DNA of 52,252 nucleotides, from positions 1 through 52,252 of the forward strand of contig CALLFZ010000048.1 of assembly GCA_938010045.1 (NCBI GenBank). The letters are read 5' to 3'. Shown in pieces: positions 1 through 52,252 of the stretch. Both the position numbers and the translations under genes were made by a program. The stretch comes from an uncultured bacterium (GTDB lineage Bacteria > Verrucomicrobiota > Kiritimatiellia > PWTM01). The notes under the pieces are model-generated. The model was given only the letters and a program-made list of their open reading frames with translations. It was not told where the DNA came from and ran no database searches. Numbering within the stretch: the stretch's first letter is position 1; each line of letters opens with the position of its first letter.

Positions 1-50
1 CCTTGAAGGGCCAGGCGACGATCGCCTTGGGGCGTGGTGGGCGCAATCAC

Positions 51-1988
51 ATGGGGGTAGCGATTGTTCTTTGGTTTCTGATCGCGTTGGCCTCGGTTGC
101 GATAGCGGAGGACATGGCCGCGAAGGAACGCGAGGCCGAAGTATCTCAGTACTGGAATGGGCGCCTGCGCACGGCGGAGGAGCGGATCGTGGCGGTCGCC
201 GCGTCGCTCACGAACCGCGATGCGATCGGGGCGTGGCAGCGTGAGGTGCAGCGGCGGTTTGCTGAGTCACTGGGTCCGATGCCCGAGCGGTCGCCGCTGA
301 ACGTGAAGGTCATCCGCACCCTTGAACGTCCGGCGTATCGGGTGGAGAATCTCCTCTTTGAAAGCCGGCCGAACCACTTTGTGACCGCTTCGCTGTTTCT
401 GCCGTCGCATGACCGCCACCGTCCGCCGTATCCGGGCATCATCGTTCCGTGCGGTCATGCGAACCATCCGCGAACCGCGTCTTCGAACTATGTTCGTGCG
501 TGCGTGATAGCGGCGTGGAATGGAATGGCTGCCCTGATCTACGATCCGATCGACCAGGGCGAGCGATTGCAGCGGATTATCGAGGGGGAAAAACCCGAGT
601 TCGGGGTGGCGGGGCACAACCGTCTGGGGCCGCTCGCGATCCTCTTGGGTTGGAACACTGCGTCGTTTCGCGTGTGGGATGGCGTGCGCGCTCTGGACCT
701 GCTCGAATCGCGACCGGAGGTGGACTCGGGGCGGCTCGCCTGTATGGGAAACAGCGGCGGCGGAACGCTCACGTCGCTGCTGCTGACGTACGACCCGCGC
801 ATTCGAGCCGCGGCGCCGAGCTGTTACATCTCGACGCTGCCGCGCGTGTACGAGGCGATCGGCCCGCAGGACGCCGAGCAAAACATCTTTGGGCAGATGG
901 CATTCGGGCTGGATCACCCGGAATTCTTGTATGTCCGCGCGCCGTTGCCGGTGTTGGTGTGTGCGAAAACTGAAGATTTCTTCCCGATCGACGGCACGCG
1001 ACGGGCGGTCAAGCGAGCAAGGTCAGTGCTCGATCGGTTGGGTTGGGCGGACCGCATCGGGCTCGTGGAGGACGAAGGCAAGCATGGGTGGTCGGAGACG
1101 CATCTGCGGGAGACGGTCCGGTGGTTCAACCGCTGGCTGCGCGGGGTGGACGGGCTGGACGTGCCGCCGGAGACGGAGTTCGGACCGTCGGGGCGGGAGC
1201 TGCAGGTGACGCCGGAGGGGCAGACCCTGCGGCTGGCCGGTGCCAGGTCGGTCTACGATGTTGTACGCGATGAGGCGGCCGCGCAGGCGGATCGCCGTCC
1301 GCCGCGTTCCGCCGAGGAACTCGGCGGGGTGGTGCGGCGTCGGGCGGGAATCCGGCCGGTCGGCGAGATTCCGGTGGCGAGGGTCGAGCTGGGCGTGCCG
1401 GGTGCCGATGGATCACAGCGAGTGTTGCTTGTCCGTGAGGATGGCCTGCGGCTTCGGGGTTGGTACTGGCCGGGGCGTGAGGGGGCGGGAACGACGCCGC
1501 TGTTGGTGGTGGATGACCGCGGCGCGGCGGCCGCGCGTGAGCGCGCCGCTTCGTTCGCGGCCGAGGGGCGCGCCGTGTGCACGTTAGATGTGCGCGGCTT
1601 CGGCGAACTTGCCCGATCGCGCAAGTTTTATGGCTCCCCGTGGACGGATGAAGCCGATGCGATCTTTGTGTATGTACTGGGTGGTTCGCTGGTGGGTGAG
1701 CGGGCGGAGGACATTCTCGTTGCCGCGCGTTGGCTCGCAGAGGCCGCCCGGGCCGACGCGGTTGCCATCGAGGCGCGCGGCTGGGCGGTGACGCCGGCCT
1801 TGCACGCGGCCTTGGTCGAGCCCCATGTGGTGGCGTCGGTCCGGATCGTTGACCGTCCGCCGACATGGCGCGAGGCGATCGAGTCGGCCGCGCGGCACAG
1901 TTTCGCGGATGTGGTGCACGGCGCCTGGGCCGACTATGAGATCGCGACGCTCGAATGCGCGCTCGGGGGGCGATTGCTCGCGCTCTGA
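51..1988 (+). CDS. Secreted two-domain alpha/beta hydrolase (acetyl xylan esterase-like)
   Basis: The 645-residue protein starts with a signal peptide (hydrophobic run MGVAIVLWFLIALASVAIA), so the ATG at 51 is preferred over the in-frame TTG at 3. Residues about 60-375 form an alpha/beta hydrolase of the acetyl xylan esterase/dienelactone hydrolase superfamily. The nucleophile elbow GNSGGG puts the serine near residue 235, a TEDFF segment near 309 can supply the acid, and the KHGW histidine is near 345. From about residue 395 a second alpha/beta-hydrolase-like domain follows, but its elbow reads EARGW with no serine, so it looks non-catalytic. The family removes acetyl or other acyl groups from polysaccharides or related substrates outside the cytoplasm; the real substrate is unknown. 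It lies 80 bp upstream of a secreted ADP-ribosylglycohydrolase on the same strand. Confidence 0.8.
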   Translation: MGVAIVLWFLIALASVAIAEDMAAKEREAEVSQYWNGRLRTAEERIVAVAASLTNRDAIGAWQREVQRRFAESLGPMPERSPLNVKVIRTLERPAYRVENLLFESRPNHFVTASLFLPSHDRHRPPYPGIIVPCGHANHPRTASSNYVRACVIAAWNGMAALIYDPIDQGERLQRIIEGEKPEFGVAGHNRLGPLAILLGWNTASFRVWDGVRALDLLESRPEVDSGRLACMGNSGGGTLTSLLLTYDPRIRAAAPSCYISTLPRVYEAIGPQDAEQNIFGQMAFGLDHPEFLYVRAPLPVLVCAKTEDFFPIDGTRRAVKRARSVLDRLGWADRIGLVEDEGKHGWSETHLRETVRWFNRWLRGVDGLDVPPETEFGPSGRELQVTPEGQTLRLAGARSVYDVVRDEAAAQADRRPPRSAEELGGVVRRRAGIRPVGEIPVARVELGVPGADGSQRVLLVREDGLRLRGWYWPGREGAGTTPLLVVDDRGAAAARERAASFAAEGRAVCTLDVRGFGELARSRKFYGSPWTDEADAIFVYVLGGSLVGERAEDILVAARWLAEAARADAVAIEARGWAVTPALHAALVEPHVVASVRIVDRPPTWREAIESAARHSFADVVHGAWADYEIATLECALGGRLLAL

Positions 1989-2068
1989 TCGGGACCGCGA
2001 GACTCGAGCAGCAGGGCGGCCTGGCGGTCACGGCCCGACGCGGATGGCCAGGAAGGTGGGGTGGAAGT

Positions 2069-3727
2069 ATGACCATGAGGAAGGCGTTCGGCTTCGGGCT
2101 GGGTTCCCTGGCGGTCTTAATGGGGGCGTGGCCGGCGACGGCGTCCGACGGCACCGAGCGGCGGCTCGCGGTGGCGGAGTATCGGCGCCGCATGGAGGCC
2201 GGCTGGATCGGTCAGATGGTGGGCGTCGCCTGGGGAGCGCCCACCGAGTTCAAGTGGAGGGACGAGATCATTCCGGCGGACCGGGTGCCGGCATGGTCCG
2301 ACGCATGGATCAATGCGGCGTTCGATCAGGACGATCTGTATGTGGAACTGACGTTTCTGGAGGTGCTCGAACGGCATGGCCTCGATGTGCCGATCCGCGA
2401 AGCGGGGATCGCGTTTGCGAATTCGGACTACCGCCTCTGGTGCGCGAACCGCGCTGGACGCAACAACCTCCGCCTTGGGATCGCACCGCCGGACTCGGGG
2501 CATCCGGCGTTCAACCCATGCCCCAATGACATTGATTACCAGATCGAGGCCGACTACTCAGGGCTGATCGCGCCCGGTCTGCCGCAGGTGGCGGTGGACC
2601 TCGGTTGGATCTTCGGGCGTCTCATGAATTACGGCGACGGTGTCTATGCCGGCCAGTTCATCGGCGCGATGTATGCGGAGGCGTTCTTCGAGCGGGAACC
2701 GCGAAGAATTGTGGAAGCGGCGCTGGCGGCTATTCCGGCGGGCAGCGACTATGCCGCGATGGTGCGAGACCTGTTGGCCTGGCATGCGGAGGAGCCCCGG
2801 AACTGGGAGGCGACGTGGAACAAGTGTCAGCAAAAGTGGCGATTGGGACGCGACCGCGGCTCGAATGGCGGCATTGATGCGCGCATCAACGGCGCGTATG
2901 TGTTGATGGGCCTGCTGTATGGAGAGTCGGATCCGAGCCAGACGATCGTCATTTCCATGAGATGTGGTCAGGACTCCGACTGCAATCCCTCCAGCGCGAT
3001 GGGCGTGCTCGGTGTTGCGCTTGGCCTCGACCGGCTGCCGGCGGGGTGGCGCGCCGCGCTGGAGCGGAGCCGGAGGTTTAGTCACTCCGCGTACACGTTC
3101 GATCGGTTGCTGGATGTCTGTGAGCGTCTGGCGCGTCAGGCCGTGGTCCGTCACGGCGGCCGGATCGAGACCGGAGCGGAGGGCGATGTGTTCGTGATTC
3201 GGCGACGCAATCCGAACCCCAGTCCGCTGCTCAGGAGTTGGGACCCCGATCCGCCGCTGGGCGTCACCTTTTCCGTGGAGGAGCTGGACCGCATGCCCTA
3301 CGCTGCAATTCAGAATCCGATCCGAGGTTGGGCGATTCGCGATTGCGGCACCGACATGGAACCAGGATTTCGCCGCGAGTGGGGAGGGCGGCGCGGCGTA
3401 TGGGTGACGCATCCGCGCAATCGAACGACCGGCTGTACGCTCGTACGTGAGGTGACAGTTCCGGAAGTGGGGGCCCGTTTGGTCATCGAGGTGGGGCATC
3501 ATCCGAAGGGCGATTTCGAGTTGCTGGTTCGGGTCTCAGGTGAAGAGGTCGTGCGAACGGTGGTGGGGGACACGACGGCCATCGACGGATGGCTGAGAAG
3601 ATCGGTCGACCTGGGACGCTGGGCCGGTCGGCGGGTGCCGATCGAAGTGGTGAATAATCCGAACAACGGGGCGAACGAGGCGGCCTATTGGCATTCGCTC
3701 CGCATTGAGCTGGGGGGGCGGGAATAA
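2069..3727 (+). CDS. Secreted ADP-ribosylglycohydrolase family protein with C-terminal beta domain
   Basis: The ATG at 2069 is chosen because it follows an AAGGTGGGG-type ribosome site and begins a signal peptide (MTMRKAFGFGLGSLAVLMG... ending near ATASDG); the longer frame from 1955 overlaps the previous gene. Of 552 residues, about 30-370 match the ADP-ribosylglycohydrolase fold. It has an acidic FDQDDLY motif where the family usually has TDDT, and a later GQDSDCNPSSA motif matching the family's second metal site (usually GGDTDTN). Residues about 400-552 form a beta-rich domain resembling a carbohydrate-binding or jelly-roll module. ADP-ribosylglycohydrolases use two metal ions to cleave N- or O-glycosidic ADP-ribose bonds. 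Export and the altered first motif suggest an extracytoplasmic glycoside or nucleoside substrate instead, which is inference. It is probably cotranscribed with the upstream esterase. Confidence 0.8.
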   Translation: MTMRKAFGFGLGSLAVLMGAWPATASDGTERRLAVAEYRRRMEAGWIGQMVGVAWGAPTEFKWRDEIIPADRVPAWSDAWINAAFDQDDLYVELTFLEVLERHGLDVPIREAGIAFANSDYRLWCANRAGRNNLRLGIAPPDSGHPAFNPCPNDIDYQIEADYSGLIAPGLPQVAVDLGWIFGRLMNYGDGVYAGQFIGAMYAEAFFEREPRRIVEAALAAIPAGSDYAAMVRDLLAWHAEEPRNWEATWNKCQQKWRLGRDRGSNGGIDARINGAYVLMGLLYGESDPSQTIVISMRCGQDSDCNPSSAMGVLGVALGLDRLPAGWRAALERSRRFSHSAYTFDRLLDVCERLARQAVVRHGGRIETGAEGDVFVIRRRNPNPSPLLRSWDPDPPLGVTFSVEELDRMPYAAIQNPIRGWAIRDCGTDMEPGFRREWGGRRGVWVTHPRNRTTGCTLVREVTVPEVGARLVIEVGHHPKGDFELLVRVSGEEVVRTVVGDTTAIDGWLRRSVDLGRWAGRRVPIEVVNNPNNGANEAAYWHSLRIELGGRE

Positions 3728-3804
3728 CCCGAACGGAAGGGCGGATCTGTGGATCGGCGCCGATCCGGTGCCGCGGCCTGGGCGGATCGCGCGGCGTGCA
3801 GCGT

Positions 3805-3840
3805 GAACCCCTCAGATGGGTGTGTGCTGTTGAGGGGTTC
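3805..3840 (+). terminator. Stem-loop after the ADP-ribosylglycohydrolase gene
   Basis: A perfect 10-bp inverted repeat (GAACCCCTCA at 3805-3814 and its complement at 3831-3840) flanks a 16-nt loop, 78 bp past the stop codon. No T-run follows, so it may be an RNA-stabilising 3' hairpin or a weak or Rho-aided terminator. A 16-bp perfect palindrome at 3751-3766 lies just upstream. The rest of 3728-3950 shows no gene. Confidence 0.4.
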
Positions 3841-3919
3841 TGAGCCGGGATCCCTGGGCTGACCGTGCGAGGAACCGATCACCGACTACGGTGCAGATCC
3901 TGCGAGGTATCGAATCAAC

Positions 3920-3939
3920 GGGCCGTACGCGACCGGCCC
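3920..3939 (-). terminator. Possible hairpin downstream of the tRNA gene
   Basis: The sequence GGGCCG, an 8-nt loop and CGGCCC lie 11 bases beyond the encoded CCA end on the minus strand. It is short and has only a weak T-rich tail (GTTGATT), so it is a low-confidence terminator or processing signal. Confidence 0.25.
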
Positions 3940-3950
3940 AACCGGAAGGC

Positions 3951-4026
<76 letters not shown>

Positions 4027-4040
4027 GCCGGCCGATGAGC

Positions 4041-4069
4041 ATGATGCGGTCAGAGTGCGGCAGCGTCAA
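4041..4069 (-). promoter_or_regulatory. Candidate promoter of the tRNA gene
   Basis: On the minus strand TTGACG and CATCAT are separated by exactly 17 bp, and the -10-like hexamer ends 14 bp before the mature tRNA 5' end at 4026. The -35 matches the sigma-70 consensus in 5 of 6 positions. Confidence 0.45.
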
Positions 4070-4125
4070 CCGCTGGGCGGACTCGGAAGGCAATCTCCGT
4101 TTTGCGAGCCCGAGGCGGGCGCCAG

Positions 4126-5478
4126 CTAGGCGGTCCACGGTGGGCGCCATGGGCGCACGCGGCGTCGGTTGGCCTCGGCGGCGTGTGGTCCGACGAAAAC
4201 CTCATGCTGCGGATCCCATCGCAGGCGCGCGTGAAGTTCCATCGCGATGTTGCCGAGATGACAGATCGCGGCGGACCGGTGGCCGATCTCGACCGGGGCA
4301 ACGGGATCGCGGCGACTGCGCACGCTGTCGAGGAAATCACGCATGTGGTCATCCGACTCGCGAAGTCTTCGCTCTCCAGGTTCGATGCGCGCCCGAAGGA
4401 GCTCGGGGCTCGACGCCGTAATGCGGTCATCGAAGGCGAGCCAGCCATGGTCGCCCTCGAACTTCACCCAAGCGAAGCGTTGTCCCGTGTGGCATTCGAA
4501 TTCGGTGCCGTCCGCGTAGCGGCAGCGGAAGTGGGCTGGATCGGCGACGTCGAAGAGGCCGGCGGTGGGAAACACGCCGCCGAGATCTTCGACTTCGACG
4601 GGCATCGTGTTGTCGTGGCCGGTGGCCCATTGGACCATGTCGATCATGTGTGCGCCGAGGTTCGTCACATTGCCGCCGGAATAATCGCGGATGAATCGGA
4701 AGGAGTACAGGCAACGGTCCTTGTGATACGGCGCCCACGGCGCCGGTCCGAGCCACATGTCGTAATCGAGCCATTCTGGCACTGGTTGAGGCTCCCACGG
4801 AGTCGGATTTGGGCGATGATTGGGGCCGATCTCGACGAGGATGCGGCGGAGGCGGCCGATTCGCCCGTTGAGCACGAGTTCGCAGAGCCGCCGAGCCTCG
4901 GCGGACGACCGGCGGTAGGTGCCGGTTTGAAGCACGCGCCCATAGCGTCGGACGGCTTCGACCATGCGTCGGCCCTCGTCGAGGGTGAGCGAGAGGGGTT
5001 TTTCGCAGTAAATGTCCTTTCCCGCTCGGGCCGCGGCGATGGTGATCGGAGCGTGCCAATGGTCGGGTGTGGCGATGATGACGGCGTCCAGATCCGGTTG
5101 CGCGAGCACCTCACGGAAGTCGGGGGTGGCGAAACAACCGCGGTAGTTGGGCTGATCGGCGACGCGGGCGTAGTGATCTTCGACCACGCATCGGGCCGGT
5201 TCGCGGCCGAACCATGCGCCCTTCCAGCCCTCCTTGTACCAGTGGTTGTACTCGTTGGAAGCTCGAACGGGGTCGCAGACGGCGACGATCTGGACGTCTG
5301 GGTGCTGCAGAGCGGTCCGGAGCAGGCGCATGCCCATGCCACCCACGCCGATGCAGGCAACGTGGATTCGCTCAGAGGGGGGCGGACGGCCGCGTCCGCG
5401 CGAGGGCAGAAGGAAGGGAACCGCGCCCAGTGCGATCCGTTGCAGCGCGCTTCTCCGAGAGAGACCATCGCGGGGCAT
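4126..5478 (-). CDS. Gfo/Idh/MocA family oxidoreductase, Tat-exported
   Basis: The 450-residue protein begins at the ATG at 5478, which gives an N-terminus with twin arginines (LSRRSALQRIALG) followed by a hydrophobic stretch, a typical Tat signal. Longer in-frame extensions would run into the neighbouring thyX-fusion gene. The NAD(P)-binding Rossmann motif ACIGVGGMG follows at about residues 40-50. The family EKP motif (YCEKPLSL, supplying the catalytic lysine) lies at about 145, and a GGNVTNLGAHMID stretch lies in the C-terminal substrate domain. Members oxidise or reduce sugars, inositols and related compounds with NAD(P). PVC bacteria have many exported copies, some of which act as nicotinamide-dependent glycosidases (established for Gfo/Idh/MocA-type enzymes such as GH109). 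The exact substrate cannot be told. It is 56 bp downstream of the ThyX-fusion gene on the same strand. Confidence 0.88.
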   Translation of the reverse strand: MPRDGLSRRSALQRIALGAVPFLLPSRGRGRPPPSERIHVACIGVGGMGMRLLRTALQHPDVQIVAVCDPVRASNEYNHWYKEGWKGAWFGREPARCVVEDHYARVADQPNYRGCFATPDFREVLAQPDLDAVIIATPDHWHAPITIAAARAGKDIYCEKPLSLTLDEGRRMVEAVRRYGRVLQTGTYRRSSAEARRLCELVLNGRIGRLRRILVEIGPNHRPNPTPWEPQPVPEWLDYDMWLGPAPWAPYHKDRCLYSFRFIRDYSGGNVTNLGAHMIDMVQWATGHDNTMPVEVEDLGGVFPTAGLFDVADPAHFRCRYADGTEFECHTGQRFAWVKFEGDHGWLAFDDRITASSPELLRARIEPGERRLRESDDHMRDFLDSVRSRRDPVAPVEIGHRSAAICHLGNIAMELHARLRWDPQHEVFVGPHAAEANRRRVRPWRPPWTA

Positions 5479-5534
5479 CTGCGGGATCCGTTTCGTTGGT
5501 CCAGCGGAGTTCAAGCACCCGACACCCTGGCGGC

Positions 5535-7106
5535 TCACGACGGGGACGATGGAGGCTGGGGCGCGGGCGTTTCCGCGCTGGTGAGGGCAAGGTACAGCGC
5601 ACGGGCGACCCACGCATCGGTCGCAGCATAGCGGATTTGCGCTGCGGTGAGTTCGGAGCGCCCCCAGTTCGATCGTTGGACGCCCTTAGACACTCGGAAC
5701 CCGAGCACAGCGGCGGCCAGGCCGCGCGTGCCGGTTTTTCGAAATCCCATGCGGGCGGCGAGCGTCGCGATGTCCACGAACCCAGCCGGCTTCAGCGGAT
5801 GCAATTCCGCGAGTTTGCGGAGGTCCTGCTGCAGGGCGACGCCGGCCTTGATGATCTTGTCCGATTCAAACAGCCGCCACAGCGCCGCCAGGTCGGAGAG
5901 TTTCGCCGGGCGGACGAGAAACACCTCCTCGGCTGTGGCCAACTGGATGAGCGAAATCGGGTACGACTCACCCGGACGGAACGCTGGACGGGACTCGGTG
6001 TCGAAGCCCAATACCCGCGCATCCGTGAGGGTGTTCAGCGCCTCGGGCAAATCCTCGTCACGTTCGATGACGCGGATTGTGCCCTCGAACCATCGCAGCG
6101 GCAATTGATTGATTTCTTCGTCTGAGAGATGGGAGGGCCATTTGCCCGAGATTTTTGGGGTGGGGGGAGGCGATGTGGGCACTTCCGCCGCTGGCGTGCG
6201 GGATTCGTCGGTGCCGGCTGAGCGGGATGGGCGGCGAGGGGGCGGAGCGGTGCGGGGTGGTTCCTCCGAGGGAGGAGGGTGTGTGAGGCCCAATTTCGCC
6301 TCGAATTCGCGCAGCGCGGCGCCGCTCAGCGGATTCTCCCGGCCGGCGACCATCTCGCGGAGAACAGCCACCTCGTCGGACGAAAAACGGCGCCCGTTGA
6401 GCACATGTCGCTCAAAGGCGGCATAGGCGAGCGGGGCGACGGCCTGTGCGATGCGGGCGATGGCCTTCGCATACTCTCGGATCTCCCATTGGGCGTGAGG
6501 ATCGAGCCGAAGCTCGAGGAAGTGAAACAGGTTGTGAAGGTCCATCTGCCAGTACCACTGGGTGTAGACCGAGAGCGGCAGGTTGATGCGCGCCAGTTCT
6601 CGAGCCACACCGCGGTGGAGCAAAAGCTGGTAGGTCTCGTAGGCCGCCTGTTGCTCCTGCAGTAGTAGGTCGAGTACTTCGCGTTGGACCTCGGGCGGAA
6701 GTTCCTCCGGGTCGCGGCCCTGTTTGTTGTCACGGGACTGCCGGCGAATCTGGGAGGCAGGCGGTAGGTAGAATTCGTCGGCGAGGACGCTGTACCGGCC
6801 CGAGATCTCGTTGATCCGCGCGGTCCGGTGGCGGATCCACTGTCGCGCGACGAAGATGGGGAGCTTGCAGTGCAGCTCGATCACGACGTGTTCGAAGGGT
6901 GAGGTGTGTTGGTGGCGCATCAGGTAATCAATCAACGCGCCGTCGTCCCGGACGGATTTCGTGCCCCGGCTATAAGAGACGCGCGCCGCCTGAACGATGC
7001 GCGCATCGCCTCCCATATAATCCACGAGCCGCACAAAACCCTTGTCCAGCACCCGGATCTCCTTGTCGAGGAGCGCCTCGGCGGCCGGCACCACCACGTG
7101 TCCCAT
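5535..7106 (-). CDS. thyX: FAD-dependent thymidylate synthase (ThyX) fused to DEDDy 3'-5' exonuclease
   Basis: A single 523-residue reading frame carries two enzymes. Residues about 15-275 are ThyX, which makes dTMP from dUMP with methylenetetrahydrofolate, FAD and NADPH; the signature RHR-X7-S is at 92-102 (RHRTARINEIS). A proline-rich linker (about 275-325) leads to an RNase D/WRN-type exonuclease (about 335-510). Its DEDDy residues are visible: FDTES (D369, E371), QQD (D428) and YAATD (Y493, D497). The ATG at 7106 has a GGAGGA ribosome site 9 nt upstream. Sequence beyond it only mirrors the gene on the other strand. Both halves look catalytically intact. Normal ThyX proteins are about 220-300 residues and have no nuclease. 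The gene is divergent from an inositol-monophosphatase-like gene. Confidence 0.92.
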   Translation of the reverse strand: MGHVVVPAAEALLDKEIRVLDKGFVRLVDYMGGDARIVQAARVSYSRGTKSVRDDGALIDYLMRHQHTSPFEHVVIELHCKLPIFVARQWIRHRTARINEISGRYSVLADEFYLPPASQIRRQSRDNKQGRDPEELPPEVQREVLDLLLQEQQAAYETYQLLLHRGVARELARINLPLSVYTQWYWQMDLHNLFHFLELRLDPHAQWEIREYAKAIARIAQAVAPLAYAAFERHVLNGRRFSSDEVAVLREMVAGRENPLSGAALREFEAKLGLTHPPPSEEPPRTAPPPRRPSRSAGTDESRTPAAEVPTSPPPTPKISGKWPSHLSDEEINQLPLRWFEGTIRVIERDEDLPEALNTLTDARVLGFDTESRPAFRPGESYPISLIQLATAEEVFLVRPAKLSDLAALWRLFESDKIIKAGVALQQDLRKLAELHPLKPAGFVDIATLAARMGFRKTGTRGLAAAVLGFRVSKGVQRSNWGRSELTAAQIRYAATDAWVARALYLALTSAETPAPQPPSSPS

Positions 7107-7185
7107 CGTCGCGAATCCTCCGTCAGTGCACACTGCCGGGTCCCCGATTCGCCCATGCCGGCGAGCCGGGGCGCGGCGTTTTCGG

Positions 7186-7214
7186 TTGAATGTACGCCGT
7201 CCGGAACCTAGAGT
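7186..7214 (+). promoter_or_regulatory. Candidate promoter of the monophosphatase/MFS genes
   Basis: TTGAAT (7186-7191) and TAGAGT (7209-7214) are spaced by 17 bp in the divergent intergenic region, giving a leader of about 40 nt before the ATG at 7260. Confidence 0.4.
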
Positions 7215-7259
7215 GAAGCGCCTTCGCCCTCCGGCGGACCCGTGGCGGGGGCGCAGACC

Positions 7260-8057
7260 ATGAAACACATGTCCGACAGCGATTTGTTGGCCGTCTGCGT
7301 CGAGGCCGTGCGCGCAGCGGGAGGCCATGCTCGCGCGAATCGTCGGCGCCGGCGCGAGACCGTCGAGGTGGCGGCGCACGATGTGAAACTGGCGCTTGAC
7401 GTGGAGTCGCAGGCGGCGGCGGCCGCCGTAATCCGCCGGCGTCATCCGAGTCATGCGCTGCTGGGCGAGGAGCGGGGATTGGACGAGACCGGCGAGTACC
7501 GGTGGGTGATTGATCCGATTGATGGCACGGTCAACTTTGCGCACGGGTTGCCGTACTGGGCCTCGTCGGTGGCGGTGCAGGTCGAGGAGCGGACGGTGGC
7601 CGGTGCGATCTGGCTTCCGGACCTCGACGAGCTGTACACGGTGACGGCGAGCGGGCCGGCATACTGCAACGAAAGGCCGATTCGGGTGTCGGAGGAGACG
7701 GAGCTGTCGCGCTCGATCGTCTACACCGGGATGATCGAGCAGGAGGGGGATCGTGGAGTCTCGCTGCGGGTGACCGAACGGTTGGCTTCGGTGGTGAGGA
7801 AGTTGCGTATCCTGGGGTCGGCGGCCGCCGAATTGTGCTACGTCGCGTCGGGACGAGGCGAGGGGTATGTCGAAACCTCGATTCACCTGTGGGATGTCGC
7901 GGCGGGTGCGCTGCTGGTGGAGCGGGCGGGGGGCCGCTGCGAGGTGCTTCAGAAGCTGGGCGGCCATACGATGAGGTTTCTGGCCACCAACGGCCGCATT
8001 CACGACGCGGCGCGTGAGGTGATCTGTCCCGCCCTAGAGGGCGTGACCGCTTCGTGA
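7260..8057 (+). CDS. Inositol monophosphatase family phosphatase
   Basis: The 265-residue protein carries the metal-dependent sugar phosphatase signature. The LLGEE glutamates are at about 69-71, the DPIDGT motif at 85-90 binds metal and activates water, and the second motif LWDVAAGALLVERAGG lies near the C-terminus. Members hydrolyse inositol-1-phosphate, histidinol phosphate, PAP or fructose-1,6-bisphosphate in the cytoplasm, and which of these applies is not clear from sequence. The ATG at 7260 is chosen; a GTG at 7242 and an ATG at 7269 are also in frame and no strong ribosome site separates them. The stop overlaps the GTG start of the MFS gene, so the two are translationally coupled. Confidence 0.85.
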   Translation: MKHMSDSDLLAVCVEAVRAAGGHARANRRRRRETVEVAAHDVKLALDVESQAAAAAVIRRRHPSHALLGEERGLDETGEYRWVIDPIDGTVNFAHGLPYWASSVAVQVEERTVAGAIWLPDLDELYTVTASGPAYCNERPIRVSEETELSRSIVYTGMIEQEGDRGVSLRVTERLASVVRKLRILGSAAAELCYVASGRGEGYVETSIHLWDVAAGALLVERAGGRCEVLQKLGGHTMRFLATNGRIHDAAREVICPALEGVTAS

Positions 8058-9298
8058 GCCGCGTAGCCGAAGGGCCGGTGTGTGGAGCTCGCATCGCCCG
8101 GTGGTGTGCCGGCGGCATGGTGGTGCTGGCGGCCGCAACGGTGATTCTTCCATTGATCATGCCCGCGCTGGCCTCGGAGCTGGGGGGGGCGGGGGGGCTG
8201 AGCTGGGAACGTCGTGGCCGGCTCTTTGCCGCGCTCGGCGCGAGCTTCGTGGCGGCGCTGGTGTTGTCTGGGCCACTGGCCGACCGTACGCATCCCCGGC
8301 CGTTTGCCCTAGCGGGACATCTGCTGGTGGCGGCGGGGCTGGGGTTGCTCGCCGCCGCGCGCGGATTCGCGGGGGCGGTGGCGGCGTGCATTGCGCTGGG
8401 GTTGGGCGCCGGGCTGTTGGACATGGTGCTCAGCCCGTTGGTGGCGCGCGCGTCGGGGGTGCACGCCGCTTCAGCCTTGAACCGATTGCACGCGGCGTAC
8501 TCGATCGGCGCCGTGGCCGTCTCGGCTCTCGGCGCGGGATGGCTGCGGGGCGAGATATCTTGGCGGGGTCTCCCGCTCTCACTGACGGCGGTTCCGCTTG
8601 CGATGGCCATGGGGTTTGCCGTACTGCCCCTGCCAAGGCTGCGGGAGGCCTCGCATGGGACGGCCGGGGCGAGAGCAGTCTTGGGTCATCCGCAGTTTGG
8701 CCGGTGGGTCTTGGTGTTCTTTGGGTCAGGCGCGGCGATGGCGGGGTTGAGCCAGTGGCTGCCGGCCCTGGCGCGGGCCGAGGCTGGTTGGTCGGCGGCG
8801 GCGGCGGGCACGGTGCTCTCGCTCTTCCTGCTCGGGATGGGCGTCAGCCGTTTGGCGATCGCGCCGCTCCTGCACGGGTACGCGCCGGAGCGGGTGCTCG
8901 CGTACGGGCTGAGCCTCACGGTCGCGCTGACCTTGTTGGCGCGCGTTTGGGGAGCGGCGGGTCCCGCGGTCATTTCGCTCGTGGCTGCGGGGGTGCCGTG
9001 CGGAATTTTGTGGCCGACCGCGCTGGCGGCGGCCTCGGCGCGCATTCGAGGCGGAGGCGGCTCCCTATTCGGATGGCTGTCGGCGGCGGGTAACACAGGA
9101 TGTTTCGTCGCGCCGTGGCTGATCGGTCTGGCGGCGGACCGAATCGGATTGCGCGCCGCGCTGCCGATTGCAGTCCTGCCGGGCGCGATCGCGCTGTGGC
9201 GGCTCGTCCAAACGTTGGACAGCTGCCGGCCGGCTACGTCCAAAGATTGGACGGCGCGGCCGGGCGACTTGCAAACGCCGCGCAGGTACGTACAGTGA
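8054..9298 (+). CDS. Major facilitator superfamily transporter
   Basis: The 414-residue protein is almost wholly hydrophobic, with about 12 predicted transmembrane segments beginning at about residue 20. A short basic loop follows the second helix (LADRTHPR, like the MFS GXXXDRXGRR loop), and a second copy of this pattern (AADRIGLRAALP) sits in the C-terminal half. It starts with a GTG that overlaps the phosphatase stop (GTGA). The substrate is unknown. The TPP riboswitch lies after this gene, so it should not be taken as a thiamine transporter on that basis. Confidence 0.8.
   Translation: MSRVAEGPVCGARIARWCAGGMVVLAAATVILPLIMPALASELGGAGGLSWERRGRLFAALGASFVAALVLSGPLADRTHPRPFALAGHLLVAAGLGLLAAARGFAGAVAACIALGLGAGLLDMVLSPLVARASGVHAASALNRLHAAYSIGAVAVSALGAGWLRGEISWRGLPLSLTAVPLAMAMGFAVLPLPRLREASHGTAGARAVLGHPQFGRWVLVFFGSGAAMAGLSQWLPALARAEAGWSAAAAGTVLSLFLLGMGVSRLAIAPLLHGYAPERVLAYGLSLTVALTLLARVWGAAGPAVISLVAAGVPCGILWPTALAAASARIRGGGGSLFGWLSAAGNTGCFVAPWLIGLAADRIGLRAALPIAVLPGAIALWRLVQTLDSCRPATSKDWTARPGDLQTPRRYVQ
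9269..9296 (+). promoter_or_regulatory. Candidate promoter for the TPP riboswitch transcript
   Basis: TTGCAA (9269-9274) and TACAGT (9291-9296) are 16 bp apart inside the last codons of the MFS gene. The expected transcription start is at about 9303, two bases before the first paired base of the riboswitch at 9305. The fit between the predicted start and the aptamer makes this the best-supported promoter in the window. Confidence 0.55.
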
Positions 9299-9304
9299 GA
9301 GTAG

Positions 9305-9385
9305 CGGTTGGGGTGCTGCTCGGCGACGAGCGGCTGAGAACATACCCATCGAACCGGATCCGGATAATGCCGGCGCAGGGAACCG
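9305..9385 (+). ncRNA. TPP riboswitch (THI element)
   Basis: The conserved thi-box parts are present in order. P1 is CGGTT (9305-9309) closed by AACCG (9381-9385), followed by GGGGTGCT, CTGAGA (9334-9339), ACCCATCGAACC, GGATCCGGATAATGCCGGCG and CAGGGAA. TPP binding to this element lowers expression of thiamine genes. A small CCCCGG/CCGGGG hairpin at 9406-9421 lies between the aptamer and the thi4 ribosome site (AGGAG at 9444-9448). There is no T-run terminator, so control at translation start or by Rho is more likely than intrinsic termination. Confidence 0.95.
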
Positions 9386-9455
9386 TGAACCGAGAATCCG
9401 AAAACCCCCGGTGGCCCGGGGCCCCGCCCGCTCGGTCATGCGCAGGAGAACTCGC

Positions 9456-10229
9456 ATGGAACCATCCATCACTCGGGCGATCCTTCGCTCGTTCTTCAAG
9501 AAACTCGACCAGGCGGCGGAACTGGATGTGGCGCTCGTGGGCGCCGGGCCCTCGGCGCTGATGGCCGCTCGCGTGCTGGCGGCCGCCGGACGAACCGTTG
9601 CGCTGTTCGAGCGGCGCCTGGCCCCGGGCGGCGGCGTGTGGGGCGGTGGCATGCTCTTCAACGAGGTTGTGCTGCCGGCGGACCTCGCTCCGCTGCTGGA
9701 CGAGCTCGGCGTGGCGCACGAACCGGCGGGAGAGGGGTTGGTGACGGCCGACTCGGTCGAGTTGGCGGCCACGCTCATTGTGGCGGCGAGGCGTGCCGGG
9801 GCGCTCGTGTTCAATGCGGTGACCGTCGAGGATCTCGTGGTGCGCACGGATCGAGTCGCCGGCTTGGTGATCAACTGGGCGCCGGTTGTGCGGCAGCAGA
9901 TGCACGTGGATCCAATTTGCGTGGCCGCGAGGGCGGTGGTGGATGCGACGGGACATCCCGGTGAGATCGTGCGGCTCGCCTCTCAGAAGGGAGGATTGCA
10001 GCTCGAGACCCCGTCGCGGGGCGTGCCGGGCGAGCGCTCGATGTGGGCAGAGATGGGCGAGGTGGCCGTTGTCCAACACACCGGCCGGGTGTGCCCGGGG
10101 CTGTACGTCTGCGGCATGGCGGCCAATCAGGTGGGGGGCGGGTACCGGATGGGACCGATCTTTGGAGGCATGCTGCGGAGCGGCCGAAAGGTCGCCGAGC
10201 TGATTTTGAACGACCTGGCCGATGCGTGA
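9456..10229 (+). CDS. thi4: Thiamine thiazole synthase, sulfide-dependent (Thi4)
   Basis: The 257-residue flavin/NAD-fold protein has a dinucleotide motif VALVGAGPSA at 25-34, a glycine-rich PGGGVWGGGM loop at 58-66 and a GGGYRMGP segment near the end. Thi4 makes ADP-thiazole from NAD, glycine and a sulfur donor. Yeast and plant enzymes give up the sulfur of one active-site cysteine and die after one turnover. Here the matching position is His150 (QMHVDP), as in the methanogen enzyme, which uses free sulfide and turns over repeatedly. The start at 9456 has AGGAG 7 nt upstream, and the gene follows a TPP riboswitch. It overlaps thiE by 8 bp. No ThiG/ThiH pathway genes are seen here. Confidence 0.95.
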   Translation: MEPSITRAILRSFFKKLDQAAELDVALVGAGPSALMAARVLAAAGRTVALFERRLAPGGGVWGGGMLFNEVVLPADLAPLLDELGVAHEPAGEGLVTADSVELAATLIVAARRAGALVFNAVTVEDLVVRTDRVAGLVINWAPVVRQQMHVDPICVAARAVVDATGHPGEIVRLASQKGGLQLETPSRGVPGERSMWAEMGEVAVVQHTGRVCPGLYVCGMAANQVGGGYRMGPIFGGMLRSGRKVAELILNDLADA

Positions 10230-10857
10230 CCGCTTTGGCCTGTATTTGATCCTCACGGAGCCGGTGGTCGGTTACGAGCTGTGCGCCGAGGCTGCCGTGT
10301 ACGAGGGCGTGGCGTGGGTGCAGCTGCGCATGAAGCGCGAGCCGCCGGAGGAACGGCGGCGGATCGCCCGTCGCGTCCGTGCGATCACGCAGGGCAGCGG
10401 CACGGGATTGATCGTCAACGACGAACTCGATCTGGCGATCGAAATTGGAGCCGATGGCCTTCATCTAGGGCAGGGCGATCCCCCCGGACCGGCCGAAGCG
10501 CGTCGGCGGTGGGGGCGGGCCGGTCTGATCATCGGCCTCTCGACCCACAACGCCGACCAGGCCGCCCGGGCGGAGCAGCTCGGTGTCGATTACATCGGCG
10601 TGGGACCGGTGTTCGCCACTCCGACGAAACCCGAGGGTGATCCGCCTCTCGGGCCCCTCGCGGCCGCCGAGGCGGCGCATCGGGCGAGCTGCCCCGCCGT
10701 GGCGATCGGCGGAATTGACGCGTCGAATCTGGCCGAGGTTCTGCGGGCCGGCTTTGTCAATTATGCGGTGGTCCGTGCGGTCTGCGCGGCGGCGGATCCG
10801 CGGGCGGCGATCCGTCGTCTTCAGACGATGTGGCGTGAGGTGCTCGGTGGCCGCTGA
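10222..10857 (+). CDS. thiE: Thiamine phosphate synthase (ThiE)
   Basis: The 211-residue TIM barrel joins the thiazole and pyrimidine (HMP-PP) moieties to form thiamine phosphate. Visible family motifs in order are VQLRMK (diphosphate binding), VNDELDLA, GLHLGQGD, GLSTHN, the YIGVGPVFATPTK stretch and AIGGI. Length is typical. The ATG lies inside the end of thi4, so it is translationally coupled and under the same TPP riboswitch. Its last 37 bp overlap the 3' end of the convergent corrinoid-activator gene. Confidence 0.95.
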   Translation: MRDRFGLYLILTEPVVGYELCAEAAVYEGVAWVQLRMKREPPEERRRIARRVRAITQGSGTGLIVNDELDLAIEIGADGLHLGQGDPPGPAEARRRWGRAGLIIGLSTHNADQAARAEQLGVDYIGVGPVFATPTKPEGDPPLGPLAAAEAAHRASCPAVAIGGIDASNLAEVLRAGFVNYAVVRAVCAAADPRAAIRRLQTMWREVLGGR

Positions 10858-12743
10858 GTCGGCGGGGCAGAGTCTGAGGCCAGCAATCTTGCGAACCTCG
10901 TCGGATCGGCATGGGGCACGAGCAGCGAGTCGACGAATTCGGTCTCGAATTTGTCGCACAGGTTGAGTTCGATCGGTTCGGCCACACGGAGGAGGCGGTC
11001 CCACTCCGCGGGTGCCGCGGGATCTCCGAGCCCTTGCAGCGCGCCACCCAGCGCGCCGTTACCGATGACCTCGATGCATTCGAGCGGCAGCTCGGGCAAT
11101 AGACCGATACGCATCGCATTGCGCAGGTGCAGATGGCGGCCGAACCCGCCCGCGAGGATGAGACCATCGAGGTCGGCGGGGCCACAACCGGCAAGGTGCA
11201 GCAACGTCATGATGCCGGCGTGGATGGCCGCCTTCGCTTTGAGAGCCTCGGCGATGTCCGCTTCGGAGAGAATGACCGGCACGCCGTGGGCGGAGGCTTC
11301 CGACGGCGCGATGACCACCGCGTGCACCGGGTGACCGGCCTGCCGGATGACGACCGCCGCCCCCCGACGGTCGAGTGCGGCCGTGTCGAGGCGCCCTGTC
11401 GAGTCCATGAGCCCTGCCTGCGCGAGTTCGGCCAGGGCGTCCACGACCGCGGATCCGCAGAGGCCGGCCGGTCGCGCGCCTCCGATGGTTTCGTATTCGA
11501 AGTGATCGCCTCGCCACCGCAGGCGCTCGACTGCCCCCTCGTCCGCGCGCATGCCGCAGCTCAGTCCCGCGCCTTCAAACGCGGGGCCGGCGGCGGTGGC
11601 GGTGCAACGCAGGTGGTGGCCGTCCCAGAAAAGGATCTCGCCGTTCGTTCCAATGTCCACCAGTAGCCAGCGGCCGCGCCGTTGAAGCAACCCGGCCACA
11701 GTGGCGTCGGCCGTGAGATCGCCTCCGATGTGGCCGGACAGCGAAGGAACGGCCTCGACCCAGGCGAGCGGGCCAACGGCGAGCCCCAGGCGTTCTGCTC
11801 GCAACAACGGGTATCGGCGCACGACCGGCCGAAACGGGATTCGGCCGATGCCGTGGGGCGGTAGACCGAGGGCAAGGTGCTGCATGACGGTATTGCCCGT
11901 GATGACGACGTGCAGAATGTCGTCGGCGGAGCGACCGGCGGAGACGCAGAGGCGTTGGATCAACTCGTTGATGGTCCCGCGGACGAGTCGCTGCAGTTCC
12001 GCCACCCCGCCGGGGGTTTCCGCGGCCGTGATCCGCGACGCGACGTCTGCCCCGCGCGAGAGTTGGGCGTTATAGTCGGAGGCGTTCGCGAGCTGGCGGC
12101 CCGATGCCAGTTCCACCAACGCCGTGACGACGGTGGTGGTGCCGATGTCCACCGCAAGACCGAGCGGCTGGCCCGCGGTTGCGGCTCGCGCTCCGCCTGC
12201 GAACGCGCGACCATCGCGTTCAATCCACCACACGTCGCTAGCGTCCGGGCGGCCGAGCCCCATCGCGATCTCGGAAACGGCTTCGATGCCGAACTCGACA
12301 TCGTCGGCGTACTGAAGAATGGCGTCGCGGGCCAGTTCGACATCGGACGTGGGCGAGCCAAGCGGATCGGCGGGTCGCCGGAGCGGAGCCCGTTGAAGAC
12401 GGCTCTTCCATACGCGGAGCGAGATGGCACAGTCCGCGACCATCCGGCCGGATTCGATGCGGCGCGATGAAGCCGGGATTTCGAACTCGCATGGTGTGCC
12501 CTCGAGCGGCGTCATCTGGCAGGCGAGAGCGCGACGCGGATGGGACGGTTCGGCGGTGAGCTCGGCGTTCCGCCCTCGGAAATGGCCCGACTGCAGCACC
12601 ACCGCGCATCGTCCACATCGCCCGCGGCCGCCGCAGACGGTGTTCAAGGGCCAATCGGCCCTGGCCGCGATGCGATCGAGCGTCTCCCCCGGATCCGCCA
12701 CCACCTCACGCCGCTCGCCGCCCAGCCGGACGGTGACGATCAT
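10821..12743 (-). CDS. Reductive activator of corrinoid proteins (RACo-like, ferredoxin + DUF4445 ASKHA)
   Basis: The 640-residue protein starts with a 2Fe-2S ferredoxin domain (cysteines at 37, 43, 46 and 75). A linker follows, then the large ASKHA ATPase domain typical of RACo, with the phosphate loop VDIGTTT near residue 210 and DIGTNGE and ILAGGFG motifs later. RACo proteins use ATP and a low-potential electron to return inactive Co(II) corrinoid proteins to Co(I) so that methyl transfer can continue. Start at the ATG 12743; upstream in-frame sequence mirrors the corrinoid gene. It is 20 bp downstream of the corrinoid protein gene, its expected partner. The N-terminus is directly the ferredoxin, with no signal peptide, so it is cytoplasmic. 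Confidence 0.9.
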   Translation of the reverse strand: MIVTVRLGGERREVVADPGETLDRIAARADWPLNTVCGGRGRCGRCAVVLQSGHFRGRNAELTAEPSHPRRALACQMTPLEGTPCEFEIPASSRRIESGRMVADCAISLRVWKSRLQRAPLRRPADPLGSPTSDVELARDAILQYADDVEFGIEAVSEIAMGLGRPDASDVWWIERDGRAFAGGARAATAGQPLGLAVDIGTTTVVTALVELASGRQLANASDYNAQLSRGADVASRITAAETPGGVAELQRLVRGTINELIQRLCVSAGRSADDILHVVITGNTVMQHLALGLPPHGIGRIPFRPVVRRYPLLRAERLGLAVGPLAWVEAVPSLSGHIGGDLTADATVAGLLQRRGRWLLVDIGTNGEILFWDGHHLRCTATAAGPAFEGAGLSCGMRADEGAVERLRWRGDHFEYETIGGARPAGLCGSAVVDALAELAQAGLMDSTGRLDTAALDRRGAAVVIRQAGHPVHAVVIAPSEASAHGVPVILSEADIAEALKAKAAIHAGIMTLLHLAGCGPADLDGLILAGGFGRHLHLRNAMRIGLLPELPLECIEVIGNGALGGALQGLGDPAAPAEWDRLLRVAEPIELNLCDKFETEFVDSLLVPHADPTRFARLLASDSAPPTQRPPSTSRHIV

Positions 12744-12763
12744 CGAAACTGGGGCCAGCGGAT

Positions 12764-13393
12764 TCAGCCGGCGAGGCCGAGGCAGCGCTCGACCACGCGC
12801 ACGGCGGCGCCGGCGTCCTCCCCATAGCCGTGTGCGCCGATCTCGTCGGCGTATTCCTGCGTGATCGGCGCGCCGCCGATGATGATTTTTACGCCTTTTT
12901 CGCCGCGGAAGTGGTCGGCCACGGTCTTCATGTATGGCATCGTGGTGGTGAGCAACGCGCTCATCAGCACGGCCTGCGCCCCGTCGTGGACCGCCTTTTC
13001 GAATTTGGTCACATCCACGTTGGTTCCCAGGTCGATCACATGGAACCCGGCACCTTTCAGCATCATCGCGACGAGATTCTTGCCGATGTCGTGGAGGTCG
13101 CCCTTGACCGTACCGATGCAAATGGTGGCGCGCGGTTCGTGTCCGCTCTTCGCGAGCAGGGGCTCGAGTATTCGTAACCCGGCGTCCATCGCCCGCGCAG
13201 CAATCATCATCTGCGGAATGAAGATCTCCTTGCGGGAATACCGCTCGCCGACGTCGCGCATCGCCGGGATCATGGTTTCGGTGAGCAATTCGGCCGGACT
13301 GCGCCCCGTGGCAAGTTCTTGCTGCAGAATGGTCTCAACCGCTCCCTTGTTCCCGCCGGCGATCGCGGCGTACAGTGCCTCATGCCGTGCCAT
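12764..13393 (-). CDS. Methyltransferase corrinoid (cobalamin-binding) protein
   Basis: The 209-residue protein has the two-domain build of MtaC/MtbC/MtvC-type corrinoid shuttles. It has an N-terminal helical cap (about 1-85) and a Rossmann-like B12-binding domain with GDLHDIGKNLV at 98-108, where His101 is the lower cobalt ligand, followed by an IIGGAPIT motif near the end. Such proteins carry a methyl group on cobalt between a substrate methyltransferase and a tetrahydrofolate or CoM methyltransferase. The ATG at 13393 follows a GGGGGTGG ribosome-site-like run. The reactivating RACo gene follows after 20 bp, but no methyltransferase gene is next to it, so the methyl donor (methanol, methylamine, methoxy-aromatic, betaine) cannot be named. 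Confidence 0.92.
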   Translation of the reverse strand: MARHEALYAAIAGGNKGAVETILQQELATGRSPAELLTETMIPAMRDVGERYSRKEIFIPQMMIAARAMDAGLRILEPLLAKSGHEPRATICIGTVKGDLHDIGKNLVAMMLKGAGFHVIDLGTNVDVTKFEKAVHDGAQAVLMSALLTTTMPYMKTVADHFRGEKGVKIIIGGAPITQEYADEIGAHGYGEDAGAAVRVVERCLGLAG

Positions 13394-13418
13394 GCGCCAC
13401 CCCCTTCTATTGCAACGT

Positions 13419-13844
13419 TCAGACCGCGCCCGAGCCGCGGCGGTCGTCGACATCTTGCAGGATATCCGTCATTCGGTCCAGCGCGGCCTGAATGGTGGCC
13501 ATTTCCTCTCGAATGCGCTCGAATCGAAGTGAATGGTCAATGCGAAGCTTTTCCAAATAGCGTTTGCGGTCCAACACCTCTTCCATCGTGACCTGGAGTC
13601 GCTCGACCTTCGCCTTGAGCGCGGCCTCTTCGGTGGAGTCGCTCGCGATCAGTTCCGTCTCCGAACCCGGCGGCGCAATTGCCTGTTCTTCGCGGGTGGG
13701 CACCTGCATGCGCTGGCCGCAGTCGGGACAGGTGACGATGAGACCTGCGCCGCGTTCGTCAATGCCGAGACTTTTGCCGCACTTCGGGCATTCGAAGAGG
13801 ATGTCGTGCTCCGTAAACCCTGGCGGCAGATCCTGCTGGTTCAT
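13419..13844 (-). CDS. Small zinc-ribbon and coiled-coil protein
   Basis: The 141-residue protein has a zinc ribbon at about residues 18-46 (CPKC and CPDC pairs, with a GAGLIVTCPDCGQ core). A short acidic linker and a long heptad-like helix (about 75-130, rich in Glu, Leu and Arg) follow. The ATG at 13844 has GAGGTGA 5 nt upstream. It opens the corrinoid operon and ends 25 bp before the corrinoid protein. No function can be assigned from sequence. The zinc ribbon is of a general type found in many bacteria, and the position may be coincidental or may point to an accessory role. Confidence 0.75.
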   Translation of the reverse strand: MNQQDLPPGFTEHDILFECPKCGKSLGIDERGAGLIVTCPDCGQRMQVPTREEQAIAPPGSETELIASDSTEEAALKAKVERLQVTMEEVLDRKRYLEKLRIDHSLRFERIREEMATIQAALDRMTDILQDVDDRRGSGAV

Positions 13845-13866
13845 AGCGTCACCTCGTTCAGTTCTC

Positions 13867-13895
13867 AGCATAGCGAGGCCTCAGGGGGGCCGCAA
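13867..13895 (-). promoter_or_regulatory. Candidate promoter of the corrinoid operon
   Basis: On the minus strand TTGCGG and TATGCT are exactly 17 bp apart. The -10 ends 22 bp before the ATG at 13844, leaving a short leader that contains the GAGGTGA ribosome site. No cobalamin riboswitch fits in that leader. Confidence 0.45.
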
Positions 13896-14055
13896 GCCGC
13901 TAGGGGCGAGCCGTTGCCCGGAGCGGAGCGAGAGGGCCGCTGCGGCGGCGCACTCCACAGCCGATGGGGTGGATCGGTCTGAATGTTGGCGAGCAGACCT
14001 CCATGCTCGGCTCTTGGCCCCGCTCTGCGAGGGCTGTGAGGGTCGGCTCGCGGTG
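13896..14055. other. Divergent intergenic region without a visible gene
   Basis: This part of the gap between the corrinoid operon and the Nudix gene holds no convincing reading frame and no B12-box pattern. It contains GC-rich imperfect repeats of low information. Confidence 0.5.
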
Positions 14056-14085
14056 TTGCGGCCGGACACGCGGCCGCGGTAATGT
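14056..14085 (+). promoter_or_regulatory. Candidate promoter of the Nudix gene, giving a leaderless mRNA
   Basis: TTGCGG (14056-14061) and TAATGT (14080-14085) are 18 bp apart. The -10 ends only 6 bp before the GTG start at 14092, so transcription would begin at or next to the start codon. This agrees with the lack of any ribosome binding site there. Confidence 0.35.
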
Positions 14086-14091
14086 GGGCGG

Positions 14092-14691
14092 GTGAACACG
14101 GAGAGCGCGGCGCCGGGGTCTCTGCGTGAATGGCCGCGGCCTGGAACGAGGGAATGGACGCGCTGGTGGGCAGCCTGGACGCCGCGTGAGCGGGCGACGC
14201 TGATGCTCGTGCGCCGCGACGGTCAACTCCTGTTGATCGAAAAACGTCGAGGCCTGGGGGCGGGCAAGGTCAACGCTCCGGGCGGACGGATCGAAGCCGG
14301 CGAATCTGAAGCGGACGCGGCGGTGCGGGAGACCGTCGAAGAGGTTCGTCTTCGACCCATCTCGCCGCGGTTTCGCGGCCGGCTCCAGTTTCAGTTCACG
14401 GATGGATACTCGATCGAGGCGGCGGTTTTTCTTTCCGATATGTCCGAGGGCGAAGCCGAGGAGACTCCCGAGGCGCGCCCGTTCTGGGTGCCGCTCGACA
14501 AAATTCCCTATGAGCGGATGTGGGCGGACGACCACCTCTGGCTGCCGCTGGTGCTCGCGGGGCACATCGTGCAGGGTTGCTTTTTGTTCGACGGCGACCG
14601 GATGCTCGCGCACGAAGTACGATCCTCCCCCTTCGGAGGGCCAAGCGGCCTGAGCCACGCGGGCCGAGCCGACGGGCGAGAAGGAGGTTAG
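14092..14691 (+). CDS. Nudix hydrolase (MTH1/8-oxo-dGTP diphosphatase-like)
   Basis: The 199-residue protein holds a Nudix box at about residues 65-87 (GGRIEAGE...RETVEEVRL), with the catalytic REUXEE glutamates intact but Arg where the box usually has its last glycine. The stretch before it (RGLGAGKVNAPGG) resembles human MTH1 and bacterial 8-oxo-dGTP diphosphatases, which remove oxidised nucleotides. Nudix enzymes hydrolyse nucleoside diphosphates linked to another moiety using Mg2+. The GTG at 14092 is the only good start. The last codons contain the AAGGAGG ribosome site of the next gene, 1 bp downstream. Confidence 0.85.
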   Translation: MNTESAAPGSLREWPRPGTREWTRWWAAWTPRERATLMLVRRDGQLLLIEKRRGLGAGKVNAPGGRIEAGESEADAAVRETVEEVRLRPISPRFRGRLQFQFTDGYSIEAAVFLSDMSEGEAEETPEARPFWVPLDKIPYERMWADDHLWLPLVLAGHIVQGCFLFDGDRMLAHEVRSSPFGGPSGLSHAGRADGREGG

Positions 14692-14692
14692 G

Positions 14693-16717
14693 ATGCGGCC
14701 CTGGTGGTGCCTTGTGTTTGCGGGTCCCGCTCTCGCGATCGCGGCGTTGGCCGAACCGGCGATGGGGCCTCGGACATCTCGCGCCGAGCTGCTCGCGATG
14801 CTGGATCCGGCTGGGCCAGGGTTGGAGGCCGTCCGCGATGCCCTGCGCGCGGGCGACGAGGCGGCCGCGGCCGCGGCACTCGCGCGGCATCTGCGTACGC
14901 GCACGCGCCCGACGTGGTCGGTGGAGCCGGCCGCGGTCGGCCGAAACCCCCGCGCGAGTGTCTCCGAGGCCCGTCAGGTGATGCGTCACCGTCTCGTATC
15001 CATCGGCATACCCTGGCAGTTCGGCGAAACGGTGGACTGGGGGTTCAATCCGACGACGCAACCGGGCTCCCCATGGCCGGCGAACCACGAATGGACCTGG
15101 CAGCTCAATCGCCACGCCTCGTGGCTCGACCTCGCGAAGGCGTATCACAACACGGGCGACGAAGCCTACGCCGCAAAACTCGCGGAGTTCATCCGGCAGT
15201 GGATCCGCGCCTGTCCGCCGCCGAGCGACCGTGCCGACAATGTCCGCGGCTCGAAGTGGCGAACCATCGAGGCTGGGATTCGTGCGGGATCCGTCTGGCC
15301 GGAGGTGTGGCCCCGGGTGCTGGCGTCGAAGTCCATCGATGATGATACGCTGCTCCTCTGGTTAGCGAGCTGGGTGGACCATGCCCGTTATCTGCTGCGA
15401 TTCAAGACCGCGGCCAACTGGCTCACCATGGAGGCGAATGGGCTCTATCACGTGGGGGCGCTGTTTCCCGAATTCCGCGAGGCGGGCGAGTGGCGCGCGG
15501 CCGCCCTCGAGCGGCTCACGGCGGAGCTCGACCTTCAGGTGTATCCGGATGGGGCGCAGATCGAGCTGGCGCCGGCCTACCATGGCGTGAGTCTGCACAA
15601 TTTCCTCGGTCCGATTGAACTTGCCCCTCGCACTGGCTTTGCGGTGCCCGCGAGCTACACCGCGAAGCTCGAGCGGATGTACGACTATCTGTTGGCCTCC
15701 ATGCAACCGACGCGGCGCATGCCGCCGTTCAACGACTCCAGCGAGGGTGACGTGATTCGATACTTCGAGACCGCCGTGCGGCGATTTCCCGCGCGCCGCG
15801 ACTTTCGATGGGTCCTCACCGATGGGCGAGAGGGCGAGATGCCGCCCGCGCCCGTTCGCTATCTCCCGTTCGCTGGGCAGGTGTTTTTCCGGAGCGGATG
15901 GGACCGCGACGCGGTATGGCTCGGCTTCGACGCCGGCCCGTACGGCTACGGACATCAGCACGAGGATAAGCTGAGCATCATTCTGACCGCGTACGGGCGA
16001 CGGCTGGTGGCGGAGGGCGGGGTGTACACCTATGACGCCAGCATCTGGCGGAGGTGGGTGCTCTCGAGCCATGCCCACAACGTCGTGTTGGTGGACGGCC
16101 TGGGGCAGAACCGCCGAGCGTCGCCGCGCGAGACGTGGGTACGACGCGCGCCGGTGCCGTTGCGGTGGGCGACGAACGCGGAGGTGGCCGTGGCCGAGGC
16201 GACCTATGACGAAGGGTGGGGACCGGAGGCTCGACGAATCGCCACACACACCCGCCGCGTGGTGTATCTGCCGCCCGATCTGTTTGTGATTCGTGACCGA
16301 CTGGTGCCGGCGGATTCCGGCTCGCACCGATATGAAGCGCTGTTCCATCTCGACGCGGCCGACGCGGAGGTGGTCGGATCGGGTGTACGGATGGCCGCGG
16401 ACGGTGTCGGGGTGCACATTATGGGCTATGGGATGGCGGGCGTGTCGCTCGTGAAGGGACAGACGAATCCGGTGGTGCTGGGATGGCTTCCCGATTCGTC
16501 GCGCGGATATGGCGGCGTTCGGCCAATTCCGACAGCGGTGTTTCGCACAGAGGCGGCCGGGCCGGCGGACATGGCCTTTGCGATCCGCCCGCATCGGGAC
16601 GCGGAGACTGCCGCGATGCCGCGATGGGTCGAGATCCTCGAGGATGCTGTGACGATCGAGTGGCCTGATGGTACTCGTCGCCACGCCCGCTGGTCTTGGC
16701 TCCCCAGCCGCCCGTGA
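14693..16717 (+). CDS. Heparinase II/III family polysaccharide lyase-like protein, secreted
   Basis: The 674-residue protein begins with a signal peptide (PWWCLVFAGPALAIAALA), followed by an alpha/alpha-toroid N-terminal half and a beta-sandwich C-terminal half. The N-terminal half has the family NWLTMEANGLYHVGALF stretch near residue 245. The C-terminal half has GYGHQHEDKLSI at about 420-431, the histidine/acidic patch of heparinase II/III. This family cleaves uronic-acid polysaccharides (heparin, heparan, alginate oligomers and similar) by elimination; the actual substrate is unknown. The ATG at 14693 has a perfect AAGGAGG spaced well upstream, inside the Nudix gene. It fits the polysaccharide-degrading flavour of the window's left part. 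Confidence 0.85.
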   Translation: MRPWWCLVFAGPALAIAALAEPAMGPRTSRAELLAMLDPAGPGLEAVRDALRAGDEAAAAAALARHLRTRTRPTWSVEPAAVGRNPRASVSEARQVMRHRLVSIGIPWQFGETVDWGFNPTTQPGSPWPANHEWTWQLNRHASWLDLAKAYHNTGDEAYAAKLAEFIRQWIRACPPPSDRADNVRGSKWRTIEAGIRAGSVWPEVWPRVLASKSIDDDTLLLWLASWVDHARYLLRFKTAANWLTMEANGLYHVGALFPEFREAGEWRAAALERLTAELDLQVYPDGAQIELAPAYHGVSLHNFLGPIELAPRTGFAVPASYTAKLERMYDYLLASMQPTRRMPPFNDSSEGDVIRYFETAVRRFPARRDFRWVLTDGREGEMPPAPVRYLPFAGQVFFRSGWDRDAVWLGFDAGPYGYGHQHEDKLSIILTAYGRRLVAEGGVYTYDASIWRRWVLSSHAHNVVLVDGLGQNRRASPRETWVRRAPVPLRWATNAEVAVAEATYDEGWGPEARRIATHTRRVVYLPPDLFVIRDRLVPADSGSHRYEALFHLDAADAEVVGSGVRMAADGVGVHIMGYGMAGVSLVKGQTNPVVLGWLPDSSRGYGGVRPIPTAVFRTEAAGPADMAFAIRPHRDAETAAMPRWVEILEDAVTIEWPDGTRRHARWSWLPSRP

Positions 16718-16823
16718 CTCGGCGTTGCGCGGCTCCCGTGAACGTTCCGCGATGCGACCGATAGCTCGGGCGTGATCAGGGCCAGGCGGCGGTGCCGAGC
16801 TTGTGAGAGATGGAACCGACGGC

Positions 16824-16852
16824 TTGCGGGGGGTGAGGGTGGCGCGTAGGTT
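16824..16852 (+). promoter_or_regulatory. Candidate promoter of the isoprenoid operon
   Basis: TTGCGG (16824-16829) and TAGGTT (16847-16852) are spaced by 17 bp, just before the synthase gene. The predicted start at about 16859 would place an in-frame TTG at 16862 almost at the RNA 5' end and the ATG at 16889 about 30 nt in. Confidence 0.35.
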
Positions 16853-16888
16853 CATGGGCGATTGAGGAAGCCGGCCGCGCGACGACGC

Positions 16889-17890
16889 ATGGAACGACGG
16901 CACACGGAAATGACGGGGGGCGGGACTCACTGGAGCGAGGAACGGTGGGTTGCGCTGATGGAAGAAGTCCGCCGGCGCGCGCTCGCGGCCCGGGATCCTT
17001 GGGAGATTGTGGTGCGGGCCGCGCGGTATGTCATGCGGTCCTACACGACGGGCTTTTTCATGGTCAGCCGGTTTCTGCCGCGCGAACAGCGCGACCGCGT
17101 CGAAGTCATCTATTCCGCCGTTCGCTATCCGGACGAGGTGGTCGACACCTTTCCGTTGGCGTCAGCCGAACGGCTGGATCGCCTCGAACGTTGGGCGCAG
17201 GCCTACGAACACGCTCTGGGGACGGGTGGCCTTCGGGACGCCCTGGAGGCGGGCGTGCCCTGCTTCGTCGCCGCGTTTGCCGAGGTGGTGCGGTCGTGCC
17301 GAATCCCGCCGGAGCATTACCGCGAGTTTCTCGCCGCGATGCGCCGGGATGTTCATCCGCGCCCCTACCGCGATCTCGATGATCTGGTGCAGTCGTATGT
17401 CTATGGCAGCGCGGTGGTGGTGGGGTACTTCCTCACGCACGTCTACGGGGCGTCGGCGCCGGACCGCTGGGGCGACGCGCTGGCGGCGGCCCGAGAGCTG
17501 GGGATTGCGCTGCAGTTGACCAATTTCGCGCGCGATGTGATGGACGATGATGCTCGCGGACGGCGCTACGTGCCGCTCAGTCACCTGCGCGATGGCGACT
17601 GGGAATCGCCCGAGGCGCGCCGCGAGGCCGTGTGGCGACTCGCGAAGGATGCCGAGGCTTTGTATCTGGCGGCCGAACGGCGGCTCGAGGCGTTTGCGAG
17701 GGACAGTCGGGTTGCGATTCAGGCGTGCATCCGCGTCTACGGAGCGCTGAATCGCGCCATTTTGCGAGCGCCCGAGGCCGGGCGCGCGAGGCTCTCGGTG
17801 CCATTCCATGAAAAGTGGCGCGTCCTGCCGCTGAGCAAGTATTGGACGCTGCCGCGGGCGTATCTGGAGCCGTCGGGCTTCGAGGCATGA
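16889..17890 (+). CDS. crtB: Squalene/phytoene synthase family protein
   Basis: The protein (333 residues from the ATG at 16889; a TTG at 16862 and an ATG at 16910 are alternatives) belongs to the trans-isoprenyl diphosphate synthase head-to-head family. The two Asp-rich motifs are visible: DEVVD at about 82-86 (usually DXXXD) and NFARDVMDDD at about 212-221, followed by GRRYVP. These enzymes join two farnesyl or geranylgeranyl diphosphates to give squalene, dehydrosqualene or phytoene. Whether the product is C30 or C40 cannot be told. The stop overlaps the ATG of a CrtI-like desaturase, which supports a carotenoid role over plain squalene. No prenyl diphosphate synthase is in this window. 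Confidence 0.85.
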   Translation: MERRHTEMTGGGTHWSEERWVALMEEVRRRALAARDPWEIVVRAARYVMRSYTTGFFMVSRFLPREQRDRVEVIYSAVRYPDEVVDTFPLASAERLDRLERWAQAYEHALGTGGLRDALEAGVPCFVAAFAEVVRSCRIPPEHYREFLAAMRRDVHPRPYRDLDDLVQSYVYGSAVVVGYFLTHVYGASAPDRWGDALAAARELGIALQLTNFARDVMDDDARGRRYVPLSHLRDGDWESPEARREAVWRLAKDAEALYLAAERRLEAFARDSRVAIQACIRVYGALNRAILRAPEAGRARLSVPFHEKWRVLPLSKYWTLPRAYLEPSGFEA

Positions 17891-19356
17891 GCTCATCGGG
17901 TGGCCGCACGATCGTGGTCGGCGCGGGACTCGGGGGGCTCAGCGTCGCGATTCACCTGCGCCGCGCCGGTTTCGAGGTGTTGGTGCTCGAGGCCAACGAG
18001 CGGACGGGTGGCCGCGCGGGCCTCCTGAAGGTGAACGGCTACAGGTTCGACACAGGGCCCTCACTGCTGAATTACCCGTGGGTGTTTCGCGACCTCTTCG
18101 CGGCCGGCAGCGCGCGATTTGAGGATCGGGTCCACTTGCTCCGCGTGGATCCCTCGATTCGGTTCGTGTGGCCGGACGGGCAGACGTTCACGCTCAGTGG
18201 CGATCTCGAACGGCTTCGCGCGGAGGTTGAACGGGTGTCCCCGGCCGACGTCGCCGGCCTCATGGCCTTTCTGGCCGACGCGGAGGCGAAGTATAACCTC
18301 GCATTTCAGAAACTCGTGCTGCGCGATCGTGAATGCGTTGTGCGTTGGTTCGGCGTGCTGACGCCGCGAGAACTGCTGCGAACAGCGGTCTGGCGCTCAC
18401 TCGACGGCGAGCTGGGCCGCTTCTTCCATTGTGCTCGTCTACGGGAGGCCCTGGGCGCGTATGCGATGTATCTCGGGGGATCGCCGTGGGAGCTGGCGGG
18501 ACTGTTTTCGATCCTGCCCTACGGCGAGCTCGCGTACGGCCTGTGGTTGCCGGCGGGTGGAATCTACGCGCTGGTGGCGGCGGTCGAGGGATTGGCGCGC
18601 GAGCTGGGCGTGCGCATTGAGACGGGGCGGCGCGTGCACCGGATCCGCGCGGCGGGCGATCGCGTGGAGGGCGTCGAGTGCGCCGAGGGCGAATTCGAGC
18701 GCGCCGAACTCGTGGTGTCGAACGTGGACGTGCCGACGACGTGGACCGCGCTCCTGGGACGCACCTCGACGCGGAGATTGCGAATGACTCCCGGCGTGAT
18801 CACGTGGTATTGGGGCGTTCGGGGTGGGGCGCCGGCCGTGCCGCACCACACCATTGTGCTGCCCGCGGACAGCCGCCGCGCCTATGCGCAGTTGATGGCG
18901 GGCGAATTGCCGGACGACCTTCCATTCTACATCAGCGTGCCGTCGCGGACCGATCCGTCGTTGGCGCCGCCGCAGGCCGATGCCATGTTTGTGCTGGTGC
19001 CGTGCCCAAGAATCAGCCAGTACGAGGGCGACTGGGGCGCGATGGTCCGCGAGGTGCGCCATCGGGTCGAGTCGCGAATGGCCGCGCACGGCTGGACGAT
19101 CCGGCCGGAGGCCCGCGAGGTGGACGTGGTCTGGACGCCCGAGGAGTGGCGCGACCGCTTCGGGCTCTTCGACGGCTCAGCGTTTGGTGCGGCGCACACG
19201 CGTGGTCAGATCGGGCCGTTACGTCCCTCGAACTGCGACCCCCTGCTGCGCGGTCTCTACTACGTGGGCGCGAGCACGCGGCCGGGAACAGGGTTGCCCA
19301 TGGTGGCGCTCTCGGGGCTGATGACGGCGCGGCGGGTGTTGGCGGATGCACATTGA
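17887..19356 (+). CDS. crtI: Phytoene desaturase-like FAD oxidoreductase (CrtI family)
   Basis: The 489-residue protein opens with the FAD-binding motif VVGAGLGGLS at about 9-18, followed by GGRAG and the CrtI-type stretch YRFDTGPSLLNYPWVF near 55-70. Its C-terminal FAD-closing segment GASTRPGTGLPM is near 465. CrtI enzymes add double bonds to phytoene or diapophytoene; a squalene-associated desaturase (HpnE) is the main alternative, but the FDTGPS region favours CrtI. The ATG overlaps the synthase stop (ATGA), and the last 11 bp overlap the next gene, so the three genes form one coupled operon. Confidence 0.88.
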   Translation: MSSSGGRTIVVGAGLGGLSVAIHLRRAGFEVLVLEANERTGGRAGLLKVNGYRFDTGPSLLNYPWVFRDLFAAGSARFEDRVHLLRVDPSIRFVWPDGQTFTLSGDLERLRAEVERVSPADVAGLMAFLADAEAKYNLAFQKLVLRDRECVVRWFGVLTPRELLRTAVWRSLDGELGRFFHCARLREALGAYAMYLGGSPWELAGLFSILPYGELAYGLWLPAGGIYALVAAVEGLARELGVRIETGRRVHRIRAAGDRVEGVECAEGEFERAELVVSNVDVPTTWTALLGRTSTRRLRMTPGVITWYWGVRGGAPAVPHHTIVLPADSRRAYAQLMAGELPDDLPFYISVPSRTDPSLAPPQADAMFVLVPCPRISQYEGDWGAMVREVRHRVESRMAAHGWTIRPEAREVDVVWTPEEWRDRFGLFDGSAFGAAHTRGQIGPLRPSNCDPLLRGLYYVGASTRPGTGLPMVALSGLMTARRVLADAH

Positions 19357-20080
19357 ACGATTCGGCGAGGGAGATCGGCAGATCGTCGCGCTGCACGGTT
19401 GGGGCGGCGATCACCGGCACTTCGCACCCATGGCACTGCGTCTGCCCGCCGGCTGGCGGCTGTGGAGCGCGGACCTGCCGGGCTACGGACGGTCCGCGGC
19501 GCCCGCGGCCTGGACCGCCGGAGCGATCGTAGACGAGCTGGCGTCCGATCTCGATCGGCTCGGCGTGGTGCGAGCACGACTGATCGGCTTTTGCAGTGGC
19601 GCGATCCTCGCGTTGCTGCTCGCGCAGCGACGGTCGGAGCTGGTGGAGCGGATTCTGATGATTGATCCGTTCGCGTATGTGCCCTGGTATTTCCGTCTGT
19701 TTCTCGGCGGGGCGTTCGGCCGGCGTGCCTATCGCGTTTCGTTCGCGTCGCCGACGGGGCGACGCGTGATCACGGCCGTTCTGCGTCGGCTACAGTCGAG
19801 CGACGAAGACTTTCTGAAGGCCTTCGAACGCGTGGATCACGACGTGGCGCTGCGATGGCTGAGGCTGCTCCGGGAGGTGGAGCCGGTGAGCCGGTTCGCG
19901 GACGTGCGCACGCCGGTCGCCATCGCCGTGGGCGAGCACACGTTCAAGGCGGTGCGGCGCTCGGTGGAGATGTTCCGCGCGATGTGGCCGTGGGCGGAGG
20001 TGCACAAGTTGCGGGCCGTGGGGCATCTGCCGTTGGTGCGAGGGGCGGCGCAACTGGCGGCGCTCGCCACACAGGACTGA
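19346..20080 (+). CDS. Alpha/beta hydrolase with cysteine at the nucleophile position
   Basis: The 244-residue protein has an oxyanion-loop HGWGGD at about 17-22, the DLPGYGRS strand at 43-50, and an elbow GFCSG at 81-85. Thus Cys83 sits where most members have serine. GEHTF (Glu197) and GHLPL (His227) can complete a Cys-His-Glu triad, as in dienelactone hydrolase. The start overlaps the desaturase gene by 11 bp, so it is very likely part of the same pathway. It might hydrolyse or transfer an acyl group on a carotenoid product or precursor, but this is inference from context. No signal peptide is seen. Confidence 0.75.
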   Translation: MHIERFGEGDRQIVALHGWGGDHRHFAPMALRLPAGWRLWSADLPGYGRSAAPAAWTAGAIVDELASDLDRLGVVRARLIGFCSGAILALLLAQRRSELVERILMIDPFAYVPWYFRLFLGGAFGRRAYRVSFASPTGRRVITAVLRRLQSSDEDFLKAFERVDHDVALRWLRLLREVEPVSRFADVRTPVAIAVGEHTFKAVRRSVEMFRAMWPWAEVHKLRAVGHLPLVRGAAQLAALATQD

Positions 20081-20222
20081 TCCAGCCTCCCCGACGCACC
20101 GTCTTCGGACGCCTCGCCCTCCGAGCGGCTCGTGGTGTACCGGGGGGGGGCATCAGGGAACACGCGACGACGGGGCTGCCGGTGTTGGCCTTCGACGTGA
20201 CGGCGGACGGCGTGTGCGCGTC

Positions 20223-20252
20223 TTGCGGAGCGGATCCCTCATGGGCTAGATT
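20223..20252 (+). promoter_or_regulatory. Candidate promoter and overlapping inverted repeat
   Basis: TTGCGG (20223-20228) and TAGATT (20247-20252) are 18 bp apart, about 50 bp before the start at 20303. ATTGAC (20250-20255) and GTCAAT (20265-20270) form an inverted repeat over the -10/start region that could be an operator. Both calls are weak. The rest of 20081-20302 shows no gene. Confidence 0.3.
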
Positions 20253-20302
20253 GACGAGGGCACGGTCAATCGCCGGGCCCGGAGAAAGAAAGGAGAGCTC
20301 TC

Positions 20303-21295
20303 ATGGCAAGACCCGTCACGCTGTTCACCGGCCAGTGGGCCGACCTCACGTTGGAAACCATGTGTCAGAAGGCACGCGACTTCGGGTATGACGGCCTGGA
20401 ATTGGCGTGCTGGGGAGACCACTTCGAGGTGGCGAAGGCGAACGCCGCCTATTGCAAGGCAAAGCGCGAATTGCTCGACAAGTACGGCTTGAAGGTATTT
20501 GCCATCTCCTCGCACCTCGTCGGGCAGGCGGTCTGTGACCGCATTGACGAGCGGCACAAGTCCATTCTGCCGGATTATGTGTGGGGCGACGGCGACCCAG
20601 AAGGCGTGCGTCGGCGCGCCGCGAAGGAAATGATCGCGACCGCGAAGGCCGCCGCATCGCTCGGCGTGAAGGTCGTCAATGGCTTCACGGGGTCCTCGAT
20701 TTGGCATCTGCTGTATGCATTCCCGCCGACGCCCCAGTCCATGATTGACGCGGGCTACGCGGACTTCGGGAAACGCTGGAAACCCATCCTCGACGCGTTT
20801 GAGAAGGCCGGCGTCAAGTTCGCGCTGGAAGTACATCCGACGGAGATCGCCTTCGACATTGCCAGTGCGGAGCGCGCGATCGAGGCCGTGGGCGGCCATC
20901 CGGCGTTCGGCTTCAACTTCGATCCGAGCCACCTTGCCTACCAGGGTGTGGACTACGTCGAGTTCATCCGTCGCTTCCGCGACCGCATTTTCCACGTGCA
21001 CATGAAAGATGTGGGCGTTGCGAAGACCCCGCGGCTGTCCGGCGTGTTCGGCGGCCATCTGCCGTTCGGCGATCCGCGGCGCTACTGGGACTTCCGCAGT
21101 CTCGGTCGCGGCAGCGTGGACTTCGAGGCGATCATCCGCGCGCTGAACGAGATCCGATACGAGGGGCCTCTCTCGGTCGAGTGGGAAGACTCCGGCATGG
21201 ATCGCGAGCACGGCGCCCGCGAGGCGTGTGAATTCGTGAAACGGCTTGACTTCAAGCCCTCGGCGGTCGCGTTCGACGCCGCATTCGAGCGCTGA
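20303..21295 (+). CDS. Sugar phosphate isomerase/epimerase (xylose isomerase-like TIM barrel)
   Basis: The 330-residue protein has the AP endonuclease 2/xylose isomerase barrel. Metal-ligand-type motifs appear in order: [13 protein letters not shown], a [11 protein letters not shown] segment near residue 178, FNFDPSHL near 213, [10 protein letters not shown] near 230, and SVEWED near 291. These resemble the acidic and histidine ligands of this family. Members isomerise or epimerise sugars, inositols or keto-acids with divalent metal; the substrate is unknown. A strong AAAGGAG site precedes the ATG. There is no signal peptide, so it works in the cytoplasm, perhaps on products of the secreted oxidoreductase and lyase families in this window. 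Confidence 0.85.
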
Positions 21296-21343
21296 GGTCG
21301 ACGCAAGCCCGCCGGCGTGCGCGCGACGGCGCCCGCGGCGGGA

Positions 21344-21389
21344 AACAGGTGCCGGCGGGGCCGTGCAGCGGTCCCGCCGGTCGCCTGTT
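21344..21389 (+). terminator. Strong 46-nt stem-loop between the isomerase and PHP-like genes
   Basis: AACAGGTGCCGGCGGGGCCG, a TGCAG loop and its near-complete complement pair over about 20 bp, with one bulge and one G-U pair. No T-run follows; the downstream sequence is TGGGGATCCCC. It lies 14 bp before the ATG at 21403, so it may end isomerase transcripts, protect their 3' end, or affect translation of the next gene. Confidence 0.45.
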
Positions 21390-21402
21390 GGGGATCCCCG
21401 AG

Positions 21403-22209
21403 ATGAGCCGCGCCGTGTTGATTGCGGACCTGCACGTCCATTGGCATCGCGATTATGATCCCGCCTGTCTTCGCCGTGATGTGCTGCCGCGGCTACGACG
21501 GCACAGCGGCGGTGCGGCGGATATCGTTCTCTGCTGGACGGAGGCCACGCGATGCCGGGAGTTCGATCGTCTGGCGGCCGGGCAGGGGCCGTGGCCGGTG
21601 GTGCGCGCGGCGTCGGGCGGGGCTGTGATGCGGATTGAGGACACGGCGGGGGACGATGGTGTCTGGATCGTGCGCGGACAGCAAATCGTCACCGCCGAGC
21701 GCATCGAGATTCTTGCCATTGGCGTTCGCAACGAGACGTTGGAGGGGCGGCCGGCCGATGAGGTCATCCAGATGCTCCATCAGATCGGTGCGCCGGCGTT
21801 GATCCCCTGGGCTCCGGGCAAATGGTGGGGACGGCGCGGACGCCTCATCGCCGCGCTGTTCGAGCGGTGGCCGCCCGACGTTTTGATGCCGGCCGATTCC
21901 TCGCTGCGACCACGCGGTTGGCCGCTGCCGCGTCATCTTCGACGCTGGAGCGCGCGATGGGGACGACGACTGGCAGGTTCCGATCCGTTGGCGTTTCCCG
22001 GTGAGGAGCGGCACATCGGCCGATACGCGACGAAATTCGAGTCCTCCCTCGACGCATCCGATCCCCTGGCGTCGCTCACGGCGATGCTGCGGGATCGCGA
22101 CGTGGCGGCGCAGCCCGTGGGATCGCGTTCGGGACCGTGGGCGGTGGTCTGGCGCATTGCGCGCCACATGTGGGCGACACGCTTGGAGCGGCATCGTGTG
22201 GCGCACTGA
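21403..22209 (+). CDS. PHP-like/metallohydrolase-like protein of unknown function
   Basis: The 268-residue protein begins with a HxH motif (LIADLHVHWHRDYD) like the first metal site of PHP and amidohydrolase phosphoesterases. It contains a later APALIPWAPGKWWGRRGR segment and a MPADSS segment that could contribute ligands. Other PHP motifs are not clear, so the function remains open. The ATG at 21403 is chosen over an upstream in-frame GTG at 21349 that would run through the strong hairpin. It has no signal peptide. An exported nuclease gene follows after about 270 bp. Confidence 0.65.
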   Translation: MSRAVLIADLHVHWHRDYDPACLRRDVLPRLRRHSGGAADIVLCWTEATRCREFDRLAAGQGPWPVVRAASGGAVMRIEDTAGDDGVWIVRGQQIVTAERIEILAIGVRNETLEGRPADEVIQMLHQIGAPALIPWAPGKWWGRRGRLIAALFERWPPDVLMPADSSLRPRGWPLPRHLRRWSARWGRRLAGSDPLAFPGEERHIGRYATKFESSLDASDPLASLTAMLRDRDVAAQPVGSRSGPWAVVWRIARHMWATRLERHRVAH

Positions 22210-22483
22210 CGATGCCAGTCGGCGGGCGATGGCGATTCCCATTGTGCTGGGATGTGGCGCTGCGGTTGGGGCGTGTGCGGCCGCGCGGCCGTCGTCCAAG
22301 GATTGGAGGATGTGGAGGGGGATGTGTCCAACGATGGGACGGCGCCCCGTCGGCGCGTCGGCCGGCGGTTTCGGCGGCTCGATTCGGCATCCGCCTTCGC
22401 GAGGTTGCGCGCCGGAAGCGAGTCCTGGTGCCGTGGCCGGGCCATCGTGGGGGAGTGCGGATCGTGCCGCGATCGTTCGCCCG
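22210..22483. other. Intergenic or 5' region before the nuclease gene
   Basis: This stretch is open in several frames, but none looks like a protein: composition is Arg-, Gly- and Pro-rich with no domain or signal sequence. An in-frame ATG at 22229 could extend the nuclease N-terminally (beginning MAIPIVLGCGAAVGACAAA), so part of it may be coding. Confidence 0.4.
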
Positions 22484-23167
22484 TTGATTCGATCATCCGC
22501 CATTTCGCACCGCGCCCGCGTTGTTCGCGCGGTCGTATGGGCGCGCCTGGCCGCGGCGGCGGTGTTCGCGAGCACGACGCCGGCGGAGGTGCGCGAGTCG
22601 GCCGGCGCGCCGGATGCGGGGGTGGGCCCATGGCGGCGGATCGAGGGCGCGAGGTTCGAGGAACGCCGCTATGCGGATGGCGATAGTTTCGTGTTGACCC
22701 ACGACGGCACGTCGGTGGTGTACCGGCTGTACTTTGTGGATGCGCCGGAGATGGACGCGGAGTTTCCCGATCGCGTCCGGGAGCAGGCGAAGCGGTTTGG
22801 GGTCGGTGTACGGGAAATTCCGGGGCTCGGGCGGCGTGCCGCGGATTTTGCCGCGCAATGGTTGCGCGAAGGGGCCGTGACGGTGTGGACGCGCGATGAA
22901 CCGGCGGGTGGACGCGAGGAATCGGGACGCCGGTTTGCGCTGGTCGGGCGCGGTCGGCGCTGGCTGCACGAGGAACTGGTGGCGGCGGGATGGGCGCGCG
23001 TGTATGGCCACGCGGTGGACCTGCCGGACGGCACGACGGCGGCGCGTCACCGGCATCGTCTGGACGAGCTCGAGGCCGAGGCACGGCGGGAGGGCCGCGG
23101 GGTGTGGGCGCGGTCGGCGTTGAGGAAACGCCAGATGCGATCCGCGGACCGTGCGTCGCCGCGCTGA
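22484..23167 (+). CDS. Exported staphylococcal nuclease (SNase/thermonuclease) domain protein
   Basis: The SNase fold is visible in order: DGDSFVL near residue 67, YRLYFVDAPEM near 79 (the conserved R-L-x-x-I-D-x-P-E core), and a basic C-terminal part with LVAAGWARVYG. SNase domains cleave DNA or RNA with Ca2+. A hydrophobic segment (ARLAAAAVFAS) just before the domain looks like a signal peptide. The TTG at 22484 is the nearest start that includes it; GTG 22433 or ATG 22229 are alternatives, so the start is unsure. In this nuclease core the arginine that usually follows the first acidic motif is present in YRLYFVD. Confidence 0.72.
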   Translation: MIRSSAISHRARVVRAVVWARLAAAAVFASTTPAEVRESAGAPDAGVGPWRRIEGARFEERRYADGDSFVLTHDGTSVVYRLYFVDAPEMDAEFPDRVREQAKRFGVGVREIPGLGRRAADFAAQWLREGAVTVWTRDEPAGGREESGRRFALVGRGRRWLHEELVAAGWARVYGHAVDLPDGTTAARHRHRLDELEAEARREGRGVWARSALRKRQMRSADRASPR

Positions 23168-23277
23168 ACGCAAGAAGGGTGCACACTGGGCGCGCGCGCC
23201 GCGCCGTTCGTCATTTCGACTCGCGGCGCCGGCGCGTTTCCGGCAGGATGTGGTGCCATGCAGCGGAGCGGTGAACG

Positions 23278-24417
23278 ATGAGGGCGCATGGCCAGCCGAA
23301 CGCCGCCGGGCGTACCGAGACCCGCGCGGGGCCATCGGTCGTGCTTCTGTTCGGCGACGGCTATCGGGTGGAACAAGCGGCGCGCCGGTGGATGGCCGCG
23401 TGGTGTCCGCCGGAGGACCGTCTGTGGGGCGCGGAGGAAGTCACGTTGGACGGGGACGGCGAAGAGCCGATCATTTCGGCGCTGAGGGCGGTCCTGGTCG
23501 CGGTTGAGACGGCGCCGATGTTCGGCGAACGCAAGGCGGTGTGGTTCCGCGCGGGCGGGGTGCTGCCGTCGCCGCGGTTCGGGCGCGGTGGCGCCGAGCC
23601 CTGGATGCAGAAGCTTGTGGCGCGGATCCGCGACGGACTGCCGGTTGGCCATCATCTGCTGATCACGGGTTCGGCGATCGATCGGCGCAGCGCTCTATAT
23701 CGGGCCGTGCGCGAGTGCGGCGAGGTTGGGGACTATTCGCTGCCGGAGAAGCCGTGGGAGCGGCAGCGCGAGGTGCGCCGTCTCATCGAGCAGGAGCTCG
23801 CGGAGGCCGGCATCGCAATGGAGCCGGGGGCACTTGAAGTCTTGGTGGACCGGCTCGGCGCCGACGGACATCTGGTGCACAGCGAGATCGAAAAGTTGGT
23901 GCTCTATCTCGGCGACCGGCGCAGGGCGACGGCGACCGACGTACGCGAGATCATCACGGTCACGCGCGAAGTGGAGGGGTGGGACCTGGCCGACTGGATC
24001 GGTGCTCGCCAGCCCGCGGCCGCCATGGAGGTGCTGCGCCGGCTGCTCGATCAGCGCGCGGAGCCCATCCAGATCATCGGCGGCATCGAGAGCCGACTGC
24101 GGGACCTCGCACTCATCCGGATGGCGCTGGATCGGGGCTGGCTGCGGCGGACCGATCGGGGCGCGGTGTGGACCGACTCCAGCGAGGCGACGGCGGCGAT
24201 GGAGGGGTTGGGGGATTGGGATCCCCGCACGATGCATCCGTATCGGCTGGGGCGGTTGGCGGAGCAGGCGGAGAAGTTCACGACGGCAGAGCTAGCGCGT
24301 GCGGGTGAGGCGGCGACTCGCGTGAGGGAGCGGATGGTGGGAGGTTTTTCGTCGCCGGAGCTGCTGTTGGAACTGCTGGTGTTGCAGATTTCGCGGCCCG
24401 CCCGGAGGGCGCGATGA
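23278..24417 (+). CDS. holA: DNA polymerase III subunit delta (HolA)
   Basis: The 379-residue protein matches the delta clamp-loader subunit. It has an N-terminal RecA-like domain (VVLLFGDGYRVEQA), ETAPMFGERKAVWF typical of delta (usually PLFSDRRLVEV), and helical lid and collar domains (GADGHLVHSEIEKLVLY, then a basic QRAEPIQIIGGIESRLRDLALI stretch). Delta opens the beta clamp on DNA during replication. Length is normal (about 340-380). The ATG at 23278 follows a weak GTGAACG. The stop overlaps the next start (ATGA). Confidence 0.85.
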   Translation: MRAHGQPNAAGRTETRAGPSVVLLFGDGYRVEQAARRWMAAWCPPEDRLWGAEEVTLDGDGEEPIISALRAVLVAVETAPMFGERKAVWFRAGGVLPSPRFGRGGAEPWMQKLVARIRDGLPVGHHLLITGSAIDRRSALYRAVRECGEVGDYSLPEKPWERQREVRRLIEQELAEAGIAMEPGALEVLVDRLGADGHLVHSEIEKLVLYLGDRRRATATDVREIITVTREVEGWDLADWIGARQPAAAMEVLRRLLDQRAEPIQIIGGIESRLRDLALIRMALDRGWLRRTDRGAVWTDSSEATAAMEGLGDWDPRTMHPYRLGRLAEQAEKFTTAELARAGEAATRVRERMVGGFSSPELLLELLVLQISRPARRAR

Positions 24418-25289
24418 GGGGCCTCGGGGTGCGCCTCGGCGCATGGGTGGCCGTGGTGATCGCGGGCGCGGCGGGCGCCTGGCCGCCCAAGGTGCCGCTG
24501 CCGGTCGTGGGGCCGATGCTTCAGCCACCTCAGCCGCCGCCCGGCGCGGTACCCGACTTGTGGTTCCCGGTGGGCGAGCAGTTGAAATATACCCTCCAGT
24601 GGGGGCTGTTGAACGTCGGCACGGCGTTGGCGTGGTCGGAGTGGGTGAACGAGGAGGGCCGTTGGCAACTGGCGCTGCGCCTGCGCACGCGATCGAACGC
24701 GGTGCTGGACGCGATCTACCCGGTGGATGACTACATCGAGAGCCGTGTGGACCCGGCCACGTTTCTGCCGATCCGCTTCATCAAGAAGATCAACGAGGGG
24801 CGAAACCGTTACGACGAGGTCACCGTCTTCGACTATGCGGAGGGTGTTGCGCAATGGCGGTCGCTGTTGCGGGGGCGTGAAAAGGAGCTTCCGATTGACG
24901 AGACAATCCGCGACATTCCGACGCTGCTCTATTGGTTTCGCCGCGAACGACTGGCGCCGGGCGATGAGCGAGAGCTCCGGGTGATGGCGGACAACAAAAT
25001 CTACACCGTATTGCCACGGCCGGTGGCGATGGAAACGATTGCGGTTCCCGGATTCGGCCCCGTGCGCTGCATCCGGTACGAGCCGGCAGCAGAGTTCAAC
25101 GGGCTCTTCGTGCGGAAGGGGAAGGTTTGGTTGTGGGTCTCGGACGATGATCGCCGCGTGGCGATGAAGATCGAGGCCGAGGTGCCGGTCGCTCGGGTCC
25201 GCGCGGTGCTGAGCGAGATTCGGCAGCCGCCGCGAGTGGGCGGCGCGGGCGTCGAGGTGCGCGATCTGCGGCGGGCGCTGGCACAGTGA
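24414..25289 (+). CDS. DUF3108 periplasmic protein
   Basis: The 291-residue protein starts with a signal peptide (GAWVAVVIAGAAGAWP) and carries a DUF3108 beta-strand domain. The family-like stretches are WFPVGEQLKYTLQWGLLNVGTA near residue 47 and VRKGKVWLWVSDDDRR near 228. The biochemical role of DUF3108 is unknown; many members lie near envelope genes. It overlaps holA (ATGA) and sits 31 bp before the heptose-kinase and kdsB genes, suggesting a link to LPS or the outer membrane, which is inference. Confidence 0.8.
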   Translation: MRGLGVRLGAWVAVVIAGAAGAWPPKVPLPVVGPMLQPPQPPPGAVPDLWFPVGEQLKYTLQWGLLNVGTALAWSEWVNEEGRWQLALRLRTRSNAVLDAIYPVDDYIESRVDPATFLPIRFIKKINEGRNRYDEVTVFDYAEGVAQWRSLLRGREKELPIDETIRDIPTLLYWFRRERLAPGDERELRVMADNKIYTVLPRPVAMETIAVPGFGPVRCIRYEPAAEFNGLFVRKGKVWLWVSDDDRRVAMKIEAEVPVARVRAVLSEIRQPPRVGGAGVEVRDLRRALAQ

Positions 25290-25320
25290 GGACGCACGGC
25301 ATCCGGGGGCACAGGTGGGC

Positions 25321-26340
25321 ATGGCACTGACGATTCGGCGGGCTGAGGAACTGCTGGTGAGGTTTGGACGGCTGCGGATCGCGGTCGTGGGTGATGTCAT
25401 GCTCGACCGGTACATCGAGGGCGAGGTGGAGCGCATTTCGCCCGAGGCGCCGGTGCCGGTGGTCCGAGTGCGTGCGGAGCGGGCGGTGCCGGGCGGGGCG
25501 AGCAATGTGGCCGCGAACGTGCGGGCGATGGGCGCGCGCGCCGTAGTCTGCGGCCGAGTGGGCCGGGATGCGGCCGGGCGCGAGCTGCTGCGCCGGCTGC
25601 GCGCCGCGGGTATCGAGACCGACGGGATGTGCGCCGACCCGGATGCAATGACCACGGTGAAAACGCGGGTGCTGGCGGACCGCCAGCAGGTCTGCCGCGT
25701 GGACCACGAGCGCCCGTTGGAATGGGATCGTGCGCGGCTGAGGGAGGCCTGCGAGACCGTGGCGCGGATCGCGAACGAGTCGGACGGCCTCATCGTCGAA
25801 GACTACGGCAAGGGGTATGTCGTGCAGCCGGTGGTGGAGGCGGCGCTGCGCGCCGCGAAGGGCCGCGGCATTCCGACCGGTCTGGACCCCAAGGAAAACC
25901 ACGAGTTGAACGTGTCGGGGCTTACCGTGGCCACACCCAACCGCCGCGAGGCGTTTGCTGCGGTGGGCCGCCGCGACCCCGGCGCGGGCCCCTCTCCGTT
26001 GTCGGACCGGCCGCTGCTGGGTGTTGTGCGCGCGTTGCGGCGGCGTTGGTCCCCGCACCATCTGCTGGTCACGCTCGGCCCTCATGGCATGCTGCTGCTG
26101 GCGGGCGGGCGCCCGGTGCACATCCCGACGCGGGCGCTGGAGGTCTACGACGTCAGCGGGGCGGGCGACACGGTGATTGCGGTCGATGTGCTGGCGTTGG
26201 CGGCGGGGGCGGATCCGATCGAGGCGGCGGAGCTGGCGAACTACGCGGCCGGCGTTGTGGTGGCGAAGCTGGGCACGGCGACCTGCACGCCTGCGGAACT
26301 CCTGCGCCATATGCGCGAGTGCGGAGCGCCGGAGGCCTGA
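25321..26340 (+). CDS. rfaE1: D-glycero-beta-D-manno-heptose-7-phosphate kinase (RfaE1-type PfkB kinase)
   Basis: The 339-residue PfkB kinase has the RfaE1 features. GGASNVAANV is near residue 58, TTVKTRVLADRQQVCRVDHE near 110-130 (the heptose-binding region), EDYGKG near 160, and GAGDT with catalytic Asp283. It phosphorylates heptose-7-phosphate at C1 on the way to ADP-heptose for the LPS inner core. The protein lacks the C-terminal adenylyltransferase domain of E. coli HldE; that activity must be a separate gene, not in this window. The ATG at 25321 is preferred over a GTG at 25315. It ends 2 bp before kdsB. Confidence 0.85.
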   Translation: MALTIRRAEELLVRFGRLRIAVVGDVMLDRYIEGEVERISPEAPVPVVRVRAERAVPGGASNVAANVRAMGARAVVCGRVGRDAAGRELLRRLRAAGIETDGMCADPDAMTTVKTRVLADRQQVCRVDHERPLEWDRARLREACETVARIANESDGLIVEDYGKGYVVQPVVEAALRAAKGRGIPTGLDPKENHELNVSGLTVATPNRREAFAAVGRRDPGAGPSPLSDRPLLGVVRALRRRWSPHHLLVTLGPHGMLLLAGGRPVHIPTRALEVYDVSGAGDTVIAVDVLALAAGADPIEAAELANYAAGVVVAKLGTATCTPAELLRHMRECGAPEA

Positions 26341-26342
26341 CG

Positions 26343-27092
26343 ATGGGCGCGATTCTGGGCGTGATCCCTGCGCGATGGGGCTCCACGCGGTTTCCGGGGA
26401 AGGCGCTCCACCCGATCGCGGGGCGGCCGCTGCTGGCCCGTGTGATTGACCGCGTGCGCGGCGCGCTCCGTCTGAACGCCATTCTCGTGGCGACCGACGA
26501 TGAGCGGATCGCCCAGCTGGCCGTCGGTTGCGGCGTGGAGGCCGTAATGACCTCGCCCAGCCATCCCTCCGGCACAGACCGTATCGCGGAAGCGGTGCGC
26601 GGCCGTCCGGCGGATGTGGTGGTGAACATCCAGGGTGACGAACCGCTCGTGGATCCGGCGCTCATTGACGCGGTGGCCGAGGCCGTCGCCGGAGGCGAGT
26701 GGGATATGGCGACGGCCGCCGCGCCGATCCGAGATCCGGCGGAGGTGATCCACCCCGCGGTCGTGAAGGTGGTGTGGGCGGCCGACGGCGAAGCCCTCTA
26801 TTTTTCGCGATCGCCGATTCCCCACGATCGGGATGGATGCGCCCCGGCCGAGCGGGAACCGGTGTGGTGGCGCCACATCGGACTGTATTCCTATCGACGC
26901 GATTTTCTCGAGCGGTTTGTGCGAGAACCGCCCTGTCGCCTCGAGCGGATCGAGAAATTGGAACAGCTTCGCGCGTTGCATCTGGGCGCGCGGATCCGCG
27001 TGCTGCGGGCCGCCGATGCCGGCGTGGGCATCGACACGCCGGAAGATGTCGCGCGCGCCGAAGCGGCCCTGCGAGAACTTGGATTAACCTGA
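26343..27092 (+). CDS. kdsB: 3-deoxy-manno-octulosonate cytidylyltransferase (KdsB)
   Basis: The 249-residue nucleotidyltransferase has GVIPARWGSTRFPGKAL at about 6-22, the PSGTDRIAEA core, VVNIQGDEPLV near 97 and the DTPEDVA end. It activates Kdo to CMP-Kdo for transfer to lipid A, an essential early LPS step. Length is typical (about 250). It follows rfaE1 after 2 bp in the same operon, so the two together mark LPS inner-core synthesis and an outer membrane. Confidence 0.95.
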   Translation: MGAILGVIPARWGSTRFPGKALHPIAGRPLLARVIDRVRGALRLNAILVATDDERIAQLAVGCGVEAVMTSPSHPSGTDRIAEAVRGRPADVVVNIQGDEPLVDPALIDAVAEAVAGGEWDMATAAAPIRDPAEVIHPAVVKVVWAADGEALYFSRSPIPHDRDGCAPAEREPVWWRHIGLYSYRRDFLERFVREPPCRLERIEKLEQLRALHLGARIRVLRAADAGVGIDTPEDVARAEAALRELGLT

Positions 27093-27340
27093 CGCCGCCG
27101 ACCTCATTTCAGAAGCGCTAGGCCGCAGTTTGCTTCGTGCGTGTCCCCGGTTGCGACGCGCAGGCCATGGTTGACGCAGCTGCCGGCCCCCGACAACACC
27201 CCCACCGCCGGACCTGCGCCATTTGGCGACGGTCCTCGGAGGACGACCCGCCGTCGGCGAGAGGGCGATCCAGACCGAGAACGTTGTTGGCCGCGGACCC
27301 AATATCAAAAGTTTCGGTGCGCCCCGGCGAGGAGGGGTGG
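27093..27340. other. Convergent intergenic region, no gene seen
   Basis: Reading frames here are only shadows of the flanking genes. No tRNA or other RNA structure is visible, and no T-run terminator serves either kdsB or murJ. Confidence 0.5.
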
Positions 27341-28948
27341 TCAGTCCTCGGCGGAGGGAAGCGCGGAGCGGCGGCTGCGCACCGCGGCGATCATGTCGCT
27401 CCATTCGGGCATGCGCAGCAGACGGGCCATGCCGACATAGGCGCCGATGCCCGCGGCCAGACCCGCCAGGACCGAGGCGATCTGCGCCAGCTTTGTCGGT
27501 GCGGCGAACCGCCCCATTTCGCGCGCGACGATCGCGTGCGCCGCGATCGCGGCGCACGCGAGAACCGCACAGGACGGCACGATGCGCGCCACGCTGCGCC
27601 CGATGGCGGCCCAGTCGGCCGAGCCAATGCGCTGTTCAAGAATCACGGCCAGCACCAGCACGTTCAGTGCTTCCGACGCCACGACCGCATACGCGAGGCC
27701 CGCGTGACGCCACTCGAGCGGCCATGTGGATCGAAACGTCAGGCTCATCACTAGATTGGCGAGCACCGCGAACACGCCGATGCGCACCGGCGTGCGCGTG
27801 TCTTGCATACCGTAGAACGCGGGCACCACAACCTTGCCCAGACCGAAAAACACCAGTCCAATGCAATAGATGCGCAGACAGCGGACCGTGAGAAGAGTCG
27901 ATTGGGCGTCGAACTGGCGCCACTCGAAGCTCATGCGAACGATTGGCTCGGCGAGCGCGAACAGTCCGGTTGCGGCCGGCAGCATGCCGAACAGAATCAG
28001 TCGAATCGCATCGCTCACAGCCTGGCGCAGGCCGTCCAGGTCGCGCCGGGCGCCGTGCCGCGAAAAGTGTGGCAACAGCACCGTACCGAGCGCGGTGGCG
28101 AAGATGCCCTGGGGCAAGTAAATGAGGCGTTCGCTGAAATAGAGGGCGGCGGCCGCCCAGCGGCCGATCGAGGCGGCCAACATGGTCGCGAAGAACACAT
28201 TGAACTGGGAGACGGCGCGTCCGACCGCGGCGGGCGCCATCAGTGCGAGGACCCGTACCAACCGCGGGTCGCGCCGGTCGAGGCCCGGCCGCAGGTCCGC
28301 CCCCAACCGGATCAATTGCGGCACTTGGATTGCCCACTGGAGCACACCGGCGACGACGACGCTCCAGGCGACGCCGTACACTTGCTGCTCGGGTCGGGGG
28401 CCGAGGCGGGGGCAGATCCAGAGCAGTGTCGTGATTTCGACGAGGTTGAGCACCCATGGCGTGGCGGCGGGTACCGCGAATCGGTCGAAGGCATTGAGTG
28501 CGCCCATCGAAACGGCCGCCATACAGATAAAAAGAAGGTAGGGGACCATGATGCGGAAGAGCGACCAGGTGAGGCGGTGGGCCTCGTCCAGATCGGGCCG
28601 GGCGAGGGCGACGGTGGCCGCAAGAATGCCGAGGCCGACCAGAGCGCTCAGCACGATGGCCAGCAGCGTGAAGACCGAGCGTGCCAGCTGCCACGCTTCC
28701 GCGTCGCCGCCACGCTGGCGGCTTTCCACGAAGACGGGGATGAAGGCGGCGGACAAGGCGCCCTCTCCGAAGAGGGCGCGGAACAGGTTCGGCAGACGAT
28801 AGGCAATCACGAAGGCGGACATCGCGGCCGATGTGCCGAGCGCGCCCGCCAGCAACACATCGCGGACGAACCCGAGCACGCGACTAATCGAGGTCAGTGC
28901 GCTGACCACCCCGGCCGAGCGGATGAGTCGGCGGTTGTCGGCGGTCAT
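27341..28948 (-). CDS. murJ: Lipid II flippase MurJ (MviN family)
   Basis: The 535-residue membrane protein has about 14 predicted helices. The N-terminal MurJ pattern is SISRVLGFVRDVLLAGALG, followed by AYRLPNLFRALFGEGALSAAFIP, both well conserved in this family. A FGLGKVVVPAFYGMQDTRTPV loop is also family-like. MurJ moves lipid II across the inner membrane for peptidoglycan assembly. The ATG overlaps the stop of the upstream secreted-protein gene (ATGA), so it is the last gene of the envelope locus. Confidence 0.95.
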   Translation of the reverse strand: MTADNRRLIRSAGVVSALTSISRVLGFVRDVLLAGALGTSAAMSAFVIAYRLPNLFRALFGEGALSAAFIPVFVESRQRGGDAEAWQLARSVFTLLAIVLSALVGLGILAATVALARPDLDEAHRLTWSLFRIMVPYLLFICMAAVSMGALNAFDRFAVPAATPWVLNLVEITTLLWICPRLGPRPEQQVYGVAWSVVVAGVLQWAIQVPQLIRLGADLRPGLDRRDPRLVRVLALMAPAAVGRAVSQFNVFFATMLAASIGRWAAAALYFSERLIYLPQGIFATALGTVLLPHFSRHGARRDLDGLRQAVSDAIRLILFGMLPAATGLFALAEPIVRMSFEWRQFDAQSTLLTVRCLRIYCIGLVFFGLGKVVVPAFYGMQDTRTPVRIGVFAVLANLVMSLTFRSTWPLEWRHAGLAYAVVASEALNVLVLAVILEQRIGSADWAAIGRSVARIVPSCAVLACAAIAAHAIVAREMGRFAAPTKLAQIASVLAGLAAGIGAYVGMARLLRMPEWSDMIAAVRSRRSALPSAED

Positions 28949-29952
28949 GGCGGCGGACTCGCCAGCTCGGGTTCCCCCGCGAGGAGACGGGCGCGCGTGG
29001 CGAGCGCTTCAATGCTCATCCGCGGAGCCGTTGGAAAACACTCGATCAGGAAGGACGCGACGAGCACGGCGCCCGCCGGCAGCTCGAGACCATCGGCGGC
29101 CAGTTCGAGCTCGGCTACGCGGGCCGCACGGTGGGCATACGCGCGGGGGCGGAATCGCAACGGTTCGCGGTCGCGACGTGGCGGTGCTCGAAGCACCACA
29201 AGCCATCCCGGCAGTTCGACCGCCGCCCACGGGACGGCGACGGCGGCGGACTCCACGCGGTGTTCGCCGCCCAAATCGAGCCGATATACCCAAACTCCGG
29301 ACAGCCAGCGCCACGAAAAGCTTGGAGGCGGGTCGAACGCGATCGGGCGGACCGCCCCCGGTGCATCGGCGGCGGGCAGCATCACGCGTACCGGATCCGT
29401 GAACCGCAACACACACGCGGGACCGAGGGGAACGGGGGAGTCGGCCGTGCGCTCCCACTGGTCTTCGATCTCGATCGCGGCCGTGTAGGGGCTCACGCGG
29501 ATCGTTCGCGTCGCGCGCGCGGAAAGCGGCGGTGCGAACTGGCGGGACCAACGACAGAACGCCGCGCCGCTGCGCGCGCGCCATGCGCGGCCGGTCCAGG
29601 CGGGCGCATGGAAGACCGTCTCGGGCCAATATCCCTCCGCCCGCAGTGATGCCCATTCCGATTCCGGCACGGGCCAAACCCAACCGGGCGGCCGATGGAG
29701 GCGAGGGGACGATGTGGACGGCAGTGGGGATTGGAGCAGGTTTGTGCTGCCAGCCGGCGCCAGGGCGATCAGCGAGGCGCTGCGAGCGTCCACCGCCAGC
29801 GTGACCGTGGGCGTGCGCAACAGCCAGGTGTTCGGCGCGTTGAGATCGGAGCTGATCGGCGCGACGGGCGGGTCGTGCTCCATGTCCATCCCGAAGGCCC
29901 GCGCCACGACGATCGCGGAGGCCACGGCGAGGAAACTGCGCAAGGAGCGCAT
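28945..29952 (-). CDS. Secreted protein of unknown function (possibly DUF4380/mutarotase-like)
   Basis: The 335-residue protein has a signal peptide (SLRSFLAVASAIVVARAF) and is beta-rich. The first part (TVTLAVDARSASLIALAPAGSTNLLQSP) resembles the start of DUF4380 proteins, which adopt galactose-mutarotase-like folds, but the match is not strong. The ATG at 29952 follows the previous gene by 22 bp; longer frames run back into that gene's region. Its stop overlaps the murJ start. Function unknown. Confidence 0.6.
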   Translation of the reverse strand: MRSLRSFLAVASAIVVARAFGMDMEHDPPVAPISSDLNAPNTWLLRTPTVTLAVDARSASLIALAPAGSTNLLQSPLPSTSSPRLHRPPGWVWPVPESEWASLRAEGYWPETVFHAPAWTGRAWRARSGAAFCRWSRQFAPPLSARATRTIRVSPYTAAIEIEDQWERTADSPVPLGPACVLRFTDPVRVMLPAADAPGAVRPIAFDPPPSFSWRWLSGVWVYRLDLGGEHRVESAAVAVPWAAVELPGWLVVLRAPPRRDREPLRFRPRAYAHRAARVAELELAADGLELPAGAVLVASFLIECFPTAPRMSIEALATRARLLAGEPELASPPP

Positions 29953-29974
29953 CCGCCCTTCGCGGCGCGCGCGA

Positions 29975-30856
29975 TCAGAACTCGCCGTGCACGCCCACCG
30001 CGAACAGAATGCCGTCATCCACCTTGGCGTCCTGAAACAGACCGGCCTCGTAATCGAATTCACGATTCAACAGCCAAACGAGCCGGGCCGAGACCGTCAG
30101 CCATTGTCCGCCGCCGACCTCCAGGCCCACGTAGAAGCGATGATCGCGGAGCATGAAGTCCCCCTTCTCGTCATTGCGCGAGAGCGAGAACTGCCAGACG
30201 CGGTTGACCTCGTATCCGCCCAGCACCGCGAGTTCGGGGAGGAGGCGCCAGTGTAGACGAGTCTCCGGATAGCCGATGTCGGCTGTGAGCGATGGGGTGG
30301 GCCGCCATCGCACGCGAAGCAAAGGATCCACCCAATTCTCGAAGCTCGGATACAGGCTGAATCCGATCTGGCCGGCCAGCGTGCGGTCAGCGGCCGCGAT
30401 CGCGGAGAAGGAGACGGGCAACGTGAAATCGTCGAGTTCAATGTGCTCGACCTCCGCGTAGTAGCCGGGCATGGCCTCCGTCCGCAACGTGAGGCCGGTC
30501 GGCAGCCGCAGGTCCCATCGCGAGCGGACGTACAGTTGGCCGAAGAGGGTCGGCACTTCGTAATGGTCGCCATTGATCGAGAACCACAGTCGGCCCCGGA
30601 GCGTGACGTCGAGGGTGCCGGCGGTGAGGCGGTAGTAGCCGAGCGAGATGTGGCCGGCGCTCTCGACGAAGCCGTAGGAATCGGAGGAGTGCTCGATCGT
30701 TTCCGTGGGCGAAATGCTGATCGAGCCGCCCGCCCACGGTTCGCGGTCACCGTCCGCGATCGGACAGGACGTCGGAGGGCGCATGACCCAGGCGGCCGGC
30801 GACGCCATGGCCGCGGCCAGGGCGCCGACCATCACTCCCGCGCGCAACGTTCGCAT
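29975..30856 (-). CDS. Outer-membrane beta-barrel-like protein
   Basis: The 293-residue protein has a signal peptide (GVMVGALAAAMASPAA), then alternating polar/hydrophobic beta strands such as LDVTLRGRLWFSING, RLPTGLTLRTEAMPGYY and LTVSARLVWLLN, and ends in phenylalanine (GVHGEF), as outer-membrane proteins often do. These traits suggest a barrel in the outer membrane. No specific family is recognised. It follows the secretin-like gene after 7 bp, so the two are very likely cotranscribed. Confidence 0.6.
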   Translation of the reverse strand: MRTLRAGVMVGALAAAMASPAAWVMRPPTSCPIADGDREPWAGGSISISPTETIEHSSDSYGFVESAGHISLGYYRLTAGTLDVTLRGRLWFSINGDHYEVPTLFGQLYVRSRWDLRLPTGLTLRTEAMPGYYAEVEHIELDDFTLPVSFSAIAAADRTLAGQIGFSLYPSFENWVDPLLRVRWRPTPSLTADIGYPETRLHWRLLPELAVLGGYEVNRVWQFSLSRNDEKGDFMLRDHRFYVGLEVGGGQWLTVSARLVWLLNREFDYEAGLFQDAKVDDGILFAVGVHGEF

Positions 30857-30863
30857 CGCACGA

Positions 30864-31751
30864 TCATCTCCCCACGGCGCCCTCGAGACGTTCAGGCCCG
30901 GCCGCCGGGAGGGCATCCGTCACGGTCGGCGTCAGCTCCAACTCGATCTTATCATGACGGCCGCCGCGCCGGATGCCAACCAGGAAGCGATCGTAGAAAT
31001 CGGCATGCGTCGAGGATCCGCCGAACCGCACCGTCTCGCCCGGCGCGGCGACGAGTTCGGTCGCGACGCGTTGAAAGCGCCAGCGCAGCGGTCCTCGCTC
31101 AGAGACACCCGAGAGCTCCGGCACCAACCGGATGAGCACACGGCGATTCGAACCCTGTCCGATCACGGTGGGCTCAACCACGAGCGACGCGCCGACCGCG
31201 CGCCAGCGGACCGCGACCGTGGTGATGCCCCAGCCGATGGCGCACTGCTGCAGCCAATCGAGGTACGGGACCTCCTCACCGATGTGGAGCGACGCGGATC
31301 GTCCGCTGAGAACCGATACAGTCTGCACGAGATCTTCGGCGGTTTCGCTGAATCGCCCGCCGAGCTGAGGGTGCAGCGTGAGCTCGCCCGAAACGCGGCC
31401 GCCGCCGATGTCGACGGTACCGCCGACCTCCGTCGCGGCGGCGAGTTCGCGTGAGCGACCGACGGTGCGGCGTCGGACTTCAATCCGAACCATCGGAGGC
31501 GGCGCCGCGGCACTGCGCGTGAGCTCGGCGACCTGCGCATGTTCGGCCTCGGTGGCGTAGAGCAGCAGGCGTCGTCGCGGCGCATCCACGACGAGGCGGC
31601 TGCCGTCGGAGAGGGCGGCGCGGGCAATCTCCGCGATCGTGTCGGGGTCCGCAAAGTCGACTTCGTGGACCCGGAACACACGTGAGGTGGAGGCTACGTC
31701 GGCCGCGACGGCCGTTCCGAGGCACGCGGCAAGGATGAGCAGTCGGTTCAT
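30864..31751 (-). CDS. Short secretin-like protein (type II/III secretion GspD-type domain)
   Basis: The 295-residue protein has a signal peptide (MNRLLILAACLGTAVAADV). An N-terminal part (about 25-90) resembles secretin short domains (FADPDTIAEIARAAL...GSRLVVDAPRRRLLLYATEAEHAQV). A C-terminal part resembles the first part of the secretin core (VQTVSVLSGRSASLHIGEEVPY, with later VEPTVIG and VRLVPELSGV segments). Full secretins are 400-800 residues, so only a short form is present and pore formation is doubtful. A candidate promoter sits upstream at 31769-31797. Confidence 0.65.
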   Translation of the reverse strand: MNRLLILAACLGTAVAADVASTSRVFRVHEVDFADPDTIAEIARAALSDGSRLVVDAPRRRLLLYATEAEHAQVAELTRSAAAPPPMVRIEVRRRTVGRSRELAAATEVGGTVDIGGGRVSGELTLHPQLGGRFSETAEDLVQTVSVLSGRSASLHIGEEVPYLDWLQQCAIGWGITTVAVRWRAVGASLVVEPTVIGQGSNRRVLIRLVPELSGVSERGPLRWRFQRVATELVAAPGETVRFGGSSTHADFYDRFLVGIRRGGRHDKIELELTPTVTDALPAAGPERLEGAVGR

Positions 31752-31768
31752 GGCGGGATCTCCGATCC

Positions 31769-31797
31769 AGCATTCCACCGCCGCCGTCCGTGCGCAA
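31769..31797 (-). promoter_or_regulatory. Possible internal promoter before the secretin-like gene
   Basis: On the minus strand TTGCGC and AATGCT are 17 bp apart in the 75-bp gap after the AsmA-like gene, the largest gap inside the envelope locus. The -10 is weak. A GGAGAT ribosome site lies 6-11 bp before the ATG. Confidence 0.25.
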
Positions 31798-31826
31798 GGC
31801 GCCGGTGCTCGGGGGCCGCGTCGTTG

Positions 31827-34211
31827 CTATAGTCTCGGCAGGTTGCGCGGCGTCCACTCAGGTTGGTCGAGGGTGCCGCCCAAATCGAATTCGAGAAGTC
31901 GCGTCACGGGGGAGGTGAGCAGCCGGAGAACATCGGCGACGGCACCGCCGCGGAGGAGCCGCGCCTCGACGCGAAATCGGAGGCGCCGATCGAAGTAGTA
32001 GCGTCCTGCGCCCTCCAGCGAAAGAACATCTCCGCGCAGTTCGGCGTGCTCCGTTTCGATGTAGCCATCGCGGATGAGGAACTCCGCGCGAAAATCGCCC
32101 TGAGACACAAACCCGAGGCCGGGTACGATGGCCGACAAGTGCCGTGACAGCCCGCCGAAGATGGGAATATCAAGCAATTCACCGCGCCGAATCCGGACCC
32201 GTCCCTCGCCGACCGCGGTGCGCCCTTGGCCGCGACCCATGCGACCAGACAGGCGGAGCGCTCCGGAGAGGCGGCCGCGTTGGGTTTGCGCCTCGCGGTC
32301 GGTGAGGGCCCGCAGCACGTCGGCGAAGCTGAGATCGGCGACCTGCATGTCGAGTTCATAGGCCACCGGCGTGTCGGCGGTCTCCGGAAGGGAAAGCCGG
32401 GCGGCCCCGGTGATGGAGCCGCGAAACGCCGTTGCGGCGCGGCTGTGGAGCTGGATGTTCCGCCCGGACACTTCGGCATCGAGACGGACTGACTGAAGAT
32501 CGAGCCAGCCGTATCCGACGTGGTCGGCGTTCAGATGCAGGTCGCCCCAGTTGTCGTCGTGCCGGCCGTAATCCACCTGGCCTCGAGCCGAGATTGTGGC
32601 GCGGCCGTCCAACCGGAACTGCGAAGCCAACAGGTGGGGGCGGGGGCCTGCGAAGCGGGCCAGAGAGGGGATGGGCATCGTGCCGCGGACTTCGAAGCGC
32701 AGGAGTTTTCGGTCGAAATCCTGTTCAATCCGGCCATCCATCCATCCGTCCGGCCGAAGCACAAGGATGTCGTCGAACGTGAGGACACTGTCCGCGACGC
32801 GAAATCGTGCGGAGGCGGACGAACAGTAGGCGCCATTCCAGGTAAAGTGGGTGGCGGCCAGCGCGCCTTCGGCGCGGATTGTGGCAGGATCCGTGAGCAG
32901 ACCCTGCGCTTCAACATGGATACGGGGGGGCGCCCCGAGCGCGCGGAACGAGCCGAGGTGCAGCGCCGGGATGCCGCCGAGGAGAGGGCGGAGTGCGGCG
33001 GGGTCAACGGCGGTTTCGGCGCGGAGTTGGTAATGACCGCTGACGGGTTCGAAGACGCCGTGGGCGGCCACGGGCCCGGCGGAGGAGCCGTTGCCGAGCT
33101 GCGCCAGCAACCGCCTCACATGCCACCGTTGGCCGTCGAACACGGCATCGCCTTGAAGCCAGCGCACGGTGAGCCCGAAGGGCGAAACAGAGTCGGCCTC
33201 GAGTTGAAGACGGTGCAGGCCGGTGGATCCGTCCGGGCGCACGCCGATGGTGAGATCGACCCGGAGCGGTCCGAGGACGGCGGAGCTCCACCGGTCGTAC
33301 TGGGCGCGCCACTCGTCGGGGATGTATAGCGCGCGGATCGCAGCGGGCGACAGTCGGGCGGAGATGGCCAATTCGGGTGGCTGACGGCGAGCAGCCCACC
33401 GCCCCCGAACGCGCACCCGATCCTCTGCGGCGGTCAGAGTCAGATCTTCGAGTTGAAGACCGTCCGGCCCGACTTCGCCCGCGATCCGCCAGCCGGTCCA
33501 GGTGCGACCGGCCCAGTGCAGATCGCAACCTTCGCCGTCGAATCGAAGTCGCGCTACTTCTGGGGTCTCCAAAGACATCTCGCTGTAGAGACGCAGCACG
33601 CCGGCCCCGACGGGACGTGGTAGGAGGGGAGGGGCGACGGCGTGCGGTGGGCCTGCGGGGGAGACACGTCCGCGCGCTGCGGTGCGCGTCGCAGCGTGGA
33701 GCAGGATCGCGGGCCAGCCGACGAAGCGGCCGTCCCATCGCACCACTGTCTGATTCCATCGGCCCGAGGCTGCCACTTCAAGGGTGTTCGTCGAGGCGCG
33801 TACGACGTTCAGGTGCAGTTGTTGGAGTTGAACGGGTTCGATTCCCCATTCGGACGGTTGCCACACCGCGAGCCCGTTGAGGATGCCGCCTTCCCAGATG
33901 AGGGTGCGGTGCCGCATGGAATCCCGCCAGCGCATGCGGAGGCGTGCTTCGACCGCACGCAGTTCGATGATGCCGTGGGGGGTCGCAACTCGTGCGGAGA
34001 TGCGGGACGCCCGCAGCCCGGCCAGGGGTCCCCACCGGACGCGCTCGACGCGGAGGAGGTCGTTCATGCGGGCACGTCGCAGCAGCGGCGCCATCCATGG
34101 ACCGGGCAAGCCGACTCGCTCGAGCGTGACGGTGAGGACGACCGCGGCGAGAACCAGCAGGCGGGTGATGCGCCGGTGGGGCGGCGGTCGGGTCCTCGCC
34201 GGCGAGTTCAC
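31827..34211 (-). CDS. AsmA-like envelope protein (AsmA/YhdP/TamB group)
   Basis: The 794-residue protein has an N-terminal inner-membrane anchor (RLLVLAAVVLTVTLERV), a long beta-rich middle and the AsmA-like C-terminal domain. That domain contains RLSGALRLSGRMGRGQGRTA, GEGRVRIRRGELLDIPIFGGLSR, a SQGDFRAEFLIRDGYIET stretch and a FDLGGTLDQPEW end, which is typical. Members such as YhdP and TamB bridge the periplasm and move lipids to the outer membrane. The GTG at 34211 overlaps the DUF4340 stop (GTGA); upstream sequence in frame mirrors other genes. It is the sixth gene of the locus headed by htrA. Confidence 0.8.
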   Translation of the reverse strand: MNSPARTRPPPHRRITRLLVLAAVVLTVTLERVGLPGPWMAPLLRRARMNDLLRVERVRWGPLAGLRASRISARVATPHGIIELRAVEARLRMRWRDSMRHRTLIWEGGILNGLAVWQPSEWGIEPVQLQQLHLNVVRASTNTLEVAASGRWNQTVVRWDGRFVGWPAILLHAATRTAARGRVSPAGPPHAVAPPLLPRPVGAGVLRLYSEMSLETPEVARLRFDGEGCDLHWAGRTWTGWRIAGEVGPDGLQLEDLTLTAAEDRVRVRGRWAARRQPPELAISARLSPAAIRALYIPDEWRAQYDRWSSAVLGPLRVDLTIGVRPDGSTGLHRLQLEADSVSPFGLTVRWLQGDAVFDGQRWHVRRLLAQLGNGSSAGPVAAHGVFEPVSGHYQLRAETAVDPAALRPLLGGIPALHLGSFRALGAPPRIHVEAQGLLTDPATIRAEGALAATHFTWNGAYCSSASARFRVADSVLTFDDILVLRPDGWMDGRIEQDFDRKLLRFEVRGTMPIPSLARFAGPRPHLLASQFRLDGRATISARGQVDYGRHDDNWGDLHLNADHVGYGWLDLQSVRLDAEVSGRNIQLHSRAATAFRGSITGAARLSLPETADTPVAYELDMQVADLSFADVLRALTDREAQTQRGRLSGALRLSGRMGRGQGRTAVGEGRVRIRRGELLDIPIFGGLSRHLSAIVPGLGFVSQGDFRAEFLIRDGYIETEHAELRGDVLSLEGAGRYYFDRRLRFRVEARLLRGGAVADVLRLLTSPVTRLLEFDLGGTLDQPEWTPRNLPRL

Positions 34212-36001
34212 GGCGCGGTGCCGGTGGGATTGGGCGGCGAGCCCGCCGGCAGGAGGTCCGTCAGCAGGGTGCCGGCGGTCGCGGGGTCGAGCAGTGCGAC
34301 CAGATCGCGACCCTGGATGCGGACGTAGGTGCCGTCGGGTGTACTGCGCCCGAACAGCAGCGTGACGGAGCCGCCCGCCTCGGCGCGGTCGAGGACTGTG
34401 AGCGAGGCGACGGGTGGGTCGAGGCCATAGGAGACCACTTCGGCCGCCGACTCGGTCACAAGCGTGAGAGCCCGCAGTGACTCCAGCGCGCGCAGTTTGG
34501 GCTCGACGCCGGCCGTCGGCACGACATCGCCGCGCTCCGTGACGAACCCGTTGGTCGAGACCAGGATGCGCTGTTCGACGTTGCCACGGCGGAGCACGAG
34601 GCCGGCGACGCGCTCGGACGGTAGCGTGACGATCACGCGGCTTCGAAACCGCAGTGGGTCGAGCGACAGGGCGCCCGGCGGTTTGCTTCGAATCAGCACG
34701 ACGTTCGTCACACCGCTTTCCATGACTGCAACGGGCACGGGATCGATGGGCGTGTCGGCCACCTGCAACACGATGGCCGGCACAAGACCCGTGGACGTCC
34801 GGACGCTGCCGGGGTCGTTTCGGTACCAGCACAGGTGAACCGCGGAGGTGGGCGCGGGAGTGCCGTCCGCAAAGGCCTCGATGCGCGTGCCGAGCCACTC
34901 TCGGATGAAGGCGGTGACGCGAGGCTCGTCGGCCGGCGCGAACGTGGGTTCGACGATGGCCCAGACATTGTTGGTTTGGATGACTCGCAGACGCACATCG
35001 CCGCGTTCGGTGCACCAGCCCGCGACGTCGTCCGGCGACAGGGGCACCAGCCGGCGATCGCGCAAGTCTTCCAGCGTGGCGGCGCACATCCACGCGACGG
35101 CGGCGGGGATGGTGACCACGGTCCGCGAGCCGCCGCGCTGCGCGTAGACGGTGGTGGGATCGTTGTCCGAACGCCGGCCAAGCCGCAACGAACGGCTATC
35201 CGCGCCGGGGCCCGCATCCACCACCAGTTCCGTTGCGGATTCGTCGAGGCCGTAGGGGTCGCCGATCACAACGTCGTCCCGAATGAACTCGCGGATCCGC
35301 GTGGTGAGGAGAGTTTCGACCATCCGCTGCGCGGCGAGCCGATCGGCCCGCGCCTGGATGGGTTCGGTGATGCGCCACTGGCCGTCCTCGCCGCGGGCGA
35401 GGTGCAACCGTCCGCCGGGCCGGCGCAGCCGAATCTGGCGGATATCGGACAGGCCTGGGAACAAGGTGCGATCGCGGAGCGCCTCGGGCGATGCGGGCAG
35501 CGTGGCGAGAAGGTTGGTGGAGACGGCGACGTAGGCGTCGGGGGGAACGAGTCGAGCGTATAGCCGGCCCCCGGGCAGAGGCTGGCCGATTTCGAACAGG
35601 AGATCGCCGCCTGGGCGCACGAGGGTAACCCGACTGGCGGGCGGATCGAATCCGAGTTCCGAGCGGGGAGTGTCGCGAAGCTCGTGGGCGGGGATCAGAG
35701 TGCCGTCGGCGACGCTGGCCAGAGCCTCGAGGAGCCGGCCGACCTCGAGTGCGTCGGCGGGCGCCTCGACGGGTTCAACGAGACGCCAAAGGGGACCCTC
35801 GCGCGTGACGCGCGCTTGAACACCGGGTCGGGTGATGACCGCTTCGCGGACATCGTCCGGATTGAAGCGCGCGGAGAGCGAAAGCTCGACGGCCCGACGC
35901 GCCGTTTGGCGGTCGGCCTGGATGCTCCACCACCAAAGACCGGCGAGGATCGCCGTGAGGGCGGCGAGCACGGGGTTGGCGATGGCGCCCGGACGGCTCA
36001 T
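34208..36001 (-). CDS. DUF4340 periplasmic protein
   Basis: The 597-residue protein has one N-terminal transmembrane helix (NPVLAALTAILAGLWWWSI). Repeated beta domains of the DUF4340 type follow, with WRLVEPVEAPAD near 65 and a similar WRITEPIQARAD block further on, each followed by LxxxSxxELGFDPP-like or YGLDESATELVV stretches. DUF4340 proteins are usually found beside Gld-type ABC transporter genes, as here, and their role is unknown. ATGA and GTGA overlaps at both ends show tight coupling with the GldG-like and AsmA-like genes. It probably faces the periplasm. Confidence 0.85.
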   Translation of the reverse strand: MSRPGAIANPVLAALTAILAGLWWWSIQADRQTARRAVELSLSARFNPDDVREAVITRPGVQARVTREGPLWRLVEPVEAPADALEVGRLLEALASVADGTLIPAHELRDTPRSELGFDPPASRVTLVRPGGDLLFEIGQPLPGGRLYARLVPPDAYVAVSTNLLATLPASPEALRDRTLFPGLSDIRQIRLRRPGGRLHLARGEDGQWRITEPIQARADRLAAQRMVETLLTTRIREFIRDDVVIGDPYGLDESATELVVDAGPGADSRSLRLGRRSDNDPTTVYAQRGGSRTVVTIPAAVAWMCAATLEDLRDRRLVPLSPDDVAGWCTERGDVRLRVIQTNNVWAIVEPTFAPADEPRVTAFIREWLGTRIEAFADGTPAPTSAVHLCWYRNDPGSVRTSTGLVPAIVLQVADTPIDPVPVAVMESGVTNVVLIRSKPPGALSLDPLRFRSRVIVTLPSERVAGLVLRRGNVEQRILVSTNGFVTERGDVVPTAGVEPKLRALESLRALTLVTESAAEVVSYGLDPPVASLTVLDRAEAGGSVTLLFGRSTPDGTYVRIQGRDLVALLDPATAGTLLTDLLPAGSPPNPTGTAP

Positions 36002-37485
36002 GCGCGGCGTCTCCACGCGATGAGAAGGCCGGCCGACGCGACGAGACCGGGCACGATCAGCACGACACCCAGCGCGAGCCATCGCAAGCCGGAGCGGGTG
36101 ATCGAAATCTGCACCGGATCGATCGGCCGGGGGGGGATGGAGAGGGGCTCGCGGCGATCGAGCAGCCAGCTCATCGCCCCCAGCAACAGGTCGGCATTCC
36201 CACTGACCATGGCACCATTGGCGACGAAACCGGAGTCGCCGACCACGACGAGTCGTCCCGCGCGGATTCCGGCGGCGAGCGTGCCTGGCGCGCCACGCTC
36301 GACAGCGGCCGCGACGGCGATCGGTCCGCGACGATCTCGCTCCTCGTGGAATGACCACGGGGGCGAAAGGTAGTCGCGCTCCGCCCATCCTCGGTCGCTG
36401 GTGAGGGCCAGCGGCACGGCGCGCGGCCGATCGAGGCCGGCGGCCGGGCCGGCAGTCTCCGGCGATGGCTCGACAGAACGCGGCTGGTAGAATACGCACG
36501 CGAGATCCCGGAGTCGCGCGGTGGCGCCATGCTGGACGAAGCGACTGACGAGCAGGCCGCCGCCGAGCGTGCGGGTTTCGTCCACCACACGGTCGTCGCC
36601 GATGTCCAGCCCCCACCGCCGCAACCAGCTTTCGAGACCCGTTTGCACGCCGCTGTCGAGCAGGATCATCGCGCGGCCGCCGCGTTCGAGCCACGTGTTC
36701 AGCGTGTCGAGCACCGGCTGGGGGATGCGGGAACGGGGGCCGGCGATCCAGATCACGCTGGCGTCCGCGGGGATGCCCGTCTCCTCGCTGAGCAGCAGGG
36801 GACGCACCTCGATGCCCTCCTGCTGCAGGCGGCGGGCGGCCGAGGCGAGGCCGCGGAAGCGTTCGACGTCATCCACCGCGCGCTCGCCATGGCCGGCCAG
36901 CGCGTACACAACCGGCGCGCGGGTGTGGGTGACCTCGTGAATTGCGGAGCTGATGGCGAGCTCGCCGCGGAACGCGCGCGGCACGGTCTCGATGCCCGCG
37001 CGCGCAGGACGGCGCTCGACCTCGTAGAGGGCGTCGGGCTCGATGACGCGCACACGGTCGCCCGACTGCACGATGATGCAGCCCACCGGCGCGACGGGCA
37101 GACGCCGCGCCAGTTCATTCATCGCGGCGATGTCGCGGTCTGGGTCGACACGACGCACACGGATCGCGCGCGAGGCCGCCTGGTACTCGGCGAGAAGGCG
37201 GGTGACGTCGGCGAGCTCGCGACCGCTGCGCAGCAGCACCGTGATCTCGACGGTGTTCGTGAGGGAGGCCACGAGCCGGCGCGAGACGTCGGTCAGCGCG
37301 TGGCGACGGCCGCGGCTGAGGTCCGCGCGAACGAAACGGCGCATGGCCAGCGCGTGGGCGAAGCCGGCCGCCGTCAGCGCCAGCACGAACGAGAGCAGGA
37401 GCGACGCGCCGGCGCCGAGCCGGATGCGCCGCATCCGCCAGACGCGTCGGCGGGTTTCGATTCGTCGCTCGCTGCCGGGTTTCAT
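35998..37485 (-). CDS. GldG-like ABC-type auxiliary protein
   Basis: The 495-residue protein has a membrane helix near residues 22-45, a large periplasmic-type domain and a second helix near the C-terminus. The N-terminal block RRHALTDVSRRLVASLTNTVEITVLL resembles GldG (ABC_transp_aux), and the VVYALAGHGERAVDDV and GLEVRPLLLSEETGIPADAS-like blocks are usual in this group. GldG proteins pair with GldA/GldF ABC transporters. The ATG at 37485 overlaps the permease stop (ATGA); a GTG at 37500 and an ATG at 37491 are alternatives. It sits between the permease and DUF4340 genes. Confidence 0.85.
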   Translation of the reverse strand: MKPGSERRIETRRRVWRMRRIRLGAGASLLLSFVLALTAAGFAHALAMRRFVRADLSRGRRHALTDVSRRLVASLTNTVEITVLLRSGRELADVTRLLAEYQAASRAIRVRRVDPDRDIAAMNELARRLPVAPVGCIIVQSGDRVRVIEPDALYEVERRPARAGIETVPRAFRGELAISSAIHEVTHTRAPVVYALAGHGERAVDDVERFRGLASAARRLQQEGIEVRPLLLSEETGIPADASVIWIAGPRSRIPQPVLDTLNTWLERGGRAMILLDSGVQTGLESWLRRWGLDIGDDRVVDETRTLGGGLLVSRFVQHGATARLRDLACVFYQPRSVEPSPETAGPAAGLDRPRAVPLALTSDRGWAERDYLSPPWSFHEERDRRGPIAVAAAVERGAPGTLAAGIRAGRLVVVGDSGFVANGAMVSGNADLLLGAMSWLLDRREPLSIPPRPIDPVQISITRSGLRWLALGVVLIVPGLVASAGLLIAWRRRA

Positions 37486-38225
37486 CGCCATCGCCGCCAC
37501 TCCAGCACCCGGTCCGTTGCGAAGAGCGCGAGCGTCGTATTGACGAGGTAGACCACGGCCGCGCGAGAATCAAAGATGCCGCGGGACCAGTCGGCCAGGT
37601 GGACGACTGGGGAGAGCCAGGTGCCGAGGCGGTCGCCGTGGCGGAGGGGCCAGAGAAACGGCACCCAACCGGCAAAGAGCCAGCCGGCGATCAGCGCGAC
37701 CGCGAGCAGTCCGGCGGCGACCTGCGAACGCATCACTGCCGAGGCGAAGAGGCCGAGCGCCAGGCACCAGGCGCCGATGAGGATGGCGCCGACATAGGCG
37801 CCCGCGATCGCGGCTGGATCGGTCGGGGGCGGGAGCGCGGCCACGGCGGAGAGGATGGGGCCCCACAGCAGGGTGGGCGCGAGCATCGCAAGGTACCAGA
37901 GCAGCGCCGCTGCATATTTCGCGAACACGACGGCGGCGGGTCGGACGGGCGCCGTCATGAGCGTTTCGAAGGTGCCGGAGCGGTACTCCTCGGCGAACAG
38001 CCGCATCGTGAGCAGAGGCGCGGCGGCGGCGATCGTCAGCAGAAACATCCAGGCCGAGAGTTCCACGAGCCCCACCGAGCCGTCGGGCTGGGCCGCGAGC
38101 GAGGCGACAGCGACCCAGAAGCCGGCGCCGGCGACGAGCAGAAAGAGCGCCGCCACGAGATAGGCGGTCGGCGAGAGCAGACATGCGTTGAGCTCGCGTC
38201 GGAGGAGGGGCAGCCCACCGTTCAT
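37482..38225 (-). CDS. ABC transporter permease (ABC-2/GldF-like)
   Basis: The 247-residue protein has about six membrane helices. It also has the ABC-2 permease feature RLFAEEYRSGTFETLMTAPV after the second helix, as in GldF and other ABC-2 exporters. It forms the membrane channel with the ATPase encoded next to it; their ATGA overlap supports equal production. GldFG-type exporters are known in gliding Bacteroidetes, but PVC members also carry them without gliding. Substrate unknown. Confidence 0.9.
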   Translation of the reverse strand: MNGGLPLLRRELNACLLSPTAYLVAALFLLVAGAGFWVAVASLAAQPDGSVGLVELSAWMFLLTIAAAAPLLTMRLFAEEYRSGTFETLMTAPVRPAAVVFAKYAAALLWYLAMLAPTLLWGPILSAVAALPPPTDPAAIAGAYVGAILIGAWCLALGLFASAVMRSQVAAGLLAVALIAGWLFAGWVPFLWPLRHGDRLGTWLSPVVHLADWSRGIFDSRAAVVYLVNTTLALFATDRVLEWRRWR

Positions 38226-39193
38226 CGCGCGACTCCCCGCGGGTCGGCGCCGGTGAGCGCCAGGAACACTTGTTCCAGCGAAAGCTCCTCGCGGCGCAGC
38301 TCGCGCAGTGGCCAGCCGCGACGGGCGGCCAGCGCGGCGAGTTCGGGGCGCGGGTCGTCCCCCGCCCGCGCCTCGATGCGAACCTCCATCCAATCCTCCG
38401 GGAGGGGTTCAACCACCACGTTGCCGCCGCCCGCGAGGCGGGTCACTTCGCGGAGCAGTTCGTCCCGCGGCGCCCGCACTTGCATCATGATCCGGCGGCG
38501 TCGGTGAATTTGCGCGGCCAGTTCCGGCACCGGCCCTTCCGCGAGGAGGCGACCTCGGTGGAGGATCAGCACGCGGTGGCAGGTCATCTCGATTTCGGGA
38601 AGAATGTGGCTTGAGATCAGCACGGTGTGCCGCTCTGCGAGCGAGCGGATCAGGTCGCGCGCCTGCCGGATTTGGTTCGGGTCGAGGCCGAGCGTGGGTT
38701 CATCCAGCACGAGCAGTTCCGGCTCGTGAACGAGGGCGTCGGCGAGGGCGACGCGCTGACGGTATCCCTTGGAGAGTTCGCCGATGAGGCGCCGCAGCAC
38801 AGGGCGGACCCCGCAGAGTTCGGCGGCCTCGTCGACGCGCGCGGCGATGCGGGCGCGCGGGACGCCCTTCAGCGCGGCGCGAAAGCGCAAGTATTCGCCC
38901 GCGCGCATGTCGGGGTAGAGCGCGGCGTGCTCGGGCAGGTAGCCGAGGCGGCGTCGTGCGCCCAGGGGGTCGTCGGTCACCGAACGCCCAGCGATGCGCG
39001 CGTCGCCCGCGGTGGGACAGAGAAATCCCGCGATCATGCGCAGCGTGGTCGTCTTGCCCGCGCCGTTGGGACCCAGCATTCCCACGATTTCACCGCGCCG
39101 GATCTGAAACGAAACATCGTCCACGGCGGTCACCCGACCGAACCGGCGGGTGAGATGGTCGGCTTCGAGAATGATGGAGGGGTCGGACACCAT
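38222..39193 (-). CDS. ABC transporter ATP-binding protein (GldA-like)
   Basis: The 323-residue protein has Walker A GPNGAGKTT at 41-49, the ABC signature LSKGYRQR, Walker B LLVLDEPTLGLDP and the switch histidine in LISSHILPEIEM. The extra C-terminal domain (about 230-323) is typical of DrrA/GldA-type exporter ATPases. It drives the adjacent permease. The start at 39193 overlaps the htrA stop by 1 bp and the gene overlaps the permease by 4 bp. Confidence 0.92.
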   Translation of the reverse strand: MVSDPSIILEADHLTRRFGRVTAVDDVSFQIRRGEIVGMLGPNGAGKTTTLRMIAGFLCPTAGDARIAGRSVTDDPLGARRRLGYLPEHAALYPDMRAGEYLRFRAALKGVPRARIAARVDEAAELCGVRPVLRRLIGELSKGYRQRVALADALVHEPELLVLDEPTLGLDPNQIRQARDLIRSLAERHTVLISSHILPEIEMTCHRVLILHRGRLLAEGPVPELAAQIHRRRRIMMQVRAPRDELLREVTRLAGGGNVVVEPLPEDWMEVRIEARAGDDPRPELAALAARRGWPLRELRREELSLEQVFLALTGADPRGVAR

Positions 39194-40563
39194 CACTCGA
39201 GGGACACCGGAACGGATTGTGTGCGGGCCAGCAGGAAGCCATCGCCAAGGTCGAACGAGGCAACAGATAGCCAAACCGTGGTACCCGGCGTGGCGGCGTC
39301 GAGGATCGTCCCCACATCCTCGATCGTTCGCACGGCGCGGCCAGCGATGCGGAGCAGTCGGAGCCCCTCGCGGAGGCCGGCGCGCGCGGCGGGTCCGCCC
39401 GCGCGGACGCCGGTGATCACCAGCCCGCCCCGGAACGGGTCGCCGGCCGGAGGTTCGGCCAGCTCAACGCCGAGACGCGCGGCTGCGAGCGCGCGGCCAT
39501 CTGGCGGCCGCACGGCGGCGACGATCATCTCCGCGACCACCGGCCGGCCTCCGCGGTCCACCGTGCACGAAAGGCGATCGCCGGGGCGGACGCGAAGAAA
39601 TCGGCGGTGAACGTCCAGCAGTGTTCCGGGCGCGCGGCCCTCGAGGGCGGTCAGACGGTCGCCCACCCGCAGTCCGGCTTGCGCCGCGGGACCGCCGGAC
39701 TCGACCGCGGCAATCGCGATGCGGCCGTCCCGTTCGGTGAGGTCCATCCCGAGTCGAATATGCTTCAGGTTGCGCGGCGAGAGCCACTCGGTCAGCAGCG
39801 CGCGCACGCGGCCGACCGGGACGGCGAACCCGATGTTCTGTCCCTCGGGAAGGATCGCGACGTTGATGCCGATCAGTTCGCCATCAGCGTTGATGAGGGG
39901 ACCGCCGGAACTGCCGGGGTTGACGGCGGCGTCGGTTTGGAGAATGTCGCGGAACAGCACGCGATCGCCGTGGCGCGCCTCGCGGTTTTTGGCCGAGAGG
40001 ACACCGGCCGTCACGGTGTGGGCGAGCCCGTACGGATTGCCCAGGGCGATCACTGGCTCGCCGAGCATCAGGTCGTCGTCCCGGCCGAAGGCGATGTCGG
40101 CGAGCGGGCCGTCCGGATCAATGCGGATCAGCGCAAGGTCGCTCAGCTCGTCTCCCGCGATCAATTGGGCGGTGAACGGACGGCCGTCCACGAGCGTCAC
40201 TCGGATGGCGGTGGCGCGTTCGATGACGTGGAAGTTCGTGAGGATGAATCCGAGCGGGTCGATGATGACCCCCGATCCGAGCGAGTGGCGCACCTGGTAG
40301 CCGGGTGCCGGTGGCTGGCCAAGAAGGTCGCGAAACATACGATCAAATATTTCATAGCGAAACTGTTGAATCGGATCCGTCGGCATGACGCGGACGAGTT
40401 GTTCGGTGCCGATGTTGACGACCGTCGGCAGTGCCCGTTGGACCGCCTCGACGATCGGTGTGCGGCGCGCGGACGACGCGGGTGCGGGCCGGCCGAGCGT
40501 CATGCCGGCCGCCGCCATCACCACAACCCATCGTGCGGGGGAGCCAGGGTTCACCGGGCGCAT
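39193..40563 (-). CDS. htrA: Periplasmic HtrA/DegP-like serine protease with two PDZ domains
   Basis: The 456-residue protein has a signal peptide (WVVVMAAAGMTLG...ASSA), a trypsin-like domain and two PDZ domains. The catalytic triad is visible as TNFHVIE (His112), SDLALI (Asp142) and NPGSSGGP (Ser219). The PDZ domains cover about 275-355 (with GPAAQAGLRVGDRLTAL) and 365-450 (with GPAARAGLREGLRLL). HtrA proteins degrade or refold misfolded envelope proteins. The gene is first in a ten-gene minus-strand run; a candidate promoter ends 9 bp before the ATG, which would give a nearly leaderless mRNA. Confidence 0.92.
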   Translation of the reverse strand: MRPVNPGSPARWVVVMAAAGMTLGRPAPASSARRTPIVEAVQRALPTVVNIGTEQLVRVMPTDPIQQFRYEIFDRMFRDLLGQPPAPGYQVRHSLGSGVIIDPLGFILTNFHVIERATAIRVTLVDGRPFTAQLIAGDELSDLALIRIDPDGPLADIAFGRDDDLMLGEPVIALGNPYGLAHTVTAGVLSAKNREARHGDRVLFRDILQTDAAVNPGSSGGPLINADGELIGINVAILPEGQNIGFAVPVGRVRALLTEWLSPRNLKHIRLGMDLTERDGRIAIAAVESGGPAAQAGLRVGDRLTALEGRAPGTLLDVHRRFLRVRPGDRLSCTVDRGGRPVVAEMIVAAVRPPDGRALAAARLGVELAEPPAGDPFRGGLVITGVRAGGPAARAGLREGLRLLRIAGRAVRTIEDVGTILDAATPGTTVWLSVASFDLGDGFLLARTQSVPVSLE

Positions 40564-40572
40564 GCGCGCGAA

Positions 40573-40601
40573 AGTATGGCGGTTTGGCGCGGCGGCGACA
40601 A
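40573..40601 (-). promoter_or_regulatory. Candidate promoter of the htrA-ABC-AsmA locus
   Basis: On the minus strand TTGTCG and CATACT are 17 bp apart. The -10 ends 9 bp before the htrA ATG at 40563, which would start transcription at or near the start codon. Confidence 0.3.
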
Positions 40602-40674
40602 CTCCGTACGAACGCCAGAGGGCGAAGGTCAACGCGTTGGGTTCAGGGCCGGTTGGGCGGCGAACCGCCGGTGA

Positions 40675-40703
40675 TTGGCGATACGGGCGGCATGGGGTAT
40701 CCT
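40675..40703 (+). promoter_or_regulatory. Candidate promoter of the trpS-scp-aro operon
   Basis: TTGGCG (40675-40680) and TATCCT (40698-40703) are 17 bp apart in the divergent htrA/trpS gap, giving a leader of about 50 nt before the trpS ATG at 40762. Confidence 0.4.
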
Positions 40704-40761
40704 GTTCGCCCTGCGGGCCCGACCGAAGGATGTCGGCCGCAGTGGAGAGCGATCGTCGTCG

Positions 40762-41724
40762 ATGAGAGTGTTGTCCGGCATTCAGCCATCCGGGAAGTTA
40801 CATCTCGGAAACTACTTCGGCATGATGAAGCCCGCGCTCGAGCTCCAGGAGCGGGGAGAGGCGTTTCTGTTCATCGCGAACTACCATGCGCTGACAACGG
40901 TCCACGACGCGGCGGCGCTGCGGGCGGCGACGTGGGACGTGGCGCTCGATTTCCTCGCGTGCGGTTTGGATCCGGATCGCACGGCGTTGTACCGTCAGAG
41001 CGATGTGCCGGAAGTGTGTGAACTGGCGTGGCTCCTTTCGGTCGTGACGCCGATGGGGCTGCTTGAACGCTGTCACTCCTACAAGGACAAGCTCGCGAAA
41101 GGAGTGCCGGCCAGCCATGGCCTCTTTGCCTATCCGGTGTTGATGGCGGCGGACATTCTCGCCGTGCAGGCGGACGTGGTGCCGGTGGGGCGCGACCAGA
41201 AGCAGCACGTGGAGGTCACACGCGACATCGCGATGAAGTTCAACCGCGAGTTTGGCGAGGTCTTCCGGATTCCGGAACCTATGATTCGCGAGGAGGCGGC
41301 CGTCATCCCGGGCCTTGATGGTCAGAAGATGTCGAAGTCGTACGGCAACACGATTGAGCTGTTCGGCGATCCGGCGGAGACGCGGCGGCGCATCATGCGG
41401 ATCGTGACCGACAGCCGGCCCGTCGAGGAGCCGAAGGATCCGGAGCGGTGCAATGTGTTCGCGTTGTACCGGCTCTTGGCCACCGACGAGGAACGCGAGG
41501 CGATGGCGGCGAGGTATCGCGCCGGTGGGCTTGGATACGCGACCGTGAAGCAGGCCCTCGCGGACAAGCTCGCCGCGTGGTTCGCGCCGATGCGCCGGCG
41601 CCGCGAAGAGCTCGCGGCGCGGCCGGACCAGGTCGAGGCGATCCTGCGGCGCGGAGCGGAGCGCGCGCGCGCCATCGCGCGGGCGACCCTCGCGGCGGCG
41701 CGTCGCGCGGTCGGGTTGGAGTAG
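40762..41724 (+). CDS. trpS: Tryptophan-tRNA ligase (TrpS)
   Basis: The 320-residue class I synthetase has SGIQPSGKLHLGNYFG (the HIGH-type motif, here HLGN) at 5-20, LMAADILAVQADVVPVGRDQ near 130 and KMSKS at 189-193, all typical of TrpS. It charges tRNA-Trp with tryptophan. The ATG at 40762 gives the normal length; an in-frame start at 40675 would add an unlike leader. It stands 6 bp before scpA, so it probably heads the plus-strand run, although trpS may also be separately regulated. Confidence 0.95.
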   Translation: MRVLSGIQPSGKLHLGNYFGMMKPALELQERGEAFLFIANYHALTTVHDAAALRAATWDVALDFLACGLDPDRTALYRQSDVPEVCELAWLLSVVTPMGLLERCHSYKDKLAKGVPASHGLFAYPVLMAADILAVQADVVPVGRDQKQHVEVTRDIAMKFNREFGEVFRIPEPMIREEAAVIPGLDGQKMSKSYGNTIELFGDPAETRRRIMRIVTDSRPVEEPKDPERCNVFALYRLLATDEEREAMAARYRAGGLGYATVKQALADKLAAWFAPMRRRREELAARPDQVEAILRRGAERARAIARATLAAARRAVGLE

Positions 41725-41730
41725 CGGGCA

Positions 41731-42510
41731 ATGCCATTGGCCGAGCGCGACTACCAGGTGCGTCTCGAGGTGTTCGAGGGGCCACTCGATCTGCTGCTCT
41801 ATCTGATCCGGCGCGAAGAACTCAATATTTACGACATTCCGATCGAGCGGATCACGGCGCAGTACCTCGACTACCTCGACATGATGCAAATGCTCGACCT
41901 GTCCATCGCGGGCGAATTTCTCGTCATGGCGGCCACGCTGATGATGATCAAGAGCCGGATGCTGTTGCCGCCGGAGAAGCGCGCCGCGACGGTCGAGGAT
42001 GAGGAGGAGGCGGACCCGCGCTGGGACCTGGTGCGCCGGCTCGTGGAGTATAAGAAGTTCAAGGACGCGGCGCGGTTTCTCGAACAGCTGGAGCGGCGGC
42101 AGTCGGACGTCTTCACGAGGCACGAGGTCGTGGAGCCCGGCGCCGAGGTGCCGGTGGGTCCGCCGACGCTCGCCGATGTGAGCATCTTCGACCTGCTCGG
42201 CGCGTTCCAGGCTGCGCTGAAACGGATCGGCGCCCACGAGGACCTGCGAGAGATTTTTGCAGAACGGTTCACGGTGGGCGAGAAGATTGACGAGCTGCTG
42301 GAGCGGCTGCGCGAGCAGGGCGAGGTGTCGGTGACGCGGCTGTTCGAGCGCATGCGATCGCGACACGAGATCGTGGTGACGTTTCTGGCGATGCTGGAGC
42401 TCATCCGGCTGCAGCAGATTGAGGCGGTGCAGCGCGGGACGTTTGGCGAGATTGTGATCCGGCCCACGGCCGACGCCGGCGTCTCCGTGGGGGCGGCGAG
42501 CGATGAGTGA
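41731..42510 (+). CDS. scpA: Chromosome condensation protein ScpA (segregation and condensation protein A)
   Basis: The 259-residue kleisin has the family start VRLEVFEGPLDLLLYLIRREELNIYDIPI, an acidic middle and a C-terminal helix-turn-helix-like part (LFERMRSRHEIVVTFLAMLELIRLQQI). ScpA bridges the Smc heads with ScpB in chromosome organisation. The ATG at 41731 follows trpS by 6 bp, and the last 8 bp overlap scpB. Confidence 0.95.
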   Translation: MPLAERDYQVRLEVFEGPLDLLLYLIRREELNIYDIPIERITAQYLDYLDMMQMLDLSIAGEFLVMAATLMMIKSRMLLPPEKRAATVEDEEEADPRWDLVRRLVEYKKFKDAARFLEQLERRQSDVFTRHEVVEPGAEVPVGPPTLADVSIFDLLGAFQAALKRIGAHEDLREIFAERFTVGEKIDELLERLREQGEVSVTRLFERMRSRHEIVVTFLAMLELIRLQQIEAVQRGTFGEIVIRPTADAGVSVGAASDE

Positions 42511-43207
42511 GGCGGGCGCGATTCCGGAACTCAAAGCGATTGTCGGGGCGGTGCTCTTCGCGTCTCGCGCGCCGGTCACGGTGGACCGGTTGGTGCAGGT
42601 GTTTCATCAGGCGGCCGAACGCATCGGCGGGATCGCCGCGGGCTTTGCGCAGGTCGGGCGCGAGGAGGTGGCGGCGGCGATCGAGCAGGTGCGGGCGGAC
42701 CTGGCGGCGGCGGGCATTGGTCTTAGGATCGCGGAGGTTGCCCACGGGTATCGGCTGGAGAGCGATCCTGCGTGCGGACCGTGGGTGCGGGTGCATCTGG
42801 ACCGGATGCGGCCGCAACGACTGTCACCGCCGGCCCTCGAGACGCTCGCGATCATTGCGTACCGTCAGCCCGTGACCCGCGCGGAGATCGAGGCGGTGCG
42901 AGGGGTCGCGGTGGACCAAATTCTGAGGAATCTTTTGGATCTGCAGTTGATCCGCGTGACCGGGCGCAGCGATCTGCCAGGGCGGCCGTGGTTGTTCGGC
43001 ACGACGCAGCGGTTTCTCGAGCATTTTGGTCTGAACCGGATCGAGGATCTTCCGGGCGTGGACGAGCTGCGGCGGCGGGAGGCGCAGGTCGCCGCGCCGG
43101 ACGGCTGCGGTGCGGGACTGGCGGAGAAGCCGCCGGCGGAGGTCGCGGCCCTCGCCGCCGGTTCGGCGGCGGAGACGCGGGAGGCGATGGGCCATGACGC
43201 TGGATGA
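42503..43207 (+). CDS. scpB: Segregation and condensation protein ScpB
   Basis: The 234-residue protein has two winged-helix domains. The conserved stretch LSPPALETLAIIAYRQPVTRAEIEAVRG begins near residue 111 and VDQILRNLLDLQLIRVTGR follows, typical of ScpB. It forms the condensin complex with ScpA and Smc. The C-terminal tail after about 205 is Ala/Glu-rich, and its last 14 bp overlap the pheA start. Confidence 0.93.
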   Translation: MSEAGAIPELKAIVGAVLFASRAPVTVDRLVQVFHQAAERIGGIAAGFAQVGREEVAAAIEQVRADLAAAGIGLRIAEVAHGYRLESDPACGPWVRVHLDRMRPQRLSPPALETLAIIAYRQPVTRAEIEAVRGVAVDQILRNLLDLQLIRVTGRSDLPGRPWLFGTTQRFLEHFGLNRIEDLPGVDELRRREAQVAAPDGCGAGLAEKPPAEVAALAAGSAAETREAMGHDAG

Positions 43208-44267
43208 ACTGCGTCGGCGGATTGACGAGCTTGACCGGCAGCTGGTCGCGCTGCTGAACGAGCGCACGCGGGTGGCGATCGAGATCGGGCGCATCAAGCG
43301 CGAGCGCGGTGAATCCATTTTCGCACCCGACCGCGAAATCCAGGTGCTCGACCGCACGCGCGCGGTGAACGAAGGGCCGCTCTCCGACGCGTCGCTGCAG
43401 GCGATCTACCGCGAAATCATGTCCGCGGCGATCGCGCTGCAGCGGCCGCTGAACATCGCGTATCTCGGCCCGCCCGCGACCTTCACGCACCAGGCCGCCC
43501 GAATGCGTTTCGGCGCGAGCGTGCAGTACAGCTCGTGCGACACGATCAGCGACGTGTTCACATCGGTCGAAAAGGGCCGCGCGGACTATGGCGTCGTGCC
43601 GATCGAAAACTCAACCGAGGGCGCGGTCACGCACACGCTCGACGAGCTGGCCGAGACCTCGTTGAAGATTGTCGCGGAAGTGTACCTGCCCATTTCGCAC
43701 CACTTGCTCGCGAAGTGCCCAAAGGATCAAATCCGCAAGATCTATAGCAAGCCAGAGGTGTTCGGGCAGTGCCGCCGCTTTTTGCAGAGCGAGATGGCCG
43801 GCGTGGATCTGGTGCCGGTTTCGAGCACCGCGCGCGCCGCGGAGATGGCGGCGGCCGAGCCGGGCGCGGGCGCGCTCGCGGGCGCGCAGGCCGCGGAGAC
43901 CTACGGCTTGGACGTCGTGGCCTCGGAGGTGCAGGACCTGCGGGGCAACACGACGCGGTTTCTCGTGGTCGGCGCTGCGTGCGGCCGGCCGACGGGACAC
44001 GATCGAACGTCGCTGCTGTTTTCGGTGCAGCACCGGGTGGGAGCGTTGCATCGGGCGCTGGCCGCGTTCAGCGAGCACGGGGTCAATCTGTGCAAGATCG
44101 AGTCCCGCCCCAACCGCACGGCCGCTTGGGAGTACTTCTTCTACGTGGATGTCGAGGGGCATATGGACGACCCACCGGTTGCGGCCGCGATTGCGCAACT
44201 GGAGCGGGAGTGCACGGTGTTACGTGTGCTCGGCTCGTATCCGCGCGCATGGGATCGCGGAGAGTGA
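43194..44267 (+). CDS. pheA: Bifunctional chorismate mutase/prephenate dehydratase (PheA)
   Basis: The 357-residue protein joins three units. These are an AroQ-type chorismate mutase (LDELRRRIDELDRQLVALL, residues 2-20), a prephenate dehydratase (AYLGPPATFTHQAA near 87, VPIENSTEGAV near 134, NTTRFLVV near 257) and a C-terminal ACT domain (LLFSVQHRVGALHRALAAF near 278 and the ESRP motif). It makes phenylpyruvate from chorismate, and the ACT domain is the usual site of phenylalanine feedback. The ATG is inside scpB (14 bp overlap). Confidence 0.95.
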   Translation: MTLDELRRRIDELDRQLVALLNERTRVAIEIGRIKRERGESIFAPDREIQVLDRTRAVNEGPLSDASLQAIYREIMSAAIALQRPLNIAYLGPPATFTHQAARMRFGASVQYSSCDTISDVFTSVEKGRADYGVVPIENSTEGAVTHTLDELAETSLKIVAEVYLPISHHLLAKCPKDQIRKIYSKPEVFGQCRRFLQSEMAGVDLVPVSSTARAAEMAAAEPGAGALAGAQAAETYGLDVVASEVQDLRGNTTRFLVVGAACGRPTGHDRTSLLFSVQHRVGALHRALAAFSEHGVNLCKIESRPNRTAAWEYFFYVDVEGHMDDPPVAAAIAQLERECTVLRVLGSYPRAWDRGE

Positions 44268-44274
44268 GGGTGGC

Positions 44275-45381
44275 GTGATTCCGATACCCGACCGCGTGCG
44301 GCGGCTGGCCGTCTACGAACCGGGGCGTCCGATCGAGGAGGTGGCGCGGCAGTTCGGCGTTTCCTCGGCCGACGAGATCGTGAAGCTCGCCTCGAACGAA
44401 AACGCGCTTGGGCCCTCGCCGCGAGCGCTGCGCGCGATCCGGGAGGCGGCGCGCCGCGTGCATGTGTATCCGGACGGGGGTTCGTTCTACCTGCGCGACG
44501 CGCTCGCGCGGCGCTTCGGCGTGCCCTCCTCGTGCGTCGCCGTCGGGCACGGCAGCAACGAGCTCATCGCGCTGCTCGCGCATGCGTTCCTCGAGCCCGG
44601 CGACTCGATCGTGATGTCCGAGTGCGCGTTCATCGTATACCGGCTTGTGGCGGACCTGTTCGGCGCGCGGACGATCGCGACACCGATGCGCGGCTGGACG
44701 CACGACCTCGACGCGATGGCGGCCGCGATCGAACCGCGCACGAAGATGGTGTTTGTCGCGAACCCGAACAATCCGACGGGCACGATGGTGGGCGCGGCCG
44801 AGATCGAGCGGCTGGTGCGGCGAGCGCGGCCCGACGTTCTGCTGGTGCTCGACGAGGCCTACATCGAGCTGTTGCCGCCCGAACGCGCACCCGACACGAT
44901 CCGCTACGTGCGCGAGGGGCGTCCAGTGGTGGTGCTGCGGACATTCTCGAAAACGTACGGTCTGGCGGGCCTCCGCGTCGGCTACGCGATCGCGCCGGCG
45001 GAGGTGGTCGAGGCGCTGAACCGCGTTCGTCAGCCGTTCAATGTGAACTCGATCGCGCAGGCTGCGGCGCTTGCGGCGCTCGAGGATGAGGCGCATGTGG
45101 AGCGCACGCGCCGGATGGTCGCGGCGGGTCTTCAGCAATGGGAGAGGGGCTGCCGGCGGCTGGGTCTGGAGACCGTCCCCTCGGTCGCGAATTTCCTGCT
45201 CGTGAAGGTGGGCGCGGGGCGCGCGGTGTTTGAGGCGCTGCAGCGGCGGCGCGTGATTGTGCGGCCGATGGACGGGTATGGCCTGCCCGAGTATGTTCGG
45301 GTGACGGTGGGCACGCGCCGCGAGAACGCGATCGCGCTGCGCGAGCTGGCTGCGGTAATCGCGGACGGAGTGAGCGGATGA
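44275..45381 (+). CDS. hisC: Histidinol-phosphate/aromatic aminotransferase (HisC family)
   Basis: The 368-residue PLP enzyme has [10 protein letters not shown] near 160, LDEAYIE near 197 and [16 protein letters not shown] near 223, where the lysine binds PLP. The family transfers amino groups to histidinol phosphate precursor or to phenylpyruvate/4-hydroxyphenylpyruvate. Its place between pheA and aroF, away from other his genes, suggests it makes Phe and Tyr here, possibly in addition to His. The GTG start at 44275 has GAGGGTGG before it, and its end overlaps aroF (ATGA). Confidence 0.88.
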
Positions 45382-46412
45382 TCATTGTGATGCGCCAGGG
45401 TGCGGCGGACCACGAGGTCGCGCGCGTGTGCGACCGGATCCGCGAATGCGGGCTCGAGCCGCACGTGAGCCGGGGCACGGAGCGGACGATCATCGGCGTG
45501 ATCGGCGATGAGGCGCGGATTCGCGAACAGCCGCTCGAGGCGATGCCGGGCGTGGAGCGGGTGATGAGCGTGGTCAAACCGTACCGGCTGGCGAGCCTCG
45601 GTTCGAAGCCGCAGGGTACGCGCGTGGTCGTGGGACCGGTTCGGGCGGGGGAACCGCCGCTCGAGTTCGGCGGCCCCCGCGTACTCGTGATTGCGGGGCC
45701 GTGTTCGATCGAGAACCGCGAGATGCTGTTCGACCTCGCGGCCGCGGCACGCGCGGCGGGCGCGTTGCTGCTGCGCGCGGGCGCGTTCAAACCGCGGACC
45801 TCGCCGTATGCATTTCAGGGGCTCGGTGTGGAGGGGCTGCGGCTGCTGCGCGAGGTACGCGCTGAAGTCGGTGTGCCGGTTGTGACCGAGGTGATGGACC
45901 CTCGCGACGTCGAGCTCGTGGCCGAGGTGGCGGACGTGCTACAGATCGGTGCGCGCAACATGCAGAACTTCACGCTGCTGAAAGCCGCGGGGCGGTCGGG
46001 CCGGCCAGTGCTGCTGAAGCGCGGGCTCGCGAACACAATCGAAGAGTTGCTGATGAGCGCTGAGTATGTGCTCGCGCAGGGGAACCCGAATGTGATCTTG
46101 TGCGAGCGCGGCATCCGGACGTTCGAGCGCGCGACTCGTAACACGCTGGATTTGAGCGCGGTGCCGGTGCTGCACCGGGAGACCCACCTTCCGGTGGTGG
46201 TGGATCCGAGCCATGGCACGGGCCACTGGGACCTGGTGGCGCCGATGGCGCGCGCAGCCGTGGCGGCGGGGGCGGATGGCATCATGGTCGAGATCCACCG
46301 GTGCCCCGAGCGGGCGCTCTCGGATGGAGAACAAGCGCTGCTGCCGGAGACGTTCGAGCAGCTGATGCGGCAGATCGCCGGCGTTGCGGCGGCGATTGGG
46401 CGGATGATCTGA
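45378..46412 (+). CDS. aroF: 3-deoxy-7-phosphoheptulonate synthase (DAHP synthase, type I beta)
   Basis: The 344-residue protein has an N-terminal ferredoxin-like regulatory domain (about 1-70, [17 protein letters not shown]), then the TIM-barrel core. The core shows [10 protein letters not shown] near 103, [16 protein letters not shown] near 135, GARNMQNF near 191 and PSHGTGHW near 275. This is the Thermotoga/Bacillus type, where the N-terminal domain mediates feedback control. It starts the shikimate pathway from PEP and erythrose-4-phosphate. ATGA overlap with hisC; tyrA follows after 10 bp. Confidence 0.95.
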
Positions 46413-46422
46413 GGGAAGGCGA

Positions 46423-47310
46423 ATGCCGGGCGACGGGACGGTGGCGGTGATCGGGCTGGGCCTGATGGGCGGGTCGTTGGCGCTGGCGCTGCGCCGCCGC
46501 GGGGCGGCGGCGCGCGTGGTGGGCTGTTCGCGCCGCGAGGAGGTGCGGCGAGCGGCGATCGAGAACGGAGCGGTGGATTGGGCAGTGGAGCGACCGGACC
46601 TCGCGGCGGACGGAGCCGATGTGGTGGTGGTGTGTGCGCCGGTGAGCCGGATTCCGCAGTTGGTGATGAGGGTGGCGCCCGTGGCCCGAAAAGGTGCGCT
46701 GGTGACCGATGTGGGGAGCACGAAGCGCTGGATTCTCGAGCGATCGGCGCAGGCCGCGCAGGCGGCGGGCGTCGCGCTGGTGGGCAGCCATCCGATCGCG
46801 GGGTCGGAGCAGCAGGGGTTCGAGGCCGCGCGAGAAGATCTGTACGAGGGAGCGGTGGCCGTGGTGACCACGGACGGCGCCGGCGAGGCCGACCTGGCCC
46901 GCGCGGAGCGCCTGTGGACCTCGGTGGGCGCGCGCGTGGTGCGCATGACGGCGGCGGAGCACGACCGGTGGATTGCGCGCACCAGCCATCTGCCGCATCT
47001 GGCGGCTGCGCTCGTGGCCCGGTGCGCGGCTCGCGACGGGGACGACGCGCGGCGCGTCGGGTTGCTGTGCGGGCCTGGATTCCGCGATACGACGCGGGTC
47101 GCCGGCGGGTCGCCGGACCTCTGGCGGGACATCGTCGAAACGAATCGCGACTCGATTGCCGCCGAGCTCGACTGCCTCGCCGCGGGGCTGCAGGAGCTCA
47201 GCGCGGCGATCCGCGAGGGCACGTTTGCCAAGGTGCGGGAGCTGCTCGAGGAGGGCCGGCGCGGGCGCGCGGAGCTCTTGGGGGGCGGCGATCCCGGCGC
47301 AGAGGAGTAG
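46423..47310 (+). CDS. tyrA: Prephenate/arogenate dehydrogenase (TyrA)
   Basis: The 295-residue protein has the NAD(P) motif VIGLGLMGGSLALAL at 8-22, the prephenate dehydrogenase stretch GSHPIAGSEQQGFEAA near 124, and TSHLPHLAAAL near 187. It makes 4-hydroxyphenylpyruvate (or tyrosine from arogenate). No ACT domain follows, so regulation is probably elsewhere. A GAGGGAAGG site lies before the ATG, and aroA begins 12 bp after the stop. Confidence 0.93.
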   Translation: MPGDGTVAVIGLGLMGGSLALALRRRGAAARVVGCSRREEVRRAAIENGAVDWAVERPDLAADGADVVVVCAPVSRIPQLVMRVAPVARKGALVTDVGSTKRWILERSAQAAQAAGVALVGSHPIAGSEQQGFEAAREDLYEGAVAVVTTDGAGEADLARAERLWTSVGARVVRMTAAEHDRWIARTSHLPHLAAALVARCAARDGDDARRVGLLCGPGFRDTTRVAGGSPDLWRDIVETNRDSIAAELDCLAAGLQELSAAIREGTFAKVRELLEEGRRGRAELLGGGDPGAEE

Positions 47311-47322
47311 AGCGGGGCGATC

Positions 47323-48651
47323 ATGAACGGCGCCGAACGCAACTGGACGATCGTGCCGTGTGAGCGGGTCTGCGGCGAGGTGCGGGTTCCGGGCGACAAG
47401 AGCATCTCGCACCGGTTGGCGATGCTCTGTGGGGTCGGGCGCGGGGTCGCGCGCATCACGAATTTTCTGCGCAGCGACGACTGCCTTCGGACGCTGGCCG
47501 CCATGGAGCAGCTTGGAGCGCGATCGCGTTGGGCGGGCGCGGAACTGATCCTGGAAGGCGCGGGGGGGGAGCTGCGGTCGCCGGCCCGCGAGCTGGATCT
47601 TGGAAACTCCGGCACGGGCATCCGGCTGCTGACTGGCCTGCTGGCGGGGCACCCGATCGAAGCGGTGCTGACCGGCGATGCTTCGGTTCGGTCACGGCCC
47701 ATGCGGCGAATTCAGGAGCCGCTGATCCGCATGGGGGCGATCGTGGAATTGAGCGGCGCGGGTGGCCATGCGCCCATTCGCGTGCGCGGTGGCCGGTTGC
47801 GGGCGATCGAGTATGCGCCGCCCGTCGCCTCCGCGCAGGTGAAGTCGTGCGTGTTGCTCGCGGGCCTGAGGGCCGACGGCGTGACGCGTGTGCTCGAGCC
47901 GATGGCCACCCGCGACCACACCGAACGGCTCATGCGTGCGTTCGGTTTGCCGCTCCGCACCGATGGAGACCGCCGGGTGGAGCTGGACGGATCGGCTGGC
48001 CGACCGGTGAGGGCGGGCGGAGGCGAATGGGACGTGCCGGGTGACCTCTCGTCGGCGGCGTTCTGGATTGTTGCGGCCGCCGCACGGCCGGGGGGCGAAC
48101 TTGTGGCCCGGAACGTAGGATTGAACCCCCGCCGGACGGCGGTGCTCGATGTGCTGCGCCGGATGGGCGCGGACGTGCGGCTTGAACCGGCCGACGAGCG
48201 AGCGTGGGCTTGGGAACCGCGCGGGGACGTCGTCGTGCGCGGTGCGCCGCTGAAGGGGACGACCATCGGCGGCGCCGAGATTCCGAATCTGATCGACGAA
48301 CTGCCGATCCTCTCCGTCGCCGGCGCGCTGGCCCAGGGCGTGACGGAGATCCGGGACGCCGCGGAGCTCCGGGTGAAAGAATCGGATCGAATTGCCGCGA
48401 TGGCGGCGGGCCTGCGGGCGATGGGCGTGGACGTCGAGGAACGCTCGGACGGACTGCTGATCCACGGAGGAGGCCGTGTGCGGGCGTCGGATCGGCTCCA
48501 CAGCTGCGGTGATCATCGCATCGCGATGTCACTGGCGGTGCTGGCACTCTTTGCCGACGGGACTTCAGTGGTGCACGACGTCGCCTGTGTGGACACGTCG
48601 TACCCGGGGTTCGAAGCGGATTTGAAGCGGTTGACCGGAGGCGGGGTGTGA
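47323..48651 (+). CDS. aroA: 3-phosphoshikimate 1-carboxyvinyltransferase (AroA, EPSP synthase)
   Basis: The 442-residue protein has PGDKSISHR near 23-31, LGNSGTGIRLLTGLL near 90, RPMRRIQEPL near 125, QVKSCVLLAGL near 172 and LRVKESDRIAAMAAGLRAMG near 350. All are conserved in EPSP synthases, and the two-domain length is normal. It joins PEP to shikimate-3-phosphate on the way to chorismate. It is followed by cmk, whose GTG overlaps the stop, an arrangement seen in many bacteria. Confidence 0.95.
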   Translation: MNGAERNWTIVPCERVCGEVRVPGDKSISHRLAMLCGVGRGVARITNFLRSDDCLRTLAAMEQLGARSRWAGAELILEGAGGELRSPARELDLGNSGTGIRLLTGLLAGHPIEAVLTGDASVRSRPMRRIQEPLIRMGAIVELSGAGGHAPIRVRGGRLRAIEYAPPVASAQVKSCVLLAGLRADGVTRVLEPMATRDHTERLMRAFGLPLRTDGDRRVELDGSAGRPVRAGGGEWDVPGDLSSAAFWIVAAAARPGGELVARNVGLNPRRTAVLDVLRRMGADVRLEPADERAWAWEPRGDVVVRGAPLKGTTIGGAEIPNLIDELPILSVAGALAQGVTEIRDAAELRVKESDRIAAMAAGLRAMGVDVEERSDGLLIHGGGRVRASDRLHSCGDHRIAMSLAVLALFADGTSVVHDVACVDTSYPGFEADLKRLTGGGV

Positions 48652-49334
48652 GTGACAGGCGAGATGTTCAGGTGGCGATTGACGGGCCCTCCGCGTCGGG
48701 CAAGTCCACCGTCGCGCGGGCGGTCGCGCGGGAACTGGGGTTCCTATACGTGGATTCCGGCATGTTGTACCGGGCGCTGACGCGCGCGGTGCTACGGCGC
48801 GGTCGGCGAGGCGACGATACGGACGCCGTGGTGGAAACGATGCGGCTGTGCCGCTGGGACATGCAGGTTGAGGACGGAGCGGTGTGGCTATCGCTCGACG
48901 GCGAACGGGTGGGGCCGGAACTACGGTCGCCGGAGGTTGCCGAGGCGGTGTCGGATGTGGCCGCGATTCCCGAGGTGCGGCATTTTATTGTCGAAAAGCT
49001 GCGTTCGACGCGAGCATTCGGGCCATTGGTCATGGAGGGGCGGGACATTGGAACGGTGGTGTTCCCGGCCGCGGCGTTCAAGTTTTATCTCGATGCGGAC
49101 CCCGCGGAACGCGCGCGCCGCCGTCTGCGCGACATGGCCGGGATGGGCGCGGTGGCGGAGATGGAGCAGGTGCAGCGGTCGCTGGAGCGGCGGGATCGGC
49201 GCGACCGGACACGCGCCGAGGCGCCTTTGCAAATCGCGCTGGGGGCGGAGGTGCTCGACACGACGTCGCTGACGGTCGACGAGGTGGTTCGTTACATCGT
49301 CGGGCGGGTCCGAGCCGGCCTCGCGAGGGCATGA
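48648..49334 (+). CDS. cmk: Cytidylate kinase (Cmk)
   Basis: The 228-residue P-loop kinase has IDGPSASGKST near 10-20, YVDSGMLYRALTRA near 34, MEGRDIGTVVFP near 125 and FKFYLDADPAERARRR near 140, typical of Cmk. It makes CDP and dCDP from CMP and dCMP, and so feeds CMP-Kdo (KdsB) and lipid synthesis. The GTG start overlaps the aroA stop (GTGA), and the last 4 bp overlap plsC (ATGA). Confidence 0.95.
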   Translation: MSDRRDVQVAIDGPSASGKSTVARAVARELGFLYVDSGMLYRALTRAVLRRGRRGDDTDAVVETMRLCRWDMQVEDGAVWLSLDGERVGPELRSPEVAEAVSDVAAIPEVRHFIVEKLRSTRAFGPLVMEGRDIGTVVFPAAAFKFYLDADPAERARRRLRDMAGMGAVAEMEQVQRSLERRDRRDRTRAEAPLQIALGAEVLDTTSLTVDEVVRYIVGRVRAGLARA

Positions 49335-49954
49335 GCGAACACGCGCCGCTGGTCTATCGGTTCGGTCGGCAGCTCTGCTGGCTGTATTTTCGCCTCGCGC
49401 ATCATTTGCAGGTCGAGGGCGCCGACCATGTTCCCGCCGAGGGGGCATGTATTGTGGCTGGCAATCACGTCAGTGTGCTGGATCCGCCGCTGATGGGCTG
49501 CGGGATTCCGCACCGGGTCGTCCATTATCTGGCAAAAATCGAGTTGTTTCGTCCTCCGTTGGGCTGGGTGTTGCGCGCGGTCGGGGCGGTGCCGGTGGAG
49601 CGGGGCAAGGGCGACGTGGGCGCCCTGCGGCGCGCGTTGTCCCTGTTGCAGGACGGGCGGGTGCTCGGTTTGTTTCCGGAAGGTACACGATCGCCTGATG
49701 GGCGTTTTCAGCCGCCAAAACGTGGAATTGGATTTTTGGTTGCCAAGGCGGCCGTGCCGGTGGTGCCCGCGTTGATTGACGGCACCTTCGGAGTATGGCC
49801 GAAGGGTGCCCGTGGGCCGCGTCTGGGGGTCCCGGTTCGGGTGCGGTACGGTGCGCCGATCCAGCCCGAGGAGATCCTCGCGGAGGCCCGACACCACGAC
49901 GGCTATGATCGGGTTGCGGCGCTCGTGATGGCCCGAATCGCAGCGCTGCGCTGA
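49331..49954 (+). CDS. plsC: 1-acyl-sn-glycerol-3-phosphate acyltransferase (PlsC family)
   Basis: The 207-residue protein has the HX4D motif NHVSVLD (about 45-51) and FPEGTRS (about 115-121), the two PlsC motifs, plus VVPALIDG near 145. It makes phosphatidic acid from lysophosphatidic acid; lyso-ornithine or other acyltransferase roles are possible. The ATG overlaps the cmk stop. It ends 17 bp before the convergent PEP-CTERM gene. Confidence 0.9.
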   Translation: MSEHAPLVYRFGRQLCWLYFRLAHHLQVEGADHVPAEGACIVAGNHVSVLDPPLMGCGIPHRVVHYLAKIELFRPPLGWVLRAVGAVPVERGKGDVGALRRALSLLQDGRVLGLFPEGTRSPDGRFQPPKRGIGFLVAKAAVPVVPALIDGTFGVWPKGARGPRLGVPVRVRYGAPIQPEEILAEARHHDGYDRVAALVMARIAALR

Positions 49955-49971
49955 AGGCTTTCCCGCGCGCC

Positions 49972-52252
49972 TCAGCGGAGCCGGCGCCGTAGGAGCACGG
50001 CCAACCCGAGAACGCCAAGCAGACCGAGCGTTGTGGGCTCGGGGATGACGGTCAGGGTGACGTCGTCGCTGTATCCGCTCAGCGTTCCGTAGTTGATCTG
50101 GAATGTATTGGCGCCCGCGACGAACGTGTCTCCGTCCGCGAGAGTGTCGAAGGTCGAGCTGTCAATCGAGCCCCACCCGCTGATGATTGGGAAGATCGTG
50201 CCGTACGGGAGCGGATTGGGCGCGATGACCGAGAGCGTCGCGCCGCCCAACGTGAGGGTGGCGGTGCCGGCCATCAGGAGCTGATCGTACTGACCGCTGA
50301 GAGATCCGAGCAGTTCGACCTCGAAGGTCGAGCCGGGCTCGAACGTGACATTGCCGGAGGTGGTCAGCACGCCGGGGCTCAAGCCGGGCGAGAGCGCGCC
50401 GCCCGACGCGACGTACACGCTCGCCACCGAACCGGTACCGCCCAGCGTCGCGGAATTCTGGACACTGATCAGGCCGCTGCCGGTGTACGTGCCGTTGTAC
50501 AGAAGCGTGCCACCCTGCACCGTCAAGGTGCCCCCATAACTGTGCGTGCCGTCCAGGGTCAACGTGCCGGGTCCGGTCTTTGCCCAGCCCGCGCCGCCAT
50601 TGATCTCTCCGACATTGCGCAGCACGCCGCTGGCCATCGTCAGCGTGTCGATCGGATTGCCCGACGAGCCGATGGCGTTGTTCTGCATATCCAGCGTTCC
50701 ACCGTCGAGAATCAACGTGCTCGTCCCGCCGCCATCGGAAATATTACCGGCCACGGTGGTCACACCGCCGCTGAGGCTCAGGTAGCCGGAAATGACGGAG
50801 CCACCGCCCAACATTTGGCCCAACGTAATTCCGTTGTTCACCATCATGGTGCCGCCGAGCAGCGTGAACCATCCCAGTCCGCTGCCTTGTGAGGCGCCCG
50901 ACTGACTGCGTCCCACGATCAGCCTATTCACGTCAATGACCCCATCGCGGATAATCGTGGTGCCGCGGCCGCCTGCAGCGGCGCTGTTGGCGGTGGCCCC
51001 TAAGGTGCCGAGAACCCAGTCGTCCGCGAAGATATTCACTGATGACGCGTCATTCGTCGCGAGAAAGTAACCGTGGGGCTGCGTGCCCGAGTTCGCGCTG
51101 AGGAACTCGCCCTGCGAAATGTTTGCGCGATCGCCCGGATTCGGTCCGGCGATCCACACGCTCGGGCCGGCCAAACCGTCGCGGAAGAGGACCCAGCCGG
51201 TGCCTTTGTTGTAGCCAATACGGAGGTCACTGACGCTCAACCGGTTCGTTGCGCCGAGGATCAGCCGTCCGCGGATTGAACCGTCCCGGGGAGATTCGGC
51301 AACCGTCAGCGTCGAGGCTCGGATTGTGTTGGTGCCGGCGAGTACGACTACCGCTTGCCGGTTGGTTTGCGCCACGCCTCCCGAGGGGTCGTAGCCGATG
51401 ACGAAAGATCCGACATCCGCCTGCATTTCGCCGAGACCTGAGGCGTCCAGGCCCCTCCAGTTCATCAAATCCGTGCCGGTGTGACCCCAAATGAGGACGG
51501 TTCCAGCGGTGTTCGTCAGCGCGAGTCGACCGCCACCCTCCAACGTCACATGTGCTCCTGGCTGCACCTGAACGAACCGGTCCGCCGAACTCGAAACGAC
51601 CGCCAGTTCGCGGCCTGGCGTCAGGTTGATCACGCGGTTCGTCGAGGCGGCGTTGACGTTGTTGGTCAAGGTGACGGCAGAGAAGCGTGCGATGCGCTGA
51701 TCGAGTCCATTCATGTCGAGTGTGCCCGCTTCCGCCGAGATGTTGGTCGAGCCCAACGCGAGGTTCCCCGAGGTCGGCAGCGAATGGGCGGCGCCGAGTT
51801 GCACCGCGCCGTTACGTATGAAGGTGGGGCCGGTGTACGTGCTTGCGCCGGAGAGCGTCAGAGTCCCTGGTCCCAGTTTTACGAGGCCCCGCGAGCCAGT
51901 GATGGCGCTGCCATACGCGAAGGAATTGCTCGGAGTGTCGAAGCCGAGGAAGCTGCCCGCCTCGGCGTCGAGGTTCGCCACCAGGGTGTCGATGTCCAGT
52001 TCCGTCCATTGGTTGTTACCACCGGCCATCACGGCGATCACGGCATTGGCGGCTACCCGCACTTTGTTGGCCACATTGTAACCCGGCAGGGCACCCGGGC
52101 TTACAGCCTCCAGAATGCCCACCTCCGAGGTGGTGCCGCCACTGTAGGTGTTCATGCCGTCGAGCGTCATCCAGCCGGCCCCTCGTTTCAAAAGCCCCCC
52201 AGTGCCGCCGATATTTCCAAACAGCCGCTGTGTCGTGGCGTTGGTGATCACC
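49972..52252 (-). CDS. Autotransporter-associated beta-strand repeat protein with PEP-CTERM anchor (5' end outside window)
   Basis: About 759 residues are visible; the start lies past the window end. The C-terminus has a PEP-CTERM sorting signal: PEPTT, a hydrophobic helix (LGLLGVLGLAVLL) and a basic tail (RRRLR). These motifs are cleaved and anchored by an exosortase in Gram-negative bacteria. The body has repeated autotransporter-associated beta-strand units (for example GTLTLSGASTYTGPT, GTLTLDGTHSYGGTLTVQGG, GWMTLDGMNTYSGGTT), which form long beta-helix fibres. It is rich in Gly, Thr, Asn and Ser and poor in Lys and Arg, unlike the neighbours. Such proteins are common and large in Verrucomicrobiota and Kiritimatiellota and are thought to be surface or matrix proteins. 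No exosortase gene is in this window. Confidence 0.95.
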   Translation of the reverse strand, partial: VITNATTQRLFGNIGGTGGLLKRGAGWMTLDGMNTYSGGTTSEVGILEAVSPGALPGYNVANKVRVAANAVIAVMAGGNNQWTELDIDTLVANLDAEAGSFLGFDTPSNSFAYGSAITGSRGLVKLGPGTLTLSGASTYTGPTFIRNGAVQLGAAHSLPTSGNLALGSTNISAEAGTLDMNGLDQRIARFSAVTLTNNVNAASTNRVINLTPGRELAVVSSSADRFVQVQPGAHVTLEGGGRLALTNTAGTVLIWGHTGTDLMNWRGLDASGLGEMQADVGSFVIGYDPSGGVAQTNRQAVVVLAGTNTIRASTLTVAESPRDGSIRGRLILGATNRLSVSDLRIGYNKGTGWVLFRDGLAGPSVWIAGPNPGDRANISQGEFLSANSGTQPHGYFLATNDASSVNIFADDWVLGTLGATANSAAAGGRGTTIIRDGVIDVNRLIVGRSQSGASQGSGLGWFTLLGGTMMVNNGITLGQMLGGGSVISGYLSLSGGVTTVAGNISDGGGTSTLILDGGTLDMQNNAIGSSGNPIDTLTMASGVLRNVGEINGGAGWAKTGPGTLTLDGTHSYGGTLTVQGGTLLYNGTYTGSGLISVQNSATLGGTGSVASVYVASGGALSPGLSPGVLTTSGNVTFEPGSTFEVELLGSLSGQYDQLLMAGTATLTLGGATLSVIAPNPLPYGTIFPIISGWGSIDSSTFDTLADGDTFVAGANTFQINYGTLSGYSDDVTLTVIPEPTTLGLLGVLGLAVLLRRRLR

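Follow-up and report, generated by a model that had tools for sequence, protein, structure and literature searches.

Why would a corrinoid protein and its reductive activator be encoded side by side with no methyltransferase next to them, and which enzymes would they serve? This question is raised by a three-gene run on the minus strand (positions 13844-10821) of contig C48, the window of this study, i.e., the whole stretch of 52,252 nucleotides that was analyzed. All three open reading frames (ORFs) are open, and they are given here in the order of the operon:

ZR, 13419..13844, minus strand, 141-residue protein with a zinc ribbon and a long helix, first gene of the operon
COR, 12764..13393, minus strand, 209-residue stand-alone corrinoid protein (PF02607 and PF02310)
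RACo, 10821..12743, minus strand, ATP-dependent reductive activator (Fer2, Raco_middle and RACo_C_ter/DUF4445)

According to the ORF ends, 25 bases separate ZR from COR and 20 bases separate COR from RACo, and we infer that the three genes are cotranscribed. In a crude scan of positions 10600-14300, nothing resembling a terminator was seen on the minus strand and no promoter-like sequence was detected (sigma-70 consensus only), and no cobalamin riboswitch was detected across the window at the Rfam gathering thresholds. ORFs and domain matches agree with the gene identities, order, coordinates and tight spacing proposed in the initial annotation. Its statement that no methyltransferase adjoins the operon was also borne out. 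Indeed, the ten flanking frames scanned correspond to an oxidoreductase, ThyX/exonuclease, inositol monophosphatase, MFS, Thi4, ThiE, NUDIX, heparinase II/III, squalene/phytoene synthase and amine oxidoreductase, and in genome-wide searches for MetH-type, PF06253, MtaB and UroD proteins the only match on C48 was COR itself. The local facts were thus right, but the interpretation drawn from them, a missing methyltransferase with ZR as a possible partner, found no support, since likely methyltransferases are encoded in trans in the same genome (on C3 and C34, and in the UroD family).

COR consists of a B12-binding_2 domain followed by a B12-binding domain and contains the sequence DLHDIGK, which we take to be the corrinoid-binding motif. 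Its best solved chain was 1y80 and its best NCBIfam match was "methyltransferase cognate corrinoid protein," at 170.6 bits, under the cut-off of 215.3. RACo shows the Fer2, middle and ASKHA C-terminal make-up of the RACo/DUF4445 reductive activators. Its best solved chain was 3zyy (residues 13-618); 3zyy and 4c1n, presumably both RACo of Carboxydothermus hydrogenoformans, align with it in the Fer2, middle and ASKHA regions. In C. hydrogenoformans, the activator has the Wood-Ljungdahl corrinoid iron-sulfur protein as its partner. In this genome, which is 98% complete, COR was the only B12-binding_2 match found and RACo the only PF14574 match.

The MetH model matched four separate places in the genome, namely, a stand-alone homocysteine domain on C3, a homocysteine domain fused to MTHFR on C11, a pterin domain on C34, and COR. 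None of these four partial matches covered the MetH activation region, and there was no intact MetH. The C3 protein (about 300 residues) was assigned as PF02574-type from its alignment with the homocysteine portion of the MetH model rather than from PF02574 itself. It scored 250 bits against HMT-MTHFR, 173 against MetH and 104 against the stand-alone homocysteine S-methyltransferase, and its NC and GGCC stretches, which we assume to be the zinc cysteines, align with Thermotoga maritima MetH. It also reached 222 bits with the betaine-homocysteine methyltransferase model (below the cut-off, like all its matches) and therefore might use betaine without a corrinoid. The C34 protein, searched for in this genome only, matched methyl-THF:corrinoid methyltransferase at 167 bits and, at E 1e-5, matched none of the dihydropteroate synthase models; its best solved chain, 4o0q (94 bits), is named dihydropteroate synthase and is followed by methyl-THF:corrinoid methyltransferases (77-86 bits). 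Furthermore, a DUF1638 gene lies on C10, MetE on C38, a UroD-thioredoxin fusion (UroDTrx) on C36 and a UroD protein on C20; further UroD proteins are present, and all UroD matches listed for the genome are on contigs other than C48. PF12176 (MtaB) and PF06253 (MttB/MtgB family) gave no match genome-wide at E up to 1, and partners of these two types were excluded.

We favor the view, with a probability of roughly two in three, that a corrinoid methyl-transfer system with dispersed genes has COR-RACo at its center and that its core is most likely a split B12-dependent methionine synthase. As we infer the reactions and their direction, the stand-alone pterin-binding methyltransferase (C34) would transfer the methyl group of 5-methyl-THF to Co(I)-COR, and the stand-alone homocysteine methyltransferase (C3) would pass it from methyl-COR to homocysteine. 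COR oxidized to Co(II) would be re-reduced by RACo in an ATP-driven step, probably with DUF1638 (C10). Since no second protein of this kind was found in the genome, COR probably also serves UroD-family methyltransferases (UroDTrx on C36, UroD on C20), which would act as alternative methyl donors; of all the steps in this scheme, we are least sure of the methyl donor.

The operons of relatives bear directly on the idea of a missing partner. In class-mate operons, methyltransferase genes follow on the strand of COR-RACo, an arrangement that the initial annotation had itself named as one that would refute its reading. The gene for a C3-type homocysteine methyltransferase (HcyMT) lies inside the COR-RACo cluster in 4/7 class-mates that have a window-type COR and are outside f1, the window's own family, and it also accompanies a more distant COR in G011 and G026. 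Gene order at key loci was taken from tblastn coordinates; gene calls outside the window came from a codon-usage finder, which missed some genes (e.g., at L156, L250 and L040). The clusters are as follows:

G012: COR-RACo-HcyMT-UroDTrx-CobW
G014: COR-RACo-MtaB-HcyMT-DUF1638
G023: COR-RACo-HcyMT
G046: COR-MtaB-UroD-RACo-HcyMT
G011, more distant COR: COR-HcyMT-folate methyltransferase
G026, more distant COR: COR-HcyMT

The window COR falls in a 21-row clade with the CORs of G012, G014, G023 and G046 (SH-aLRT 99), and in the same tree the Pontiella COR groups among class-mates, which hints at Kiritimatiellota as the phylum. In the other 3/7, HcyMT is not beside COR (G013, G040 and G010, the last with a stop within its COR match). 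No folate methyltransferase was seen in the four HcyMT-bearing clusters of the window COR clade, where MtaB, UroD, UroDTrx or a protein matching nothing in Pfam is encoded instead, and methyl-THF may therefore not be the donor. Among 80 public loci, a tested methyltransferase was found near COR in 47; the neighbors were Hcy at 9 loci, MTHFR at 10, folate methyltransferase at 17, UroD at 29 and RACo at 23. Hcy and RACo occurred together at none of the 80 within a 7-kb, same-strand span. MttB was outside these neighbor queries, so that loci with RACo only may have MttB. The homocysteine-domain tree comprised 41 rows, matches of <200 residues and MTHFR-only loci having dropped out. The label "UTrx" was given to five loci, two of which, L012 and L055, match at 25-27% and lack the thioredoxin portion. 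As a separate observation, a UroDTrx subfamily in which the zinc histidine is replaced by phenylalanine is found repeatedly, in different phyla, together with genes for COR, CobW and homocysteine methyltransferase.

We then compared the occurrence of these genes over 58 genomes, with set memberships transcribed by hand and P values that ignore the kinship of the genomes. RACo was present in 34 genomes, and the same 34 have a stand-alone COR (identity of at least 41%; G050 included on the basis of two fragments on separate contigs; frames unverified gene by gene, with longer open frames in G024 and G034). One further COR, in G036, is part of an 833-residue frame with a homocysteine domain. C3-type HcyMT (identity of at least 49%, frame not of MetH or MTHFR length) was found in 27 genomes and DUF1638 above the cut-off in 25 (without a weak match in G020), all within the 34 RACo-positive ones. 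The genomes G003 and G012 are 68-69% complete. In 7/34 RACo genomes, HcyMT was below the C3-type cut-off (G021, G024, G025, G057, G033, G034 and G037), the last three being left out with weaker matches of 41-45%. Some relatives have both the COR-RACo system and a (split) MetH, which we counted against a split synthase.

These distributions also bear on a different, rather unlikely explanation, in which the operon would serve mainly UroD-type demethylation. UroDTrx (C36) and/or UroD (C20) would methylate COR from a compound, perhaps a sulfur or redox-active one, and homocysteine would accept the methyl group through the C3 protein without any folate. This is in agreement with the folate methyltransferase-free clusters of the window clade and with the COR-RACo-HcyMT cluster found in G012, which includes an orthologue of UroDTrx (59% over a length of 452 residues). 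UroDTrx also clusters with COR in G025, G037 and G057 (COR-UroD(C20-type)-UroDTrx), on two Armatimonadota contigs (L040, with COR, UroDTrx, CobW and HcyMT; L080, COR-UroDTrx-HcyMT) and on a Fusobacteriota contig (L067, with CobW, RACo, DUF1638 and COR). Furthermore, all 13 of the 58 genomes with a full-length UroDTrx, 3 of whose matches hold one stop codon, are RACo positive. However, a full-length UroDTrx match is missing from 21/34 RACo-positive genomes, and a good methyl-THF:corrinoid methyltransferase match (C34) is kept in the genome studied here. In addition, UroDTrx has a phenylalanine (FVCG) where the MtaA zinc site has a histidine, so that its activity is uncertain. A literature search showed no paper evidently on the UroD-thioredoxin fusion, which does not prove that none exists. 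We put forward only tentatively, and with considerable doubt, that UroDTrx, with its phenylalanine for histidine and its CxxC thioredoxin, may be a new class of corrinoid methyltransferase. Together with COR, RACo, CobW and a MetH-type HcyMT, it would then form a folate-independent route from a possibly redox-activated donor to homocysteine, here via the window COR, and the fusion would represent a testable new methyl donor arm.

It is very improbable that MetE makes the methionine and that COR-RACo is a relic decaying after the loss of MetH. MetE is indeed present, and the COR-RACo route is therefore dispensable for methionine; the f1 relatives G002, G004, G006 and G008, but not this genome, carry MetH or pieces of a split MetH; and within the genus RACo is less conserved than COR (48-67% versus 73-89%), with a stop codon in the RACo match of G002. 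Decay is nevertheless difficult to reconcile with three open ORFs, with COR identities of 89%, 79% and 74% to three congeners, and with the coincidence of RACo and stand-alone COR in all 34 RACo genomes. Least probable of all, in our judgment, is an orphan COR-RACo pair working with a new kind of methyltransferase and having ZR as its dedicated partner. ZR has two CxxC pairs and weak zinc-ribbon matches in the domain search, and its single-sequence AlphaFold2 model (pLDDT 82, pTM 0.36) predicts short strands over residues 15-47 and one helix over residues 69-138. ZR adjoins COR, with short gaps, in 7/8 COR-bearing f1 genomes, and it is conserved about like COR (89% for both in G001; 85% for ZR and 79% for COR in G002). 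This adjacency is confined to f1: among 17 genomes counted with both genes outside f1, none has them adjacent (on different contigs in 16, about 11.5 kb apart in G049). Counting matches of at least 100 residues at an E value of ≤1e-8 (leaving aside G046, with 96 residues, and G056, where a weak match contains a stop), full-length-type ZR occurs in 25/34 RACo-positive versus 17/24 RACo-negative genomes, i.e., independently of RACo over the 58 genomes (Fisher p = 1.0, relatedness ignored). Elsewhere its neighbors, judged by eye, are unrelated (aminotransferase, glycosyltransferase, mevalonate and secretion-type genes). Because of this independence and these neighbors, ZR was set aside as the default dedicated partner, and known methyltransferase families encoded in trans also speak against an orphan pair of this sort. 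Most likely, ZR is a general protein drawn into the operon in one family.

We return to COR-RACo as the probable hub of a split methionine synthase and compare it with known systems. In Phaeobacter inhibens, genetic evidence points to a five-part split methionine synthase set (Price et al. 2018, PMC5764234). As in that bacterium, separate PF02574, PF00809 and B12 proteins occur here together with DUF4445 and DUF1638, and no MetH activation domain was found; stand-alone COR, HcyMT, pterin methyltransferase and the DUF4445-DUF1638 pair are all present, without an intact MetH. However, COR, HcyMT and DUF1638 have neighboring locus numbers in P. inhibens, whereas here the parts are scattered over C3, C34, C10 and C48, and P. 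inhibens mutants need added methionine (PMC5764234), whereas this genome has MetE. In Ruegeria pomeroyi, one corrinoid protein has been shown to serve both the synthesis of methionine and the demethylation of betaine (Mausz et al. 2025, PMC12478193). MtgC/MtgD/MtgE similarly form one corrinoid hub for homocysteine and a second methyl substrate, with genes that are not all together, but the donor enzyme is MtgB (PF06253), in place of which this genome offers UroD-family candidates. Three-component methylotrophic systems (MtaABC, MttBC, MtgBC) do not fit, as there is no PF12176/PF06253 substrate methyltransferase.

Type 1 mlp clusters also combine a corrinoid protein, a reductive activase and UroD-family methyltransferases, with no folate methyltransferase in the cluster (Kountz and Balskus, PMC10418091). 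In these, however, at least two UroD genes cluster with the corrinoid and activase genes (at least Mlp2 and Mlp3 beside the corrinoid gene; PMC10418091), whereas none is nearby here, and in UroDTrx, unlike the type 1 mlp proteins, the His-Cys-Cys zinc site is without its His. The MesA-MesD "core" synthases likewise methylate homocysteine, the predicted methyl source of MesA-C being a corrinoid protein, but they are folate-independent relatives of the MetE catalytic domain (Price et al. 2021, PMC7857596), whereas the C3 protein belongs with the homocysteine domains of MetH. An apparently orphan corrinoid operon can thus stand at the center of a system with scattered genes, and a missing neighbor methyltransferase is therefore weak evidence for a new partner. 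Overall, COR-RACo appears to belong to a known type of split system for making methionine, with its genes scattered here, which would extend the split, RACo-dependent homocysteine methylation kit from marine Alphaproteobacteria, where it rests on genetics, to another bacterial class.

The operon occupies the minus strand of the window, contig C48 of a 3.2-Mb genome (49 contigs, 98% complete), with gaps of 25 bases between its first two genes and 20 bases between the last two:

13844-13419, minus strand: zinc-ribbon protein (ZR), a zinc ribbon and, after it in a structure model, a helix of 70 residues
13393-12764, minus strand: stand-alone corrinoid protein (COR), B12-binding cap and B12-binding domain
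12743-10821, minus strand: reductive activator (RACo), Fer2, middle and ASKHA domains

PDB entry 3zyy aligns with RACo across residues 13-618. The initial annotation had described an operon without a neighboring methyltransferase, and this was borne out: all three genes were confirmed, and no corrinoid-type methyltransferase was found in the ten flanking frames scanned. The window also has no AraC-type regulator beside COR, unlike several members of the class, where one is divergent from COR (L162:7387-8595, L164:10466-11692, L165:10427-11656; also loci L163 and L233); the L162 regulator contains a PocR sensory domain. RACo ends tail-to-tail with ThiE, overlapping it by 37 bases, and a TPP riboswitch (9299-9398, plus strand) precedes Thi4 and ThiE. 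A single open frame at 5535-7967 (minus strand) encodes a ThyX domain and then a 3'-5' exonuclease domain that is RNase D-like; it may represent a fusion whose start is placed too far upstream.

The lack of a methyltransferase implied by this layout does not extend to the rest of the genome. The MetH model matched four separate sites, namely, a stand-alone homocysteine domain on C3 (the C3 protein), a homocysteine domain fused to MTHFR on C11, a pterin-binding domain on C34, and COR itself. UroD proteins are further candidates, with matches above the cut-off on eight contigs besides C48 and one subthreshold match on C21. The best-scoring one, on C24, is set among haem-synthesis genes (neighbors judged by eye) and is therefore probably HemE, and the one on C36 carries a C-terminal thioredoxin_3 domain (UroDTrx). 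PF02607 occurs once in the genome and DUF1638 is located on C10, while PF06253 and PF12176 were not found in this genome. MetE is present on C38, and a COR route would therefore not be essential for methionine.

We searched 58 genomes (our own plus 3 congeners, 5 family members and 49 class members) for COR, ZR, UroDTrx, the C3 protein, DUF1638 and RACo. RACo was found in 34 genomes, and stand-alone COR, by the cut-offs chosen, in exactly the same 34; one genome outside this set, G036, has a COR-like and a homocysteine domain within one 833-aa frame. Homocysteine methyltransferases (HcyMTs) of the C3 type (27 genomes), DUF1638 over its cut-off (25) and full-length UroDTrx (13) were all confined to these 34. 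ZR was independent of this pattern, occurring in 25/34 genomes with RACo and 17/24 without. In some genomes, MetH appears to be split in two, with a stand-alone homocysteine domain close to a frame of 840-1000 aa that bears the B12 domain (G008:C157, G013:C87, G033:C39, G040:C36, G044:C149, G049:C17); in G008, G033 and G049, a frame of HMT-MTHFR length adjoins it.

Outside the window's family (f1), seven genomes have a COR that belongs to the same clade as that of the window, and in four of them a C3-type HcyMT is part of the COR-RACo cluster on the same strand:

G012: COR-RACo-HcyMT-UroDTrx-CobW
G014: COR-RACo-MtaB-HcyMT-DUF1638
G023: COR-RACo-HcyMT-protein without Pfam match
G046: COR-MtaB-UroD-RACo-HcyMT; a CobW-like gene is also carried
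G013: COR-RACo-DUF1638
G040: COR alone; RACo and DUF1638 together at another place
G010: COR match containing a stop
G011 (more distant COR): COR-HcyMT-folate methyltransferase
G026 (more distant COR): COR-HcyMT

A 21-row clade unites the window COR with those of G012, G014, G023 and G046 (SH-aLRT 99; quick tree method). In the homocysteine-domain tree, where none of the forks cited is starred, our C3 protein groups with the operon HcyMTs of G011, G023, G026 and G046 in a set of 22 rows (87; 94 for 24 rows). The G012 and G014 operon proteins fall just outside this set, and our own HMT-MTHFR is remote from it, on a long branch. We also counted same-strand neighbors within 7 kb at 80 public loci whose CORs are the nearest ones. 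Of these loci, 47 had one or more of the methyltransferases tested; a homocysteine domain was present in 9, a folate methyltransferase in 17, a UroD in 29 and RACo in 23. None combined a homocysteine domain with RACo, and the COR-RACo-HcyMT arrangement was thus seen here in the window's class and not in those 80 loci.

The initial annotation had also suggested ZR as a possible partner of COR. Within f1, ZR directly precedes COR in 7/8 COR-bearing genomes, a single-family trait: elsewhere, by-eye inspection places ZR next to mevalonate genes, secretion-type genes, glycosyltransferases or an aminotransferase. Two mevalonate-type genes precede ZR-COR-RACo in G005 and G008; in G022 this pair precedes a ZR that has no COR after it. 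From these orders, ZR looks like the older resident, which COR-RACo later joined; some involvement in COR function inside f1 is still conceivable.

The part we judge worth following up is the UroDTrx fusion:

G000:C36:87218-88585 (L173:8716-10086, minus strand): UroD family and thioredoxin-like domain

UroDTrx genes are linked to corrinoid, CobW and HcyMT genes in more than one phylum. UroDTrx lies beside COR in G025, G037 and G057, on two Armatimonadota contigs (L040, with CobW and HcyMT; L080, with HcyMT) and on a Fusobacteriota contig (L067, with CobW, RACo and DUF1638); in Pontiella sulfatireligans (L007) it is 8.5 kb away from COR-RACo-DUF1638. We aligned 17 distinct orthologues (our own and others 41-87% identical to it), leaving two more rows of the alignment, L012 and L055, out of the count as ordinary UroD proteins. 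In all 17, the MtaA histidine, a zinc ligand whose position was aligned through 4ay7, is replaced by phenylalanine (FVCG), both site cysteines are kept, and a CxxC thioredoxin motif is present (CAPC, 15; CPPC, 1; CAAC, 1). UroD S-methyltransferases are described as His-Cys-Cys and O-methyltransferases as using other ligands (PMC10418091). Such a conserved substitution in a protein that also has a redox domain points to a possible uncommon donor or a step under redox control.

The best explanation, to which we give a probability of about two in three, is a split homocysteine-methylation route in which COR would carry the methyl group, RACo would restore oxidised COR, the C34 enzyme would load COR from methyl-THF and the C3 enzyme would pass the methyl to homocysteine. 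Both enzyme assignments are putative, since a betaine-homocysteine methyltransferase model gives the C3 protein 222 bits and the best solved chain for the C34 protein is named dihydropteroate synthase. The methyl-donor side is the least certain: clusters of the window's COR clade contain MtaB, UroD and UroDTrx and no folate methyltransferase, and our genome has both C34 and UroDTrx. In Ruegeria pomeroyi, one such corrinoid protein is reported to function in methionine synthesis as well as in a demethylation pathway (PMC12478193). The gene for a hub of this kind, shared among several enzymes, does not have to lie next to that of any single partner, which would explain the "orphan" layout.

Overall, we regard the operon as belonging to a known type of split corrinoid methyl-transfer system that depends on RACo, here in dispersed form; the type is ordinary and the details are informative. 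According to the mutant fitness data in PMC5764234, DUF4445 and DUF1638 proteins of Phaeobacter inhibens are cofit with three split synthase parts, a kit with the same proposed parts as the COR, RACo, C3 and C34 set of our genome.
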